Assembly: GCA_002163135.1 (NCBI GenBank)
Contig: MAAN01000038.1
Coordinates: 1 to 60,945 of the forward strand
DNA: 60,945 nucleotides
Reading direction: 5' to 3'
Source of the DNA: Alphaproteobacteria bacterium 46_93_T64
GTDB taxonomy: Bacteria; Pseudomonadota; Alphaproteobacteria; Sneathiellales; Sneathiellaceae
Every line of letters begins with the position of its first letter. Within the stretch, counting starts at the first letter, position 1. A program made the translations under genes and the position numbers. A model generated the notes under the pieces. It worked only from the letters and a program-made list of their open reading frames with translations, was not told where the DNA came from and made no database searches. Below are positions 1 through 60,945 of the stretch, piece after piece.

Positions 1-235
1 TCTATCTTGTAAAACTGATCAAAATTGAAGAGCGCGTGAACTATAGTTTCTCCATTCCATATACAACTGATAGTCGTTTTAAAATCCAAAGATAATCTCA
101 ATAAAGAAGAAAATTAACGTTCTGTTAATATATCGACTATAATGTATTTGCTAATATTAAAGACTGCATCGGCATGGAAGTTGAGAAACCTTTGAGATAA
201 ACAAAGGCCATTAACTTTCATTTTGGGGGAAATTA

Positions 236-1390
236 ATGCTAAGGTCTTTCGAGCACAAAGACGTCCTGATGGACGCTCTTGATAACATCTCTGAAGCGTT
301 TGTGATATACGACAAAAGCGGGTATTTGGTTACCTGCAACGAGAAGTTTCGCGAACTTTACGGATATAGCACGGAACAAACCAGAGCCGGAGTTCATTTT
401 CGCGAGCTCGGTGAACTTGATATGACACTTGGCAATGTCGTGCTAGGTGACGAGTATGGTTCAGGGGATGAATATCTCAGACGTAAAGATGAATACCGTA
501 AGACCCTCAAAGGATCTTTCATCGTAAAGATGACGGACGGTCGATGGATCAAAACAACTGACCGCAGATTATCAAGCGGTGGATTTGTATCCGTTCAAAG
601 CGATATTACAGATTTAAAGCTTAACGAACAGCTCCTGCTTCAAGCAAAAGAGAATGCAGAACTTGCCAACAGGGCAAAATCTGAATTCATGGCAAATATG
701 AGCCACGAACTTCGCACGCCTCTTAACGCGATTATCGGTTTTTCTTCCCTACTCTCCTCCGAAGTTTACGGAGCTCACTCCGATAGTAGATATAAAGAAT
801 ATGCTGGTGATGTGCAAAATGCGGGCTCTCATTTGCTGACATTGATTAATGAGTTGCTAGATCTGGCCAAAATTGAAACAGGTGACATTCAGCTTGATGA
901 AAAGCAAACTGACATCGTTCAGCTCACACAATCTTGTAAAACGATGGTCAGTGCACGCGCAATGGAACGTAATATAAAAATTACAACGCATATTGCATCA
1001 TCAGACCTTTGTTTAATGGCTGATCCGATCAGATTGAAACAGATTCTAGTTAATTTGCTGGGAAATGCCGTAAAATTCTCTCACCCAAATGGTGAAGTAG
1101 AGGTAACTTGGAGAATGATTGGCGGCCAAATTGAACTGACCGTTAAAGATGATGGTGTTGGTATCGAGCAAGAGTTCTTGCCACATCTGTACCAACCGTT
1201 CAGACGTAGCCGTATTGCGCAAAACCTTCAATATGAGGGGACCGGCCTAGGCTTAACACTCGTCAAACGATTTAGCGACGCCCACGACGCAGAACTCATT
1301 CTAAAAAGTAAAGCGAATGAGGGAACAAAAGTTAGGTTGATTTTCCCAAGCCACCGTACAGTGAAATTCAACGAAGAAATCGCATCATAA
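236..1390 (+). CDS. PAS-domain sensor histidine kinase
   Basis: A 384-residue soluble sensor kinase: it should autophosphorylate a histidine in response to a signal sensed by its PAS domain and pass the phosphate to a response regulator. Seen: a PAS domain at about residues 12-125, a short coiled linker, then a HisKA domain with the H-box SHELRTP (His157), and a HATPase domain with N-box, DDGVGIE and GTGLGL motifs at about 255-370. No transmembrane segment is visible, so it is probably cytoplasmic. The ATG follows a strong GGGGGAA ribosome site. No response regulator gene is adjacent, so the partner is unknown. It is closely similar around the H-box to the kinase at 50151. Confidence 0.93.
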   Translation: MLRSFEHKDVLMDALDNISEAFVIYDKSGYLVTCNEKFRELYGYSTEQTRAGVHFRELGELDMTLGNVVLGDEYGSGDEYLRRKDEYRKTLKGSFIVKMTDGRWIKTTDRRLSSGGFVSVQSDITDLKLNEQLLLQAKENAELANRAKSEFMANMSHELRTPLNAIIGFSSLLSSEVYGAHSDSRYKEYAGDVQNAGSHLLTLINELLDLAKIETGDIQLDEKQTDIVQLTQSCKTMVSARAMERNIKITTHIASSDLCLMADPIRLKQILVNLLGNAVKFSHPNGEVEVTWRMIGGQIELTVKDDGVGIEQEFLPHLYQPFRRSRIAQNLQYEGTGLGLTLVKRFSDAHDAELILKSKANEGTKVRLIFPSHRTVKFNEEIAS

Positions 1391-1426
1391 CATCTGACAA
1401 AACCTGCGATATCAAACACATATAGT

Positions 1427-1696
1427 TTAGTGAGAAAGATACCATTCGCGGGCTAGTCTTTGGGCTGCTGATATTTCATCATGAGACATATCGTGAGAAA
1501 TCTCGGCTCTGCTTTCACGAGCCTCTACAACTCCATTCATTGCTGCTAAATTCAACCATTTATGGGCGGTAACCAAGTCAATCGGTACGCCATCACCAAT
1601 TGCGAAAACCAAGCCCGTGCGGTATTGTGCTTCAGGCGAACCGTGATCTGCTTTGGCATTTAGTCTCGAGATATACTCTCTATCCAACTCCGCCAT
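1427..1696 (-). CDS. small Sel1-like repeat protein
   Basis: An 89-residue protein with one clear Sel1/TPR-like alpha-hairpin: a helix around EAQYRTGLVFAIGDGV followed by TAHKWLNLAAMNG, the usual signature of Sel1 repeats, which mediate protein-protein contacts. It has no signal peptide, so it is probably cytosolic. The start is well supported by AGGAGG five bases upstream of the ATG. It converges on the histidine kinase at 236 with about 36 bases between the two stops. A specific role cannot be read from the sequence. Confidence 0.75.
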   Translation of the reverse strand: MAELDREYISRLNAKADHGSPEAQYRTGLVFAIGDGVPIDLVTAHKWLNLAAMNGVVEARESRAEISHDMSHDEISAAQRLAREWYLSH

Positions 1697-1860
1697 ATTT
1701 TCCTCCTATATTCTAGCGCGTAGATAAAAACTCAAATTTGGTTAGTTAAACCCAATCGGTGTGAGCCTATGATGAAGGGAAAATCCTTAACAAAATATTT
1801 CGCAAATTAAATTTTTCTAATTTTTTAGATAAATCTGACTTTTTCTACAAAATGATCACA

Positions 1861-1900
1861 AAAAAGGCCGAAGAATTTTCATCTTCGGCCTTTTTATTTT
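1861..1900. terminator. rho-independent terminator downstream of era (bidirectional)
   Basis: A perfect 9-bp stem GGCCGAAGA / TCTTCGGCC (1866-1874 with 1882-1890) has a 7-base loop, with A-run on the left and T-run on the right. Read on the minus strand it ends the era operon; it could also stop plus-strand transcription. Confidence 0.88.
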
Positions 1901-1947
1901 TTCTAGTGAAACTTAGAAATCCATATATCAAAAAAGAATTTCTTGGT

Positions 1948-2868
1948 TCAGCCTTTGGGGAAATCAAGTCCCATTTCCTGATAGCGTTCAGGATCATCCA
2001 ACCATTTTTCCCGGACTTTTACGAACAGAAATAAATGAACACGTGTCCCTAAAAATTCCTCAAGTTCCTCACGGGCCAACGCCCCAATTTTTTTGATGGT
2101 TTGCCCACCTTTACCCAATATCATAGGCTTATGATTTGCGCGGGAGACATAGATAACCTGATCGATCTTAATAGAACCGTCTTTGCGGTCTTCCCATTTC
2201 TCGGTCTCTACTGTTAGCGAGTACGGTAGTTCCTGGTTCATACGAAGGAACAGTTTCTCGCGGGTAATTTCTGCCGCCAGATTACGCATAGGAGCCAGAG
2301 CAAGTTGATCTTCCGGATAAAGCCATGGCCCGTCCGGCAGCTCTTTTGCTAGGTAGGAGCGAATGTAATCTACACCATCCCCATCGAGTGCCGAGATCAT
2401 AAAGACCTCGTTAAACAAATTCATGTCCGTCAGCTGTTTCGCAAGTCCTAATAGTTGATCACGTTTAATGAGATCAATTTTATTTAGAATCAGGTGCGCA
2501 CGTTTATTTGATTTTTCCAGCCCTTCGAGAATACGTTCCACATCCTTTGTGATCCCTTTTTTGGAATCAATAAGCAGCGCGAGCACATCAGCGTCATGCG
2601 CCCCTTCCCACGCGGCCTTAACCATTGCCGTTTCAAGTCGGCGGGAAGGCGTGAAGATACCCGGCGTATCTACAAATATAATCTGCGCGTTATCTTCAAT
2701 CGCAATTGCTGTTACCCGCGCACGTGTCGTTTGTACCTTGGGCGAGACAATCGCGATTTTTGCGCCAACCAATTGGTTAAGCAATGTCGATTTACCCGCG
2801 TTCGGGGCACCAATTAACGTGACATAGCCACATTTAGTTGCTTCATCAGAAGCAATTTCGTTATCCAT
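1948..2868 (-). CDS. era: GTPase Era
   Basis: An essential GTPase that binds the 3' end of 16S rRNA and helps mature the small ribosomal subunit. Seen in 306 residues: P-loop GAPNAGKST at 20-28, switch region TTRARV near 47-52, DTPG at 67-70, NKID at 129-132, and a C-terminal KH RNA-binding domain with GKGGQTIKKIG. The length is normal for the family. It is the last gene of the lepB-rnc-era run; its start overlaps the end of rnc by 8 bases, implying translational coupling, and a strong terminator lies just downstream. Confidence 0.98.
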   Translation of the reverse strand: MDNEIASDEATKCGYVTLIGAPNAGKSTLLNQLVGAKIAIVSPKVQTTRARVTAIAIEDNAQIIFVDTPGIFTPSRRLETAMVKAAWEGAHDADVLALLIDSKKGITKDVERILEGLEKSNKRAHLILNKIDLIKRDQLLGLAKQLTDMNLFNEVFMISALDGDGVDYIRSYLAKELPDGPWLYPEDQLALAPMRNLAAEITREKLFLRMNQELPYSLTVETEKWEDRKDGSIKIDQVIYVSRANHKPMILGKGGQTIKKIGALAREELEEFLGTRVHLFLFVKVREKWLDDPERYQEMGLDFPKG

Positions 2869-3562
2869 TTTCCTGCTCTTTCAGCATGAGTTCCGCTGCC
2901 ATTTTCTCTGCCATCCTTTTAGATGCAGCAACGGCAACAGTCGGTGAACATTTATCCACATTCACCTGTATTGTAAATTCCCGGTTGTGATCAGGCCCTG
3001 TTTCTTCAAGAACCGTATAGACCGGAGGGGCAACGCCCTTTTTTGCAGCCCATTCTTGTAAGGCCGACTTTGAATCTTTATGAGCCGCATTTTCTGCATC
3101 GAAACGTGCCCACCAGTGTTTCTTTATAAATTTCTTCGCCGCAGGCATCCCACCATCCAGATAGAGCGCAGCAATCAATGCTTCCACACAATCTTCAAGC
3201 ATAGCAGGGTTTTTCGCCCCGCCGGACGCCCTTAAATCAGAAGACATTTGAATATATCTTGGTAATCCCATTTTTTGAGCAATATCTGCAAGTGTTTCTT
3301 TTTGAACTTGCGCGTTATAACGCCGCGAGAGCTGTCCTGCCTCCGCTGTATTGTAACGCCGGAACAGCTCCTCAGATATAATAATACCAAGAACACGATC
3401 ACCCAGAAACTCAAGACGATCATTATCTTTTGCCGGGCCACTATTTTTGTGGCGCCCTTTTACCAATGAGGAATGCGTCAACGCTTCCAGTAACAAGCCT
3501 TCATCCTTGAAACGATATTCAAGGATTTTCATCAGCGATACTAAATCCAGTTGTTCAGTCAT
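2861..3562 (-). CDS. rnc: ribonuclease III
   Basis: Double-strand-specific endoribonuclease that processes rRNA precursors and structured mRNAs. The 233-residue protein has the signature LEFLGDRVLG at residues 50-59 containing the catalytic acidic residues, a second acidic cluster in EDCVEALIAALYLDGG, and a C-terminal dsRNA-binding domain from about residue 160. Its ATG directly abuts the lepB stop codon (TAAATG), and its 3' end overlaps era by 8 bases, so lepB, rnc and era are almost certainly co-transcribed. Confidence 0.98.
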   Translation of the reverse strand: MTEQLDLVSLMKILEYRFKDEGLLLEALTHSSLVKGRHKNSGPAKDNDRLEFLGDRVLGIIISEELFRRYNTAEAGQLSRRYNAQVQKETLADIAQKMGLPRYIQMSSDLRASGGAKNPAMLEDCVEALIAALYLDGGMPAAKKFIKKHWWARFDAENAAHKDSKSALQEWAAKKGVAPPVYTVLEETGPDHNREFTIQVNVDKCSPTVAVAASKRMAEKMAAELMLKEQENG

Positions 3563-4318
3563 TTAGGATAGCAATGTAAATAGGCGTTCCCAACGTGCAG
3601 CAAACGGCAATTTCCAAATTTCCCAAATCGCAACTTCTCCCTCAATAGAGAAAAACAAAATTTCCGCTCTGCCAACGAGGTTCTCAATAGGAATATAGCC
3701 CACTTGAGATAAGAAACGACTGTCTGTTGAATTATCCCGATTGTCGCCCATGCCAAAAACGTGTCCCGCAGGAACCGTATACACATCTGTATTGTCCGCA
3801 GAACTATTTTTTACCATATCTATGGTGACGTAACTCTTACCATTTGGAAAAGTTTCCCGATATTGAGCAATCCGGCGAACGCGACCATATTGGTCCCGGT
3901 CAACATAATCCTCAATACGTTCTTTTGTAACCTTTTGACCATTGATATATAAAATACCATTTTTCATCTGCAATTTGTCGCCCGGAAGGCCGACAATACG
4001 CTTGATGTAATCGATTGGTTGGCCAATTGGTTTTTTAAACACAGCAACGTCACCGCGCTCCGGCACAGAACCCATTATGCGGCCATTGAACGGACCTGCA
4101 CTAAACGGAAATGAATGCTTGCTATAACCATACGAGTATTTGGAGACAAACAGATAATCCCCGATTTTCAATGTGGGCAGCATTGATTCAGATGGGATTT
4201 TGAACGGTTCAAACGCAAATGTTCGGATAACAACTGCAATCAATACGGCGTAGATAACAGTCCGCACAGTTTCACCAAACCATCCTTCGTCTTTTGCCAC
4301 TTTTTCATTCATACTCAA
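3563..4318 (-). CDS. lepB: signal peptidase I
   Basis: Inner-membrane serine protease that removes signal peptides from exported proteins. Seen: one N-terminal membrane segment at about residues 20-36, the nucleophile motif SESMLPT with Ser45, the general-base lysine in YIKRIVGLPGD (Lys106), and the box E motif GDNRDNSTDSR. At 251 residues it is a typical alphaproteobacterial LepB. It precedes rnc with no intergenic space; a short gap of 67 bases separates it from acpS upstream. Confidence 0.98.
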   Translation of the reverse strand: MSMNEKVAKDEGWFGETVRTVIYAVLIAVVIRTFAFEPFKIPSESMLPTLKIGDYLFVSKYSYGYSKHSFPFSAGPFNGRIMGSVPERGDVAVFKKPIGQPIDYIKRIVGLPGDKLQMKNGILYINGQKVTKERIEDYVDRDQYGRVRRIAQYRETFPNGKSYVTIDMVKNSSADNTDVYTVPAGHVFGMGDNRDNSTDSRFLSQVGYIPIENLVGRAEILFFSIEGEVAIWEIWKLPFAARWERLFTLLS

Positions 4319-4385
4319 TAGCCTAACCGCCTTATTTAATCTGATACTTTAGAAATATCAGCGATAATTATTTAACAAAATTTGT

Positions 4386-4787
4386 TTACTTTTTCTCAAA
4401 TGCTTCGATCAACACAAGAGCCTGCGCTTGCGGCGGCTCATCTGTAATCGTCAAATGAATAACTGCTTCCATCCCATCGGGAGTAATGCTCTTCAATCTT
4501 TCTAACGCACCGCCCGTAAGTTTCATCGTTGGCCGTCCAGAAGGCAAGTTCACAACGCCCATATCTTTCCAGAACACACCTTTACGAAATCCAGTTCCAA
4601 GGGCTTTTGAACAAGCCTCTTTCGCAGCGTATCGTTTTGCATAAGATTCAATTCTATTATATCTGCGGTCGGATTTAGTTATCTCAATTTCCGTATAAAT
4701 ACGATTGATAAACCGCTCGCCAAAGCGCTCGACAGTTTTCTCAATGCGACGGATATCAATGATATCATTTCCAAGTCCGATAATCAT
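4386..4787 (-). CDS. acpS: holo-[acyl-carrier-protein] synthase
   Basis: Transfers 4'-phosphopantetheine from CoA to the serine of acyl carrier protein, activating it for fatty acid synthesis. The 133-residue protein opens with GLGNDIIDI, supplying Asp8, and contains [16 protein letters not shown] with Glu57; these acidic residues hold the magnesium ion in the family. Its start overlaps the end of pdxJ by 4 bases (ATGA), which signals translational coupling in the pdxJ-acpS pair seen in many proteobacteria. Confidence 0.97.
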
Positions 4788-5527
4788 GCCGACACTTCTG
4801 CCCTCGCCTCGTCCATTAGTTTCCTCATCTTCCGAATTGCGGCATCTAAGCCTGTAAAGATAGCTTCCCCAATAAGGAAATGACCGATATTCAATTCCAC
4901 AACGTTTGGAATTTTAGCAATTGGCGCCACTGTATCAAACGTTAAACCGTGCCCTGCGTGACATTCCAAACCAAATTCTTCTGCAGCAGCAGCGGCAGCA
5001 AGAATTCGCTCCAGTTCTTTCTGGCGTAGATCACCGCTTTCAACATCACAATAAGGTCCAACATGCAGTTCAACGATATCAGCTCCCAAATGTTTGGCGG
5101 CCTCCATCTGTTTCAAGTCAGGTTCGATGAACAAAGAAACTTTAATATCGTTTCCTCGTAACGCATCTACAAAGTTTTTCAGCATATTATGACCGCCTGC
5201 AACATCAAGGCCGCCCTCTGTTGTCCGTTCTTCACGTTTCTCTGGGACAAGACAGCTTGCATGCGGTTTGTGGGCTAGTGCGATTTCCAACATTTCATCC
5301 GTCGCTGCCATTTCGAAATTGAGCGGGATGGATAAATTTTCTGCAAGTAGCTTGATATCAGAATCTGCAATATGACGGCGATCTTCACGCAAATGCGCCG
5401 TGATACCATCTGCACCGGCAGCTTCTGCAATTTGCGCTGCGCGCAACGGGTCAGGATGGCCCCCACCCCGTGCATTACGGATGGTTGCCACATGATCGAT
5501 ATTCACACCAAGACGTAAGTGCTTCAT
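4784..5527 (-). CDS. pdxJ: pyridoxine 5'-phosphate synthase
   Basis: Condenses 3-amino-2-oxopropyl phosphate with deoxyxylulose 5-phosphate to give pyridoxine 5'-phosphate, the ring-closing step of the DXP-dependent vitamin B6 route. The 247-residue TIM barrel shows the family landmarks: [17 protein letters not shown] at the N-terminus, [29 protein letters not shown] and [12 protein letters not shown]. It overlaps DUF2062 upstream and acpS downstream by 4 bases each, in a tightly coupled operon. Confidence 0.98.
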
Positions 5528-6153
5528 TCACCGTCCTCTTTCTTAAACGCTTCAAAATCAAGTGATGCCGCTCTTGCAGTGTTTGCGTAACGGGCAGCAA
5601 GCAACGCGTCGGCTCTTCTAATATGAAATCTACGGATAAGTATGTTCAGGGGATAGAAAAAAATCACCCAAACCACAACAAAAATCGGGATTGATCCGAT
5701 AAGCATTGGAAAAATGACATTTGAGAACACATCAGAGACACTTTGCCAGCCATTTTCGATAAGATTATGGAAAAACGTCTCCATTGTACCTGCCGAAAAG
5801 GTATCATCCCTAGTGTTCTCAATCCCGAGCATCCAATAGCCAAGATGATAAGTCGCTGCCCAAATAAACGGAAATGTCCAAGGATTCCCAACAGCTGTCC
5901 CAATAGCGGAGGCCAGTATGTTGGCTCTGAAAACCCAGGCAAATAGGCCGCCCAATATAAAATGAAATCCAACAAAGGGCATAAATGATACCGCTGCCCC
6001 AAGCGCAAAGCCGCTCGCAAGGGAATATGGCGTTCCAGGCAGGCGCGCCAATCGATAGCTCAGATATCTGGTTGACCGCGCAAAACCAATTGACGGCCAA
6101 AAGAAGTCTGCCACCCGGCGTGCTTTACTGGGTTTATCTCTGCGTTGGAACAT
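5524..6153 (-). CDS. DUF2062 membrane protein
   Basis: A 209-residue inner-membrane protein with the DUF2062 hallmark FALGAAVSFMPFVGFHFILG followed by a glycine/proline-rich loop AVGNPWTFPFIW. Three or four hydrophobic segments are visible, at about residues 47-70, 78-110 and 145-175. The biochemical function of DUF2062 is not established. Start ATG and 3' end (4-base overlap with pdxJ) place it firmly inside the housekeeping operon, a common position in alphaproteobacteria. Confidence 0.88.
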   Translation of the reverse strand: MFQRRDKPSKARRVADFFWPSIGFARSTRYLSYRLARLPGTPYSLASGFALGAAVSFMPFVGFHFILGGLFAWVFRANILASAIGTAVGNPWTFPFIWAATYHLGYWMLGIENTRDDTFSAGTMETFFHNLIENGWQSVSDVFSNVIFPMLIGSIPIFVVVWVIFFYPLNILIRRFHIRRADALLAARYANTARAASLDFEAFKKEDGE

Positions 6154-6167
6154 CCAAGGTCACTTTT

Positions 6168-6785
6168 CTATTTTAAATTTCTACTACCCGGTTTAATCGC
6201 TGGAAGGTCGGCCAATTCAGGCGGCAATTCATCTTCAGCGTAGGTTTTTACGTCCATCTGCATGAGAGAAAATAGGGGAACACCGACATCTGCTGTGCCG
6301 TTAGATCTGTCTATCAAGCATGTTGCGCCAACTACTTTACCGCCAGCCTGGTTGATAACTTCTATGCATTCACGGCTTGATTTTCCGGTGGTCACAATAT
6401 CTTCCGACATAATGACACGAGCACCCTTCGGGACTTCAAATCCGCGCCTAAACGCAAATTTTCCGTCAACTCTTTCTGTAAACATGCCCGGTACACCTAA
6501 TTGACGCGCCATTTCATACCCAACAACGACACCGCCCATAGCAGGTGCCACAACCAGATCAACATTGCCTTTTCCCAATGCGTCATAAACTTTATCCGCC
6601 AAGGAGCGGCATAGCAAAGCAGCGCGTTCAGGGTGCATCAGAACTTTGGCACATTGCAAATACTTACTTGAATGCAGACCGGAGCTTAATAGAAAGTGCC
6701 CTTCAAGTAGCGCATCCGTTTCGCGAAAATGAGCTAAAACGTCATCTGGTGTCATGTTTGGGTCTCTTTTCTTATCCGGTGGCAC
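6168..6785 (-). CDS. pyrE: orotate phosphoribosyltransferase
   Basis: Makes orotidine 5'-monophosphate from orotate and PRPP in de novo pyrimidine synthesis. The 205-residue protein has the PRPP-binding motif VIMSEDIVTTGKSS, the loop motif VAPAMGGVVVGYE and the FTERVDGKFAFRRGF segment that contacts orotate and catalytic basic residues. Its start lies inside the end of rel (14-base overlap), so its translation is probably coupled to that of the alarmone enzyme, a notable pairing because both draw on nucleotide and PRPP pools. Confidence 0.96.
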   Translation of the reverse strand: MPPDKKRDPNMTPDDVLAHFRETDALLEGHFLLSSGLHSSKYLQCAKVLMHPERAALLCRSLADKVYDALGKGNVDLVVAPAMGGVVVGYEMARQLGVPGMFTERVDGKFAFRRGFEVPKGARVIMSEDIVTTGKSSRECIEVINQAGGKVVGATCLIDRSNGTADVGVPLFSLMQMDVKTYAEDELPPELADLPAIKPGSRNLK

Positions 6786-8925
6786 GTTCCACTGAACTGA
6801 TTACAGGATCTGCGCGCAGGGCCGCAATGATATTCGTTAAATGTTTGACGTCCCGTACTTCAATATCCACACGCATTTCAAAAAAGTCCTGACTGCGGTT
6901 GGCAATCACGAGATTATTGATATTTCCGCTATTGGCCGCGATGGTTGATGTAATGCTGGACAGAGCGCCCGGCTCGTTCGCCATGACGACGCTTATCCGT
7001 CCCACTTGCAGGGAAACTTCATCATTTTTAGTATCCCAAGACACATCAAGCCATCTTTCAGGAACTTCGGCAAATTGCTCAAGCGTGTCGCAATCGATTG
7101 TGTGGATTGTAACGCCGCGGCCTGTTGTCACTATCCCTACGATCCGATCTCCGGGGAGCGGATGGCAGCAACCAGCAAAATGCATGGCCATACCGGGAAT
7201 AAGACCTCGAATTGGAACAGCGTGTTCGTGTTTTTTCTTACCGCCCGTTTTCGATTTAGAAATGGGAACGACATTTTCTTTGTCCGTCTTGTTTCTCTCA
7301 CCAGGAAAGATAATGTCCAATAATTGTCGGCCAGTATGCGTTCCATCACCCAAAGAATAATAAACGTCGTCCGTATTCTCCAAATCCCAAACTTTAAGGA
7401 CAGGGGCGAGTGCTTTCTCAACGAATGGCTTGCTATGCATTCGGAAGGATTTTTCCGCAATGGATTTGCCAAGTTCGATATATTGATCTCTCTGTTGCTG
7501 GCGAATAAAACGTCGGATGGCCGATCGTGCCTTCCCGCTAACAACAAAATTCTCCCATGTAGGGGATGGAGTTTGATTTTTTGACCGAAGAATTTCAACT
7601 TGATCGCCGTTTTTAAGCACCGTCCGAAGCGGTGTCATCCGGCCATTCACCTTTGAGCCAACACATGTATCACCGACGCGAGTATGTACTGCATAGGCAA
7701 AATCAACGGGGCTGCTACCAGCAGGCAAGGAGATTAGATCGCCTTTTGGTGAAAAACAGAAAACCTGATCCTGGTACATATTGAGCTTTGTGTGCTCAAG
7801 AAACTCGTCCGGATCAGAAGCATCCTCCAGGATCTCAAGCAATTCACGAAGCCATCGATATTGCTGGCTGTCGCTAAGCGGTGTTCCGAGTTGCTGCTTA
7901 TACTGCCAATGAGCGGCCACGCCGATTTCATTAGTTTCGTGCATTTCTCGGGTACGGATCTGCACTTCAATTCGTTGACGTTCCGGGCCAATAATTGTTG
8001 TATGAATGGATTGATAATTATTGCGCTTAGGTGTCGAGATATAATCTTTGAACCGTCCCGGCACCATAGAAAACTTCGCGTGTAGATTACCAAGTACATG
8101 ATAACATTGTTCTACATTGGCAACGACAACCCTAAAGGCGATGATATCCGATAGCTGCTCAAACGTAACATTTTTTTGTTCCATCTTTCGCCAGATGGAA
8201 TATGGACGTTTTTCCCGGCCCGAGACTTCGACTTGCAATCCGCTGTCGTTTAGCTCGTTCTTCAGTCCCTCAACAATTTTTGCAACAACATCTTCGCCTT
8301 CCGCTCGAAGATATTCAAGTCGGCGAAGAATAGATTTACGCGCCTCGTTGTTCAATTCGACAAACGCAAGGTCTTCAAGTTCATCACGGAAACTCTGGAT
8401 ACCAATTCTTTCCGCAAGCGGTGCGTAGATTTCCATTGTCTCAGTGGCGATCCGTTTTCTTTTCTCCGGTTTATCGATGAAATGAAGGGTCCGCATATTG
8501 TGAAGACGATCCGCGAGCTTCACCAACAGGACACGGATGTCATTTGACATGGCGACCAATAGCTTGGAGAAGTTCTCCGCCTGCTTGGTCCTGTCAGATT
8601 GCAACTCAAGCTGGGAAAGTTTTGTAACACCATCCACTAAAACAGCGATTTCAGGGCCAAAATTCAGTTCAATTTCTTCTTTGCTGGCGACTGTATCTTC
8701 AATCGTATCATGCAAAAGGGCCGTAATAATTGTAGCTGTATCGAGTTTCAGCTCGGTTAGAATACCGGCAACTTCGATTGGGTGGGAAAAATAGGGATCG
8801 CCAGAGGCACGAACCTGACTGCCGTGAGTCTTTATTGTAAAAACATATGCGCGATTTAACAGATCCTCATCCGCATGAGGGTCATAACTTAAAACACGTT
8901 CTACAAGTTCAACTTGTCGTAACAT
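6772..8925 (-). CDS. rel: bifunctional (p)ppGpp synthetase/hydrolase (Rel/SpoT)
   Basis: Makes and degrades the stringent-response alarmone (p)ppGpp. The 717 residues carry, in order: an HD hydrolase domain with HDTIED at 72-77; a synthetase domain containing the NYQSIHTT motif; a TGS domain beginning near FCFSPKGDLISLP; a linker with the zinc-finger-like/conserved region HFAGCCHPLPGD; and a C-terminal ACT domain. Both catalytic halves look intact, as expected in alphaproteobacteria with a single Rel enzyme. It lies downstream of rpoZ but a hairpin terminator separates them, so it probably has its own promoter. Confidence 0.97.
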   Translation of the reverse strand: MLRQVELVERVLSYDPHADEDLLNRAYVFTIKTHGSQVRASGDPYFSHPIEVAGILTELKLDTATIITALLHDTIEDTVASKEEIELNFGPEIAVLVDGVTKLSQLELQSDRTKQAENFSKLLVAMSNDIRVLLVKLADRLHNMRTLHFIDKPEKRKRIATETMEIYAPLAERIGIQSFRDELEDLAFVELNNEARKSILRRLEYLRAEGEDVVAKIVEGLKNELNDSGLQVEVSGREKRPYSIWRKMEQKNVTFEQLSDIIAFRVVVANVEQCYHVLGNLHAKFSMVPGRFKDYISTPKRNNYQSIHTTIIGPERQRIEVQIRTREMHETNEIGVAAHWQYKQQLGTPLSDSQQYRWLRELLEILEDASDPDEFLEHTKLNMYQDQVFCFSPKGDLISLPAGSSPVDFAYAVHTRVGDTCVGSKVNGRMTPLRTVLKNGDQVEILRSKNQTPSPTWENFVVSGKARSAIRRFIRQQQRDQYIELGKSIAEKSFRMHSKPFVEKALAPVLKVWDLENTDDVYYSLGDGTHTGRQLLDIIFPGERNKTDKENVVPISKSKTGGKKKHEHAVPIRGLIPGMAMHFAGCCHPLPGDRIVGIVTTGRGVTIHTIDCDTLEQFAEVPERWLDVSWDTKNDEVSLQVGRISVVMANEPGALSSITSTIAANSGNINNLVIANRSQDFFEMRVDIEVRDVKHLTNIIAALRADPVISSVERATG

Positions 8926-8969
8926 TCAAAGATCCGGGGTCAGGCTCCTGGTGAGTTGCCAGTATACTA

Positions 8970-9020
8970 TAAACAAAAATGGGGACACCAGCACATCAAA
9001 GTTAAGCGCTGGCGTGCCCC
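8970..9020 (-). terminator. rho-independent terminator after rpoZ
   Basis: On the minus strand a roughly 12-bp GC-rich stem (GGGGCACGCCAGC pairing with GCTGGTGTCCCC, one bulge and wobble pairs; 8981-9020) is followed by ATTTTTGTTT. It sits between rpoZ and rel and should reduce read-through from rpoZ into rel. Confidence 0.75.
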
Positions 9021-9044
9021 GATTTCAAGACGCTATGAAGAATA

Positions 9045-9449
9045 TTAAGCGAAAGGATCTTCAGCAGGCTTGGTTTCAGCTGGTGTAGCTTCAGTACCGT
9101 CACTTGCACCCACTTCACTGGCTGTAAATGTTTCGGCTGGCTCTTCTTCAGGAACGACACCGGCCCATTCTGTGCTTGAACTCATCAAAGCAGCCATATT
9201 GTCTTCTTCAGGTTCGTCCACCTCGATGCGGCGTTGCAAACCACCGATCAGGTTATTCTTAAGATCGCCAAGATCGATCGTGTTGTCACCGATTTCACGC
9301 AGCGCAACGACGGGGTTCTTGTCGTTGTCGCGATCAACGGTCAACATTGAACCAGCAGCGATACCACGCGCACGTCGTGCAGCAAGCAATACCAGTTCAA
9401 ACCGGTTAGGAATTCTTTCAACGCAATCTTCAACGGTCACGCGAGCCAT
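9045..9449 (-). CDS. rpoZ: RNA polymerase omega subunit
   Basis: Small subunit that assists RNA polymerase assembly and in proteobacteria forms part of a ppGpp site. The 134-residue protein begins MARVTVEDC, continues with [16 protein letters not shown] and NPVVALREI, the family core, then a 60-residue acidic, alanine/threonine-rich tail. I chose the ATG at 9449 because GGAG lies 8 bases upstream; a longer reading would add only MLL. Its position before rel is conserved in proteobacteria. Confidence 0.96.
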
Positions 9450-9579
9450 TAACAACACTCCAATTGTCTGTGATTAGCCTACCTAGATATTCGTTTGCCC
9501 CTGAATAAGCAAGTCATACTAGGTATTTTTTTGCAGTATTTTCACATTATTCCGCATTATTCGGCATTTTTTCTAAAAA

Positions 9580-10089
9580 TTAGCTGCTCGGGACAACTTC
9601 AAAGGCTTGATCCCCGTCCAAACGCGTCATCATTTGCTGCGCAGTCAGGTCATTAATAGGATGACGCCAGTCAGGCAGAATTTCAATAATTGGGGCTAAC
9701 ACGAAGGCCCTCTCACCCATATGTGGGTGCGGAATGACATTCCCTTTTGTCTGCTCTCTATTTTCCGTTACAAGAGCATCATAGGAGATTAAATCCAGAT
9801 CAAGGACCCTCGCCTCCCATTTGATTTCGCGAACCCGCCCGAATTCGGCTTCAACTGAATGAAGAAGTTCAAGCAGTTCATCTGCATCCAGATCTGTTTC
9901 TATGGCAATAACGGCATTTACAAACCACGGCTGATCGGAAATAGGAACAGGCGCCGTTTTATACCAACTCGATTGAAAGCAAATTTTGAGGCCACGGGCT
10001 TTCAAGATTTCCAGCGCAGCAACTAAACTATTTACAGGCGCCCCGTGGATCGGATGTTCAAGATTTGCCCCTAATGCGATTAAGATCAT
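9580..10089 (-). CDS. folK: 2-amino-4-hydroxy-6-hydroxymethyldihydropteridine pyrophosphokinase
   Basis: Transfers pyrophosphate from ATP to 6-hydroxymethyl-7,8-dihydropterin in folate synthesis. The 169-residue protein shows IALGANLEHP at the start, the SSWYKTAPV loop, QPWFVNAVI, the R-x-W-x-x-R-x-LDLD motif (KWEARVLDLDLI) that binds metal and ATP, and the family PHPHMGERAFVLAPI segment. It heads the minus-strand housekeeping run and is divergent from the NYN-domain gene at 10224. Confidence 0.96.
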   Translation of the reverse strand: MILIALGANLEHPIHGAPVNSLVAALEILKARGLKICFQSSWYKTAPVPISDQPWFVNAVIAIETDLDADELLELLHSVEAEFGRVREIKWEARVLDLDLISYDALVTENREQTKGNVIPHPHMGERAFVLAPIIEILPDWRHPINDLTAQQMMTRLDGDQAFEVVPSS

Positions 10090-10223
10090 TTCTTCCTCAA
10101 AATTGCTTGCATGGATGACATTTTAGTCCCGCGCAAAGTATGCTGGTTTTCAAACAATTTCTTTGTTATGAAGGAAGCCTCCAAAGAACAACACAATAAA
10201 AACAAAAAAAATTGGATTTTTTA

Positions 10224-10838
10224 ATGACATTTTACCCAGAAGAACGAATTGCCCTGTTCATCGATGGCTCTAATTTATATGCTTCTGCAAGAGCCTTGAA
10301 CGTTGAAATTGATTACAAAAAACTTCTTGCTGAATTTTCATCGAAAGGCCGTATTGTTCGCGCTTTTTATTATACTGCCTTAATTGAAGATCAAGAATAT
10401 TCACCCATAAGACCTTTGGTTGACTGGCTTGATTATAATGGCTTTACCATGGTGACAAAACCAGCCAAAGAATTCACGGATGCTGCCGGACGACGTAAAG
10501 TCAAGGGCAACATGGATATAGAACTTGCAATTGATATGCTTGAACTTAGCGAGCATATCGACCACGCGGTTCTGTTTTCCGGAGATGGTGACTTCAGACG
10601 TCTAGTTGAGGCCGTCCAGCGAAGAGGGGTCCGTGTTACTGTTGTCAGCTCAGTAAAAACTAATCCTCCAATGATCGCAGACGAACTTCGTAGGCAAGCA
10701 GATTTCTTCATCGACCTAAAAAATATGAACACTGTTGTCAGTCGAGCCAATTCACAAAGGGAAACACCTTTAGATACCAACATTGATTTGTATGACGGCG
10801 ATTTGAACGATTATGAAAAGATTGAAGAATCTGCCTAA
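10224..10838 (+). CDS. NYN domain protein (LabA-like PIN-fold nuclease family)
   Basis: A 204-residue NYN/LabA-like protein of the PIN-fold superfamily, whose members are putative RNases. Seen: the N-terminal ALFIDGSNLYASAR motif with the first acidic residue and Asn, VKGNMDIELAIDMLEL, and LFSGDGDFRRLVEAVQRRGVRVTVVS with the C-terminal acidic cluster. All expected acidic positions are present, so catalysis is plausible. I start at the ATG 10224; an in-frame TTG lies 12 bases upstream and neither has a convincing ribosome site. The substrate is unknown. Confidence 0.88.
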   Translation: MTFYPEERIALFIDGSNLYASARALNVEIDYKKLLAEFSSKGRIVRAFYYTALIEDQEYSPIRPLVDWLDYNGFTMVTKPAKEFTDAAGRRKVKGNMDIELAIDMLELSEHIDHAVLFSGDGDFRRLVEAVQRRGVRVTVVSSVKTNPPMIADELRRQADFFIDLKNMNTVVSRANSQRETPLDTNIDLYDGDLNDYEKIEESA

Positions 10839-11102
10839 AATTGTGAAAAGCGTAGGTTAATTCATAGTAATTAATCTACCTCCCAACACGTTGTTTAGAT
10901 TAGTTTTAGGACAATATTTGGTACTGCAAACGTTTAGTATATTTCTAGTTGAGGTTTTGTTGTTTGTTCATAAAATATAACAATATTTTGGTAAAATTTA
11001 GAAAATATTAATACTTTCAGCATTTCTTATATACACTGAAAATTCTGCAGTTCGATTTTGCGGCTTACGATTACCTGAATCCCTTGGACGGGAGCAGATA
11101 TA

Positions 11103-12482
11103 TTGACGAGAAAGCTAGTAATTTTTAATGACCACAGTTGGTCTGTATCACAGTATCGCAGTAAACGACGCCCGGTTCTCGGAAACGCGACATTAGCAGA
11201 ACGTTGCTTGTTGCAGGAAGGGAAGAGTGGTGCGCGTCAAATTTCACTGCTGCAAAACGATCATCAGGAAACATGGTCTCTTTCACGTTTTATGCGTCGC
11301 ACATTCGGCACCGGCCTCAAAGACGAAATCATCGAAGGATACCATTTCCTTGTTCATAATTATATGCCCGGCGATGAAATTTTCCTATTTGGTGCTGGCC
11401 GAGGTGGCTTTGCGCTTCAATGCCTTGCCGAGATGATTAGCACTTCGGGGTTGCTGCAAATTGAATCACTGAGCAACATCAATAAAGCCTATATTTATAG
11501 TCATTTGACAGGCGCGGCACGGCGCGGCCTTTCCGGTCAGGCATTAAAAAATACATTTAAATCAAGGATGGTTCCGATCCGTTTTTTAGGATGTTGGGAT
11601 AGTATCGGGTCTAGCGGCGCCCCAACGCGCGGTCTTCGATCTCTTTCCATTCTATGGAGCGAGTATCTGTCGGAAAATATAAGTTCAAACGTACAGTCTG
11701 CATACCAAGCTTTAGCACTGGATGAAAACAATCCAGCTCGCATTCCGCATATTTGGACCGGCGTTAAATCAGAAAATTTCAGACGACTTGAACAAGTCTG
11801 GTTTGCCGGTAACCACGAAAACATTACGGGCGGTCAAAGAGACAGTCGGCTTTCCGATATCGCTTTTCAATGGCTTATAAACAAGGCATCTGAGGAAGGC
11901 TTGGAATTTGATGCAGATAAAATTGACGACTTCAGCACTCCAAACTCAATGGGATGCGTAAGTGAGCCAGGTAACTTAGACGCGGTCATGAAAAAAATCG
12001 GATTTAAATCCATGCTGAGAAAAATTGGTAAAGCGGATACACACCTTTCGCGAAGTCAAATTCCTGGTACCGAGAAAATTCATTATTCTGTTATCGAAAA
12101 AGACTTGAAAGACACCAGTTATACTCCGAAAGCTTATGACAGCTTGCCGCCCGGCGCCATTGGTGTTGCCCTTGACCGGGATGCTATACATAAGTCAAAT
12201 CGGAAATTTGACAGAATTCAGGTAAACTGCCCTGCGACCTTGTTAGTTGATCATAGCCGTTATAATGGGAATGTGATTGATTTTAGCGAAGGTGGTGCCC
12301 GCATTTGGATGCATCTGGATATTGATGTCGGAACGCCTATTAAACTGCGATCCTCTGTTTTAATGGATGAAGAGCATGAGGGGCATGTGGTTTGGGCTAA
12401 AGATCAATCCGTTGGTGTTGCATTCCAAAATGTATTGGATCTATCCAAAGTGCATATTCCTGAAGGATATACCCTACAATAG
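11103..12482 (+). CDS. DUF2235 pseudo-hydrolase fused to a C-terminal PilZ domain
   Basis: A 459-residue two-domain protein. Residues 1-300 follow the DUF2235 (Tle1-type alpha/beta hydrolase) pattern: GTGLKDEIIEGYHFLVHNY, GDEIFLFG, FLGCWDSIGSSG and VWFAGNHENITGG. The family nucleophile elbow GxSRG reads GAGRGG, with glycine (codon GGC, residue 99) where serine is expected, so lipase or esterase activity is unlikely. Residues 365-445 are a PilZ domain with RKFDR (RxxxR) at 367-371 and DFSEGG (DxSxxG) at 393-398, both needed for cyclic-di-GMP binding. Inferred role: a c-di-GMP-responsive scaffold or adaptor. TTG start with GGGAG 8 bases upstream. It has its own long AT-rich leader. Confidence 0.85.
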   Translation: MTRKLVIFNDHSWSVSQYRSKRRPVLGNATLAERCLLQEGKSGARQISLLQNDHQETWSLSRFMRRTFGTGLKDEIIEGYHFLVHNYMPGDEIFLFGAGRGGFALQCLAEMISTSGLLQIESLSNINKAYIYSHLTGAARRGLSGQALKNTFKSRMVPIRFLGCWDSIGSSGAPTRGLRSLSILWSEYLSENISSNVQSAYQALALDENNPARIPHIWTGVKSENFRRLEQVWFAGNHENITGGQRDSRLSDIAFQWLINKASEEGLEFDADKIDDFSTPNSMGCVSEPGNLDAVMKKIGFKSMLRKIGKADTHLSRSQIPGTEKIHYSVIEKDLKDTSYTPKAYDSLPPGAIGVALDRDAIHKSNRKFDRIQVNCPATLLVDHSRYNGNVIDFSEGGARIWMHLDIDVGTPIKLRSSVLMDEEHEGHVVWAKDQSVGVAFQNVLDLSKVHIPEGYTLQ

Positions 12483-12493
12483 GAACACGGATC

Positions 12494-12952
12494 TTACCTA
12501 CCGTCAGTTTTAAGCAATCTGGATTTTTCGCGGTTCCAGTCACGAGCCTTTTCGGTTTGACGCTTGTCGTGTTTTTTCTTACCTGCAGCCAAACCCAGTT
12601 TAACTTTTACTTTACCGCGTTCATTGAAATACAAAGAAAGCGGAACCAAAGTTTTACCAGCGCGTTGTAGCAACGCTTCAAGTTTTATCAATTCTTTTTT
12701 GTGCATTAATAGCTGACGCGGGCGTGCTGGCTCATGATTGTTTCGATTACCGAAACCGTATTCAGCAATATGTGCATTTACTAGAAACAGACCGTCATTT
12801 TCAAAGGATGCATAAGATTCCTGAATATTGCCACCACCGGCACGGAGGCTTTTAACCTCCGTGCCGAGCAGCATAATGCCCGCCTCATAATCTTCTTCAA
12901 TGAAGTAATTATGACGTGCTTTTCTGTTTTCTGCGATCGTCTTACTAGTCAT
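12494..12952 (-). CDS. smpB: SsrA-binding protein SmpB
   Basis: Binds tmRNA and delivers it to stalled ribosomes for trans-translation. The 152-residue protein has the characteristic beginning [39 protein letters not shown], then [45 protein letters not shown] and the basic C-terminal tail ending near KSRLLK. It lies 22 bases after dapA on the same strand and converges on the DUF2235-PilZ gene with 11 bases between stops. No tmRNA gene was seen in this window. Confidence 0.97.
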
Positions 12953-12974
12953 CCGTAATCCGTTTCAGGAGCAA

Positions 12975-13850
12975 TCAATCAAGAATGCCCGCATGTATCA
13001 TTGCCGCTTTAACTTCAGCCTTCACGCTGTCAGGCGCACCAACCAGTGGCAAGCGGACATCTTCTTTGCATTTACCCAGCAACGACAGTGCGTATTTTGC
13101 AGGCGCAGGGCTTGCATACAAGAACATTGCACGGTGCAGCGGGATCAATTTATCCTGTAGCTCTATCGCTTTTGCACCGTCACCAGCAAGACTTGCTTCC
13201 TGCATTTGAGAAACCAAAGCCGGCGCCACGTTTGAAGTTACGGAAATACAGCCGTTCCCACCATGAGCATTAAACCCAATTGCAGTAGCATCTTCACCAG
13301 AAATCTGATTGAACTCTACCCCACAATGATGGCGCTGCAATGACACACGGCCAACGTCGCCCGTTGCATCTTTAACACCAACAATGTTTTTCAATTTTGA
13401 CAGTGCACCCATTGTATCTGGGTCCATATCAACAATGCTTCTTCCCGGTATATTGTAGATGTAAATCGGAATATCAACGGCATTATTAATTGCTTCGTAA
13501 TGGGCGTACATCCCCTCTTGCGTTGGCTTATTGTAATACGGCATGGCAATAAGCACCGCATCGGCACCTGTTTTTTGGGCTTGTTGGCTAAGACGAATAG
13601 CCTCCAATGTATTATTAGAGCCAGCCCCTGCCATTACTGGAACGCGACCTTCAGCAGCTTCAATGCAAAGCGCAACGACGCGATCATGTTCAGGATGACT
13701 AAGCGTTGGAGACTCGCCAGTTGTTCCAACAGGCACCAAGCCTTTAGTTCCGGATTTTATCTGCCAGTCCACGAATGATTGGAACGCCTTTTCATCCACA
13801 CTCTCTCCCGAAAACGGAGTTACAAGTGCAGTGATTGATCCTCTAAACAT
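12975..13850 (-). CDS. dapA: 4-hydroxy-tetrahydrodipicolinate synthase
   Basis: Condenses pyruvate with aspartate semialdehyde, the first committed step towards diaminopimelate and lysine. In 291 residues: GTTGESPTL at 43-50 (hydroxyl-bearing residues of the proton relay), [23 protein letters not shown] with the catalytic tyrosine, and the Schiff-base lysine Lys160 in [10 protein letters not shown]. The length is standard. It probably forms an operon with smpB. Confidence 0.97.
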
Positions 13851-14176
13851 GACAGTATCCTTAAAAATTCTAATTTGTTGTCTATAATCCGGCGGTCTCT
13901 AACCATTGGTTTTCCCAAAAAAGCCGGAGGAATGACTTATAGGTAGAGGGGTATACTTGGCAAGATGTAACTGCATTCTGCCTTGAAAGATTCCCATTTT
14001 TAAGAAAATACTGTTCTTTTCGCACAAAAGGAAAACATAAATATTGGTTAATATTTTATCAAATACTAAATTATTTATTAGTATAACTATAATATTATCA
14101 TTTTGGGGTTAAGGCAGATTTATATTGATGGTCCCACGGTGATTTTAATTGTTAGTAACGAGTAGGAGTAATTCAT
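13851..14176. other. intergenic region between divergent dapA and tadG-like genes
   Basis: AT-rich 326-base spacer with promoters expected in both directions. The only structure I see is a nested inverted repeat: CCGGC (13889-13893) with GCCGG (13923-13927), enclosing the smaller palindrome AACCATTGGTT. It is on the dapA side and could be a leader hairpin. AGGAG lies before the ATG at 14177. No small gene is convincing here. Confidence 0.5.
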
Positions 14177-15553
14177 ATGGCCAATCGTCATAAATCGTTT
14201 ACACGAGATTGCTCAGGCGGCATTAGTATATATGCAGCACTTTTTACAATAGTAGCCGTGGGTGCTGGAGGCCTTGCACTTGATTTTGGCCGAATGACAC
14301 TCCTTCGTTCAGAAATGCAAAACCGGGCAGATGCAGCCGCTATGGCAACGGCCCAGTTTTTGGATGGCAGCCTTGGCGCGCGCTCTCTAGCGACTGACGT
14401 CGCTAATAATTCCATGCAGGCAAAAAGCGGTACAAGTAGCAATGATCTGACAATTAGCAGTGTTACCTTCTACACGACCCTCTCTCCATTGCTTGAAGCC
14501 ACATCAGACCAAAATGCAAAGTTTGTGAGTGTGGAACTCAATCAGGCGACAACAGATTTACTATTTGGCCCAGTCATCAGCCTACTTACTTCAGAAGTAA
14601 CCTCCACATCTACAAGTCAGCGAGCAAAGGCAATTGCAGGACCTACACCATTTCTATGCCATGCTCCACCGCTGATGATCTGTGATTTCCTGGAAAACAC
14701 GCCAGCGATCGACCTTAGGGATGAAGCAAATATTGGCCGTATGGTTGTCCTCAAGGAGCCACAGGGCGGTGGTAGCTGGGCTCCCGGAAATTTTGGCCTT
14801 CTGTCCCTGCCCGACGGGTCCAGCGGTGCTAATGATATCGAAGCAGCTTTAGCGGCTGTAGAGCCTCAAGATTGCTACGACATTACGATTGATACTGCCA
14901 CTGGATCTAAAACAAACAAAATCGTAAATGGGATCAACTCAAGATTTGATCGTCCCGGAAATTCTTGGCCCTATCCAGCGCCGAACGTGATCAATTATCC
15001 TAAGGACGACGATGTTATTGCAGATCCTGATCTGAAGTTGGGTGATGGAACATGGGACATTACCCAATATTGGACTGACCAACATGGAACGAGCATTCTG
15101 CCAACAGAATTGCGTACCCATGACGGTAAGCAGGCCACAAGATATCAGGTCTACTTATTTGAAAATGGATTGCCTTTCTGGCGTAAAGGAAATGTCACCA
15201 TATACCCTGTACCTGGCGGAAGTATGCCGAGTGGCTATATGAGTGTCACCAACACTACGGTAGATATTCCAAGAGATTTGTCTGATCCACACAATAATGA
15301 TGTAGATGGCATTCCGAGCGAAACTGTTGCCTCGAACGGTGTAAATCGGCGCCTTATTCAAGTGGCGCAATTAAAATGTATTGCCGAGAATATTCACGGA
15401 CATGGCACATATCCCAACGACGGAAATTATCTTGAAATGTTGGTTACAGAATTCGTTCCGGATCCACCCAATGCAGCCATATACGGTGAAATTGTAAGAG
15501 CCCTAACACCTTCTAACTCAGCAGAGTATCACGCCAATGTTAAACTTTATTAA
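14177..15553 (+). CDS. TadG-like Flp pilus-associated protein
   Basis: A 458-residue exported or membrane-anchored protein. The N-terminus has the TadG-like pattern: a short charged stretch, then SGGISIYAALFTIVAVGAGG membrane segment at about residues 12-35 and RSEMQNRADAAAMATAQFLDG, typical of Tad pseudopilin-like proteins that are inserted with the N-terminus inside. The remainder is a periplasmic or extracellular beta-rich region with several cysteines and no recognisable VWA domain. It overlaps the first TadE gene by 17 bases. Tad machinery genes (tadA, tadB, tadC, rcpA) are not in the window. Confidence 0.8.
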   Translation: MANRHKSFTRDCSGGISIYAALFTIVAVGAGGLALDFGRMTLLRSEMQNRADAAAMATAQFLDGSLGARSLATDVANNSMQAKSGTSSNDLTISSVTFYTTLSPLLEATSDQNAKFVSVELNQATTDLLFGPVISLLTSEVTSTSTSQRAKAIAGPTPFLCHAPPLMICDFLENTPAIDLRDEANIGRMVVLKEPQGGGSWAPGNFGLLSLPDGSSGANDIEAALAAVEPQDCYDITIDTATGSKTNKIVNGINSRFDRPGNSWPYPAPNVINYPKDDDVIADPDLKLGDGTWDITQYWTDQHGTSILPTELRTHDGKQATRYQVYLFENGLPFWRKGNVTIYPVPGGSMPSGYMSVTNTTVDIPRDLSDPHNNDVDGIPSETVASNGVNRRLIQVAQLKCIAENIHGHGTYPNDGNYLEMLVTEFVPDPPNAAIYGEIVRALTPSNSAEYHANVKLY

Positions 15554-16022
15554 GAGATTTATACGAGACCACAAAGGCGTGGCAGCAGTCGAGTTTGCTC
15601 TGTACCTCCCAATGTTGCTAATCATGGTTGTCGGGATGTCCGAAGTTGGTTTTGCCATTGTCCAAAGCACGATTGTTGAAAAAAGCCTCAGATCAGGTGC
15701 GATTTACGCTGCAAGATCGGAACTTCCATTAACAACTACCGCACAAACAAAGATAGCTAACATCGTAAAAAATGGCAATATGACGGGAAGTGGTGATTAT
15801 CTCATTAGCGGCTGGTCAAGTACCGATGCTTCCCTAAGTATCACAGTGTCCAATTACACAATATCTGCAGATTCTTCAGTTTTGGGGAGCAACCAACTCC
15901 CCGTTATCACAATAACGGCGCGAGTTCCCTACCTCCCTATTTTCGGAACTCTCATGAACCAATTTGGGATGGGCGGTTACATGATTACTTTAAGTCACGA
16001 ACAGGCACATTTCGGTGTTTAG
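15537..16022 (+). CDS. TadE-like pseudopilin
   Basis: A 161-residue protein with the TadE signature: basic N-terminus, then GVAAVEFALYLPMLLIMVVG with the invariant glutamate-phenylalanine in the hydrophobic segment (residues about 14-40), and a helix continuing to RSGAIYAARS. TadE-type pseudopilins are processed and assembled with Flp pili. It sits between the TadG-like gene and the second TadE-like gene, overlapping both, so all three should be co-expressed. Confidence 0.85.
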   Translation: MLNFIKRFIRDHKGVAAVEFALYLPMLLIMVVGMSEVGFAIVQSTIVEKSLRSGAIYAARSELPLTTTAQTKIANIVKNGNMTGSGDYLISGWSSTDASLSITVSNYTISADSSVLGSNQLPVITITARVPYLPIFGTLMNQFGMGGYMITLSHEQAHFGV

Positions 16023-16509
16023 AACACGCAAAATTATCAAAGATGAGAGCGGAGCGACCGCTGTTGAATTTGCATTCATTATGCCAATGCTCATCACCCT
16101 GTGTTTTGGTCTCATTGACTTTATCGCGCTCTTTTTCGAATACCATCGAGCAAATGAAGCAACGCGATTGATTGCGCGAGAACTCGCCAGTCAAAGTCCA
16201 CTCGTCAGTCAGTCAAACCTGTTGGCAAGCAATCCGTATTCATGCGTAACAGGAACCTGTAGTGACATTACCCCTGCACTCTCCAGTGCGAAAAAACTAA
16301 TCCCGTATTTATCGGCCGCCAATGTTGAAGTTACCTATGAGGCCGTTGATATAGGAAATGTCGGTTATGCACTTGCATACAAACCACTTATTACAGTGAA
16401 GCTAGTAGACGTAACATATAATTTTATGTTTCTAAGCTTCGTACCTGGTTTGCCAAGTGAACTCCCTGTCAATCCAGCAGAAACTACATTGATTGGAAAT
16501 TGGTACTAA
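16015..16509 (+). CDS. second TadE-like pseudopilin
   Basis: A 164-residue paralogue of the preceding gene, with DESGATAVEFAFIMPMLI at the N-terminus, one membrane helix at about residues 18-42 and the helix extension NEATRLIARELAS. It starts with GTG at 16015, inside the end of the previous gene (8-base overlap). A pair of cysteines (SCVTGTC) near residue 79 could form a disulfide outside the membrane. Probably a minor pseudopilin working with its two neighbours. Confidence 0.83.
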   Translation: MFRTRKIIKDESGATAVEFAFIMPMLITLCFGLIDFIALFFEYHRANEATRLIARELASQSPLVSQSNLLASNPYSCVTGTCSDITPALSSAKKLIPYLSAANVEVTYEAVDIGNVGYALAYKPLITVKLVDVTYNFMFLSFVPGLPSELPVNPAETTLIGNWY

Positions 16510-16583
16510 TTCTCCCAACAAACCTTGATCATAGCAATAATCTGTCTATCTTAAATTGGCATCAACTCGCCAAAGGATAAACT

Positions 16584-19190
16584 GTGACTAAACCTGCTCA
16601 TTCCCCCGCTACAATTCTCCTTAAAGACTATACTGCACCGGCATTCACAATCACAGATGTACATCTCACTGTGGAGCTCGGCGAAGACGTCACAACGGTA
16701 ACATCTGTTCTGCAGGTTAAACGGCAACGAGATGATGCAACGCAAGTAAGATTACACGGGGAAGAGCTTGATCTGGTCAGCCTTTCTATCAGCGGAAAAG
16801 AAATCAACAAGCAGGACTACACTCTTTCTAGTAAAGAGTTGAGTTTTCTGGCGCCTGCCGAAACCTTCGAGATTGTCATCGTCACACGTATCAAACCTCA
16901 GGAGAATACTGCGCTGGAAGGATTGTACAAATCCAGTGGCAATTTCTGCACGCAGTGTGAAGCCGAAGGTTTTCGAAAGATTACCTACTTCATGGACCGC
17001 CCTGACGTGATGGCCAAATATACCACCAAGATCATTGGTTATGGCGATATGTATCCGGTGATGCTGTCCAACGGCAATCTAACTGACAGCGGTAAGCTGG
17101 AAGACGGACGCGTTTTCAATACGTGGGAAGATCCCCACCCAAAGCCAGCTTACTTGTTCGCGCTCGTCGCCGGGGATTTGGCATGCGTGGAAGATAGCTT
17201 CCTCACCAAAAGTGGCCGCGATGTCAAATTACAAATTTTCGTTGAGCATGGAAATGAAGACAAATGTGCCCATGCAATGACATCTCTAAAAAAATCCATG
17301 ACGTGGGATGAAGAAAAATATGGCCGGGAATATGATCTGGATATTTTCATGATTGTCGCCGTCAGTGATTTCAATATGGGCGCTATGGAGAATAAAGGAC
17401 TTAATGTCTTTAACTCCAAATACGTCCTTGCCTCATCTGATACGGCGACAGACGCAGATTTCGACGGCATTGAAAGTGTTATTGCACATGAGTATTTCCA
17501 TAACTGGACGGGTAACCGCATAACATGCAGAGATTGGTTTCAACTGACCTTGAAAGAAGGTCTAACTGTTTTCCGTGATCAGCAATTCTCGGCTGATATG
17601 AACTCGGCAGCTGTTAAACGGATCGAAGATGTTCAGCGCTTAAGGGCCGCACAATTTCCAGAGGATGCGGGCCCCCTCTCCCACCCAATCCAACCGCAAA
17701 GTTATGTGGAGATAAACAACTTCTATACGGCAACAGTGTACGAAAAAGGTGCTGAAGTTATCCGGATGGCGCACACACTGCTCGGCGAAGATGATTTCCG
17801 CAGTGGAATGGATTTATATTTTGGGCGTCATGACGGTCAGGCAGTAACAACAGAAGAATTTATTGCAGCCTTGGAGGATGGATCTAACGCTGACCTGTCT
17901 CAGTTCAGGGAATGGTACACACAAGCCGGTACGCCTCAAATATCCGTAACAGATCAATATGATGCAGACAGCAAACAATACACACTAACGCTGGAACAAA
18001 CGAACAGCAAAGCCGGCGTAGATGCCACAGCCCTCCACATCCCACTCAAATTAGGACTTCTGGGAGCAGAAGGGCAAGAGTTGCTGACAGGCCCCGATAA
18101 TGACGGAACCGTGTTATTCGATTTTAATCATAAATCTCAATCCATCACGTTTGAGAATATTCCTGAAAAACCTGTGCCGTCCCTATTCCGCGGATTTTCA
18201 GCGCCCGTAAAAGTGCTCAAAAGCCCAAGTGATGAAAAAACCGCATTTTTGTTCAAAAATGACAGTGACCCGTTTAATCGCTGGGAAGCGGGTCAAAGAT
18301 TGGCAACACAAAGCCTGTTAGATATTATCTCTGGCAAAGGCACCACAGCTGCGATAAACACGCTTCCTGAAGACTATATGCAGGCATTTGAAGATTTGCT
18401 TTTGGATAGTTCCCTTGATCCGGCTTACAAGGCAGATGCTTTGACGCTCCCAGGAGAATCCTATATTGGGCAACAAATGGAAGTTGTTGATGTAGATGCT
18501 ATTCACTCATCTCGAAAAAATGTGGTGAAATCAATCGGCCTCAGATTTGAAGACAGTCTTCGGAAAATCTATGCGGAAAATCACGATCTGGATAATAACG
18601 GAAACAGAGCCCTTAAAAATGTTGCTCTTTCATTCCTGACTGCAAATGGGGGCGAAGAGCATATCAAACTGGCGACAACGCAGTATTTCGAAGCAAGTAA
18701 CATGACTGACCGCGTTGCGGCCCTTGCAAGATTAGTTTCTACCGATCACATTTCTCGCGAGGGTGCGCTTTCAGACTACTATAACCGCTTTGAAAACGTC
18801 CCACTTGTTATCGACAAATGGTTTATGTTGCAGGCTATGTCATCACGTGACAGCGCAATGGAAGATGTTGAAAGTTTGATGGATCATTCAGCCTTTACGA
18901 TGTTGAACCCAAACCGAGTGAGATCTCTAGTTGCGGCATTTGCCAGTGGCAATCCACGTCATTTTCACAATAAATCGGGTCTAGGATACAAATTCTTAAG
19001 TGCTCGCATTATAGAACTGAACAGTATTAATCCACAGATCGCTGCGCGCCTTGTGGGGCCGCTTGGTCAGTGGCGTAGATATGACGAAGAACGCCAGATG
19101 TTGATGAAAGCAGAACTTGAAGCTATCTTGCAAACACCGAACCTGTCTAACGATGTGTTTGAGATGGCCAACAGAAGTTTGAACAACTAA
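16584..19190 (+). CDS. pepN: aminopeptidase N
   Basis: Zinc metallopeptidase of the M1 family that removes N-terminal residues in peptide turnover. The 868-residue protein has the exopeptidase motif GAMEN at 266-270, the zinc site HEYFH at 302-306 with the third ligand Glu325 (LTLKEGL), and the long C-terminal helical domain. Size matches the E. coli-type PepN. It starts with GTG at 16584 behind AAAGGA. It follows the Tad genes after 74 bases but is functionally unrelated to them. Confidence 0.97.
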   Translation: MTKPAHSPATILLKDYTAPAFTITDVHLTVELGEDVTTVTSVLQVKRQRDDATQVRLHGEELDLVSLSISGKEINKQDYTLSSKELSFLAPAETFEIVIVTRIKPQENTALEGLYKSSGNFCTQCEAEGFRKITYFMDRPDVMAKYTTKIIGYGDMYPVMLSNGNLTDSGKLEDGRVFNTWEDPHPKPAYLFALVAGDLACVEDSFLTKSGRDVKLQIFVEHGNEDKCAHAMTSLKKSMTWDEEKYGREYDLDIFMIVAVSDFNMGAMENKGLNVFNSKYVLASSDTATDADFDGIESVIAHEYFHNWTGNRITCRDWFQLTLKEGLTVFRDQQFSADMNSAAVKRIEDVQRLRAAQFPEDAGPLSHPIQPQSYVEINNFYTATVYEKGAEVIRMAHTLLGEDDFRSGMDLYFGRHDGQAVTTEEFIAALEDGSNADLSQFREWYTQAGTPQISVTDQYDADSKQYTLTLEQTNSKAGVDATALHIPLKLGLLGAEGQELLTGPDNDGTVLFDFNHKSQSITFENIPEKPVPSLFRGFSAPVKVLKSPSDEKTAFLFKNDSDPFNRWEAGQRLATQSLLDIISGKGTTAAINTLPEDYMQAFEDLLLDSSLDPAYKADALTLPGESYIGQQMEVVDVDAIHSSRKNVVKSIGLRFEDSLRKIYAENHDLDNNGNRALKNVALSFLTANGGEEHIKLATTQYFEASNMTDRVAALARLVSTDHISREGALSDYYNRFENVPLVIDKWFMLQAMSSRDSAMEDVESLMDHSAFTMLNPNRVRSLVAAFASGNPRHFHNKSGLGYKFLSARIIELNSINPQIAARLVGPLGQWRRYDEERQMLMKAELEAILQTPNLSNDVFEMANRSLNN

Positions 19191-19220
19191 TGCACTCCTA
19201 AAGGAAGCAGCACGTCTTTG

Positions 19221-21473
19221 ATGAAAATCGAACGAAAACTTACAGTTTCGCTTCTATTGGGGGCTGTCCTTATGGGACCGATGTTTGGCGTGACTAATAT
19301 CGCCCCCGCACATTCAATGACATTGGATGTCATTGAAGACGATGATATTGATAGACACGCGAGTATTCCAACCCCCACTATTCGCAAACAGGTTCCCCTG
19401 CCACGAATTCGTGCATTACGGCAGGTAAACCAAACTCCAAAAGCCGCCACGAAGAGCGAAGTGTCACACAATATTGTAGTTGCGATGACGACATCTTCAG
19501 TAAATATTCCTCGCCCTATTCGCCGCCCTGCGGGAATAATGTTACCGCCTCCGCCCTATTCAACAGGGCTCATTTCAAAGAATGACCGCGTTCATTATTT
19601 GCGTGCCTTTAAAGAGGTTAAGAAGCGAAACTGGCGCAGGGCTTTGGCTTACGCGAAAAAAGCAACCTATAGCTTGCCGGAAAAGTACATCAGATGGTCC
19701 TGGCTTCGCCGCTATAAAGGGGGTGCGAGTTTTGAAGAGATAACCTCTTTTGTCATTGATAATCCCGACTGGCCTTACCGCGCGACATTAATGCGACGCG
19801 CTGAAGAAGCGCTGATCAACCCTATCTCCAAAGATCTGACCCTAGCTTGGTTTGCAGATCGCACGCCACTGACCGGCATGGGAATGATGCGATATGGCGA
19901 GGCATTGCTTGAAAACGGTGAAACTTCCAAAGGTCAGGAGTGGATCAAGACGGCTTGGGCCGAAGGCAATTTCAGCAAAGGGCTGGAGAAAAAATTCCTA
20001 AAACGTCATAAAAAACTTCTAATCCGGGAAGACCATGAATTGCGGTTGGATCGTCTGCTTTGGGATCGCCGCACCGTAGATGCTATACGGTTGCTGGAAC
20101 GTGTCTCTACCGAAAAGAAACGTCTTGCTATTGCCCGCATTCGCTTGATGAGAATGAAAGGGAATGTGGATGCGGCTATAAGACAAGTTCCAAAAGCTGC
20201 ACATTCAGATCCCGGATTTATGTTTGATCGCATAAAATGGCGTCGCCGCAAAGGCATGCATGAAGAAGCAAGGGATTTGCTACTTAAAGTCGGTAATTCA
20301 ACACCCTACCCCGAAATCTGGTGGCGGGAGAGGGAAATACAAGCACGCAAACTATTAAGGCTCGGCCACATATCGCAAGCCTATCGCCTTTCCGCCAAGC
20401 ATGGCATGACGAGCGGCGGAAAATTTGCATCTGCTGAATGGTTGTCAGGCTGGATTTCATTGCGATTTTTGCATGATTATGAAGTCGCACTAACCCATTT
20501 TACGCGTCTTTATGACAACGTAACCTATCCCATCAGCCGGGCTCGCGGAGCCTATTGGGTTGGTCGAACCTATGCTGCTATGAAAGACAAAAACTCTGCC
20601 GCCTATTGGTATGAAGAAGCTTCAAAATACGGTTCGACTTTCTACGGGCAAGTTGCGATGAGTGAACTTGATCTGAAACAGGCTCCGGATCTTAAAAGAA
20701 ATTCTAGTACAGGTATGGCGGCGAAATTGAGGCTGGATAACCATGAGCAAGTAATGGTTATTCGGCATCTGGCTGAGCTCGGGCAAGAAAAATGGGCGCG
20801 TCCTTTCCTGCTTAAACTTACTGAAGATGCAGCAAAAAAAGATGATTACGTATATCTGGGTCAGTTGGCGAGAGATATTGGCAGACCTGATTATTCCGTG
20901 GCCGTTGCTAAACGCGCGTCCCAACTTGGCACAGAACTACCAGATACTAGCTGGCCTACGCATTCTTTCTCCCCTGCAAACCCTGCGATTGAAAAAGCAC
21001 TCATTATGGCGATAACCCGTCAGGAAAGTGCATTTGCCACAGATGCAATTTCACCAGCTGGCGCTCGCGGGCTTATGCAACTTATGCCGCGAACAGCAAG
21101 GGCTGTCTCCAAAAGGCTAAAACTGCCCTACTCCAAATCCAATTTAATACGGGATCCAGAATATAACACGCTCCTTGGAAGTACTTATCTTGGCGGCCTC
21201 ATTGACAGGCACGACGGCTCATACATTCTCGCGATTGCGTCCTATAACGCGGGGAGCTCACGGGTCAGAAGCTGGATAAAGGACTGGGGAGATCCACGCC
21301 GCGGGGACATTAATACGCTGGATTGGATCGAACTTATTCCGTTCAGCGAAACGCGGAATTACGTACAAAGGGTCATGGAAAACCTGCAAGTATATCGACA
21401 ACTTGTGGGCGATGGCCAATATCGCGTTGTGCAAATCGGTACTGATCTGGCGAGAGGAAATTCCGCCAACTGA
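19221..21473 (+). CDS. soluble lytic murein transglycosylase
   Basis: Periplasmic enzyme that cleaves peptidoglycan with formation of anhydromuramic acid. About 750 residues: an N-terminal signal peptide (basic start, hydrophobic core to about residue 30), a proline/arginine-rich linker, a long alpha-helical superhelix of TPR-like repeats, and a C-terminal SLT domain with the catalytic glutamate in RQESAF (about Glu602), then GARGLMQLMP and SYNAGSSRV. I start at ATG 19221; a TTG one codon earlier is also possible, with AAGGAAG upstream. Confidence 0.94.
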   Translation: MKIERKLTVSLLLGAVLMGPMFGVTNIAPAHSMTLDVIEDDDIDRHASIPTPTIRKQVPLPRIRALRQVNQTPKAATKSEVSHNIVVAMTTSSVNIPRPIRRPAGIMLPPPPYSTGLISKNDRVHYLRAFKEVKKRNWRRALAYAKKATYSLPEKYIRWSWLRRYKGGASFEEITSFVIDNPDWPYRATLMRRAEEALINPISKDLTLAWFADRTPLTGMGMMRYGEALLENGETSKGQEWIKTAWAEGNFSKGLEKKFLKRHKKLLIREDHELRLDRLLWDRRTVDAIRLLERVSTEKKRLAIARIRLMRMKGNVDAAIRQVPKAAHSDPGFMFDRIKWRRRKGMHEEARDLLLKVGNSTPYPEIWWREREIQARKLLRLGHISQAYRLSAKHGMTSGGKFASAEWLSGWISLRFLHDYEVALTHFTRLYDNVTYPISRARGAYWVGRTYAAMKDKNSAAYWYEEASKYGSTFYGQVAMSELDLKQAPDLKRNSSTGMAAKLRLDNHEQVMVIRHLAELGQEKWARPFLLKLTEDAAKKDDYVYLGQLARDIGRPDYSVAVAKRASQLGTELPDTSWPTHSFSPANPAIEKALIMAITRQESAFATDAISPAGARGLMQLMPRTARAVSKRLKLPYSKSNLIRDPEYNTLLGSTYLGGLIDRHDGSYILAIASYNAGSSRVRSWIKDWGDPRRGDINTLDWIELIPFSETRNYVQRVMENLQVYRQLVGDGQYRVVQIGTDLARGNSAN

Positions 21474-21557
21474 AATTTTTCTTTCTTTTCCTTGATATAT
21501 ATTTGAGAGTGTTCAAGATCTCAAACGCGGGCGCACAACCGTTGAAAGTGACGAACA

Positions 21558-22244
21558 ATGACAACCAAGCCATTTACAAACATCAAAGCTTGCGTTTTTG
21601 ACGCATATGGTACCCTTTTTGACGTGGATGCCGCCGCTCGTCAGGAGCAAGCGTCACTGGGAGACAACTGGAAAGCAATTTCAGATGTTTGGCGGCTTAA
21701 GCAACTGCAATATACTTGGCTTCGCAGCCTTCAGGGGAATTACATCAGCTTCTGGAATGTAACAGAAGATGCACTGGATTTTGCTCTTGAAACTGCCAAT
21801 ATGAATGATGCTGCACTAAAAAAACGACTTATGGATCTATACTTGAAACTAAGTGCCTATGATGAAGTCCCAGAGACACTCCGTAGATTGAAAGCCGCTG
21901 GTATCAAATGTGCCATCCTATCCAATGGGTCACCAGAAATGCTTGATGCTGCAGTCAATAATGCAGGTATTTCAGATTTGCTTGATGGTATTTATTCAGT
22001 AGCGGATGTGGGCATTTATAAACCGCATCCATCAGTTTACGAGCTTGCGGTAAACGGCCTTGAAACGAGTGCAGCGCATATCTCTTTTCAATCGTCCAAC
22101 GGCTGGGATGCATATTCTGCAAAAGATTTTGGCTTTAACACAATTTGGTGCAACCGGTTTTCACAAGCAGAAGAGCGTTTGCCGGCGACACCTGATTTTC
22201 AAATTACCAATCTTACACAAATGCTGCAACTAGTTGGCATTTAA
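21558..22244 (+). CDS. haloacid dehalogenase type II (HAD family)
   Basis: A 228-residue HAD-superfamily hydrolase of the L-2-haloacid dehalogenase type. Motif I is VFDAYGTLFDV with the nucleophilic aspartate; the cap contains WRLKQLQYTWLRSL, typical of type II dehalogenases; motif II is ILSNGSPEML; the motif III lysine is in YKPHPSVYEL; and the SSNGWDAYSAKDFG segment is the dehalogenase form of motif IV. Natural substrate could be a haloacid or another small 2-substituted acid. It leads a three-gene unit with the hydrolase and dehydratase behind it. Confidence 0.9.
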   Translation: MTTKPFTNIKACVFDAYGTLFDVDAAARQEQASLGDNWKAISDVWRLKQLQYTWLRSLQGNYISFWNVTEDALDFALETANMNDAALKKRLMDLYLKLSAYDEVPETLRRLKAAGIKCAILSNGSPEMLDAAVNNAGISDLLDGIYSVADVGIYKPHPSVYELAVNGLETSAAHISFQSSNGWDAYSAKDFGFNTIWCNRFSQAEERLPATPDFQITNLTQMLQLVGI

Positions 22245-22258
22245 ACTCTCTGGATCAG

Positions 22259-23116
22259 ATGCCTTATACAGAAAACTATTACAAATCCAATGACGGCCTT
22301 AACTTATACTATCGAAAGTATGATGGGGATAAGGCAAGAATGCCGCTTGTTTGTTTGTCTGGATTAACCAGAAATTCTGGTGATTTTTCTGATTTTTCTG
22401 ACCACTTTTCAGGTGAACGTGTCATTTACACACTTGATTATAGAGGGCGTGGAAAATCAGACTACGATCCGGATTTTGAAAACTATAATCCTCAAACATA
22501 TCTCGGTGATATCATGAGCTTTTTGCATGCTGAAGGCATCGAGAAAGCGGTTTTTGTAGGAACATCACTTGGCGGATTATTAACAATGGGGCTTGCGGGC
22601 CTCGTCCCGCAATATGTGGCGGGCGCTGTTATCAATGATGTCGGCCCAGAAGTAGATAGCAGCGGCGGTGAACGGATTGCAGGATATGTTGGCAAGGACG
22701 TTCGTTTTCCATCGATAGAGGCCGCTACTGCTGCTCAAAAAACTCAATACCAGAGCGCGTACCCTGACCTAGACGATGAAGGATGGCGAAAAACGACCGA
22801 GGTCGGCCTCATTTGGGATGGAAAGGCTGAAAATTTTCGGCCAAATTACGATCTTGGACTGGGTGAAGCGTTGCAAGCGCAGATTTCTGGCGATGATCCT
22901 ATTGATTTGTGGCCCTTTTTTGAGGCTATGAAATCAGTTCCGGTTCTCGCTATCAGAGGTGCCCTTTCCGACGTCCTCAGCGCTGAAGTCTTCCAGAAAA
23001 TGCAGGATTTGAACCCGCATATGACGTCCGTCACCCTCGAAAATCGAGGTCATACGCCTCTACTCAATGAACCTATTGCCTTAAATCACTTAACACGGTT
23101 TTTAAAAAATGTCTGA
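22259..23116 (+). CDS. alpha/beta hydrolase
   Basis: A 285-residue alpha/beta-hydrolase-fold protein. The nucleophile elbow is GTSLGG (VFVGTSLGGLLTMG), the oxyanion region LSGLTRNSGDF follows the first strands, and the catalytic histidine lies in NRGHTPLL near the C-terminus. Family members hydrolyse esters, lactones or similar bonds; the substrate cannot be named. It begins 14 bases after the dehalogenase and overlaps the next gene by 8 bases. Confidence 0.9.
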   Translation: MPYTENYYKSNDGLNLYYRKYDGDKARMPLVCLSGLTRNSGDFSDFSDHFSGERVIYTLDYRGRGKSDYDPDFENYNPQTYLGDIMSFLHAEGIEKAVFVGTSLGGLLTMGLAGLVPQYVAGAVINDVGPEVDSSGGERIAGYVGKDVRFPSIEAATAAQKTQYQSAYPDLDDEGWRKTTEVGLIWDGKAENFRPNYDLGLGEALQAQISGDDPIDLWPFFEAMKSVPVLAIRGALSDVLSAEVFQKMQDLNPHMTSVTLENRGHTPLLNEPIALNHLTRFLKNV

Positions 23117-24095
23117 AAACACACCAACATTCGGTTCCGTCTGTAGTGCCGCTGAAACCCTAAAGGGACATGCAATACGTACGCCTCTTCTGGAATCCCC
23201 TGCACTGAACGAAATTCTTGGCTGTCGGCTCTTTCTAAAGTGCGAAATGCTGCAAAAAACAGGCTCTTTCAAATTTCGAGGCGCTTATAACGCTATTTCC
23301 AAGCTAACCAGCCCCCAAAAAGAAAAAGGGGTTTTCGCTTACTCCAGTGGCAACCACGCCCAAGGGATTGCACTTGCAGCGAAAATGATGGGGGTCAAGG
23401 CAACAATTCTTATGCCTGAAGACACTCCGGAAATTAAAGTTGCAAATACCAAAGGGTATGGTGCAACGGTCTTGAGTTATGACCGCTACAAGGGATCTCG
23501 CGAAGAAATCGGAGACAGAATAACTGCGGAACAACAACTCACGCTGATCAAACCCTATGACAATGTAGATGTCATATCAGGTCAGGGCACAGTTGGACTT
23601 GAGATCATTGCACAATTGGCAGAACTTCATCTGAAAGCCGACTGCATTGCGGCCCCATGCGGCGGTGGCGGCTTGCTAAGCGGTATTTCATTGGCAGTGG
23701 CGACAGATTGCCCAACCACACAATTATTTGCTGCTGAGCCTGAAAACTTTGATGATGCAACCCGCTCACTAGCCGCGGGAGAACGTGTTGCAAATACTGG
23801 TAACCATAAAAGTATTTGCGATGCGATCATGACTCCGACGCCTGGAGAAATTACTTTTCCAATACTTAAAGAAAAACGCGCAACTGGATTGGTCGTTTCT
23901 GAAAAAGAAGTCACCGAAGCAATTCGAACTGCATTTAACTATTTTAAAGTTGTAATTGAACCAGGCGGGGCTGTTGCACTGGCTGCATACCTAAGCGGTA
24001 AAACAGATATTAAAGACAAAATTGTTGTTGCCGTGGCTTCTGGGGGAAATATTGATCCAACCCTATTTTCAAAATTGTTAATCCCAAGCGAGTAA
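23109..24095 (+). CDS. threonine/serine dehydratase (PLP fold type II)
   Basis: A 328-residue pyridoxal-phosphate enzyme of the threonine ammonia-lyase/serine racemase group. The PLP lysine is in TGSFKFRGA, followed by SSGNHAQGIALAAK, and the phosphate loop PCGGGGLLSG. There is no C-terminal ACT regulatory domain, so it resembles the short catabolic or biodegradative form rather than full-length IlvA. It overlaps the hydrolase gene by 8 bases and is followed by a strong terminator. Confidence 0.9.
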   Translation: MSENTPTFGSVCSAAETLKGHAIRTPLLESPALNEILGCRLFLKCEMLQKTGSFKFRGAYNAISKLTSPQKEKGVFAYSSGNHAQGIALAAKMMGVKATILMPEDTPEIKVANTKGYGATVLSYDRYKGSREEIGDRITAEQQLTLIKPYDNVDVISGQGTVGLEIIAQLAELHLKADCIAAPCGGGGLLSGISLAVATDCPTTQLFAAEPENFDDATRSLAAGERVANTGNHKSICDAIMTPTPGEITFPILKEKRATGLVVSEKEVTEAIRTAFNYFKVVIEPGGAVALAAYLSGKTDIKDKIVVAVASGGNIDPTLFSKLLIPSE

Positions 24096-24126
24096 CACTA
24101 GTCATACTTAACTAATAATTATCCAA

Positions 24127-24157
24127 GAGAGGCACTTGAATGTTGCCTCTCTTTTTT
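24127..24157 (+). terminator. rho-independent terminator
   Basis: Perfect 8-bp stem GAGAGGCA / TGCCTCTC (24127-24134 with 24144-24151), 9-base loop, then six T. It closes the pepN-to-dehydratase stretch and insulates the peptide operon downstream. Confidence 0.92.
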
Positions 24158-24717
24158 ACGGCTCCCTACCTTTATCGAATAAACAGAATTGTAAATATGC
24201 GCGGAAAACGTGCTGTTACATGTAAGAAACAATTGTATCCAACCGATAAAATTTACAATAAAAATTGATATTGACCCTGTTTCGATTTCATTGAAAATTT
24301 TTGCTTATAAATCAAATAATTACGAAAGAAAGAAATCCATTTTCAGATATAGCTCAGTTATAAATGAAAATATCTTTTCTGTATTAGCAGTCCCCTCACA
24401 TTTCAAAACATAGTCTTTTTGAATCAAACATAAATTTTATTATTTGTTATATTTCAAATAAGTACGCCATTTTCCTAAAAATTAATTCAGAGAACCGCTC
24501 ACTACATTTTTATATGATGTGTCAAGAAATGACAACAAATGCGATCTCCTTTACAGCCTTGCTTCAATTAAATAGCGTTTATTTCACAGCTGGTGCAGGT
24601 CCTCCAAATTCGAGAACATACAGCGGCTTTTGACCAAGTGAATGTAACCATTTTTCGTACAACATGACGAATATGTACATCTAATCATTCGAAAATAATT
24701 TTTGAGGAATAACGATA
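24158..24717. other. long AT-rich leader upstream of the repeat-peptide operon
   Basis: About 560 bases with no convincing gene. The last 60 bases hold an inverted repeat GTACA (24657-24661) / TGTAC (24674-24678) and the GAGGAA ribosome site at 24704-24709. Such a long leader ahead of a small two-gene unit suggests regulated transcription, but I cannot pick a definite promoter. A 67-codon frame at 24210-24413 looks accidental. Confidence 0.5.
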
Positions 24718-24885
24718 ATGAAAAATATTTCAGTAAAATCCCAAACACCAGCTTCAACTAAAGATAGCTCTAAAGTTCGCCTTGGGAATATGAGTCCCGC
24801 TTTCCGTGTGAAAGAAACACCCACGGCGGCCGTTGATAAGCAAGCGGTGCGTCTGGGAAATATGAGACCTGCATTTCGTGTTTAA
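24718..24885 (+). CDS. 55-residue tandem-repeat peptide, candidate RiPP-like precursor
   Basis: Small gene with a good GAGGAA site 8 bases before the ATG. The product has a 19-residue hydrophilic leader-like start, then the 12-residue motif VRLGNMSPAFRV (residues 20-31), a 12-residue spacer, and VRLGNMRPAFRV (44-55) ending exactly at the C-terminus. The two DNA copies differ at eight codons by synonymous changes and at one by an amino-acid change (Ser to Arg), which points to selection on the peptide. It has no cysteines and no hydrophobic signal. The next gene follows after 18 bases with its own ribosome site, so the two form an operon. Function is inference: a substrate peptide with duplicated cores, processed or modified by the neighbour or by enzymes encoded elsewhere. 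Confidence 0.8.
   Translation: MKNISVKSQTPASTKDSSKVRLGNMSPAFRVKETPTAAVDKQAVRLGNMRPAFRV
24775..24810 (+). repeat. first copy of the 12-codon peptide motif
   Basis: Encodes VRLGNMSPAFRV. It pairs with the copy at 24847-24882; the repeat period is 24 codons. Confidence 0.9.
24847..24882 (+). repeat. second copy of the 12-codon peptide motif
   Basis: Encodes VRLGNMRPAFRV immediately before the stop codon. Eleven of twelve residues match the first copy although nine of twelve codons differ. Confidence 0.9.
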
Positions 24886-24903
24886 TAAATAAGGAATGTA
24901 ACA

Positions 24904-25695
24904 ATGGGTGTTCAAGCCACCGCTCCCGAACTAGATGTGCAAAGAAAAGTAGCGACGTCTTCAATTATCAAATTTTATAGGCTGATTTCTGACTGTCCTG
25001 TGCCTCAACGTGCTGATCGATCGGCCGGTGGCTTGATACCAACAAGGGCATTTCGCTTTTGTGAACCAATGACGACGGCATCTGCATTTGGATGGTATAT
25101 ATTCCCCCCGATGGATTTCAGTATCCTATGGGACGGTAATGATATGTACTGGCGATATGGAGATGTTGAAAGCTGGTATCCATTACAAGCAGCACAGTAT
25201 CCAGACTTCTCCACCCAATTCGATAATAAATGCCCTGAAAATATCAAAGGTTTTTCACCGCCATTCATTTCTTCAGCGCCAGAATCTGGTGTTCTAAAAA
25301 TTTGGAGCGGATTAGTCGCCAAAACAGCGACTGATTGGAGCCTACTTGTCAGAAAACCTGCAAACCTTCCAGGAAGCCAGCTATTCGAGCATTTTGAAGG
25401 CATCGTTGAAACAGACCATTGGTTCGGTCCTCTTTTCACAAACCTTCGTATTACGAAAACCGATATCCCCGTTCTGTTCAAGCGTGAGATGCCACTCATG
25501 CAAATCCAGCCTCTCCATCGTTCCACTTATGCTGAATCCAGTTTAAAAAAATTCGATTTTGTGGAAGATATGAACGACTTTACAATGGACGACTGGAATG
25601 ACTTTCATAAAACTGTGATTGAACCTGGTAGTGCGAATACGAGGGAAAGAGGTTTATATGCCAAACAGTCTAGAAAACTGCGCAAGCATCAGTAA
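24904..25695 (+). CDS. DUF6065-like protein, partner of the repeat peptide
   Basis: A 263-residue, probably cytosolic protein. By recall its N-terminal half (FYRLISDCP, QRADRSAGGLIPTRAFRFCEP, ASAFGWYIFPPMDFSILWDG) matches the DUF6065 family, whose function is not known to me. The sequence is unusually rich in aromatic residues, with many Trp, Tyr and Phe in residues 60-100, has an acidic C-terminal part and a basic tail (KQSRKLRKHQ). No standard catalytic motif (kinase, radical SAM, YcaO, MNIO) is visible. AAGGA lies 8 bases before the ATG, 18 bases after the peptide gene. Inferred role: binding or modification of the peptide. A terminator follows. Confidence 0.72.
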   Translation: MGVQATAPELDVQRKVATSSIIKFYRLISDCPVPQRADRSAGGLIPTRAFRFCEPMTTASAFGWYIFPPMDFSILWDGNDMYWRYGDVESWYPLQAAQYPDFSTQFDNKCPENIKGFSPPFISSAPESGVLKIWSGLVAKTATDWSLLVRKPANLPGSQLFEHFEGIVETDHWFGPLFTNLRITKTDIPVLFKREMPLMQIQPLHRSTYAESSLKKFDFVEDMNDFTMDDWNDFHKTVIEPGSANTRERGLYAKQSRKLRKHQ

Positions 25696-25712
25696 AACTT
25701 GCAAAACATAAG

Positions 25713-25743
25713 AAAAAGTCTCGTTTGTTATAACGAGGCTTTC
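25713..25743. terminator. shared convergent terminator
   Basis: Stem GTCTCGTT / AACGAGGC (25718-25725 with 25732-25739, one wobble pair). On the minus strand it is followed by TTTTTC, on the plus strand by TTTC, so it can serve both the DUF6065-like gene and the chemoreceptor gene. Confidence 0.75.
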
Positions 25744-25769
25744 CCATTGAATTGATTGGTGAAGTAACT

Positions 25770-27437
25770 TTATCCAGCCCGTACATTCTCAACAAAATCA
25801 GAGACTTGATGTCTCAAATTTTCAGCCTGTTGTGAGAGCTCTCTTGACGCGGAAAGTACATCTTGAGATGCTTGATCTGACTCGTTCGCTGCTTCATTTA
25901 CTGCCATGATGGATGAAGAAACCTCTTGCGTACCAGCCGCTGCTTTTTGAACGCTGCTTGATATCTCCTGCGTCGCAGCTCCTTGCTCTTCCACTGCCGA
26001 TGCAATGGCCGCAGCAATCTCGTCAACCTTTTGAATTGTTCCCGCGATACCTTGGATCGCACTAACAGCCTCTGCTGTCGATGATTGAACTTTTGAAATC
26101 TGATCCGAAATTTGCTCGGTCGCCTTACCAGTTTGCGAAGCCAAATTCTTAACTTCAGAGGCCACAACGGCAAATCCTTTACCGGCATCTCCTGCACGTG
26201 CAGCTTCAATCGTTGCGTTGAGCGCCAGAAGATTTGTTTGTTCTGCAATACCCTGAATCAAAAGAACCACTTCACCAATATTCTGTGCGCCCTCATCCAA
26301 ACCCTGAATAAGAACGTTGGCTTTGTTGGCTTCATCAACTGCCTGATTTGTTACATTCGAAGATTGTGCCACTTGTGCGCTGATCTCACGAATTGAGGCA
26401 GAGAGTTCCTCGGCTGCGGAGGCAACCGATTGCACGTTTTCAGTTGCATTGTTCGAAGCTGCAGATACCGAATTTGCTTGTGTTGTCGTATGTTGAGAAA
26501 TATTCGTCATATTTTGTGCTGTAGCTTGCATTTCAGTTGCTGCAGACGCAACGCCATCTACGACAGATCCAACCGATGTTTCAAAGGTTCCGACCATTGA
26601 AATTAGTGCTTCCTGTTTCTCCACTTCGGCTTGTTTTTTAGCAACTTCTTCTGCTTGTATCTGTTCCTCTCGCTGTTTATCAGATTCTACCCTATCCTTT
26701 TCCGTCTGAAGTCGCGCCTCTTCCTGTTCAACTTCAAGCTGGCGCTTTTGGATAGCAGAGTCTTTAAACACCTGTATCGCGTTTGCCATATTTCCGATTT
26801 CGTCTTCCCGATCCAGCTCAGAAATTTCTATATCCAGGTTACCTGAAACCAAATCCGCCATTTCTTCAGTCATTCGACCAAGCGGAACAGTCAACTTCCT
26901 AAAGGAGACAACGACTACGCCGGAAATTACCGCAAGTATTATCAACGCGGAAATTAGAGCCGCAATAATCAATCCTGTTCTTTGACTGGCTATTGTCTTG
27001 TGCGAAAGTTGCAGGCTAAGTGTCCCGATGACCTCTTTATTGTCATCCTCTATTTGAACAATTTCGCCGACGCTCTGTGTTACTGTTTCTGCATCAGCTG
27101 CCTCGCCATGAGAAAATAACTGCTTTCCATCAGGATCCAAGACCTCAACAAACAGAAAGTCCGGATCCTGAGCCAAGTCTTGCAACAGTTTTTCAGCCGC
27201 CACATTATCCAAATCCCACATGGGATTAACAATGGCATTCGATTGCAAAGCTGTAATTATGTCTGCTCGTGCTTGCAGTTTTGTTTTCTGGGTATTTTGA
27301 TAAGCAACAACACCAATCGTCGCGGCTATTATAAGAACTAATAACGTCAGCCCAATAACAGACGCCAAGACTTTCGCTTGTAACGAAAGTCCCGAGCGAG
27401 GCACGCTGATTTCAGATGCTGTTGTATCATTTTCCAT
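25770..27437 (-). CDS. methyl-accepting chemotaxis protein
   Basis: A 555-residue chemoreceptor that controls the CheA kinase. Seen: first membrane helix at about residues 22-46, a periplasmic sensor domain of about 125 residues ([16 protein letters not shown]), a second helix at about 176-200, a HAMP domain ending near [16 protein letters not shown], a glutamine/glutamate-rich coiled segment, and a cytoplasmic signalling domain with the hairpin-tip region [37 protein letters not shown]. It lacks an obvious C-terminal pentapeptide for CheR. It is followed upstream, in the same direction, by a periplasmic binding protein that may present its ligand. Confidence 0.95.
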
Positions 27438-27504
27438 TTTATTAAACCTGTTTCTCTGAACAAATTGTACTTAGAACGCTAATAGACTTATCGATTGGGT
27501 CGAA

Positions 27505-28254
27505 CTAATTCGATATATATTTGGCTATGATCTTGTCATACTCGCCGCTATCACGAAGCTCTTTCAAACCAGCGTTGAAATCATCTCTGATTTTTGCATC
27601 TTTAAACGCAACCGAATAATTTGTTGGCTCAAAAATTTTGTTAAAAATCACTTCTTTTAACTCAATTTGATCTTTAATTTGTTTGTTGTAATATTGAAAA
27701 ATACGAATATCGCCAACAACTGCTTGTGTCCGGCCCGCCATAAGAAGTTTATTTTGTGTCGCCTGATCTGCAACTTCGCGGTATTTTTTGTTACCAGCGG
27801 CCATTTTCGCGAAATCACTTCCCAAAAATATAGATGCTTTGGCAAATGCTACAACTTTATAAGCTGACAAATCTGCTATTGTTGCGATTTTTGGGCCGCC
27901 ATCTTTTAATGTTGTCGCGACGTTTTGATAGGCAATGTGGCTATCTGAATATTCTGCTTTTACACCTGAGGAGGATGTAAGCGTGTTTGCTGCATCAATT
28001 TTCCCATCAGTAAAATCTTTGCCAACTCGTCCAAAAGGTACGAACCGAACAGTGATTGTATGGCCTTTTTTCGCTAGCGCTGCACGTACGATATCTACTT
28101 CAATACCCGAATTGCTTTCTTTAATTCCGTAGGGAGGTAATATCCCTTGTCCAACTTTAATTTCAGCGGCTTGGGCAATCGAGGAAAAGCCAACAAAACA
28201 TGTAATGCCGACAAGAGCTAAATAGTTTGTGGTAGATTTCTGGGGGATTTTCAT
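27505..28254 (-). CDS. periplasmic solute-binding protein (SBP_bac_3 type)
   Basis: A 249-residue exported protein with a signal peptide to about residue 29 (cleavage after AQA) and the bilobal binding-protein pattern: GILPPYGIKESNSGIEVDIVRAALAKKG near the start, VRFVPFGRVGKDFTDGKIDAANTLT, and a C-terminal FNAGLKELRDSGEYDKIIAKY. Members bind amino acids or similar small polar ligands. No ABC permease or ATPase is adjacent; the neighbours are a chemoreceptor and a histidine kinase, so it may serve signalling rather than uptake. Confidence 0.88.
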   Translation of the reverse strand: MKIPQKSTTNYLALVGITCFVGFSSIAQAAEIKVGQGILPPYGIKESNSGIEVDIVRAALAKKGHTITVRFVPFGRVGKDFTDGKIDAANTLTSSSGVKAEYSDSHIAYQNVATTLKDGGPKIATIADLSAYKVVAFAKASIFLGSDFAKMAAGNKKYREVADQATQNKLLMAGRTQAVVGDIRIFQYYNKQIKDQIELKEVIFNKIFEPTNYSVAFKDAKIRDDFNAGLKELRDSGEYDKIIAKYISN

Positions 28255-28434
28255 AATACATGCACTCTTTTAGTTATATATCTAATCTAGAGTTGCCATA
28301 CTATGGTTAATATATTTAATAAATATTAAATATAATTTCGCTTATCTATAATATAACTTCTTAGTTCAACGAGAATTTCTTGATTGTCCGCTAAACGTAT
28401 AGTTTCAGTCCCTCACGATAGTTAGTGCTTTACT

Positions 28435-30117
28435 TTAAATTGTGAGATCCTCTTCCTCTAACATCCCGATTGCGCGTGGAAGATAGATGCTAAAAGTAGA
28501 CCCTGCATTTATGTCTGATACTACATTTATATGCCCAAGCGATCTTTGAACAAAACCGTATACCATGCTTAAGCCAAGCCCAGTTCCTTTCTCGGCCTCT
28601 TTCGTGGTGAAGAAAGGTTCAAATATTCGATTTCGAACTTCCTCACTCATCCCTGAACCTGTGTCAGATATCGAAATAACAACATAATCAGTAAAATCGC
28701 CCGTTACTTTGCGGACAAAGTAACCGCGATCAATCGATTGGTTTGACGTCTTAATCATGAATTCACCGCCGTCAGGCATTGCGTCACGAGCGTTAATTGA
28801 CAAATTGAGAAGCGTATCTCCAAAGTCTCCCTTATCAACAGCGACTGGCCATAAATTGCTGGAAAGGCGGATGATAATCTTTACAGTCTCCGTCAATGAA
28901 TGAGTAATCAAACTTTCAAGCTCAATGATCGCTTTATTTAGGTCGATAACTTCTATCTTCATGGATTCATTACGCGTGAACGATAAAAGTTTTTTGGTAA
29001 TTTCGGCTCCGCGTTCCGCTCCGGACATCGCTTTCTCTATACGCTCTAAAGCTAGCTCGTCATTCTCCAGCATGTCCTGTAGCAATTCCAGGTTCCCCAG
29101 AATAACACCCAGTATATTATTGAAATCATGCGCGATGCCCCCACTAAGGTGCCCTACAGCCTCCATTTTCTGAGTACGGCGTAATTGTTCTTCCAACGTT
29201 TTACGTTCGGCATTCAGTTTCAGCTGTTCTAGCTCATGGGCTGCGCGAACAGCTACAACTTGCAAAACTGACTGTATCAAATGTGGGGATTTAATTGGTT
29301 TTTGATCAATTGCAACGATTAATCCAAGGGGCTTTTTTTGAGATGACCACAATGGGATGCCAACATAACTTTCTGCTTTCATCTCAACCAAGAGCTCATC
29401 TTTAGAAAATTGTGCCTGTATGTTATCAGGATAGAAACACATGTTTTGCCCGACGACGTTTTCGCACGGAGTGTCTTTAAGTGCGTACTGCATATCACCC
29501 GGATATTCACCCATAGCAAACATAGACATCGTTTCAATGGTTTTACCATCGTCTAACAGGCTACCAACAAAAACGTAATCCAGACCAAACAATTCCGACA
29601 AATATTTGGTCAAGCTATGGAAAAATTCACTTTCATTTTGCTCCCAACCACGCTGAGCAATGAAGTACAACGCACTTTCAACCAACTTACGACCCGAAAT
29701 ATCTGTACCTACTGTGGAGACAGCAGCAACACTCCCGTCTTCTGCAAAAACCGGGATCTTGTGCAAAATTATTGTACGCAATCCACTGCTGGACTGCATC
29801 TGTGTTTCCTCAATCACTTCCTGACCTTCTTCAAAAACTTTCTGATCATATGTACTAATTTTTGAAGCGATTGAGCGATGTTCTATATCATGAATTGTTT
29901 TTCCCACCAATTTTGAAGGTACTGTGTTGAACCAATTGGCATAAGTCTTATTGACATGGAGATAGTGCCCCTCTCTGTCTTTCAGAGAAATAGCCACCGG
30001 AGCGCTATCCAGTATTATATGAAGATTACTATCACCAGTATCCTTCAAATTGGTGTTAGATTGTGGTCCACTAACGTGAGGGGAAACTCGTTTTTCTGAT
30101 TTTTTCCCGCGCTCCAT
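28435..30117 (-). CDS. PAS-GAF sensor histidine kinase
   Basis: About 560 residues. Order: a hydrophilic N-terminus, a PAS domain (IILDSAPVAISLKDREGHYLHVNKTY), a GAF domain with several cysteines (CENVVGQNMCFYPDN), a short coiled coil, HisKA with the box SGGIAHDFNNILG, and HATPase with SINARDAMPDGG, DTGSGMSEE and GTGLGLSMVYGFV. Kinases of this H-box type often carry a receiver domain after the YLPR segment; this one stops shortly after it. I start at ATG 30117, where GGAG lies 8 bases upstream; a TTG 13 codons earlier lacks a ribosome site. No transmembrane helix. Confidence 0.9.
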   Translation of the reverse strand: MERGKKSEKRVSPHVSGPQSNTNLKDTGDSNLHIILDSAPVAISLKDREGHYLHVNKTYANWFNTVPSKLVGKTIHDIEHRSIASKISTYDQKVFEEGQEVIEETQMQSSSGLRTIILHKIPVFAEDGSVAAVSTVGTDISGRKLVESALYFIAQRGWEQNESEFFHSLTKYLSELFGLDYVFVGSLLDDGKTIETMSMFAMGEYPGDMQYALKDTPCENVVGQNMCFYPDNIQAQFSKDELLVEMKAESYVGIPLWSSQKKPLGLIVAIDQKPIKSPHLIQSVLQVVAVRAAHELEQLKLNAERKTLEEQLRRTQKMEAVGHLSGGIAHDFNNILGVILGNLELLQDMLENDELALERIEKAMSGAERGAEITKKLLSFTRNESMKIEVIDLNKAIIELESLITHSLTETVKIIIRLSSNLWPVAVDKGDFGDTLLNLSINARDAMPDGGEFMIKTSNQSIDRGYFVRKVTGDFTDYVVISISDTGSGMSEEVRNRIFEPFFTTKEAEKGTGLGLSMVYGFVQRSLGHINVVSDINAGSTFSIYLPRAIGMLEEEDLTI

Positions 30118-30220
30118 CACATTCACTCCACTCGTCTCAGAGAGCCATTGGTACAAATAGTAATATTGTGCACTGCTGGTTCAAGGCAACTGATCGTAAA
30201 TCAAGTCTTTGTAATCCATA

Positions 30221-30251
30221 AAAAAAGCCGGGTGCAAGGCCCGGCTTTTTT
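30221..30251 (-). terminator. rho-independent terminator after the aminotransferase
   Basis: Stem AAAAAAGCCGGG / CCCGGCTTTTTT (30221-30232 with 30240-30251), 7-base loop. It lies just beyond the stop of the aminotransferase gene on the minus strand and separates it from the kinase. Confidence 0.9.
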
Positions 30252-30271
30252 AATTAAAATTGGTTTCTATA

Positions 30272-31399
30272 CTAAAGTATTTCATCCAGTGCTTTATTCA
30301 GTCGTTCTACAGAGGCGGCGACATCGTGAAGCTTATCCAACCCAAACAATCCTAAACGGAAAGTTTTAAAATCTGCTGGCTCGTCGCATTGAAGCGGAAC
30401 ACCAGCTGCTATTTGCATTCCAATTTTCGCAAATTTCTTGCCGTTATTGATATCTGGATCATCGGTATAGAATACAGCCACACCCGGTGCTTCAAAGCCT
30501 TCGGCTGCAACACTTCTAAACTGCTTCTTAGCCATCAAATCCCGAACTTGACGGCCCAGTTCTAACTGCTCATCTCGTACTTTGTCGAAACCATATTCTT
30601 CGGTCTCTTTCATCGTGTCCCTGAAGTTTTTGAGTGCATCTGTTGGCAGGGTTGCGTGATAGGCGTGTCCACCGCCTTCATATGCCGCCATGATATCAAG
30701 CCATTTTTTAAGATCGCACGCAAAGCTTGAACTTGTTGTCGTCTTGATGGCTTCACTCGCGCGCGCGCTTAACATTACAAGCCCAGCACAGGGAGACGCG
30801 CTCCAGCCCTTCTGCGGGGCACTAATAAGTATATCAACGCCAACTTTTTTCATATCCACCCAAACAGTACCTGAAGCGATACAATCCAGAACGAACATAC
30901 CACCAACCTCGTGCACGGCATCGGCGACTTGGCGCATGTAATCATCAGGCAAAATAATACCGGAGGCCGTCTCGACGTGTGGCGCAAAAACGAAGTCTGG
31001 CTTTTCGCTTAAGATTGTCGCGACAACTTCATTGATAGGGGCCGGAGCAAATGGTGATTGATGTGCATTATCAAGGCGTTTTGCTTTCAGAACTGTCGTG
31101 CTTGCTGGAATTTTGCCCGCGTCAAAGATCTGTGACCAGCGAAAACTAAACCAGCCATTTCGCAGAACCAGTGTTTTCTTGTCCGTTGCAAATTGTCGCG
31201 CAACCGCTTCCATCGCGTAGGTACCGCCTCCAGGTACAACTGCCATGGCTTCAGCTTGATACACCTTCTTCATAGTGGAAGAAATGTCATTCATCACGCC
31301 TTGAAAAACATTGGACATATGGTTCAGGGAACGATCGGTGAACACCACAGAAAATTCCAATAATCCGTCTGGATCCACATCAGGCAGTAATCCGCTCAT
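30272..31399 (-). CDS. class V aminotransferase (alanine/serine-glyoxylate type)
   Basis: A 375-residue pyridoxal-phosphate enzyme. Seen: VPGGGTYAMEAVARQF phosphate-cup region, PHVETASGIILPDDY, the cofactor aspartate in FVLDCIASGTVWVDM, and the PLP lysine in ISAPQKGWSASPCAG. This combination resembles alanine-glyoxylate or serine-glyoxylate aminotransferases, but the actual donor and acceptor cannot be read from sequence alone. A strong AGGAGG lies six bases before the ATG. It appears to be a single-gene unit with its own terminator. Confidence 0.9.
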   Translation of the reverse strand: MSGLLPDVDPDGLLEFSVVFTDRSLNHMSNVFQGVMNDISSTMKKVYQAEAMAVVPGGGTYAMEAVARQFATDKKTLVLRNGWFSFRWSQIFDAGKIPASTTVLKAKRLDNAHQSPFAPAPINEVVATILSEKPDFVFAPHVETASGIILPDDYMRQVADAVHEVGGMFVLDCIASGTVWVDMKKVGVDILISAPQKGWSASPCAGLVMLSARASEAIKTTTSSSFACDLKKWLDIMAAYEGGGHAYHATLPTDALKNFRDTMKETEEYGFDKVRDEQLELGRQVRDLMAKKQFRSVAAEGFEAPGVAVFYTDDPDINNGKKFAKIGMQIAAGVPLQCDEPADFKTFRLGLFGLDKLHDVAASVERLNKALDEIL

Positions 31400-31503
31400 T
31401 TTTTTCCTCCTATCAAAACAATATAGATTAAGAGTTGGTTACGTAAAAAACGGCGAGAGAACAAGAGATAGTTTTATATAAATCAATAAATGCCTGAAAA
31501 CGG

Positions 31504-34500
31504 TTAATTGGTAGACCAGAAATCACCGTTTTTAAGTTGTTCGCGGTAGCCTGACATAAAAGATTCAAGCTGACTAATTTTCGCGATTGCGGTCGAACGT
31601 TCCCTGAAGTTTATCTCAGACCCATCCGTGTTATCCGTAATCAAATCAAACGCATCCAAGTCCGGCGTATCAACCAATTTCTTACGGTATTTTTTACGCA
31701 TGGCTGAAATACCGTCCTGATCATTTACCAAGCTCCGAGCAACAGCCACCTGCATAAGACGCTGACGGTCTAAAGGTTCAAGTTTCGCAGCCTTGTCAGC
31801 GCCGCTCTCTTTCATGAGCGTTTCAAGGGCTTTGATTGCTTTTGGCCACTGTTTGGCTTTCCAGTAAATATCAGCGCGCAGCAGATCAGCTGTCTTACTT
31901 TTATCGTCTTCAAGCAGTGAAAGAGCTTCATCAAAATTTGAAAGATCCGCATTCGCGCGTGCTTGAATATACAAACGCTCTTTCTTTACTTTATCTGGAA
32001 GTGCACGCCAGCGGGTCTTGTACAGAATTGCGAGGCTTTCCTTAGGATTTTCATCCCACAGATGAATAACTGCAAGCTTGGTACCAGTGAGCGCCTTCAA
32101 CTCCCCTTTAAGGCGGAAATTCACTTGATGATCTAAAAGCTGTGCCGCTTGTTCCAGCAAATCAACTTTTATGAGCCTGTCCGCAAGGTTGCGGATCATC
32201 TTGTCGCCTTTGTCACCAAGCGGTGTAAGTTCTCGATATTCATAGTAAAGAGCCAATGCCTTAATCGGTGACATTTTTTCTGCCTCGCCCTCAATGAACA
32301 ACTGACTGAACAGATCATTCATTTCGCGGGCAATATCTCGAGCAAGACGAGATTTGGGGAATGTCATTACAATATTACGGAACGACTGCATTCCTTCACG
32401 AATTTTACCACTGGCAATATGTAAATCACCAATCCGTTTAAGGATGTTCAGTTCAAGGTCATCGCCGCGCCACGCGAAAGACATTTTCTGGAACGCGTCC
32501 ACTGCTTCTTCTGGAGTAATAAGTTTTTGAGCCAATTCAGCATTTATTTTTTCATACTGGGCTAGGGCCGCAACAGGACGGACATCCAATGCAATCGCTT
32601 GATCAAATTTTCCAATCGCCCGATCGATATCACCGGAGCGCATTGCCGCGATGCCTTCAAGATACTCTCTACGTGCGGCAACTGTCGGATTGGTTCCTTG
32701 TTCTAAAGAGGTCTTGATTTTCTCAAGAGAACTAGTCGCCAGTTCTACGTCATAATCTTCTAGTGCAGCTTCGGCCTGTAATAGATTGAATTCGTTATTT
32801 AAATCAGAATTATAAACACCAAAAGCGTCACTGCCAATTTTGAATTCTTCTCCAGCTAGCTTCCAGTCTCCTTTTTCAGCAGCTAATTTTCCTCTCCATG
32901 GGGCGACTTCAGCAATACCGGAAAACACAGGATTAAAGAGATCAACTTCTGCTTCGACAAGATGGTGTTTACCAAGGTTTGAAAGTCCGCGAAGCAAACG
33001 GTACAATCCATCTTCATCGGCGCGCGGATCATCCAAACGCACGCGCTCTAAAACAGCAAACGCGTCGGCATGATACTTGTGAGCAACGAAAAATTTAGCA
33101 AGCTCCATACGAAGTGCATTTCTACCGGCTCGCGGAGCTCGAGCTACTTTTCGTTGAAGGAGTTGTTTCCGTTCAATAAACTCTTTTTCTGATACTTGCG
33201 CCCATTGATCTAGCTTCACCAACTGAGCTTTATCTTTCTTGCCTGTAAACCTGTCCGTTTGATCACCACTTGCAAACAAATCGGCTTTCGAAATCGCTCT
33301 GGTGAGTTGCAAACCACCTTGCGCAGTTATCGAAACGCCATTGCGCTCAACTGCAACCTCAACAGACGAGTCCCTTGGGGTCATCGCAATTCCCTGCATA
33401 GAGGGCAAGATTGTAAATTGTGTAAATGTCCGTGATCTGCCAATGCCCCAACTCGGATTAAACAGTGGAATTGCAATTAATTCATCGCCAGCCTGAGGGT
33501 CTTTGAAGCTAATTTTATTACCGTTATTCACTGCCGGGATAAAGATACGAGCCCCTTCTTGCGCTGCGGGTTGAGGTTGAATGTCGATTGTGTTCTTGAT
33601 GACGGGTACTTCGCCTAATCGAAAATCAACACGCCATTCATTACCAGTGCGTGTCACAGAAGGCGCGTACCCATCACGCACAGCCAAACGTGTGATGGTC
33701 GCGGTAGGATGACCGATTTGTTTTTTTCGGATCACAAGAAATTTGTAGGGACCGGACAAGTTTCTAAAGTCCAATTGCACCCGTTTATCAAAAACGATCC
33801 AATAATTACCTGCTCTTTCAAACAAAGCCATCGCTGCCGATTGTTTCCATGGGAAAATCAGACGAAAACCATCTCTTAAATTTCCGACATCCAGAACCAG
33901 CTTTTCGCTAGGCGGTGATACAGACCTTGCGCTTTTTTCGCTGCGGGCAGCAACCTTCACCGGAATAAGAGACCTTGGTTTAGCTTCCTCTACATGCTTT
34001 GCTTCTGGTGCGTTATGTGCGTCGGTTGTCTTTTTTATCGACGCGACTTCGCGGCCATTTTCAGCATTTACCTTTTCCGTAACTACAGCAGGTTTTTCCG
34101 GGACAGGCGGAGAATGAGTTATTTTTTTAATCGGGATAGACGCCTTCTTCACCTTTTTTGGCGTTGAGGCAGCTTCTTGTGTTTCCGGCTTCTCTGTCAA
34201 TTTTGTTGAAGCATCAGGCGAGAAATCAAACACAGTGCTATTACCGCTCCGAAAGGCTTTCACTTTCGCATGGCCATTGGCTTCAACAATAATAGTGGTT
34301 TTCCCGCTTTTTTGGCTAGAAGACACCTTTTTTATATATCTAGGCAAATCTCTGGTGACAGCGCTCAATGCGATCTCAGCAGAGCGATCAAAAGTGAGTG
34401 CGAAATTATCGCCGTTTTGAGCGACCTTATACTCGGTTTTATTCGGCCAATCTACGACCAGCCGGCTATATTTCGAATGATCCCCGGCTCGCATCTTGAC

Positions 34501-34908
34501 GGTTGGGGTACTCTCCGCTGTTGTTGCTCCGATCTTCACCAAATCCAATGCAATCGCAGATCCATAAACAGCTGTTTTGAGTTTGTAATTTTCTTTAATT
34601 TTAAATCGTATGCTTTTGTTATTATTATATATTTCACCTTTTGATACAAAAGATCCTAATGAAATTTCAGCGGGTCTTAAATTTGCTTCGAAAGGAGTTG
34701 GAAAATTGATAATTAGAAACCCATCACGGATTTCTGCTTCATATGTTTGTTTCCGTCCCCAGTCAAGAACTAGGCGGCCATATGTTGGATGTTCTGCTGC
34801 ACGGACTGCTACCTTATCAGCAGCAAAAGTCAGGCTTATATCCGCAGCAAACAAGATTGCCACACAGATAAAACCAAAAATCACTCCAGATACTTGTCGT
34901 AATGCCAT
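31504..34908 (-). CDS. large secreted TPR protein of the flagellar/motor operon
   Basis: A 1134-residue exported protein. It has a signal peptide to about residue 29, then three beta-rich segments resembling one another and AMIN-like modules: residues about 32-125 (AEHPTYGRLVLDWGRKQTYEA), about 135-230 (GDHSKYSRLVVDWPNKTEY) and about 340-450 (GNLRDGFRLIFPWKQSAAM), separated by a lysine/proline-rich linker. The C-terminal 600 residues are alpha-helical TPR repeats (for example KFFVAHKYHADAFAVLERV, DIDRAIGKFDQAIALDV). The ATG is 2 bases after the stop of the MotB-like gene. Likely a periplasmic scaffold linked to cell wall or motor; this is inferred from context. Confidence 0.78.
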   Translation of the reverse strand: MALRQVSGVIFGFICVAILFAADISLTFAADKVAVRAAEHPTYGRLVLDWGRKQTYEAEIRDGFLIINFPTPFEANLRPAEISLGSFVSKGEIYNNNKSIRFKIKENYKLKTAVYGSAIALDLVKIGATTAESTPTVKMRAGDHSKYSRLVVDWPNKTEYKVAQNGDNFALTFDRSAEIALSAVTRDLPRYIKKVSSSQKSGKTTIIVEANGHAKVKAFRSGNSTVFDFSPDASTKLTEKPETQEAASTPKKVKKASIPIKKITHSPPVPEKPAVVTEKVNAENGREVASIKKTTDAHNAPEAKHVEEAKPRSLIPVKVAARSEKSARSVSPPSEKLVLDVGNLRDGFRLIFPWKQSAAMALFERAGNYWIVFDKRVQLDFRNLSGPYKFLVIRKKQIGHPTATITRLAVRDGYAPSVTRTGNEWRVDFRLGEVPVIKNTIDIQPQPAAQEGARIFIPAVNNGNKISFKDPQAGDELIAIPLFNPSWGIGRSRTFTQFTILPSMQGIAMTPRDSSVEVAVERNGVSITAQGGLQLTRAISKADLFASGDQTDRFTGKKDKAQLVKLDQWAQVSEKEFIERKQLLQRKVARAPRAGRNALRMELAKFFVAHKYHADAFAVLERVRLDDPRADEDGLYRLLRGLSNLGKHHLVEAEVDLFNPVFSGIAEVAPWRGKLAAEKGDWKLAGEEFKIGSDAFGVYNSDLNNEFNLLQAEAALEDYDVELATSSLEKIKTSLEQGTNPTVAARREYLEGIAAMRSGDIDRAIGKFDQAIALDVRPVAALAQYEKINAELAQKLITPEEAVDAFQKMSFAWRGDDLELNILKRIGDLHIASGKIREGMQSFRNIVMTFPKSRLARDIAREMNDLFSQLFIEGEAEKMSPIKALALYYEYRELTPLGDKGDKMIRNLADRLIKVDLLEQAAQLLDHQVNFRLKGELKALTGTKLAVIHLWDENPKESLAILYKTRWRALPDKVKKERLYIQARANADLSNFDEALSLLEDDKSKTADLLRADIYWKAKQWPKAIKALETLMKESGADKAAKLEPLDRQRLMQVAVARSLVNDQDGISAMRKKYRKKLVDTPDLDAFDLITDNTDGSEINFRERSTAIAKISQLESFMSGYREQLKNGDFWSTN

Positions 34909-34910
34909 TG

Positions 34911-35636
34911 TTAGCGTCCCTGCCCCTTAGCTTCTCGAATGACGATATCAACTCTTCTTGCTAAAATATATTTTTCTTCGTCATTTTGAACATCCTGTAA
35001 TTCAAAGAAACGGGAGTCTGCCATGCCATATACGCGAATGGGGAAACTATAGCCTGATTTCTTTAATATGTCAGATACCGACAATGCTCTGGCCAATGAT
35101 AGCCCCCAGTTTGTTAACGCATCTGGATCTGTACTTGTCATCGGAACCGGATCTGAATGGCCATAAATTTCGATACGGTTTTTAACGTAACGCAAGCTTT
35201 CACCGAGTAGTCGCGTTGCATCGACCAATTCAGTAGCAACATTGTCTCCTCCAACATCAAAATAAGTATCCCCAATGAAGGAGATAATTAGGCGATCGGC
35301 GGATTTAAATATCTCAACATCTTTGAGCTCACTACTACTCGCCAGTTTCGAGCTCAAGATGTTTTCCAAATAATCCAGATCAAAGGCTTTTTGCTCTGAG
35401 AAAAGTTCAACATTCTTATCTGCTGTCAGGCCTGTTTCAGTTTCTTCAGTTTGTACGTTCAGTTTATAACCAAGTTTATCAAGGACGTCGTCCCAAGTGT
35501 CCCTCTTGATTTCGCTCATGGCAAAAACCATAACGAAAAATGCGAGTAACAACGCAAGTAAATCTGCCAGTGACGTCATCCAAATTGTATTTGGTTTACG
35601 CTTAACGATTTCCATTTCCTCTTCAAACGCACTCAA
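34911..35636 (-). CDS. MotB/OmpA-like motor protein with the channel aspartate
   Basis: A 241-residue protein with MotB architecture: short cytoplasmic start, one membrane helix (about 19-41) carrying SLADLLALLLAFFVM with Asp25 in the position of the proton-channel aspartate, and a C-terminal OmpA-type peptidoglycan-binding domain (YFDVGGDNVATELVDATRLL, IEIYGHSDPVP, LSLARALSVSDILKKSGY). It overlaps the next upstream gene by 4 bases. No MotA-like partner is encoded in this operon. It could be a stator subunit or a MotB-derived structural protein. Confidence 0.85.
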   Translation of the reverse strand: MSAFEEEMEIVKRKPNTIWMTSLADLLALLLAFFVMVFAMSEIKRDTWDDVLDKLGYKLNVQTEETETGLTADKNVELFSEQKAFDLDYLENILSSKLASSSELKDVEIFKSADRLIISFIGDTYFDVGGDNVATELVDATRLLGESLRYVKNRIEIYGHSDPVPMTSTDPDALTNWGLSLARALSVSDILKKSGYSFPIRVYGMADSRFFELQDVQNDEEKYILARRVDIVIREAKGQGR

Positions 35637-36313
35637 TTGTTCGCTTCTTTCCTGAACTGATTATTAAACGAAGAGCGTTCATAGAATTTGAAATAAACTT
35701 GCTCTTCACCTTCTTCAGCCAATCCAATGAAAACACTTCGGGAAGGGACACCTTCTTTAATAAAATTTTGTACAAGCGAGTTAGCTCGTTTTATAGCAAG
35801 GCTTTCGCGCACTTCATTAGCTGTGGGAAAATCGGATCCGACACCTATCAATATTTCCATATCAGTCGGTTTAATGTTACTGCGCTTTATCAATACCCGT
35901 GCTGTATTTTGGAAAAGCTCAGTCCTATTTTCACGAAAATGCACAACGCCATCAGGGAAAAGCTGGCTGATCGGTATCGTAAATTGCAGTTGATCCCCCT
36001 CTTCGTTGATCTCGCTTTGTACAAGAGGAATGGAAGTTTCATATACCTGTTTCAGTTCTGCATGAAACGTTGCAAGACCAAGCTTATCAGAAGACTGAGA
36101 ATTATCTTCGGGTTGCTGAGATAGCTCCTCTTTTCCCTTGAAAGCAACGTCTATGCTTCCAATCACTGAATTGATTTTCTCTTCCACCGGGACAGAGAGG
36201 GAATTTAGGTAGATAAAAAATGCCAACAGCAAAAAATACAGGCCAACGAATACAAGTGTCGTGCTGCTTCCGACCGCTCTCTTCTTAGAATCCTGATGAT
36301 ATATACTTAACAT
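35633..36313 (-). CDS. MotB-like paralogue lacking the channel aspartate
   Basis: A 226-residue protein with the same layout as its neighbour: N-terminal membrane helix (about 18-38) and an OmpA-like C-terminal region (HFRENRTELFQNTARVLIKR, LAIKRANSLVQNFIKEGVPSRSVFIGLAEEG). Aligning the shared LLLAFF of the two helices puts glycine (Gly24, in FVGLYFLLLAFF) where the neighbour has Asp25. The arginine of OmpA-type diaminopimelate binding is not obvious in this copy. It may be a structural partner of the other MotB-like protein. The 4-base overlap indicates coupled translation of the pair. Confidence 0.8.
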   Translation of the reverse strand: MLSIYHQDSKKRAVGSSTTLVFVGLYFLLLAFFIYLNSLSVPVEEKINSVIGSIDVAFKGKEELSQQPEDNSQSSDKLGLATFHAELKQVYETSIPLVQSEINEEGDQLQFTIPISQLFPDGVVHFRENRTELFQNTARVLIKRSNIKPTDMEILIGVGSDFPTANEVRESLAIKRANSLVQNFIKEGVPSRSVFIGLAEEGEEQVYFKFYERSSFNNQFRKEANN

Positions 36314-36331
36314 TCCAAAGACGTTCCAGAC

Positions 36332-37021
36332 CTAGTCAAAACTGGCAAGTAAGGCGTCAATTTCATCTTGGGAAGCCCCTTCGCCGTCCATTTGTGGTCC
36401 GTTCAATAGATCCGCATCGGATCGCTCGTCTTTCTCTTTGTGCACGTTTTTTACATCTTCACGTTCTCGGTCTTTTTGAACAGGTGATCCCATAGAGTCA
36501 GCCATTTTGTTAATGGTGTCTTCAATATACTGTAACGTCGTCACAACCTTGTTGATCCTTTGACCTGTAATATCCTGAAAGTTGGAAGCTTCATATATTT
36601 GCGTAATGATGTCTGTAATCTGTTCCTCTTTTTCACCGCCAATGCCTGCCCCGATATCCCCGAGTTTCTCTGCAGCATCCAAAAATGTGTTTGTGGCCTC
36701 TTCTGTCGCATCAACAATTGCACTTAACTCGTCTGTCGCGGCGGGAATGTGTTGCTCACTTATTTCTTGTGGCTGCAATGAGGATATTTCGCTACGAGCC
36801 TTCTTGATAAAGTCAACAAGTTCAAGAATTTGACTATGAAAATGGATTTCAGGCCCAGAAATATCGCCTTCGATACTACCCATCAAATTTTCTACAAGCT
36901 CAGCAACATCTTCAATGGGTACAGTTGGTCCTTGCTCTTCTCGAATGCTTTGCACTCGTTCAGACAAGTGCTTGGCAAATACCGCTGCTTCCATGATCTT
37001 ACCTTTGTCTATTTCAAGCAA
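36332..37021 (-). CDS. cheZ: chemotaxis phosphatase CheZ
   Basis: Dephosphorylates CheY-P and so shortens the motor switching signal. The 229-residue protein is a long helical hairpin with the conserved active-site segment NFQDITGQRINKVV (Asp150 and Gln154 correspond to the catalytic pair). A charged linker follows, and the last 13 residues, SQDEIDALLASFD, form the CheY-binding tail. That tail closely matches the FliM CheY-binding peptide in this same operon. The gene lies 18 bases upstream of the MotB-like pair. Confidence 0.92.
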   Translation of the reverse strand: MLEIDKGKIMEAAVFAKHLSERVQSIREEQGPTVPIEDVAELVENLMGSIEGDISGPEIHFHSQILELVDFIKKARSEISSLQPQEISEQHIPAATDELSAIVDATEEATNTFLDAAEKLGDIGAGIGGEKEEQITDIITQIYEASNFQDITGQRINKVVTTLQYIEDTINKMADSMGSPVQKDREREDVKNVHKEKDERSDADLLNGPQMDGEGASQDEIDALLASFD

Positions 37022-37090
37022 GTCTGTTCAGATTTAATGCACCCTACCCCATATAGGTTAATCCCTAGTAAATCAGGAAGTTAAGCGTAA

Positions 37091-37106
37091 AAACTGTCGA
37101 CAGTTT
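37091..37106 (-). terminator. 16-base palindrome at the motE-like stop, possible weak terminator
   Basis: Perfect palindrome AAACTGTCGACAGTTT overlapping the stop region of the motE-like gene; on the minus strand it reads as a 6-bp stem with TCGA loop followed by TT. It may attenuate transcription between motE-like and cheZ or bind a protein. Confidence 0.35.
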
Positions 37107-37761
37107 ATCCTTTTTTCTTATCGATATCCGGCAGCTGTTTTCTGGTTGCAAGTTCAATGGTAAGTTCTTTTGCCCTCGCACCGTCCATTTTGCCAAGGAT
37201 TGCCGCAAGCTTTGACTCTTTCATTAATCCTGTAAGGTCTAAAAGAACTTTCATATCCAAAGAGTTGAAAATCCTGGCTGCATCTTTTGCCTTCATTTTT
37301 TCATAAATGGTCACGAGGCTTTTCAGTTTTCGCAGTTCTTGGTCATCATATTCCTTGAGCAGATCTTGAATAGTCGCTTCAATTTGCTTCAGTTTGGCAA
37401 TCTTCCCATCAATCCGCTTTTCAGTTGCTTCTAACAGTTTGTCTCGTAAATCCAGTGATTTTTCTCGGCTTACAAGTTGTTCCCGGCGAACTGACAGTTT
37501 CTGTAAAACCTCTATTTCACTTTCGCTCAACTCAGAAGCGTCAAATGCCCGTGCTTCAGAAGTATCCTCACCTTCCTTTGCCGCTTCATCCATTTTTTCC
37601 GGCGTAGTTTCATTCTTTTCAGTTTTTTCTTCCGCTTCCACCACGCTTACGTCCAGATCAAACAACACACCTTGAGCATCACTCCAGAATGACCCAAGTT
37701 TCAGACCGAACACCAATATCATCGCGATCACGGTAACGGGTAAAATACGAAGGCTTTTCAT
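37105..37761 (-). CDS. MotE-like flagellar protein (MgtE-N/FliG-like fold)
   Basis: A 218-residue protein with an N-terminal membrane helix or signal (VTVIAMILVFGLKL), an acidic linker, a long coiled coil (LSVRREQLVSREKSLDLRDKLLEATEKRI) and a C-terminal domain MKAKDAARIFNSLDMKVLLDLTGLMKESKLAAILGKMD that matches the MotE / MgtE-N-type helical domain. In rhizobia MotE is a periplasmic chaperone of the motility protein MotC. I start at ATG 37761; a GTG four codons earlier is possible. It follows the DUF6468 gene closely. Confidence 0.82.
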   Translation of the reverse strand: MKSLRILPVTVIAMILVFGLKLGSFWSDAQGVLFDLDVSVVEAEEKTEKNETTPEKMDEAAKEGEDTSEARAFDASELSESEIEVLQKLSVRREQLVSREKSLDLRDKLLEATEKRIDGKIAKLKQIEATIQDLLKEYDDQELRKLKSLVTIYEKMKAKDAARIFNSLDMKVLLDLTGLMKESKLAAILGKMDGARAKELTIELATRKQLPDIDKKKG

Positions 37762-37778
37762 AATTCGTTCCACTCAGA

Positions 37779-38231
37779 TTACTTAGATTTGGTCAGCATT
37801 TGCAGAAGTTCGCGTTCTGCTTCAGTACGCGGTTCTAGGTCAATCAGATCTTTTTGATTATCTGTATCCACATCAACAGTTTCAGAACTGATTTTCCGGC
37901 CAGCATTTCCAACGCCTTCTTGCAAGCGATCTGCAATCCTGGAGCTTGAAGCATTGATAAGTTTCATTTCTTCAAGCAAATTCACGGCTTCTTGCATTTC
38001 CTTTTGAAGATTAACACCAACTTGTTCTCCAGCGTTTTTCAGCTCTTCGATACCAAGTTTAGAGCGCACTATCGCTTGATCAAACTGTTGCGCCACTTTT
38101 GAAAGCTCAGCTTGCGCATCACGCATTACAGATAGTTTTCGGCTCAAATTCACGCAATAGGCAATGGTTGCACCTAGCATGATTATAAGTAAAACATCCA
38201 ACAACAAGGGAACCGACAGGAAATCCAACAT
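37779..38231 (-). CDS. DUF6468 flagellar-operon protein
   Basis: About 150 residues: one N-terminal membrane helix (VPLLLDVLLIIMLGATIAYCV), then a long amphipathic coiled coil to residue 100 and an acidic C-terminus. It matches the alphaproteobacterial DUF6468 family, found between fliM and motE-like genes; its function is unknown. An in-frame TTG overlapping the fliM stop would add three residues, but the ATG at 38231 sits better behind AGG. Likely a single-pass inner membrane protein related to motor assembly. Confidence 0.8.
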   Translation of the reverse strand: MLDFLSVPLLLDVLLIIMLGATIAYCVNLSRKLSVMRDAQAELSKVAQQFDQAIVRSKLGIEELKNAGEQVGVNLQKEMQEAVNLLEEMKLINASSSRIADRLQEGVGNAGRKISSETVDVDTDNQKDLIDLEPRTEAERELLQMLTKSK

Positions 38232-38236
38232 TTGTG

Positions 38237-39424
38237 TCAACCTAACTGCCGAAGAGTTTTATCTACTTTAACGGCGATATTCTGTCCTGAACGCCCCATT
38301 TTACCTGAGACCATCCCAATACCCCCGCAGCGAAGCACAACCGGGCTCGTGGGAGATGCATTCAACATAACAGTGTCTCCAACTTCTAAGGACAAGATCT
38401 CATTCAGGGGCATTTCCTGTTCATCAAGAACAGCTTGAATTTCAACTTCTGTTGCCCACAGCTCAGTCGCCAGATGGTTTTCCCAAATACTGTCTCGTCC
38501 AAATTTTTCACCCATAAACATTTGAAGCAGTAGTTCGCGTACAGGTTCTAATGTTGCATAGGGAAGCAACAATTCCAAACGTCCGCCGCGATCTTCCATA
38601 TCGATACGCAACTTTATCAAAATTGCAGCATTGGCAGGCCTTGCAATCGTGGCAAACCTAGGGTTTGTTTCAACCCGTTCTTGTGTGAAATTGACAGGGC
38701 TAAGTGGCTCAAACGCAGCACACATATCGGTCAAAATTACACTAACCATTCGCTCAACAAGATTACGTTCGATCGTTGTATAAGGCCGTCCTTCAATCCG
38801 CATTGCTGCTGTCCCGCGGCGACCGCCAAGAAGCACATCCACAATCGAATAGATGAGCGAACTATCCACCATGATCAAACCATAGTTATCCCATTCTTCT
38901 GCGCGAAATACGCTCAATATAGCTGGGAGAGGGATTGAATTTAGATAATCTCCAAATCGAATGGAAGTAATGTTATCAAGGCTGACCTCTACGTTATCTG
39001 ATGTAAAATTACGAAGAGATGTCGTCATCATGCGTACGAGGCGGTCAAACACCACCTCCAGCATGGGCAATCTTTCGTAATTTACCAGTGCGGAGTTAAT
39101 AATGGCTTTAATACCGGACTTTTCACCGCTACCATCGCCATCCATATCAAAACCAAGCAGGCTATCGATTTCATCCTGGTTTAGAACGCGGGTCGCCTGA
39201 CCACTTGCCGCCTCGTTAATACTAGCTCCGGCCGGCGCTTCAGGCTCAGGTTCAGGGTCTCCGCCCATTGCGGCAGCCATATCCATTTCGCCGTCATCCG
39301 CCGCCATCGCAGCAGCCATGTCCATTTCGTCATCGTCTGCCGCCATAGCAGCAGCCATGTCCATTTCGCCGTCTTCGTCTGCAGCCATGGCCGCAGCCAT
39401 ATCCATTTCTTCTTCGTCAGCCAT
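38237..39424 (-). CDS. fliM: flagellar motor switch protein FliM with N-terminal repeats
   Basis: C-ring protein that binds CheY-P and sets rotation direction. The 395 residues start with a four-copy acidic/methionine-alanine repeat: EMDMAAAM begins at residues 6, 20, 33 and 46. An alanine/proline linker follows, then the CheY-binding motif LNQDEIDSLL at 81-90, usually placed within the first 20 residues. The middle CheC-like domain (FTSDNVEVSLDNITSIRFGDYL) and the C-terminal SpoA domain (LSLEVGDTVMLN) look complete. It lies 8 bases after fliL. Confidence 0.97.
   Translation of the reverse strand: MADEEEMDMAAAMAADEDGEMDMAAAMAADDDEMDMAAAMAADDGEMDMAAAMGGDPEPEPEAPAGASINEAASGQATRVLNQDEIDSLLGFDMDGDGSGEKSGIKAIINSALVNYERLPMLEVVFDRLVRMMTTSLRNFTSDNVEVSLDNITSIRFGDYLNSIPLPAILSVFRAEEWDNYGLIMVDSSLIYSIVDVLLGGRRGTAAMRIEGRPYTTIERNLVERMVSVILTDMCAAFEPLSPVNFTQERVETNPRFATIARPANAAILIKLRIDMEDRGGRLELLLPYATLEPVRELLLQMFMGEKFGRDSIWENHLATELWATEVEIQAVLDEQEMPLNEILSLEVGDTVMLNASPTSPVVLRCGGIGMVSGKMGRSGQNIAVKVDKTLRQLG
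39263..39409 (-). repeat. tandem repeat in the 5' part of fliM
   Basis: Four degenerate copies of a 39-42 base unit encoding EMDMAAAMAADxx. Copies differ by silent changes. Unit lengths are multiples of three, so copy number can change without frameshift. Confidence 0.9.
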
Positions 39425-39432
39425 CAGAACTC

Positions 39433-39951
39433 CTACTGGACCAGCATTTCCTTGAACAAGATGTCTTTAACCTGAATGGGTTTAACCGAACTGTTTATTC
39501 TATAAAGAAGTTCTTCTTTCAGGCGGTAGATACCTGCAGAACCTCGTAAATCCTCACGGCGTAACTCTCTCAAATAAACCTGAAAATTATCCATTATGCG
39601 TGGCATCAGTTTTTCAAGTTCAGGCAGTACAGTTTCATCATCAAGCTCTAAAGCAATGCCCAATTTTAAGAAGCTCGAATCCGTGCCACTTGCATTGAGA
39701 TTAATAAGCATTTCAGGCAAGTCGTAAAAGACGACGACTTTCTCTACTTCTTCAACCACTTCTTCATGCGCTTCTTCAGTTTCCTCTTCACTATCGAAGA
39801 CACCAGCAACGTACGCGCCTCCGGCACCACCCACAACAAGCAGAAGAGGTAAGACAATGAAAAGTATAAGCGCTTTGCCGCTTAATCCTTTCTTTTTGAC
39901 TTTCTCCGTACCGTCATCACCACCCTCAGGTGCTTCATTTTCGTTTGCCAT
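39433..39951 (-). CDS. fliL: flagellar basal body-associated protein FliL
   Basis: Single-pass inner membrane protein that surrounds or supports the stator and adjusts torque. About 172 residues: a charged cytoplasmic N-terminus, a membrane helix LILFIVLPLLLVVGGAGGAYV, a very acidic linker (EETEEAHEEVVEEVEKV), and the periplasmic FliL domain (LPEMLINLNASGTDSSFLKLGIALEL) ending with KDILFKEMLVQ. I use the ATG at 39951 behind GAGG; an ATG seven codons earlier has no ribosome site. First gene of the minus-strand flagellar operon. Confidence 0.93.
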   Translation of the reverse strand: MANENEAPEGGDDGTEKVKKKGLSGKALILFIVLPLLLVVGGAGGAYVAGVFDSEEETEEAHEEVVEEVEKVVVFYDLPEMLINLNASGTDSSFLKLGIALELDDETVLPELEKLMPRIMDNFQVYLRELRREDLRGSAGIYRLKEELLYRINSSVKPIQVKDILFKEMLVQ

Positions 39952-39972
39952 ATGTGGACCGGCCTCACTCAT

Positions 39973-40226
39973 GGTTCAATTACAGAAGGTTTCAGAATAG
40001 GAAAACTTGGTTAACAACTAGTTGCTGTCAGAAACTTTGTATAGTTTTTTTCCCGATTGGTGATGTTTATCCATATTTAAGTGCGACATCATTGCATTTT
40101 GATCGTGCCGTTGATGAAAAATGACAACGGAAATATTTGCCGCTTTCTCGGTATTTTCTGTACAGCTCACCCTGAATACATTGATCTATCTACACCTAAA
40201 GCATTGATTTAATTGATTTAAATAAT
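39973..40226. other. divergent spacer between fliL and flgF
   Basis: The spacer between the two flagellar operons, about 310 bases in all including the flgF promoter. I find no sigma-54 element with correct spacing for the fliL side. No small gene is convincing. Confidence 0.5.
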
Positions 40227-40242
40227 TGGCACGGGATATGCA
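40227..40242 (+). promoter_or_regulatory. sigma-54 promoter of the flgFGAH operon
   Basis: TGGCACGGGATATGCA matches the -24/-12 consensus TGGCACG-N4-TTGCA with one mismatch and the exact GG-N10-GC spacing. It lies 44 bases before the flgF start. Confidence 0.88.
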
Positions 40243-40285
40243 TATTATCTGGAAATTGTTTATTTGCCAGAAAGGCTGATTAAAG

Positions 40286-41008
40286 ATGGAAAATGCAATC
40301 TACATCGGATTGTCCCAACAAATGGCGCTAAAAAGGCACATGGACATCACGGCTAACAACCTCGCCAACATGACGACGACTGCGTACAAAAGCGTCAGCC
40401 CCGTTTTTCAAGAATTCCTGTCTGACGAACTACAGGGTCAAGAAGTATCCTTCGTGCAAGATTACGGCATGTATCACGATAAAAGCGTAGGACAAATTAC
40501 GGCAACAGGCAGACCGCTTGATCTTGCTATTAGCGGAGACGGTTTTTTCTCAGTTCAAACAGATGACGGCATTCGCTACACCCGCGCCGGCAGTTTTAAA
40601 CTTGATCCTGACGGGTTCCTCACAACAGTAAATGGTGATTTTTTACTTGATGAAGGTGGCAACACCATTCAAGTGGATCTAGCCAATCCGAGTATAGAAA
40701 TTGCACCTGATGGCACCGTAAACCTCGGGGGTGATCAGTCGACAAAATTAGAACTAACAGCATTCGATAATGATCAACTTCTGAAACAAGAAGGGAATGG
40801 TTATTATGATCCAGACGGAGCGGAGCTCAGAGTAGCTGAAGGCTCAAGCATACTTCAAGGAAGCCTTGAAGGGTCAAACGTAAACCCCATTCTTGAAATG
40901 ACAAACATGATTGAAATCATGCGGTCCTACACAGCTGCACAAAAATTACTGGACGCTGAACACGACATGCAAATGAAATCAATCGAAGAACTACCGGCGA
41001 TGAATTAA
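40286..41008 (+). CDS. flgF: flagellar basal-body rod protein FlgF
   Basis: Proximal rod protein of the flagellar drive shaft. The 240 residues begin with the rod-protein signature (MALKRHMDITANNLANMTTTAYKS), have the central GDGFFSVQTDDGIRYTRAGSF segment, and finish with the conserved C-terminal helix SNVNPILEMTNMIEIMRSYTAAQKLL. First gene behind the sigma-54 element; flgG follows after 14 bases. Confidence 0.96.
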   Translation: MENAIYIGLSQQMALKRHMDITANNLANMTTTAYKSVSPVFQEFLSDELQGQEVSFVQDYGMYHDKSVGQITATGRPLDLAISGDGFFSVQTDDGIRYTRAGSFKLDPDGFLTTVNGDFLLDEGGNTIQVDLANPSIEIAPDGTVNLGGDQSTKLELTAFDNDQLLKQEGNGYYDPDGAELRVAEGSSILQGSLEGSNVNPILEMTNMIEIMRSYTAAQKLLDAEHDMQMKSIEELPAMN

Positions 41009-41022
41009 GGGAGGATTAAGTA

Positions 41023-41808
41023 ATGCGTGCACTCGGAACAGCTGCGACAGGAATGTTGGCTCAACAATTAAACGTCGATGTTATTTCCAATAATATCGCC
41101 AATATGACAACAACAGGCTACAAGCGCCAACGCGCGGAATTTCAAGATTTGCTATACCAAGATATGCGCCGTGCAGGGGCGTCGTCTTCTGACGCGGGAA
41201 CTATTGTTCCTTCCGGCATTCAAATCGGTGTTGGTGTAAAAACTGCCTCTGTTTACCGGATTACGGATCAGGGTGGTTTAGAGTCTACTGGGAATACTTA
41301 CGATCTTGCCATTCAAGGGGCTGGTTATTTTAGGGTACTACTGCCAAATGGCGACGAAGCTTACACACGTGCCGGTTCGTTCCAAGTAAGCCCAACAGGT
41401 GAGATTGTTACACAAGACGGCTTTACGGTACTTCCTTCTATTACAGTGCCGCAAGATGCTTTGGACGTGACAATTAATCCAAGCGGTGAAGTTCAGGTTG
41501 CCTTGGATGGGCAGGTGGATTTGCAAACAGTTGGTCAGTTAGACCTCGCAATCTTCTTCAACGAAGCGGGACTTCATCCGCAAGGTGACAACCTGTTCTT
41601 GGAAAGCACCGCCTCTGGTGCCGCAAGTGTTGGAGTTCCTGGATCTACAGGATTTGGCACACTTCGCCAAAGTTATCTTGAAACATCCAATGTGAATGCT
41701 GTCGGCGAAATCACGGCACTTATCAGCGCTCAACGAGCCTACGAAATGAATTCAAAAGTCATCACAACAGCAGACGAAATGATGTCTGTAACGAACCAAC
41801 TTAGATAA
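41023..41808 (+). CDS. flgG: flagellar distal rod protein FlgG
   Basis: Forms the distal rod that passes through the outer membrane rings. The 261-residue protein has the N-terminal MLAQQLNVDVISNNIANMTTTGYKRQ segment, the FlgG-specific insertion FQDLLYQDMRRAGASS, GAGYFRVLLPNGDEAYTRAGSF and the C-terminal SNVNAVGEITALISAQRAYEMNSKVI. Length equals the usual FlgG. A GGGAGG ribosome site lies upstream. Confidence 0.97.
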   Translation: MRALGTAATGMLAQQLNVDVISNNIANMTTTGYKRQRAEFQDLLYQDMRRAGASSSDAGTIVPSGIQIGVGVKTASVYRITDQGGLESTGNTYDLAIQGAGYFRVLLPNGDEAYTRAGSFQVSPTGEIVTQDGFTVLPSITVPQDALDVTINPSGEVQVALDGQVDLQTVGQLDLAIFFNEAGLHPQGDNLFLESTASGAASVGVPGSTGFGTLRQSYLETSNVNAVGEITALISAQRAYEMNSKVITTADEMMSVTNQLR

Positions 41809-41838
41809 CGCGTGAAACTCTAGAATAGAGGGCTCATT

Positions 41839-42798
41839 ATGAAACATATTACGTATATTTTCGCATTTTTATTGGGACTGATGGCAATTTCTGCCGTGTC
41901 AGAAGCTGCTCAGGTTACCCTCAAAAATACACTTACTGTTGAAGGGGACGAGATTACCTTTGGTGATGTCTTTCACGGCGCAGAAGAAAAGACTGAATAT
42001 GTTATCGCATCCTCTCCGGCTCCAGGTAAAAATATCACATTCAAGGCATCCTCCCTTGCGTTTGTCGCACGCAAACATGGCTTGGAATGGAACCCAAGTC
42101 GTTCAATTCAGCGAGTAACTGTTATTCGCCGAGGGCAACGTATTCCTGAACAACAGATCACAGAAGAAATTTACGCCGCACTTGAAACGGAATTACAATC
42201 TGATCAATTCGAAATGGCACTTACCAGTCGAGGTCTAAACATCCAGGTTAGTGTTAACGAATTACCTATAATCGAAGTCGAAAGCCTCTCATACAGCTTA
42301 AGAAAAGAAACTTTCAGCGCAATTTTGGTGGCCCCGGCAGATGCAGAAAATCCGCGCCGCTATCGAGTGGCTGGAAAAATCTATCAACAAGTCATGGTTC
42401 CGGTAACAGCCCATTTAATGCGTGCCGGCGAAGAAATTCGTGAAGCGGACATTGACTATAAAATGGTGCGACGCGGAAAAGTCAGCAGAAATGTCGCAAT
42501 ACATATTGATGATATTCTTGGCAAAAGCCCTCGTAGGACCATCCGTACCGGCGGTTTAATTAATCTGAATAATCTTGGTGAACCCGTTACCATTCCAAAA
42601 GGAAAAATCATTGCAGTAACGTTGAAAAATGGTGGTATTGCACTTTCCATTACAGGTCGAGCTCTTGAAGATGGGGCTGAAGGAGATGTGATCAGAGTGG
42701 AGAACATCGCTAGCCGAAAAATCGTTCAAGCGCAAATCATCAACGCGCAAGAAGTTCGAATTATTTCCCCTCAAAAGCGCCTAGCGGCAATTCAGTAA
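41839..42798 (+). CDS. flgA: flagellar P-ring assembly chaperone FlgA
   Basis: Periplasmic chaperone that assists FlgI in forming the P ring. The 319-residue precursor has a signal peptide to about residue 23 (cut after SEA), an N-terminal segment with LTVEGDEITFGDVF, and the C-terminal SAF domain, seen in MRAGEEIREADIDYKMVRRGKV, LGKSPRRTIRTGGLINLNNL and VTIPKGKIIAVTLKNGGIALSITGRALEDGAEGD. It is co-oriented with flgG and flgH with short gaps. Confidence 0.94.
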   Translation: MKHITYIFAFLLGLMAISAVSEAAQVTLKNTLTVEGDEITFGDVFHGAEEKTEYVIASSPAPGKNITFKASSLAFVARKHGLEWNPSRSIQRVTVIRRGQRIPEQQITEEIYAALETELQSDQFEMALTSRGLNIQVSVNELPIIEVESLSYSLRKETFSAILVAPADAENPRRYRVAGKIYQQVMVPVTAHLMRAGEEIREADIDYKMVRRGKVSRNVAIHIDDILGKSPRRTIRTGGLINLNNLGEPVTIPKGKIIAVTLKNGGIALSITGRALEDGAEGDVIRVENIASRKIVQAQIINAQEVRIISPQKRLAAIQ

Positions 42799-42819
42799 TC
42801 GTTCAGAGGAGTCTAGAAA

Positions 42820-43581
42820 ATGACATATTCAATCCTAAAGCCAGTCGTTAAAATTTCCCTCTTACTTGGTGTTACTGTTTCACTTGCCGGTTGCAATGCA
42901 TATAGCAGAATAGCATCTATCGGATCAGAACCACCGTTATCAAAAATCGAAAACCCGATGACTAGGAACGATTATCAACCTGTTACACTGCCTATGCCGC
43001 GGCCTGAACCTGTTATTCAGCAAGCCAATTCGCTATGGCGACCAGGATCGAGAGCTTTTTTCAAAGACCAACGTGCCTCCAGGATCGGGGACATTCTTAC
43101 TGTCATGATCCAGATTGAGGACAAAGCCACCCTCTCTAATAAAACGACAACGACGCGCACAGCTTCTGAATCTGCAGGTATTACAAATCTGTTGGGCCTT
43201 GAAAGTCAGCTTGCCAAAGTTCTTCCAGAAGCCGTTGACCCTGCTAGCTTGGCAGATGCAGGAAGCTCTCATGCTGTAGAGGGATCTGGTGCAGTAACTC
43301 GTAATGAAACCATCGAAATGGAAATCGCAGCAATTGTGACCCAAATCCTTCCAAACGGTAATATGGTAATCTCAGGCAGACAGGAAGTTCGGGTAAACTT
43401 TGAAAGCCGCGATTTATACGTAACCGGCGTTGTCCGCCCCGAAGATATTTCTTCTGCGAACACAATTGAAAGTTCAAAAATTGCCGAAGCACGTGTCGCT
43501 TATGGCGGTCGTGGTCACTTGAGCGACGTCCAACAAGCCCGCTATGGTCAGCAATTGTTTGATATTGTCTTCCCATTCTAA
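42820..43581 (+). CDS. flgH: flagellar L-ring lipoprotein FlgH
   Basis: Outer membrane ring lipoprotein of the flagellar basal body. The 253-residue precursor has a lipoprotein signal with the lipobox LAGC (Cys24), then SLWRPGSRAFFKDQRASRIGDILTVMIQI and the family C-terminus YVTGVVRPEDISSANTIESSKIAEARVAYGGRGHLSD. The last gene of this operon; a strong terminator follows. Confidence 0.97.
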   Translation: MTYSILKPVVKISLLLGVTVSLAGCNAYSRIASIGSEPPLSKIENPMTRNDYQPVTLPMPRPEPVIQQANSLWRPGSRAFFKDQRASRIGDILTVMIQIEDKATLSNKTTTTRTASESAGITNLLGLESQLAKVLPEAVDPASLADAGSSHAVEGSGAVTRNETIEMEIAAIVTQILPNGNMVISGRQEVRVNFESRDLYVTGVVRPEDISSANTIESSKIAEARVAYGGRGHLSDVQQARYGQQLFDIVFPF

Positions 43582-43633
43582 AAGTGGAAGTCCAAAAAGG
43601 AAAAGGCAGCCTAGTTGCCGCCTTGCACGCAGA

Positions 43634-43661
43634 AAAAAACCGGCTCAAAAGCCGGTTTTTT
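43634..43661. terminator. bidirectional terminator between flgH and dksA
   Basis: Stem AAAAAACCGGC / GCCGGTTTTTT (43634-43644 with 43651-43661), 6-base loop, A-run and T-run on either side. It serves the converging flgH and dksA transcripts. Confidence 0.92.
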
Positions 43662-43664
43662 TTA

Positions 43665-44081
43665 TCAGTCGTCCCTGTAAACTTTTTCTCGCCTCTCGTG
43701 ACGCTCCTGCGCCTCAAGGCTAAGAGTTGCAACCGGTCGGGCTTCTAGGCGACGAAGGGAAATAGGTTCGCCCGACTCATCACAATACCCATAAGAACCA
43801 TCATCAATACGGCGCAAGGCTGAGTCAATTTTGCCAATGAGTTTTCGTTGCCGATCACGAGTTCGGAGCTCGAGAGCCCGCTCGGATTCAGTAGATGCCC
43901 GATCTGCGATATCAGGTTCTTTCACAGTTTCTACTTGAAGATTTACAATCGTCTGATTTGCATCTTCCAGTATTTCAGCCCTCCACTTCAGAAGCTTCGT
44001 TCTGAAGTATTCCTGTTGACGTGCGCTCATAAACGGCTCGTCTTCTGAGGGCCTATAATCATCTGATAAATGAACATTCAT
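43665..44081 (-). CDS. dksA: RNA polymerase-binding transcription factor DksA
   Basis: Binds the secondary channel of RNA polymerase and works with ppGpp to control transcription. The 138-residue protein has the long coiled-coil region (QEYFRTKLLKWRAEILEDANQTI) with the acidic tip and the C-terminal globular part YGYCDESGEPISLRRLEARPVATLSLEAQERHERRE. Only one cysteine remains of the usual four zinc ligands, a form known in alphaproteobacteria. GGGAG precedes the ATG. A flagellar-locus position of dksA is common in this class. Confidence 0.92.
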   Translation of the reverse strand: MNVHLSDDYRPSEDEPFMSARQQEYFRTKLLKWRAEILEDANQTIVNLQVETVKEPDIADRASTESERALELRTRDRQRKLIGKIDSALRRIDDGSYGYCDESGEPISLRRLEARPVATLSLEAQERHERREKVYRDD

Positions 44082-44215
44082 TACGCAACTCCCAAAGGCG
44101 CATTAAAATCCAGCGGTCTAAATTATAGAAATGCGTGTTTAGCACAACACGATCACTTTGAGAAAACTATAATGGAAAAAAAAGAAAAAAATATGACGAA
44201 GGTAACAAAATTGCG

Positions 44216-44632
44216 TTAAAAGCCAAGTTTCGCGAGCTCAACTGCTGCTCGTACCTCAATCTCACCAACAATCTCGGCTAGTTTTGGGTCTGTAGCCTGC
44301 ACATCTATTGATGCCAAAGTCGATTGTAGCTGCTTCAATCGTTCAACAGGTATCGATCCAACAAGCAATCCATGCCGAATTTCCTCCAGCTTCTCAAGAA
44401 GATCAGTCCCTTTTTGCCAGGCTTGCTTATCACTGCTAACGGAATCATCAACACTCTGTAGTGCGACTATTGCATCGATTGAGGTTATTGGCGACGCAGA
44501 CGCAACGTTACTACTGGCAACGACATCAGCGTTATGTTCAGGGACAGAAAATTTCGCACCTGTTTTTGAAGCTGATTTATTGCCCTGGGTTTTCTGGGGT
44601 GATCCAACACGTCCTGGTCCAGAGACTCGCAT
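44216..44632 (-). CDS. fliX: flagellar assembly regulator FliX
   Basis: In Caulobacter FliX couples early basal-body assembly to the sigma-54 activator FlbD. The 138-residue protein matches this family: N-terminal MRVSGPGRVG, a low-complexity middle, and the C-terminal helical region KGTDLLEKLEEIRHGLLVGSIPVERL ... LAEIVGEIEVRAAVELAKL. Its location between two sigma-54-driven flg operons fits that role. No flbD gene is in the window. Confidence 0.9.
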   Translation of the reverse strand: MRVSGPGRVGSPQKTQGNKSASKTGAKFSVPEHNADVVASSNVASASPITSIDAIVALQSVDDSVSSDKQAWQKGTDLLEKLEEIRHGLLVGSIPVERLKQLQSTLASIDVQATDPKLAEIVGEIEVRAAVELAKLGF

Positions 44633-44818
44633 ATTAATTCCTGTAACGATTTGAATTTAGAATGTTTTAGGCGTCATAGCTACTATTGGCAAACTTTTTC
44701 CAAAAAACAAGAGGCTAAAATTGCCGAGTAGACAGGAAATTACTTCCACCAAACCATTCACCGAACACATGTTTTATATTTTTACCCTTAAATACAATGA
44801 CTTAACATTTTGTATTTT

Positions 44819-44834
44819 TGGCACAGAATTCGCA
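44819..44834 (+). promoter_or_regulatory. sigma-54 promoter of the flgI operon
   Basis: TGGCACAGAATTCGCA matches the -24/-12 consensus with correct GG-N10-GC spacing and two mismatches. It lies 53 bases before the flgI start. Confidence 0.82.
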
Positions 44835-44887
44835 TGTTGAACAACAATTAGTAATTTCTACCTCTTTAAAGAAGAGATGATAAACGG

Positions 44888-46057
44888 ATGAGCAGTATGA
44901 CATTTGATAACATTCAAAAGTTTGCGAAAAAAATACGACCCACGCGAAACGTTTTTGGTCGCATCGTCGCATCAGTTTTAATACTTGCGCTTAACACTCC
45001 AAACGCAACAGCGGCTTCACGCGTTAAAGACATTGCAGATTTTGAAGGCGTTCGCGATAATATTCTCGTGGGTTATGGGCTTGTTGTCGGTCTAAATGGC
45101 ACAGGCGACAGTCTTAGCAATTCTCCTTTCACCCAGCAAAGTCTGGAAGCGATGCTAGAGCGACTAGGTGTGAACACACGAGGCGCCAGCACGAAAACTG
45201 ACAATGTCGCAGCTGTTGTCGTGACAGCCACCCTCCCTCCTTTCTCCCGTCAAGGAACTAAAATTGATGTCTCCATCAGCTCTATCGGTGACTCTGATAG
45301 TCTTTTAGGCGGAACATTGGTTGTAACCCCACTTCTCGCTGCAGACGGTGAAGTATATGCAGTGGCACAAGGCTCAATTACTGTCTCTGGCTTCTCTGTA
45401 GGTGGTGATGCGGAAACGGTTACAAAAGGCGTTCCCACTGCAGGCCGGATTGCCAACGGTGCCATTGTTGAACGTGAGCTCAGTTTTGACCTTGCCTCTC
45501 TCACAAGTTTACGCATATCGCTTCGTAATCCAGATTTCACGACGTCACGACGCATTGAACGGGCGATCAATAAGTATATTGGCAACGATGTTGCAAAATC
45601 TACTGACCCTTCAACGGTTCTTCTAAACTTGGAGGGCAGCAATCGCAATGACATGGTGTCCTTGCTCACTGATATTGAGCAACTAATGGTCGTTCCAGAT
45701 CAGATTGCCCGAGTTGTCATCGATGAACAATCCGGCATTATTGTGATTGGTAAGGATGTGAAGGTTGATACGGTAGCCATAGCGCAAGGCAACCTCACAG
45801 TCCGCATTACAGAAACACCTCAAGTCTCTCAACCGTCACCTTTCTCTGAAACCGGTACAACGGAAGTTGTCCCCAGAACGACAGTAGAAATTGACGAAGA
45901 CGGCGATAAAAAACTCACGGTTTTGAGCGCTGGCGTTCGCCTTCAAGAATTGGTTGATGGGCTAAACGCACTTGGCATCGGACCAAGAGATATGATCTCA
46001 ATCCTGCAAGCCATTAAAGCTGCAGGCGCCCTGCAAGCAGAAATCGAGTTGATGTGA
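44888..46057 (+). CDS. flgI: flagellar P-ring protein FlgI
   Basis: Forms the periplasmic ring around the flagellar rod. The 389-residue precursor has a signal peptide ending near ATAA (about residue 44), then SRVKDIADFEGVRDNILVGYGLVVGLNGTGDS, the family opening, and GGTLVVTPLLAADGEVYAVAQG, VRLQELVDGLNALGIGPRDMISILQAIKAAGALQAEIELM at the C-terminus. It overlaps flgJ by 4 bases. Confidence 0.97.
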   Translation: MSSMTFDNIQKFAKKIRPTRNVFGRIVASVLILALNTPNATAASRVKDIADFEGVRDNILVGYGLVVGLNGTGDSLSNSPFTQQSLEAMLERLGVNTRGASTKTDNVAAVVVTATLPPFSRQGTKIDVSISSIGDSDSLLGGTLVVTPLLAADGEVYAVAQGSITVSGFSVGGDAETVTKGVPTAGRIANGAIVERELSFDLASLTSLRISLRNPDFTTSRRIERAINKYIGNDVAKSTDPSTVLLNLEGSNRNDMVSLLTDIEQLMVVPDQIARVVIDEQSGIIVIGKDVKVDTVAIAQGNLTVRITETPQVSQPSPFSETGTTEVVPRTTVEIDEDGDKKLTVLSAGVRLQELVDGLNALGIGPRDMISILQAIKAAGALQAEIELM

Positions 46058-46365
46058 TGACTGATTTTCTTAACCCTACAGGAACAATCCTAGCGACTAA
46101 CGCGGTTGCTCAGAACAAGAACACATCCGTAAAAGATCTCGCAGCTCGCGCTACTGCAGAAGAATTTGAAGCCTTTTTCTTAAGCCAGATGCTGAACAAC
46201 ATGTCAGCAGGATTGCAAACCGATGAAACTTTTGGCGGCGGAGAATCCGAGAAAATATTTAAGTCCATGCTGCATGACGAATACGCAAAATCCATGAGCC
46301 GCCAAGGCGGTATTGGTATTGCCGACATTGTGTACCGTGAAATTCTTGCACTTCAGGAGGTATGA
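46054..46365 (+). CDS. flgJ: FlgJ-type rod-binding protein
   Basis: A 103-residue protein corresponding to the N-terminal rod-binding half of FlgJ (EEFEAFFLSQMLNNMSAGL, GGGESEKIFKSMLHDEYAKSMSRQGGIGIAD). The C-terminal glucosaminidase domain of enterobacterial FlgJ is absent, as is usual in alphaproteobacteria, so a separate peptidoglycan hydrolase must clear the wall. It overlaps flgI and the following gene by 4 bases each. Confidence 0.92.
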   Translation: MMTDFLNPTGTILATNAVAQNKNTSVKDLAARATAEEFEAFFLSQMLNNMSAGLQTDETFGGGESEKIFKSMLHDEYAKSMSRQGGIGIADIVYREILALQEV

Positions 46366-46847
46366 AAATGCACACCACGAAGCAACAGCAATATAGAGCT
46401 CCTATCTTGATGACGCCAAGCGAGCTATCTGAAAAAATTTCGAGGCTTTCTCAAATTTTGGATTTTGAAAATGAGCTATTGGAACTACGAAGTCCACAAT
46501 CCATGTCCGAACATCAGGCGGAAAAAACACGTTTGGTCGCGATTTATAATCAGCAAATGATGCTGATTAAAGCAAGTCCTGATCACTTTAAGAGGTTTCC
46601 TCAGAAAGAGATCGACAAGCTCAAAAGTATTAGTCAGAGTTTTTACGAAACGCTAGATACGCATTTCAGAAAACTCTCAACAGTGAAAACAGTAACAGAG
46701 GGATTGGTAAAAGCCGTTGCAAATGAAGTGGCAAAGAAAAATGCCCCCCCTAAAACTTATTCGGCAAACGCAGCATTTCAAACAAGTGTTTCATCCCGCA
46801 ACAACAGGACGTTGGGCGGCGCAATATCTCTAAATGAAGTTGTATGA
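46362..46847 (+). CDS. FlgN-like flagellar chaperone
   Basis: A 161-residue helical protein with FlgN-like features: LSEKISRLSQILDFENELLELRSPQSM, EKTRLVAIYNQQMMLIKASP and a second long helix, followed by a lysine/asparagine-rich tail. FlgN-type proteins hold the hook-junction proteins FlgK and FlgL before export. Position at the end of flgI-flgJ is consistent. The similarity is fold-level, so a different flagellar accessory role is possible. Confidence 0.7.
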   Translation: MKMHTTKQQQYRAPILMTPSELSEKISRLSQILDFENELLELRSPQSMSEHQAEKTRLVAIYNQQMMLIKASPDHFKRFPQKEIDKLKSISQSFYETLDTHFRKLSTVKTVTEGLVKAVANEVAKKNAPPKTYSANAAFQTSVSSRNNRTLGGAISLNEVV

Positions 46848-46949
46848 AAGGTTGTTGGAAAATTAGCTTATTGGGAAAGCTTAGAAAGTAAGATTAAGGA
46901 ACAAAAAAATCAGGCACGCGAAAGAGAACAGGACATTAAATCCCCGTTC

Positions 46950-47324
46950 TCAAACACGACTATCAAAAGCTAGACCTTCTAGCTCGCGGTAATAAGCTAC
47001 TCTCCGAAGCACATAATCTCCAGGGAACTGCTTAATCACTTCGCCGGTGTCTGAATTAACAAGACGATAGACGAAACGACCGCTATCAATATCCTGATCG
47101 ATTGAAAATCTTCCTACCGGATTATTTTCATCTTCAAAAAACGGACCTATAGCTTGCTCCGCTCGTCTAACAGGATCGTCAATTTCGGCCACTTGCTTCT
47201 GAACGGACTGTTCTAATTCAACACGCTCTTTCTCACTAGGGGCCTCTTCTCGCACCGGAACACTATCTTCAGGTTTTACCCCAGAAAGGCCGATACTTGT
47301 TTTTGGTAATGGGGCTACGTCCAT
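46950..47324 (-). CDS. FlaG-like protein
   Basis: About 124 residues. The C-terminal third, RFVYRLVNSDTGEVIKQFPGDYVLRRVAYYRELEGL, matches the FlaG domain (a short beta-hairpin with GEVI-x-Q-x-P followed by a helix). The N-terminal part is charged and probably disordered. FlaG affects filament length in some bacteria, but its mechanism is unclear. I chose ATG 47324 because AGGAG lies 7 bases upstream. It converges on the flgN-like gene. Confidence 0.8.
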   Translation of the reverse strand: MDVAPLPKTSIGLSGVKPEDSVPVREEAPSEKERVELEQSVQKQVAEIDDPVRRAEQAIGPFFEDENNPVGRFSIDQDIDSGRFVYRLVNSDTGEVIKQFPGDYVLRRVAYYRELEGLAFDSRV

Positions 47325-47913
47325 TTCGCAACTCCTCACTCTTTCTCTAACAGGTCATTATAAACAAAAACTCGTTACCAACTCGTAAACAACACTCTAC
47401 AGTTCTTACATCACATAAGCGACAAACAAAATACCTTAACAGTTTCACCGCCAAAGGCGGAATAACAACAAAGCGCAACTGTTGAAGATTGAAGCCGCGA
47501 TAAAAATTTTCGGATTAAGTGCTCTTTCCTGACAACCTTGGTTGGAAAAAAGCAATTTCTGCGAACGTTGAAGAAATGAAAAAATCAAATCTCAACTCTG
47601 CTGAAGAGAAGGCAACTTTCCTATTTTAAGGTCAAGCAGTGCTTGAGGTATACTAACCCATAAAGATAAATGCAAATTACATGCCAGTCCCCCAACTGAT
47701 TAAGTTGTTGTTATTATTGTATTAATTCTATTTTAACTATACAATTTACTAGGTATTTTGTGCCTAGTAGGAACATTTTACCCATGAGTCGGGAAAATTA
47801 TTCCCACTAATAAATCTGGGTTCAATTTGATTCAATTTTGATGAAATTGTCCTTCTTTTCATCATGTAGTCCCTGGACTTCATCAACAAAAAGAAGGAAA
47901 AACGGAAGGTATC
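47325..47913. other. gene-poor spacer between flaG-like and marR-like genes
   Basis: About 590 bases with no clear gene and many AT tracts. Small hairpins occur (for example CCGCC/GGCGG at 47448-47460) without T-runs. One reading frame from GTG 47519 to 47629 encodes 36 residues with a plausible composition but no ribosome site; it could be a gene remnant. Confidence 0.4.
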
Positions 47914-48387
47914 TTACATCCCATATTGAATGTAATCAGTCCACACACGCTCAATTTGGCGCAGCGCCTTGCGTGTATTTTCTAGATCTGGCGAAGGATT
48001 GGAGTTAGCAAGCATACCAGCCTGCTTTTCTTCAGAAACAGCCAGCTTTTCAATCAATTCCAAGCCTTTATCTGACAAACGGATCATTGTCGCACGCCTG
48101 TCACGCTCTGATTTCTCTTGAAGGAGATACCCCATCTCAACAAGCTTCTTCAAATTATAGGATGCATTTGATCCTTGATAATAGCCACGCGACATCAATT
48201 CACGGACATTTATTTCCTCTTTACCAATATTGGCCAACAGCAGCGCTTGTACTGCATTTATATCGGTAACATCCATCAAAGCCAATTCTGCGCGCAACAC
48301 ATCTAGAAACCGACGGTGCAATCGCTCAATTAACCTTGTCATCTCATGATAATCTTCAACCACTGGAACCCCTTTACAGGTGACCAT
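47914..48387 (-). CDS. MarR-family regulator (LdtR-like)
   Basis: A 157-residue winged-helix repressor. Seen: an N-terminal dimer helix (YHEMTRLIERLHRRFLDVLRAEL), the recognition region EINVRELMSRGYYQGSNASYNLKKLVEMGYL, the wing ERDRRATMIRLSDKG, and a C-terminal dimerisation helix. It resembles the alphaproteobacterial LdtR group that controls cell wall and stress genes. Start is uncertain: a GTG at 48363 has a better AAGGGG site than the ATG at 48387. Its targets are unknown. Confidence 0.88.
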   Translation of the reverse strand: MVTCKGVPVVEDYHEMTRLIERLHRRFLDVLRAELALMDVTDINAVQALLLANIGKEEINVRELMSRGYYQGSNASYNLKKLVEMGYLLQEKSERDRRATMIRLSDKGLELIEKLAVSEEKQAGMLANSNPSPDLENTRKALRQIERVWTDYIQYGM

Positions 48388-48914
48388 TCACCTATCCCTA
48401 AAATGAAGTATTCTGCGCCCCAATCTGACCAAACAACCTTAAAAAATTGTAAAGCCCGCTCAATTCTTTTCTCAGGTTATTGAAATTGGACATTTTTTTG
48501 GGGATTTTAACGCAAATCGCCTTGTATATTTGTCAAAATTCGGGAAACTCTAGTGATAGAAGTATAAATTCAATAGCTTTTCTTCCTTGATTTGAACTTG
48601 GTAGCTTTCGTGTAAAGTTATCCGCATACATCGTCTATATGTTGCGGACCCCCTCACCAAACACACAACCAGTACTACTAATTCTCATAATATCTTTGAA
48701 AAACGCTCGGAAATACATAAGTGTTCAGTTGAATTTCCAGAAAGAAACTGTGACATTTCGGCAAACATATGGCAATAAATTCACTAAAACATGCGATATG
48801 GTTGATTTACCATGTTGAACTTAGCGTAAATGATTCTGTGATAAAGTTTTGATTCCGTACGATTTTTAACTTTTCACAGGTATATTAAGCCTGTTCGATT
48901 CGGCCAAAAGGAGT
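48388..48914. other. divergent spacer upstream of marR-like and DUF2336 genes
   Basis: 527 bases, AT-rich. One imperfect hairpin at 48622-48647 (CCGCA-t-ACAT with ATGTTGCGG) lacks a T-run, so it is not a terminator. Promoters for both flanking genes must lie here, but I cannot pinpoint them. No gene is convincing. Confidence 0.45.
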
Positions 48915-50111
48915 ATGGCCAATAACGAGGCAGGCCAAAAAGGCGTATCTATGGTTGAAAGTACTGATGTGGAGCTGAGTAATCTGATGGCGCTGTCTCG
49001 AGACAGCAGCAAAGATGCACGTCGGCTATTGTTCGAAAATATGAGCGGGCTTTTCCTGACAGAAGAGGATCGCCTTAACGAACAAGAGCGCGCCCACATC
49101 TCGGACATCATGACAAAGCTGTTGGTTGATGTAGAGCTTTCCGTCAGAAAAACACTTGCCGAGAAACTCAGCGCTTCCAATCAAGCCCCGTCAGAACTCA
49201 TTACACTTCTTGCCAATGATGATATCAATGTTGCTCGCCCAGTTCTAATTAGAAGCCGTGTTTTAATGGAACAAAGTCTGCTTGATATTATTGAGCTCCG
49301 GAGTAAAGAGCATTTGCTCGCAATCACAGAACGCGAAGACATCAGCCCGATCATCAGTGACTTGCTAATCGAATATGGTGATGACGATGTGATCGAACAA
49401 CTTATTCATAATAAAGATGCCGATATTTCAAAAGAAGCTTTGGCACTGCTTGTAGAAGAATCAAAACGCGTCGATCGCTTTCAAGAGCCCCTCCTCGCGC
49501 GTCATGATTTACCTACTGACCTCGCACATAAAATGTTCTGGTGGGTATCAGCTGCACTCCGTCGCCAAATATTGTCGTCATTTGAAATTGATGCCAACTT
49601 TCTTGATCAGCAAATTGCCAGTTCTGCGCAAAAACATATTGAAGACCCGTCGGTGGCAGAATTTGGCGAAAGCCATGCGGATCGCTTGGCAGCACACCTA
49701 GCTGCAAAAAACGAGCTCAATGAAAAAACACTTATCCAGTCTCTTAAAAGTCGGCAAATCAGGTTATTCCTCTCGGGCATATCTATAAAGACTGGATTGA
49801 ATACGACGACATTAAGCCGTTTTATACACGATAAAAATGCGGAAGCGATGGCCGTGACATGCAAATCTCTTGGCTTTGACAGAAACAGTTTTTCGGCTGT
49901 ATTCTTGCTTACACGGCGCGGGGGCGTTGTATCTAGTAGCGGGAAAGCCGCCATAAAACCTGCTGATATTGAAGCTGTCATGAAATTCTATGACAAACTA
50001 ACACAAGAGAATGCAAAGGCAGTCGTTGAACATTGGAAACTTGATAGCGGCTATCTGGACGCGATTGATGAAATAGACGAACAAATAAATGACCAACGCG
50101 TATATCTATAA
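48915..50111 (+). CDS. DUF2336 protein, copy 1
   Basis: A 398-residue alpha-helical, probably HEAT-like repeat protein of the alphaproteobacterial DUF2336 family. Seen: SRDSSKDARRLLFENMSGLFL, VELSVRKTLAEKLS, LLANDDINVARPVLIRS, VLMEQSLLDIIELRSKEHLLAIAE-like segments that recur every 35-40 residues. No membrane segment or catalytic motif. Function is unknown. The first ATG is only one base from AAGGAG; the ATG at 48951 (MVEST) with better spacing may be the true start. It precedes a histidine kinase and a second DUF2336 gene. Confidence 0.85.
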   Translation: MANNEAGQKGVSMVESTDVELSNLMALSRDSSKDARRLLFENMSGLFLTEEDRLNEQERAHISDIMTKLLVDVELSVRKTLAEKLSASNQAPSELITLLANDDINVARPVLIRSRVLMEQSLLDIIELRSKEHLLAITEREDISPIISDLLIEYGDDDVIEQLIHNKDADISKEALALLVEESKRVDRFQEPLLARHDLPTDLAHKMFWWVSAALRRQILSSFEIDANFLDQQIASSAQKHIEDPSVAEFGESHADRLAAHLAAKNELNEKTLIQSLKSRQIRLFLSGISIKTGLNTTTLSRFIHDKNAEAMAVTCKSLGFDRNSFSAVFLLTRRGGVVSSSGKAAIKPADIEAVMKFYDKLTQENAKAVVEHWKLDSGYLDAIDEIDEQINDQRVYL

Positions 50112-50150
50112 GCGTGATGGTGAAAGATTAGGGGAGGCCAAGTCAAAGAC

Positions 50151-51779
50151 TTGGCGATAATAACAATGACCGAGAAATCACTGGGAAGTGTTATATCGTT
50201 GCGAAAGGGTGTTGAAAACACCAATGACGCAATTGCGTCTGGAATCCAAAGCGTCATTAGCCGGGATTTCTTTGATGCTGTATTTGAGCAAGCGCAACCA
50301 ATGTATATCGCGCGGCCAGATGGTGCTGTCTTATACGTAAACTCTCGATATACAGAAATATTTGGTAGCGTTGCTCCAAACAAAGCGAAAGATAAAATCT
50401 TTCCCTCCTTGAAAGCCGATCACCTAGATATTGTAAATAGAATTTCCACCACTCAGGATGCTGAAACCAAACAAGTCTCTATAGAAACCCCTCAAGGTAC
50501 CGAGTACTACCTCTCCCGACATTTCCCAATATTTGATAAAAACGACGGATTCATCGCTATTTGTGGGTCTTTCATCAATTCTACACGTCAGGTAAATGCT
50601 GAAACACGTCTACGTCTTGAAAAACGAAGATTTCTGGATATTACTCGTGCCGCCTCTGACTGGATTTGGGAAACCAATGCACACGGAGAAATCACCTTTG
50701 TATCAGATCGCGCAATACAAGCTGTCGGTTTACCCCCGCTCCTTTTGAAGGGTAAACTCCTAACAGAACTTGGTACTTTTCATGCTGCTCCCGGCGAACT
50801 GAGCAAAGCAGAAGCCGCGGTCACGAAACATATACCTTTCCGCTCCGTTCCGATGACGATCAGAAATCCTGAGGCTGAAGAAAAAGTATTCAATATAAGC
50901 GGCGTGCCTGTTTTCAATGAAAAGGGCCGTTTCACCGGGTATCGCGGAACAAGTGATGATATTACGGCTCGGTTAAACGCTGAGAATGACGCCTCAATTT
51001 CAAGGGCCGATCTCGAAAAAGCAATAACCGAAATCACCCATAAAAACCTACAACTGGAAACGACAGCTAAGAAGGCAGTTGCCGCGGCCCGTGCGAAGGA
51101 TGAATTCCTTGCAACTATGAGCCATGAGCTCCGAACACCGCTCAATGCCATCATGGGCTTTGCTGAAGTAATCGGTATGGAGACTTTTGGTCCCATCAGT
51201 GAAAAATACAAGGAATACATTGGCGATATCTACAATTCAGGAAAACACCTTCTCAGCCTTATCGAAGATATTCTGGATATAGCCCGAATTGAAAGTGATC
51301 GTATCCCGATTGACATCGTAAAAACGTCACTCCAGGAAATTGTACGAGACTCTCTTATTTTGGTGCAAAAACGAGCCAATGATAAAGATCTGGATTTGAC
51401 AGAAGTTCGAATCGATCAAGATTTTGATCTGAAAGTGGATCCGACTCGCTGCCTTCAGATAATTGTTAACATACTCGGCAATGCTGTGAAATTTACGCCA
51501 AACGGAGGCCAGATAGGCATAGACACAGCCATTGAAGGCAATGACCTACTCCTGACCGTTTGGGATACAGGCCCTGGTATAGAATTTTCAGAGCAAGAGC
51601 AAATTTTTGAAGCTTTCAAACAGGCCCATAACGGAATTTACAGTCGCGGTGAAGACGGTGTTGGACTAGGCCTGACTTTGTCACTGAAATTAGCTCGTTT
51701 GATGGGTGGCGATATTACAGTTCAAAGTGAGCCCGGCCAAGGAAGTCGCTTTACTGCGAAACTTCCTCTTATGTTGTAA
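50151..51779 (+). CDS. PAS sensor histidine kinase between two DUF2336 genes
   Basis: A 542-residue soluble kinase. Two PAS domains are visible (RPDGAVLYVNSRYTEIFG at about 60-150 and ASDWIWETNAHGEITFVSD at about 165-285, the latter with a PAC-like end GYRGTSDDITAR), then a coiled linker, a HisKA domain with SHELRTP (His325), and HATPase with VWDTGPGIE and GVGLGLTLSL. No transmembrane segment or receiver domain. TTG start at 50151, or ATG 50166. Flanking genes suggest that a DUF2336 protein is part of its signalling route. Confidence 0.9.
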   Translation: MAIITMTEKSLGSVISLRKGVENTNDAIASGIQSVISRDFFDAVFEQAQPMYIARPDGAVLYVNSRYTEIFGSVAPNKAKDKIFPSLKADHLDIVNRISTTQDAETKQVSIETPQGTEYYLSRHFPIFDKNDGFIAICGSFINSTRQVNAETRLRLEKRRFLDITRAASDWIWETNAHGEITFVSDRAIQAVGLPPLLLKGKLLTELGTFHAAPGELSKAEAAVTKHIPFRSVPMTIRNPEAEEKVFNISGVPVFNEKGRFTGYRGTSDDITARLNAENDASISRADLEKAITEITHKNLQLETTAKKAVAAARAKDEFLATMSHELRTPLNAIMGFAEVIGMETFGPISEKYKEYIGDIYNSGKHLLSLIEDILDIARIESDRIPIDIVKTSLQEIVRDSLILVQKRANDKDLDLTEVRIDQDFDLKVDPTRCLQIIVNILGNAVKFTPNGGQIGIDTAIEGNDLLLTVWDTGPGIEFSEQEQIFEAFKQAHNGIYSRGEDGVGLGLTLSLKLARLMGGDITVQSEPGQGSRFTAKLPLML

Positions 51780-51887
51780 CCATCGCTACAAAGTACATAT
51801 TTTACCTTAATATGTTGTGATATTTATGGTTTGTTAACATCCCGGAGACAATATTCACACATAGATTTCACAACTAGGTACGATAAT

Positions 51888-53000
51888 TTGAGCGCCCAAA
51901 ATCAGGGAAATATTAATCAAATCTTGAATTTGGTTGAACTTGCTGAGGACAAATCTAGTGCTCAGAGAAAATTTCTCTATGAAAAAATTGGTAAATTCCT
52001 TGTTGAGGATAACGAGTCTTTTTCAACCGCTGAAAAAGAACTTATGGCAGACATTTTATGTCGTATTACTTCTGACGTAGAAAAATCAATCCGCGCCCAC
52101 TTTGCTAGAAATATTTCGGGGATGAAAGATATCCCGAACGACTTAGTCGTCTTCTTAGCGAATGATGAGATTGAAGTTGCGCTGCCCATCCTAAAGGAAA
52201 GCGGCATACTGCAGGAAACCGACCTCATCAGGATCATCCACACCCGCTCTTCGCAACACCAGTTAGCTATCGCGGCACGTAGGAATATCAGCACAGCCGT
52301 TTCTCAAGCACTTTGTGACACTGACGATACGAATATATGCGTATGCCTTCTTAACAATCACTCTGCAAATATTTCTGATGATACACTTGAAATATTTGGT
52401 CACAAATCAGAGAATATAATAGCGTATCAAAAACCTCTCGTACAACGCCCTTTCCTGCCCGATCATATAGCTGAGAAAATGTACCGTTGGGTTTCTATGT
52501 CTCTCCGTGAGATTATTGTCGATAGATTTGACGTTAACCCCCAGATTTTGTCCATCAATCAGCATGACAGAGAAGAAACGATAAGATCCATTTCAGATCA
52601 AATGGATCCCTCAGAAATGCTTGTGGACAAACTACATACGGCTGGAGAACTTACAGTTGGATTTTTACTGAAATCCCTTCGTCAGGGTGAGGTAGACTTA
52701 TTTGAATTCACTTTTGCCAAATTACTGAATTTATCACGCTCCCAAATTCAAGGCATCCTCTACACAGATGACCCGCAACTTCTGGGAGTTGCATGCAAAG
52801 TTCTAGAGCTGGACAAAGTGGTTTATTCTACAATGCTTGATTTAATGCTTTCAACAAAGCCACCGAAAGCAGCGCTTTCCCCAACGGAAAAAGAAGATGT
52901 TTTGAGTTTTTATGGGTTACTGAAAACAGAGGCGGCTGTACGTGCCATTAACAATACGCGCTTTTTGGCCGGCGAAATCAAATATTACGAAACAAATTAA
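51888..53000 (+). CDS. DUF2336 protein, copy 2
   Basis: About 370 residues, a divergent paralogue of the protein at 48915: EDKSSAQRKFLYEKIGKFLVED, DVEKSIRAHFARNIS, FLANDEIEVALPILKESGIL and RGWVS-like YRWVSMSLREIIVDRFDV align to the same positions in copy 1. I start at TTG 51888 because AGG precedes it and the alignment with copy 1 begins there; the frame is open upstream to 51831. Function unknown; helical repeat scaffold likely. Confidence 0.83.
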   Translation: MSAQNQGNINQILNLVELAEDKSSAQRKFLYEKIGKFLVEDNESFSTAEKELMADILCRITSDVEKSIRAHFARNISGMKDIPNDLVVFLANDEIEVALPILKESGILQETDLIRIIHTRSSQHQLAIAARRNISTAVSQALCDTDDTNICVCLLNNHSANISDDTLEIFGHKSENIIAYQKPLVQRPFLPDHIAEKMYRWVSMSLREIIVDRFDVNPQILSINQHDREETIRSISDQMDPSEMLVDKLHTAGELTVGFLLKSLRQGEVDLFEFTFAKLLNLSRSQIQGILYTDDPQLLGVACKVLELDKVVYSTMLDLMLSTKPPKAALSPTEKEDVLSFYGLLKTEAAVRAINNTRFLAGEIKYYETN

Positions 53001-53093
53001 CTTCTAAGATCTCTTCCCAAAACACCCCAAAGCCTCTAATCTACTTTCATATATGCCACCTTGTTGGCATCACTTTCTTCAAGTGGATTTGAA

Positions 53094-54086
53094 ATGATAG
53101 ACCCCTTTGGCAGACACGTATCTTATCTGCGAGTATCCGTTACAGATCGATGCGATTTTCGTTGTACTTATTGTATGGCAGAAAATATGACTTTTCTGCC
53201 AAAAAAAGACGTCCTGAACCTTGAGGAGCTTGAAGCGATAACAGCTGCCTTTATTCGAAAAGGTGTGCGGAAAGTGCGTCTAACTGGCGGGGAACCGTTA
53301 GTGCGTAAAGGCATCATGGCCCTCATCAACAGTCTTGGGCGCTACCTTCAAAGCGGTGAACTGGATGAACTGACCCTTACCACAAACGGTAGCCAACTTT
53401 CCAAATATTCAAAAGAGCTTTTTCAAGCGGGTGTTCGGCGAATAAATGTTTCATTAGACACCTTAGATCCGGAAAACTTTAAAAAAATCACCCGGTGGGG
53501 TGACATCAACAAAGTACTTTCAGGACTTGATACCGCACAAAATGCTGGATTAAAGATCAAGCTAAATACAGTAGCCGTACGCGGCGGAAACGACCATGAA
53601 CTTGATGATATGGTTCGTTGGGCAGGTGATCGTGGCATGGACATCACCTTCATTGAAACTATGCCAATGGGCGCTATTGACGAGCTTCGCTCTGATCGTT
53701 TTCTCCCTCTTTCCGAGGTTAAAGAAAATCTTGCGAAAAATTGGACTATGACAGATAGCAGCCACAAAACTGGCGGCCCTGCCGATTACGTAAATATTGC
53801 CGAAACCGGTCAACGCGTTGGTTTTATCACTCCTTTGTCTCACAATTTTTGTGAAAGCTGTAATCGGGTCAGGCTTACTTGCACAGGAATGCTTTATATG
53901 TGCTTGGGTCAAAACGATAATGCTGACTTGAAGAAAATCATCCGATCTGAAGGCGGCGTCGAAGCACTTGACGCAGCTATAGATGAAGCTATTGGCCGCA
54001 AGCCCAAAGGGCACGACTTCATTATCGATCGCCAGAGTGATCACATTCCAGCCGTGGCGCGTCATATGAGCGTAACCGGCGGCTAA
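53094..54086 (+). CDS. moaA: GTP 3',8-cyclase MoaA
   Basis: Radical SAM enzyme that rearranges GTP to 3',8-cyclo-dihydro-GTP, the first step to molybdenum cofactor. About 330 residues: the SAM cluster motif CDFRCTYC (Cys20, Cys24, Cys27), the GGEP motif, and a second cluster [11 protein letters not shown] near the C-terminus, which ends with the conserved GG needed for activity. ATG 53094 is chosen behind GTGGA. Other moa genes are not in the window. Confidence 0.97.
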
Positions 54087-54160
54087 CATGTATGCATTTA
54101 CAAAGACAACTTAAAAAGAACCAGCATTAGTATACGTAGCGGGATTGGCGGGGAACAGCC

Positions 54161-54922
54161 TTGAGCAAAATACATTTTACCAGTAGCGATACCGAAAATG
54201 CGCAAGCTGCATGTAAGCGATTGATCCATCAATATGGTCAAAACCGTATTCTTGAAGCAGAAGTCATTGTTGCTCTTGGCGGCGATGGTTTCATGCTGGA
54301 GACGATGCATCGATATATGGCGAGCGAACTCCCGATTTATGGCATGAACCAGGGCACGGTTGGATTCTTGCTCAATAATTATTCTGAAGATGATTTATAT
54401 GGTAGGTTGTCAAAAGGTAAGATCACAAAACTTCATCCGCTTAAAATGACGGCAAAAGACATGAACGGTAAAATTACCGAAGTGTTAGCTATCAACGAAG
54501 TCTCCTTGCTTCGAGAAAGCCGTCAAACCGCTAAAATTCAAATCGCCATTGATGGAAATATAAAGGTCGAAGAATTAACATGTGACGGCGTCCTTGTCGC
54601 CACACCTGCCGGAAGTACGGCATACAATTTTTCAGCACATGGTCCTATTTTGCCTGTAAACGCAGGAGTACTCGCACTTACTCCAATTAGCGCTTTTCGC
54701 CCACGCAGGTGGCGCGGAGCCATATTGCCACGCGAAGCCAAAATTGAATTTGAAATTCAAGAGAGCAAAAAACGCCCCGTGAGTGCTGTAGCCGATGCAG
54801 TCGAAATTCGGGACGTTAGCTCGGTAATAGTCGAAGAAGCCCCTGAAATAACTATCCATCTGCTGTTTGATCCAGAACACAATCTGGAACAACGTATTTT
54901 AGACGAACAATTTATTCTGTAA
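54161..54922 (+). CDS. nadK: NAD kinase
   Basis: Phosphorylates NAD to NADP, the sole source of NADP. The 253-residue protein has GGDG at 40-43, the [10 protein letters not shown] motif, and the glycine-rich [18 protein letters not shown] loop that binds NAD. TTG start with GGGGAA a few bases upstream. It follows moaA after about 75 bases and precedes the hydratase by 11 bases. Confidence 0.96.
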
Positions 54923-54933
54923 AAGGTGAGCAC

Positions 54934-55701
54934 ATGAGCGAACAAGTCATAGTTTCTGTCGAAAATGGCATACAAAAACTGACCATTAATAGAGCAGAAA
55001 AAAAGAACGCATTGACGCAAGATATGTATGCAATTTTAGCCGATAGCCTGGTGAATGCTGAAACAAACCCTGATATTCGGGTCAGCGTAATTACCGGGAC
55101 TGCAGACAGCTTCACTAGCGGTAACGATCTAATGGATTTTCTCCAAAACCCCGCGCAAGACGAGAAAACACCGGTCATCCGGTTTCTTAATGCTTTGGCC
55201 ATCATACGCAAACCACTAGTGGCTGCAGTAAACGGTCTGGCAGTTGGGGTTGGCACAACAATGCTCTTGCACTGTGATTTGGTGTATGCATCGGAAAACG
55301 CTTCCTTCACACTTCCTTTTGTAAACCTAGCTTTGGTTCCAGAAGCGGCATCCAGCTATTTGTTGCCCAAAATGCTTGGACATCAGCGCGCTGCAGAACT
55401 GCTGCTATTAGGTGAGAAATTCGATGCTGAAAAAGCACTTAGATACGGTATTGTAAACGAAATCGTTTCAGCTGAAGATTTGGAAAAAACAGCGATGGGT
55501 GCTGCTGAAAAACTTGCAGCCAAAGCACCGGAGGCCCTGCGTCTCGCGAAAAGCCTTATGAAAGGTGACGGCGACAAGGTCCTTGAGCAAATGAAAGAAG
55601 AAGGCGAAATCTTCCAATCTCGCCTTGTCTCACCTGAAGCCCGTGAAGCTATGACAGCTTTTATGGAACGTCGTACACCAGATTTTACTAAGTTCTCGTA
55701 A
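54934..55701 (+). CDS. enoyl-CoA hydratase/isomerase family protein
   Basis: A 255-residue crotonase-fold protein. Landmarks: LTINRAEKKNALTQDMYAIL, ITGTADSFTSGNDLMDFL (oxyanion hole), VNGLAVGVGTTMLLHCDLVYAS, and the catalytic glutamate region NLALVPEAASSYLLPKMLG. Whether it hydrates enoyl-CoA or isomerises it cannot be decided here. Typical of beta-oxidation-type enzymes. A terminator closes the moaA-nadK-hydratase stretch. Confidence 0.93.
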   Translation: MSEQVIVSVENGIQKLTINRAEKKNALTQDMYAILADSLVNAETNPDIRVSVITGTADSFTSGNDLMDFLQNPAQDEKTPVIRFLNALAIIRKPLVAAVNGLAVGVGTTMLLHCDLVYASENASFTLPFVNLALVPEAASSYLLPKMLGHQRAAELLLLGEKFDAEKALRYGIVNEIVSAEDLEKTAMGAAEKLAAKAPEALRLAKSLMKGDGDKVLEQMKEEGEIFQSRLVSPEAREAMTAFMERRTPDFTKFS

Positions 55702-55719
55702 TTAAAGAGAAATTCTATA

Positions 55720-55754
55720 AAAAAGAGAGTTATCCACTAGATAGCTCTCTTTTT
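55720..55754 (+). terminator. rho-independent terminator after the enoyl-CoA hydratase
   Basis: Stem of 15 bp, AAAAAGAGAGTTATC / GATAGCTCTCTTTTT (55720-55734 with 55740-55754) with one wobble pair and a 5-base loop, followed by a T-rich run. Confidence 0.92.
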
Positions 55755-55925
55755 ATTTAAATTTTATTCAAATTTGTTACTAATTTTACTTAAGTAATAA
55801 TTTTTTTTTATTTTATTGTTACTTATTTCGTAAATCAATATTAATTTTTTTACTTTACATTCCACTAAATCAACAGACAAACATCCCGTTAGTATTGTCG
55901 TTAACGATTTAAGTGGAGAAATTCA
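55755..55925 (+). promoter_or_regulatory. AT-rich leader of the parA-like operon with palindromes
   Basis: Very AT-rich 170 bases. A perfect 12-base palindrome TTACTTAAGTAA (55786-55797) and several TTACT/TTACTTA half-sites recur. They could be an operator for the ribbon-helix-helix-like gene two positions downstream; this is inference. Confidence 0.45.
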
Positions 55926-56624
55926 ATGAAAGTAATTGCGGTTGCGTCACAAAAAGGTGGTTCTGGCAAAACGACACTTGCAGGTCACCTAGCTGTCCAA
56001 GCAGAGATGGCCGGCGCTGGCCCCGTTGCGCTAGTTGATACGGACCCTCAAGGTAGCTTGTCAGAATGGTGGAATGAACGCGAAGCGGAAACCCCATTAT
56101 TCGCTCGTACAACCATTGAAAATCTAAAATCAGATGTGGACCGCATGTCCCATATGGGAATTAAACTTCTCATCATTGATACACCTCCTGCAATTACTGA
56201 AACTATTGCAACGGTACTGACAGTTGCGGATCTTTTAATTATCCCAACAAGGCCTAGCCCTCATGATCTACGAGCCGTTGGTGCGACAGTTGAGCTTGCT
56301 GAAGGGCTTGATACGCCCCTTATATTCGTCGTCAACGGCGCTACACCACGGGCCCGGATCACAAGTGAAGCCGCTATTGCCTTGTCGCAACACGGAACTC
56401 TTGCACCTTCCATTGTACATCAGAGGGTCGATTTTGCATCCAGTATGATTGATGGGCGCACTGTAATGGAATTAAACGCTGCTTCTAAATCCAGTGAGGA
56501 AATCACAAAATTGTGGCATTACGTTCAAGGTCGAATAGATGGAAAACAGGCAACAATGTCTAACCAGATCAGTAAAGCCACGACACCAAAAAGAAGCTTC
56601 TTAAACGACTCTGCTCACGTTTAA
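55926..56624 (+). CDS. ParA-family ATPase
   Basis: A 232-residue deviant Walker ATPase of the ParA/MinD group. Seen: KGGSGKTTLAG P-loop, VDTDPQGSLSEWW switch I-like motif, DTPPAITE Walker B, and PTRPSPHDLRAVG. Members use ATP-dependent dimerisation on DNA or membrane to position cargo. There is no ParB gene next to it; instead a ribbon-helix-helix-like protein follows 27 bases later. An orphan positioning system is more likely than chromosome partitioning. Confidence 0.93.
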   Translation: MKVIAVASQKGGSGKTTLAGHLAVQAEMAGAGPVALVDTDPQGSLSEWWNEREAETPLFARTTIENLKSDVDRMSHMGIKLLIIDTPPAITETIATVLTVADLLIIPTRPSPHDLRAVGATVELAEGLDTPLIFVVNGATPRARITSEAAIALSQHGTLAPSIVHQRVDFASSMIDGRTVMELNAASKSSEEITKLWHYVQGRIDGKQATMSNQISKATTPKRSFLNDSAHV

Positions 56625-56651
56625 TCTGTTTTCCAGAAAGAAAGACGTCCG

Positions 56652-57122
56652 ATGAAAGCATCATTTTTATCAGGTTCCCTGATCAGTTCAAAAGGATTTG
56701 CTAGTCCAGCAACTCGATCTCAGCCACCAAAAGATCTACTCGCCAAACGCCGCCCTGTTCAACCGACAGCGCCTGTGAGTACAACAACACGCTCTCCAGA
56801 TGTTATGAGCGATATATCTGTACAAGAGTCAATTTTAAGCCGACCAGCAAGCCGACAGCCGAAATTGAAAAAACCGACGGCCAGTTCATTGCAAACCTTC
56901 AAAGCTGAGTCTGAAAAGCTTAAAAAGGATAACACTGGAAGAGTCCGAATGAGCGTCCGAATGTCTTCGGATGAACATTTACAACTAAAATTGTTAGCCG
57001 CTCATTCGAAAAAGTCCGCCCAATGCATAATCGAAGAAGCATTGAGTGAATATGTAGCTAATCACGGTGATGAAATTCTCCCCGAGGCATGTAGCTGCAT
57101 TCGGAAAAAGACTTACAGTTGA
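56652..57122 (+). CDS. ribbon-helix-helix-like protein of the parA operon
   Basis: A 156-residue protein. The first 95 residues are low-complexity, serine/proline/lysine-rich and probably disordered. The C-terminal part RVRMSVRMSSDEHLQLKLLAAHSKKSAQCIIEEALSEYV has the strand-helix-helix pattern of ribbon-helix-helix DNA-binding domains. Small RHH proteins are frequent ParA partners and can autoregulate. Similarity is by pattern, so DNA binding is inferred. Confidence 0.7.
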   Translation: MKASFLSGSLISSKGFASPATRSQPPKDLLAKRRPVQPTAPVSTTTRSPDVMSDISVQESILSRPASRQPKLKKPTASSLQTFKAESEKLKKDNTGRVRMSVRMSSDEHLQLKLLAAHSKKSAQCIIEEALSEYVANHGDEILPEACSCIRKKTYS

Positions 57123-57139
57123 TAGAAGGAAACGGCCTC

Positions 57140-57907
57140 ATGCAAAATGTTGTTGAAGAGGACGAACTTGAAGTTAGTGGCAGCGCAGCCTCTCTTGCTC
57201 GAATTCAAGTTCGTAAATCAAAAGTCAGCGTTAATTTAGAGCTAGCTCCTGCAAAAGCCGGTGACATAACGCAACGACTTGCAGCTTTAAGTGCTGAATT
57301 GGATTGCGAACTTGAGACTTCAACATCCACCACAGAGAATTCTGCTGTTACTACTGTAGATGATGCTCAACATTTTGCACCGCGAAAGTCACCCGAACGC
57401 CGCATACAAACACAGAGTACCTCTCATCCTGATCAACGAAGAACCCAGGATCGCCGACGTAATACCGGTTGGGGTCAGAAAAAAGAAACACGCCCTGATA
57501 TCTTGAGTTATTGGATGGATATCCGAAGAAGCAGGCGTTATCCGTCGTGGCAAACTTTGGAACCCGAGGTAATCGGTAAACATTGGCCAAATTGCATCCT
57601 TGTTCATTGCAACAAGGAACTTGGCAGACTACAGGTCAAATACGAGTTCACTAATGCAGTGCGTAAAGCCACACAAGCTGGTACGCCTGATGAGGATGTG
57701 ATTGATCGTATCGAATTTACACCAATGATTGTTGACTGGATCCTAGGTCTTGGGCGAGTAGTTGCAAGTAGCGGAAAACCGACGCACGACACTCAGTCTT
57801 TTCCATCGGTCACAGGCGAATATCCACTAAGAGTGATTGCACTGCCCTTAAGTGATGATCTACGTTCTGTTGATCATGTGTTGTGCTACATTCAGCAGCT
57901 CAAATAA
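57140..57907 (+). CDS. PAS_5-like protein of the parA operon
   Basis: About 255 residues. The N-terminal half is charged and low-complexity; residues about 125-255 resemble the PAS_5 family (DILSYWMDIRRSRRYPSWQTLEPEVIGKHWPNCILVHC, and ending RVIALPLSDDLRSVDHVLCYIQ). I start at ATG 57140 with AAGGAA eight bases upstream; an overlapping TTG would add seven residues. Its role is unknown; it probably senses or docks for the parA operon, with which it is tightly spaced. Confidence 0.72.
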   Translation: MQNVVEEDELEVSGSAASLARIQVRKSKVSVNLELAPAKAGDITQRLAALSAELDCELETSTSTTENSAVTTVDDAQHFAPRKSPERRIQTQSTSHPDQRRTQDRRRNTGWGQKKETRPDILSYWMDIRRSRRYPSWQTLEPEVIGKHWPNCILVHCNKELGRLQVKYEFTNAVRKATQAGTPDEDVIDRIEFTPMIVDWILGLGRVVASSGKPTHDTQSFPSVTGEYPLRVIALPLSDDLRSVDHVLCYIQQLK

Positions 57908-57920
57908 ACTATAAGTCTTA

Positions 57921-58274
57921 TTATTTGAGCTTCCCGAGTATTTCGCATTGTTCTGATGCTGTAAATCCGACTATAATCGTGTCGCTCAATTCAAATATAG
58001 GCCGCTTCATTAACGTTGGCTCATCACGCAGCATCGTATAAGGCTCACCAGCCTCTAGTGCAGCCCTACTATCCTCATCAAGCTTCCGGTAGGTAGTTCC
58101 ACGTTTGTTTACCAATTTGTTGCGGCCAACGGCCTCATCCCATCTTTTTACACGGTTTTCGGATACAGGTTTTTTTCGGAAATCATGGAATTCGTGAGCA
58201 ATACCTTGTTCTTCCGCCCACTTAAGAGCCTTCCGAACAGTGTCACAGTTTTTAATACCATAGATTGTAATCAT
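57921..58274 (-). CDS. ArsC/Spx-family reductase-like protein
   Basis: A 117-residue thioredoxin-fold protein of the ArsC/Spx/YffB group. Seen: MITIYGIKNCDTVRKALKW with a single cysteine of the CxxT form, FHDFRKKPVS, LVNKRGTTYRKL, and LMKRPIFEL. It lacks the cysteine triad of classical arsenate reductase, so it is closer to the YffB or Spx-like members, which use glutathione or act on other substrates. ATG 58274 is favoured over one three codons upstream. It converges on the PAS_5-like gene. Confidence 0.88.
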   Translation of the reverse strand: MITIYGIKNCDTVRKALKWAEEQGIAHEFHDFRKKPVSENRVKRWDEAVGRNKLVNKRGTTYRKLDEDSRAALEAGEPYTMLRDEPTLMKRPIFELSDTIIVGFTASEQCEILGKLK

Positions 58275-58416
58275 TGTATTCATCCAGAAACGAAAAATTA
58301 ACCTAGCTCCATACTTACCGACCCTCTACAGGTTGTGCAAGACTTGTTATATTTGGCCCTGAATTGTCACATAGCTAGCATTTTTCCGTCTTGTTCTAAC
58401 ATGCAGGAGAAGAATG

Positions 58417-59631
58417 ATGGAATTATTGAAAACCCTTGTGCGATCGGTTTTTGGAGGGCCTTCCAGAAAGAAAACAGAGGATCCTTCAGAAGCTGTGCTC
58501 TCAAATTCCATTGAGAATGCAATGCTCCTCATCTTAACGGCATCGGAGAATGCAATTATACTTAATCGAGAAGCTGTTAATTGCATCATAGAAGCAAAAA
58601 ATTCTCAGATAAAAGGTAAGTTGGACACTAAAACTGAACAAGAATTTTGGATGGCGTATGAAGAAATTGCTAACAACATGCTGCCCATCAACATTGACAG
58701 TATCAAAGCGACATACGATCCGGATCGCAATAGTCGATTCTCATTTTCGAATTTATTTAAATTTCGCAGAATACCACTTTCGCGTAAATGTGCCTCCAAT
58801 TACAAACTGCTATCTTTGGCGACCTTACTTTTATTGATCGCAATCCAGATTTACTGGTATATCGGCTACACACTTACTACAGACATTAACCAACAAAGCC
58901 AAACAATCGATAGGTTGAACATCGACCTTGAAAACGCGTTACTAGAGGAGGATAACTCGCAGATTTCTGCGAAATACTCCCATTATATGCTTCTAACCAG
59001 TTCTGATAAAATTACGATAAAGATTAAGGAGCATTTAAACTGGAAAGAAGCCGCTATACGACATTTAGAAAACTGGAACCAACTGTGGTCAAGCTTAGAC
59101 TTGATAACCCTCCAGCCATGGCAACAACCCCTATATTCTCGCCTGTCGACAGCAGTTCAGCGACGTATTCAGTTTGTCGCCGCAGGGAATACGCTTCAGG
59201 CACTAAGTGAATATATCCTCCCCATACTGTATGGCCTTATTGGCGCCTGTTTTTTCATTCTAAGGCAATTACCCAAGGAAATTGAAACACTTACCTTTTC
59301 CATGAACTCTTATATCAGTTATAGTCTTCGAATTGCACAAGGCCCACTAGCGGGTATGATGGTCAGTTATTTTTTCACATCAGAACAGGAAAACCCCAAC
59401 ATTTCCGCCACTAGCGGCATACAAATTCAGTCTTTGGAACCGGGATTAAGTACGGTGAGTCCTCTCGCTGTGGCATTTCTCGCTGGATACAGTATTGAGT
59501 TCATTTTCAGGTTCCTCGACAAAATATTGGACTCATCTACAAACAAAAATGACGTGCCAAAAGAAATCCGCACGCCCATTCAGTCAAGAAAAAAACCGAA
59601 GTCATTGAAAATGAAAGAGAACTCGGAATAA
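58417..59631 (+). CDS. unrecognised inner membrane protein
   Basis: A 404-residue protein I do not recognise. A soluble N-terminus of about 120 residues is followed by a membrane helix (about 125-150, LLSLATLLLLIAIQIYWYIGY), a long predominantly helical periplasmic-type region to residue 260, a helix pair (ILPILYGLIGACFFILRQL and a weaker one near AGMMVSYFF), a final helix (LAVAFLAGYSIEFIFRFLD) and a basic tail. AGGAG is seven bases before ATG 58417. There is no known catalytic motif. It may be a membrane sensor or transporter accessory. Confidence 0.75.
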   Translation: MELLKTLVRSVFGGPSRKKTEDPSEAVLSNSIENAMLLILTASENAIILNREAVNCIIEAKNSQIKGKLDTKTEQEFWMAYEEIANNMLPINIDSIKATYDPDRNSRFSFSNLFKFRRIPLSRKCASNYKLLSLATLLLLIAIQIYWYIGYTLTTDINQQSQTIDRLNIDLENALLEEDNSQISAKYSHYMLLTSSDKITIKIKEHLNWKEAAIRHLENWNQLWSSLDLITLQPWQQPLYSRLSTAVQRRIQFVAAGNTLQALSEYILPILYGLIGACFFILRQLPKEIETLTFSMNSYISYSLRIAQGPLAGMMVSYFFTSEQENPNISATSGIQIQSLEPGLSTVSPLAVAFLAGYSIEFIFRFLDKILDSSTNKNDVPKEIRTPIQSRKKPKSLKMKENSE

Positions 59632-59914
59632 TAGAATTTATTATCTTAAATTAGAACAATCTTTTATTACAAATTAACGTTATGTTAAGACTCTCAACAG
59701 ATTATAGGTCTTGTCCAAGGTTGATCGGAGCTGTCATCGCCTCTTTCCAAGCCCCCCCCTTAAGGGTGATACAGCTTCGATTACTTGGATTTTTATCAAA
59801 ACAGCCTTCCTCAAAAAAATGACCTCATTTAAACGCCATTCGTTTAACGAAAAAGTAAGAGAACAAGTTCATCTTATTGTTGCGATGTCGTATTAACAAA
59901 AAAGAGTCATCAAC

Positions 59915-60945
59915 TTGCACCGAATTGAAGTAAAAAAAGGCCAACAGGTTCTGACTGATTTAGAAGCTGGAAATTGCGCTTATATCGTAGAATCCGGTAA
60001 AATCTCAGTTGAAGACCGTGTTTCAAGCCAATCGTCGTATACCGTTAATCCCGGAGAGATGTTCGGTGAATATGGCGTAATTGAAGATGCACATCATTAC
60101 TCAACGGCCATTGCATTAGAAGACAGCTTGCTGGTTGTTGTGACACAGTCTGAAATTGAAGAAAAAAGTGCAGCAGCAGATCCCATGATCAGTCTGTTTT
60201 TAAATTTCTTTATGGACCGCTGCCATAGCCTTACTGTTCGCAATTTCGGAACGGACGAGCAAGTCAAAAAATTCACTTCGCGGCGGAAGCGAAGAGAAAC
60301 CAAAAGCCAAGCAAACCGCACCGAGATAGTTCAACAATTCCAGATCAAAGAAGAATTACAACGCGCGCTAGAAAATGATGAATTCGTGCTTCATTACCAA
60401 CCCATTATTTCCCTTAGAGGGGGGTTTACAGCTGGATTTGAAGGGCTTATTCGTTGGCAGCATCCTGAGCGCGGCCTTCTCTCTCCGTTTCACTTTATCG
60501 ATATAGCTGAAAAAACAAATATGATCGTTCCTATCGGTGAATGGGTATTCCAAGAAGCATGCAAAAAAGTTGGGGATTTCAATAAAAGGGCAGCAAATTC
60601 ACGTAGCCCGGAAATATTCGTCAGCATAAATGTCTCTGCTATTCAGTTTGGCGTTCCGGGAATGGTCGAATGCTTCAAAGAAATCGCGAAGAAGACCAAA
60701 GTCGATGTCTCAAAAATTCAACTTGAGATTACTGAAAGCATCTTGATGGAAGATGCTGACAGCGCAAAGAAAATGCTGCATGAACTCAAAGATTTTGGGT
60801 TTCAGCTTATTTTAGACGATTTTGGCACCGGCTATTCAAGCCTTAGCTATTTACATCAATTCCCTATCGATAAACTGAAAATTGATCGTTCCTTCACTAA
60901 TGCCATGCTGAATGATCAGTCTAGTTTAGAGATTGTGAGAGCTAT
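59915..60945 (+). CDS. cyclic-nucleotide-binding domain/EAL protein (cut by window end)
   Basis: An incomplete gene of at least 343 residues. Residues 1-110 are a cNMP-type beta-roll (GEMFGEYGVIEDA). A short basic linker follows, then an EAL phosphodiesterase domain: FVLHYQPII, FEGLIRW (EGL in place of EAL), SINVSAIQF, LEITESI, LILDDFGTGYSSL and IDKLKIDRSF. The metal and base residues (Glu, Asn, Glu, two Asp, Lys) are all present. A TTG start at 59915 is the only usable start after an in-frame stop at 59894. It should degrade c-di-GMP under control of a bound ligand. No stop is reached before 60945. Confidence 0.87.
   Translation, partial: MHRIEVKKGQQVLTDLEAGNCAYIVESGKISVEDRVSSQSSYTVNPGEMFGEYGVIEDAHHYSTAIALEDSLLVVVTQSEIEEKSAAADPMISLFLNFFMDRCHSLTVRNFGTDEQVKKFTSRRKRRETKSQANRTEIVQQFQIKEELQRALENDEFVLHYQPIISLRGGFTAGFEGLIRWQHPERGLLSPFHFIDIAEKTNMIVPIGEWVFQEACKKVGDFNKRAANSRSPEIFVSINVSAIQFGVPGMVECFKEIAKKTKVDVSKIQLEITESILMEDADSAKKMLHELKDFGFQLILDDFGTGYSSLSYLHQFPIDKLKIDRSFTNAMLNDQSSLEIVRA

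What the first reader, a model, noticed from the sequence alone, without database searches (positions are those of the whole stretch)
24718..24885. Small peptide gene with two VRLGNMxPAFRV motifs under purifying selection
The 55-codon gene encodes a short start, motif, 12-residue spacer, motif, stop. Copies share 11 of 12 residues while eight codons differ only synonymously and one differs by Ser-to-Arg. That pattern is selection on peptide sequence, not a recent DNA duplication. Multi-core precursors of modified peptides look like this. Together with its partner gene this is the best candidate for an undescribed system here. The absence of cysteine rules out lanthipeptide or sactipeptide chemistry; Arg, Asn, Met, Pro and Phe are the possible targets.
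Basis: partly seen in the sequence, partly recalled or inferred. Interest (0 to 1): 0.88.

Follow-up and report, generated by a model that had tools for sequence, protein, structure and literature searches.

The report
Repeat peptide paired with dUTPase-fold protein
A tiny bacterial gene encoding a short, repeated peptide motif travels together with a neighbouring gene whose protein is predicted to have the shape of the nucleotide enzyme dUTPase; the pair recurs in many Alphaproteobacteria and I found no description of it, so it looks like a real, unexplained two-gene system.

The parts
24718..24885 (+). Small ORF for the repeat peptide, 55 aa, computed pI 11.5, no cysteine
   Evidence: homologous ORF in all 9 Sneathiella genomes that carry the partner
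24704..24708 (+). GAGGA, Shine-Dalgarno-like, 9 nt before the ATG of the peptide ORF
   Evidence: read by eye from the sequence
24763..24810 (+). Repeat unit 1, DSSKVRLGNMSPAFRV
24811..24834 (+). Spacer, KETPTAAV
   Evidence: spacers as a class are under weaker constraint, pN/pS 0.53 pooled over the genus arrays
24835..24882 (+). Repeat unit 2, DKQAVRLGNMRPAFRV, ends at the stop codon
24891..24895 (+). AAGGA, Shine-Dalgarno-like, 8 nt before the DUF6065 start
   Evidence: read by eye from the sequence
24904..25695 (+). Partner gene, 263 aa, window-type DUF6065 protein, predicted trimeric-dUTPase fold with altered active-site motifs
   Evidence: PF19541 E 3.9e-15, 56.4 bits against cut-off 26.6; AlphaFold2 pLDDT 90.6; fold searches; motif test
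25715..25742 (.). Hairpin after the DUF6065 gene, a possible terminator
   Evidence: fold z -2.59, 1 of 200 shuffles as stable; the terminator scan found 1 site against 1.3 expected by chance, so this is weak

Best explanation
A two-gene module. The DUF6065 protein is a repurposed protein of the dUTPase fold that lacks most of the standard catalytic motifs. The small gene makes a basic, probably unfolded peptide that carries one to many copies of a short docking motif (D-x-G-[KR]-[VI]-R-L-G-x-x-x-[PR]-x-[LF]). Each unit binds a groove of the acidic DUF6065 protein, so that a multi-unit peptide ties several DUF6065 trimers together or loads several sites at once. Copy number sets valency or dose and drifts by recombination, while each unit is held by selection for binding. 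In many lineages a BTAD-type regulator nearby controls it. Shown: the pair, its co-occurrence, selection on the unit, its general form, the array range. Predicted: the dUTPase fold. Inferred: direct binding, the trimer, the unfolded state, regulation, the scaffold or dose role. The cellular purpose is not known.
For: Pairing: in 24 genus genomes the array and window-type DUF6065 occur in the same 9. In 385 class genomes two-unit arrays occur in 6: 5 have window-type DUF6065, and in the sixth (G094) the array ends 98 nt before the contig end. Position: over all six-frame ORFs of 90 loci (977,591 bases), the 74 ORFs with a unit hit at E<0.1, in 69 loci, all lie on the coding strand and end 2-393 nt before the DUF6065 match. 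Unit: of 64 distinct consensus units from 72 loci, G8 is in 63, D1 in 56, V or I at 5 in 61, P or R at 12 in 60. Four arrays (L068, L088, L090, L115, one related type) begin at the unit without a leader. Single-unit peptides exist. Charge complement: arrays pI 10.9, DUF6065 pI 5.7, medians of 65 each (array frames were taken from stop to stop). Unit similarity tracks DUF6065 similarity, Mantel r 0.66, 0 of 2000 permutations (shared descent can give part or all of this). Fold. Motifs I, III, IV and V, as simple patterns, in 0 of 65 DUF6065 proteins.
Against: No binding was tested, and a complex could not be predicted here. Profile comparison with true dUTPases is not significant, pairwise alignment is no better than shuffles (z 0.54), and a profile search of PDB sequences gave one chance-level hit (E 0.33), so the relation to dUTPase rests on the predicted fold. 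Variable copies, spacers and BTAD regulators also suit a multi-core RiPP. 4 of 75 testable loci (L078, L079, L098, L103) show no unit. The class-wide array search used a two-unit profile with a capped first look, so single-unit or orphan peptides could be missed. I noticed no fusion of the two genes, but made no dedicated search for one.
Confidence: 0.4

Rival explanations
1. Multi-core RiPP-like precursor: each unit is a core with its own recognition sequence, and DUF6065 is the modifying enzyme, possibly a nucleotide-using or hydrolytic one derived from the dUTPase fold. The product is cut out by a general protease.
For: Near-identical units under strong purifying selection apart from looser spacers; copy number 1 to at least 19; one dedicated partner gene; invariant polar residues in DUF6065 (R36, C53, R150, N154, E165, N180 in 65 of 65; E169 in 61); BTAD regulators nearby, a type that in Streptomyces controls secondary metabolism (recalled); an MFS transporter gene next in line on the Rhizobium plasmid that I fetched; TldD/PmbA, a protease type used in some RiPP pathways (recalled), in the flanks of 8 loci.
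Against: Leaders are not conserved and four arrays start at the unit. Among the 25 commonest neighbour clusters none is a protease or exporter that sits beside the pair across lineages: TldD/PmbA in 8 loci, and, named by eye, an ABC ATPase in 7, a DMT-type permease in 7, a TctC-like protein in 9 and a peptide-binding protein in 6, at scattered or lineage-bound places. The only near-invariant residue of the unit is a glycine. No dUTPase-fold RiPP enzyme is known to me, and one search for 'dUTPase fold' with 'RiPP' found no paper.
Confidence: 0.35
2. Structural repeat protein: the array folds as a beta-solenoid, and DUF6065 is its assembly or capping partner.
For: AlphaFold2 on a 267-residue array of L121, without an alignment, gives a regular beta pattern at pLDDT 81.4, pTM 0.71.
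Against: [quoted passage not shown] Peptides of one or two units exist, and the repeat period differs between lineages, about 13 to 26 residues by eye, which does not suit one solenoid.
Confidence: 0.07
3. Regulatory switch: the peptide is an inhibitor or allosteric effector of a DUF6065 protein that still binds or acts on a nucleotide, analogous to protein inhibitors of phage dUTPase such as Stl.
For: dUTPase fold; dUTPase chains from complexes with Stl are among the fold matches; in pairwise alignments E169 falls on the dUTPase catalytic Asp in 178 of the 218 that place it, of 513 made.
Against: Motifs I, III, IV and V are absent; the alignments behind the E169 match are themselves not significant; multi-copy arrays are not needed for simple inhibition; own genome has a separate true dUTPase.
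Confidence: 0.13

Closest known systems
Trimeric dUTPase family (PF00692)
   Different: Motifs I, III, IV, V absent in 65 of 65; no significant profile or pairwise sequence similarity; about 100 more residues; own genome has a true dUTPase elsewhere
Canonical DUF6065 (PF19541)
   Same: Window protein scores over the curated cut-off
   Different: Best stretch covers residues 121-213 only. Canonical members have no repeat peptide beside them (about 33 distinct places). In 21 of their loci no neighbour recurred in 3 or more except one unidentified ORF cluster in 5; my pattern located the gene itself in 12 of the 21
Multi-core RiPP precursors (general kind, recalled)
   Same: Repeated short cores with spacers and variable copy number next to one dedicated gene
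   Different: No conserved leader and no known RiPP enzyme found; modification not testable here
dUTPase-Stl complexes (fold matches 8p8o, 7dlv, 7pwx)
   Same: A protein partner bound to a dUTPase-fold protein
   Different: Stl is a folded repressor (recalled), not an array of short units; no sequence comparison was made

Membership tests
Trimeric dUTPase | dUTPase fold | tested here: met
   AlphaFold2 model pLDDT 90.6; Foldseek and VIA-align. A predicted fold, not a solved one; the trimer was not tested
Trimeric dUTPase | Five conserved catalytic motifs | tested here: not met
   By simple patterns: motifs I, III, IV, V in 0 of 65; a loosened motif II pattern in 6 of 65 (position not checked). 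Controls, true dUTPases: I 9, II 9, III 9, IV 9, V 8 of 9
Trimeric dUTPase | dUTP hydrolysis | not testable with these tools
   needs an enzyme assay
DUF6065 (PF19541) | Score over Pfam's curated cut-off | tested here: met
   56.4 bits against 26.6
RiPP | Chemically modified core peptide | not testable with these tools
   needs mass spectrometry
RiPP | Conserved leader or other recognition region outside the core | tested here: not met
   38 leaders of 10 or more residues, start codons chosen by a Shine-Dalgarno rule: mean identity 13% against 47% for the first unit; 4 further arrays start at the unit. Recognition inside the unit is not excluded
RiPP | Known RiPP-modifying enzyme family alongside | tested here: inconclusive
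   Pfam and NCBIfam scans of the pair show none; Pfam scans of 13 neighbour proteins show none except TldD/PmbA, from a cluster of 8 loci; most neighbours were not scanned
Anti-phage defence system | Match to a PADLOC model | tested here: not met
   0 families for the window pair, one array and one further DUF6065

The most novel reading that the evidence does not exclude
A new class of ribosomal peptide natural product: tandem cores D-x-G-K-V-R-L-G-x-x-x-P-x-L are modified by an enzyme evolved from the dUTPase fold, a fold not known to me to act on peptides, without a conserved leader and with up to at least 19 cores per precursor, across Acetobacteraceae, Reyranella, Rhizobium, Bradyrhizobium and Sneathiella.
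Probability: 0.3. Interest if true: 0.92.

Novelty: categorically new. Interest (0 to 1): 0.72.

Why it matters
A small repeat peptide and a dUTPase-fold protein form a tight pair that is widespread (203 relatives of the partner in one scan, 80 kept), yet I found no description of it. If the peptide is a docking array, it would show how a nucleotide-enzyme fold was turned into a multivalent hub. If it is a precursor, it would add an enzyme fold to ribosomal peptide chemistry. In both cases a binding assay and a mass-spectrometry run decide, and named strains carry the pair (for example Sneathiella glossodoripedis JCM 23214, S. chinensis LMG 23452, Rhodopila globiformis DSM 161, Roseomonas rosea DSM 14916).

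Tried and rejected
Peptide as a trans-supplied dUTPase motif V (the GGF resemblance in Acetobacteraceae units): motif V is the best dUTPase window for 8% of unit-dUTPase pairs against 4.5% for shuffled units, and 13% for the 28 GG-type units. Too little to keep.

Beta-solenoid: the array model looks confident, but this is a reported AlphaFold2 artefact class, and one- and two-unit peptides speak against it.

Orphan arrays: looked for in 24 genus and 385 class genomes; the single array without a DUF6065 hit is cut by its contig end. The search used two-unit profiles with a capped first look. The peptide beside canonical DUF6065: one unit hit at E 0.045 in the 405 kb of overlapping records, about 2.6 kb from the gene (L187), otherwise none below 0.1.

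Mobile cassette: in Sneathiella the pair follows the same threonine dehydratase gene in all 9 carriers. In the 12 non-carriers where that gene was found, no unit and a convergent open frame follow within the 1.5 kb seen. So it looks like a fixed locus of a subclade, not a recent insert.

Rfam: no match in 23900-25900. PADLOC: none. PHROGs: the window DUF6065 matches phrog_7084 of unknown function (E 9.2e-9), and an array from L060 gives scattered weak matches typical of repeats. Promoter scan: 5 sites against 5.1 expected. Sequence relation of DUF6065 to dUTPase: not significant. The first scan of genome contigs with the single protein found nothing; the alignment query did. Other paper searches gave listings only and nothing on this pair.

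Full report
Observation. The ORF is as described. The two copies differ by eight synonymous codons and one Ser/Arg change. The ORF and the next gene each have a Shine-Dalgarno-like sequence and are 18 nt apart. A hairpin follows the second gene, though terminator-like sites are no more common here than in shuffles.

The pair in the genus. The window's genome lies in one genus with G009 and G011, whose contigs match records of Sneathiella glossodoripedis and S. chinensis in length and position. Window-type DUF6065 (E below 1e-90) is present in 9 of 24 genus genomes. All nine have a short ORF directly upstream on the same strand, with 2, 4, 4, 3, 5, 2, 4, 7 and 2 copies (L003 to L011). A search with a two-unit profile finds the array in exactly these nine genomes. 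Of the 15 without either, several are incomplete (56-86%). Within arrays, units give pN/pS 0.118, spacers 0.53. All nine carriers have the pair downstream of the same threonine dehydratase gene; the 12 non-carriers in which that gene was found do not.

The wider family. A profile of ten proteins (A1) found 203 relatives in one genome scan, of which the best 80 were kept, and 10 in viral contigs. Five of the 80 are Sneathiella loci already counted above (L050-L053, L056). An HMM built from 22 hand-picked units was run over all six-frame ORFs of the 90 loci. The 74 ORFs with E<0.1 lie in 69 loci, all on the coding strand, 2-393 nt before the DUF6065 match; there is none elsewhere in 977,591 bases. 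Many seeds come from the same loci, so those hits are partly by construction; the absence of hits elsewhere is not. Of 75 loci with at least 300 nt upstream, 63 score, and 6 of the 15 shorter ones do. In eight more of the 75 I see a single, weak or diverged unit by eye: L083, L096, L099 (weakest), L108, L117, L125, L127, L133. Four (L078, L079, L098, L103) show none. A number of contigs end inside the array, as expected for long repeats. A Rhizobium plasmid has a three-unit version (HIANKSPAF type, G8 replaced by Ala) with a 42.7% identical DUF6065 and an MFS gene next to it.

The unit. From 72 loci, 64 distinct consensus units: D1 in 56, V/I5 in 61, G8 in 63, P/R12 in 60; residue 10 is the freest of positions 1-14 (the one without G8 is a misregistered row, L130). 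Leaders are short (median 14.5 residues over 48 ORFs) and unconserved (13% against 47%, 38 arrays). Start codons were chosen by a simple rule. Five ORFs start at or inside a unit; one of them, L060, is a piece of an array broken by masked bases, which leaves L068, L088, L090 and L115. The stop follows unit position 14 by a median of 2 residues, with six outliers of 17-142. Arrays are basic and DUF6065 acidic.

The partner. AlphaFold2 with 65 sequences gives pLDDT 90.6, pTM 0.82. The PDB rows shown by Foldseek and by VIA-align are all dUTPases. In the viral library the first ten rows are uncharacterised or unnamed proteins; below them dUTP diphosphatases prevail, mixed with unnamed proteins. 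Sequence methods do not see the link. Four of the five dUTPase motifs are absent in 65 of 65, so dUTPase activity is unlikely. E169 aligns with the catalytic Asp in 178 of the 218 pairwise alignments that place it, of 513 made with 57 of the 65 proteins; these alignments score no better than shuffles. R36, C53, R150, N154, E165, W173, G175 and N180 are invariant.

Neighbours. A BTAD/TPR regulator family occurs in 38 of 90 loci, two of them short fragments, and in 21 of the 35 loci with at least 3.5 kb on both sides. It lies upstream or downstream and on either strand, which speaks for a functional link. Pfam confirmed BTAD in 4 of 6 members scanned; the other two gave TPR hits, one with a weak Trans_reg_C hit. 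In 21 canonical DUF6065 loci, used as a control, no homologue was found; these are other taxa, so the control is rough. Own genome has three BTAD matches, none on this contig, so the regulator is not a fixed part of the system. Among the 25 commonest neighbour clusters, no protease or exporter stays beside the pair across lineages; TldD/PmbA (8 loci) and a few transport-type clusters (6-9 loci, named by eye) occur at scattered or lineage-bound places.

Mechanism. The evidence shows a tight pair with selection on a short unit. Binding of the unit by DUF6065 is the simplest cause of the pairing, charge complement and co-variation, and I put it at about 0.8 whether as ligand or as substrate. I prefer ligand because single-unit and leaderless forms exist, because no residue with obvious side-chain chemistry is invariant, and because no maturation genes follow the pair across lineages. 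The RiPP reading remains close.

Novelty. No held paper mentions DUF6065 or PF19541. The strings KVRLGG and VRLGNM have no hits, and GKVRLG occurs in two papers on other subjects by title (listing only). The library holds open-licence papers only, so print elsewhere is not excluded. If the RiPP rival is right, the proper label would be a new class within a known kind.

Noticed in passing
window 38237-39424 (-): The FliM-like protein (label from its sequence by eye, not searched) begins with four tandem copies of EMDMAAAM(AADD), an unusual N-terminal repeat for a flagellar switch protein.
   Followed up: no
L130-L139: In all 10 viral-contig loci a terminase-type gene (Pfam-confirmed in L132) and a second conserved gene without Pfam match follow DUF6065 at about 1.6-2.4 and 3.1-3.9 kb. 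In three a YeiH-like gene (by eye) precedes it. The pair may mark a prophage edge or be prophage cargo.
   Followed up: partly
L049 (Halorubrum phage HF2, 3557-4441): A haloarchaeal phage encodes a distant DUF6065 homologue near genes annotated as ribonucleotide reductase and N-6 DNA methylase.
   Followed up: no
L046, L047: On two Sinorhizobium medicae plasmids a distant DUF6065 gene directly follows a gene annotated as SAM-dependent methyltransferase (L047) or as a shorter hypothetical protein (L046), near an S8 peptidase gene.
   Followed up: no
L011 / L056: The DUF6065 frame in this Sneathiella-group genome runs on (425 aa open frame) with a C-terminus unlike its relatives, perhaps a frameshift or assembly error.
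   Followed up: no
L096, L117: Contigs labelled betaproteobacterial MAGs carry a diverged array (KVEVGNGAIAPKVALHRTKTPV) before DUF6065.
   Followed up: partly
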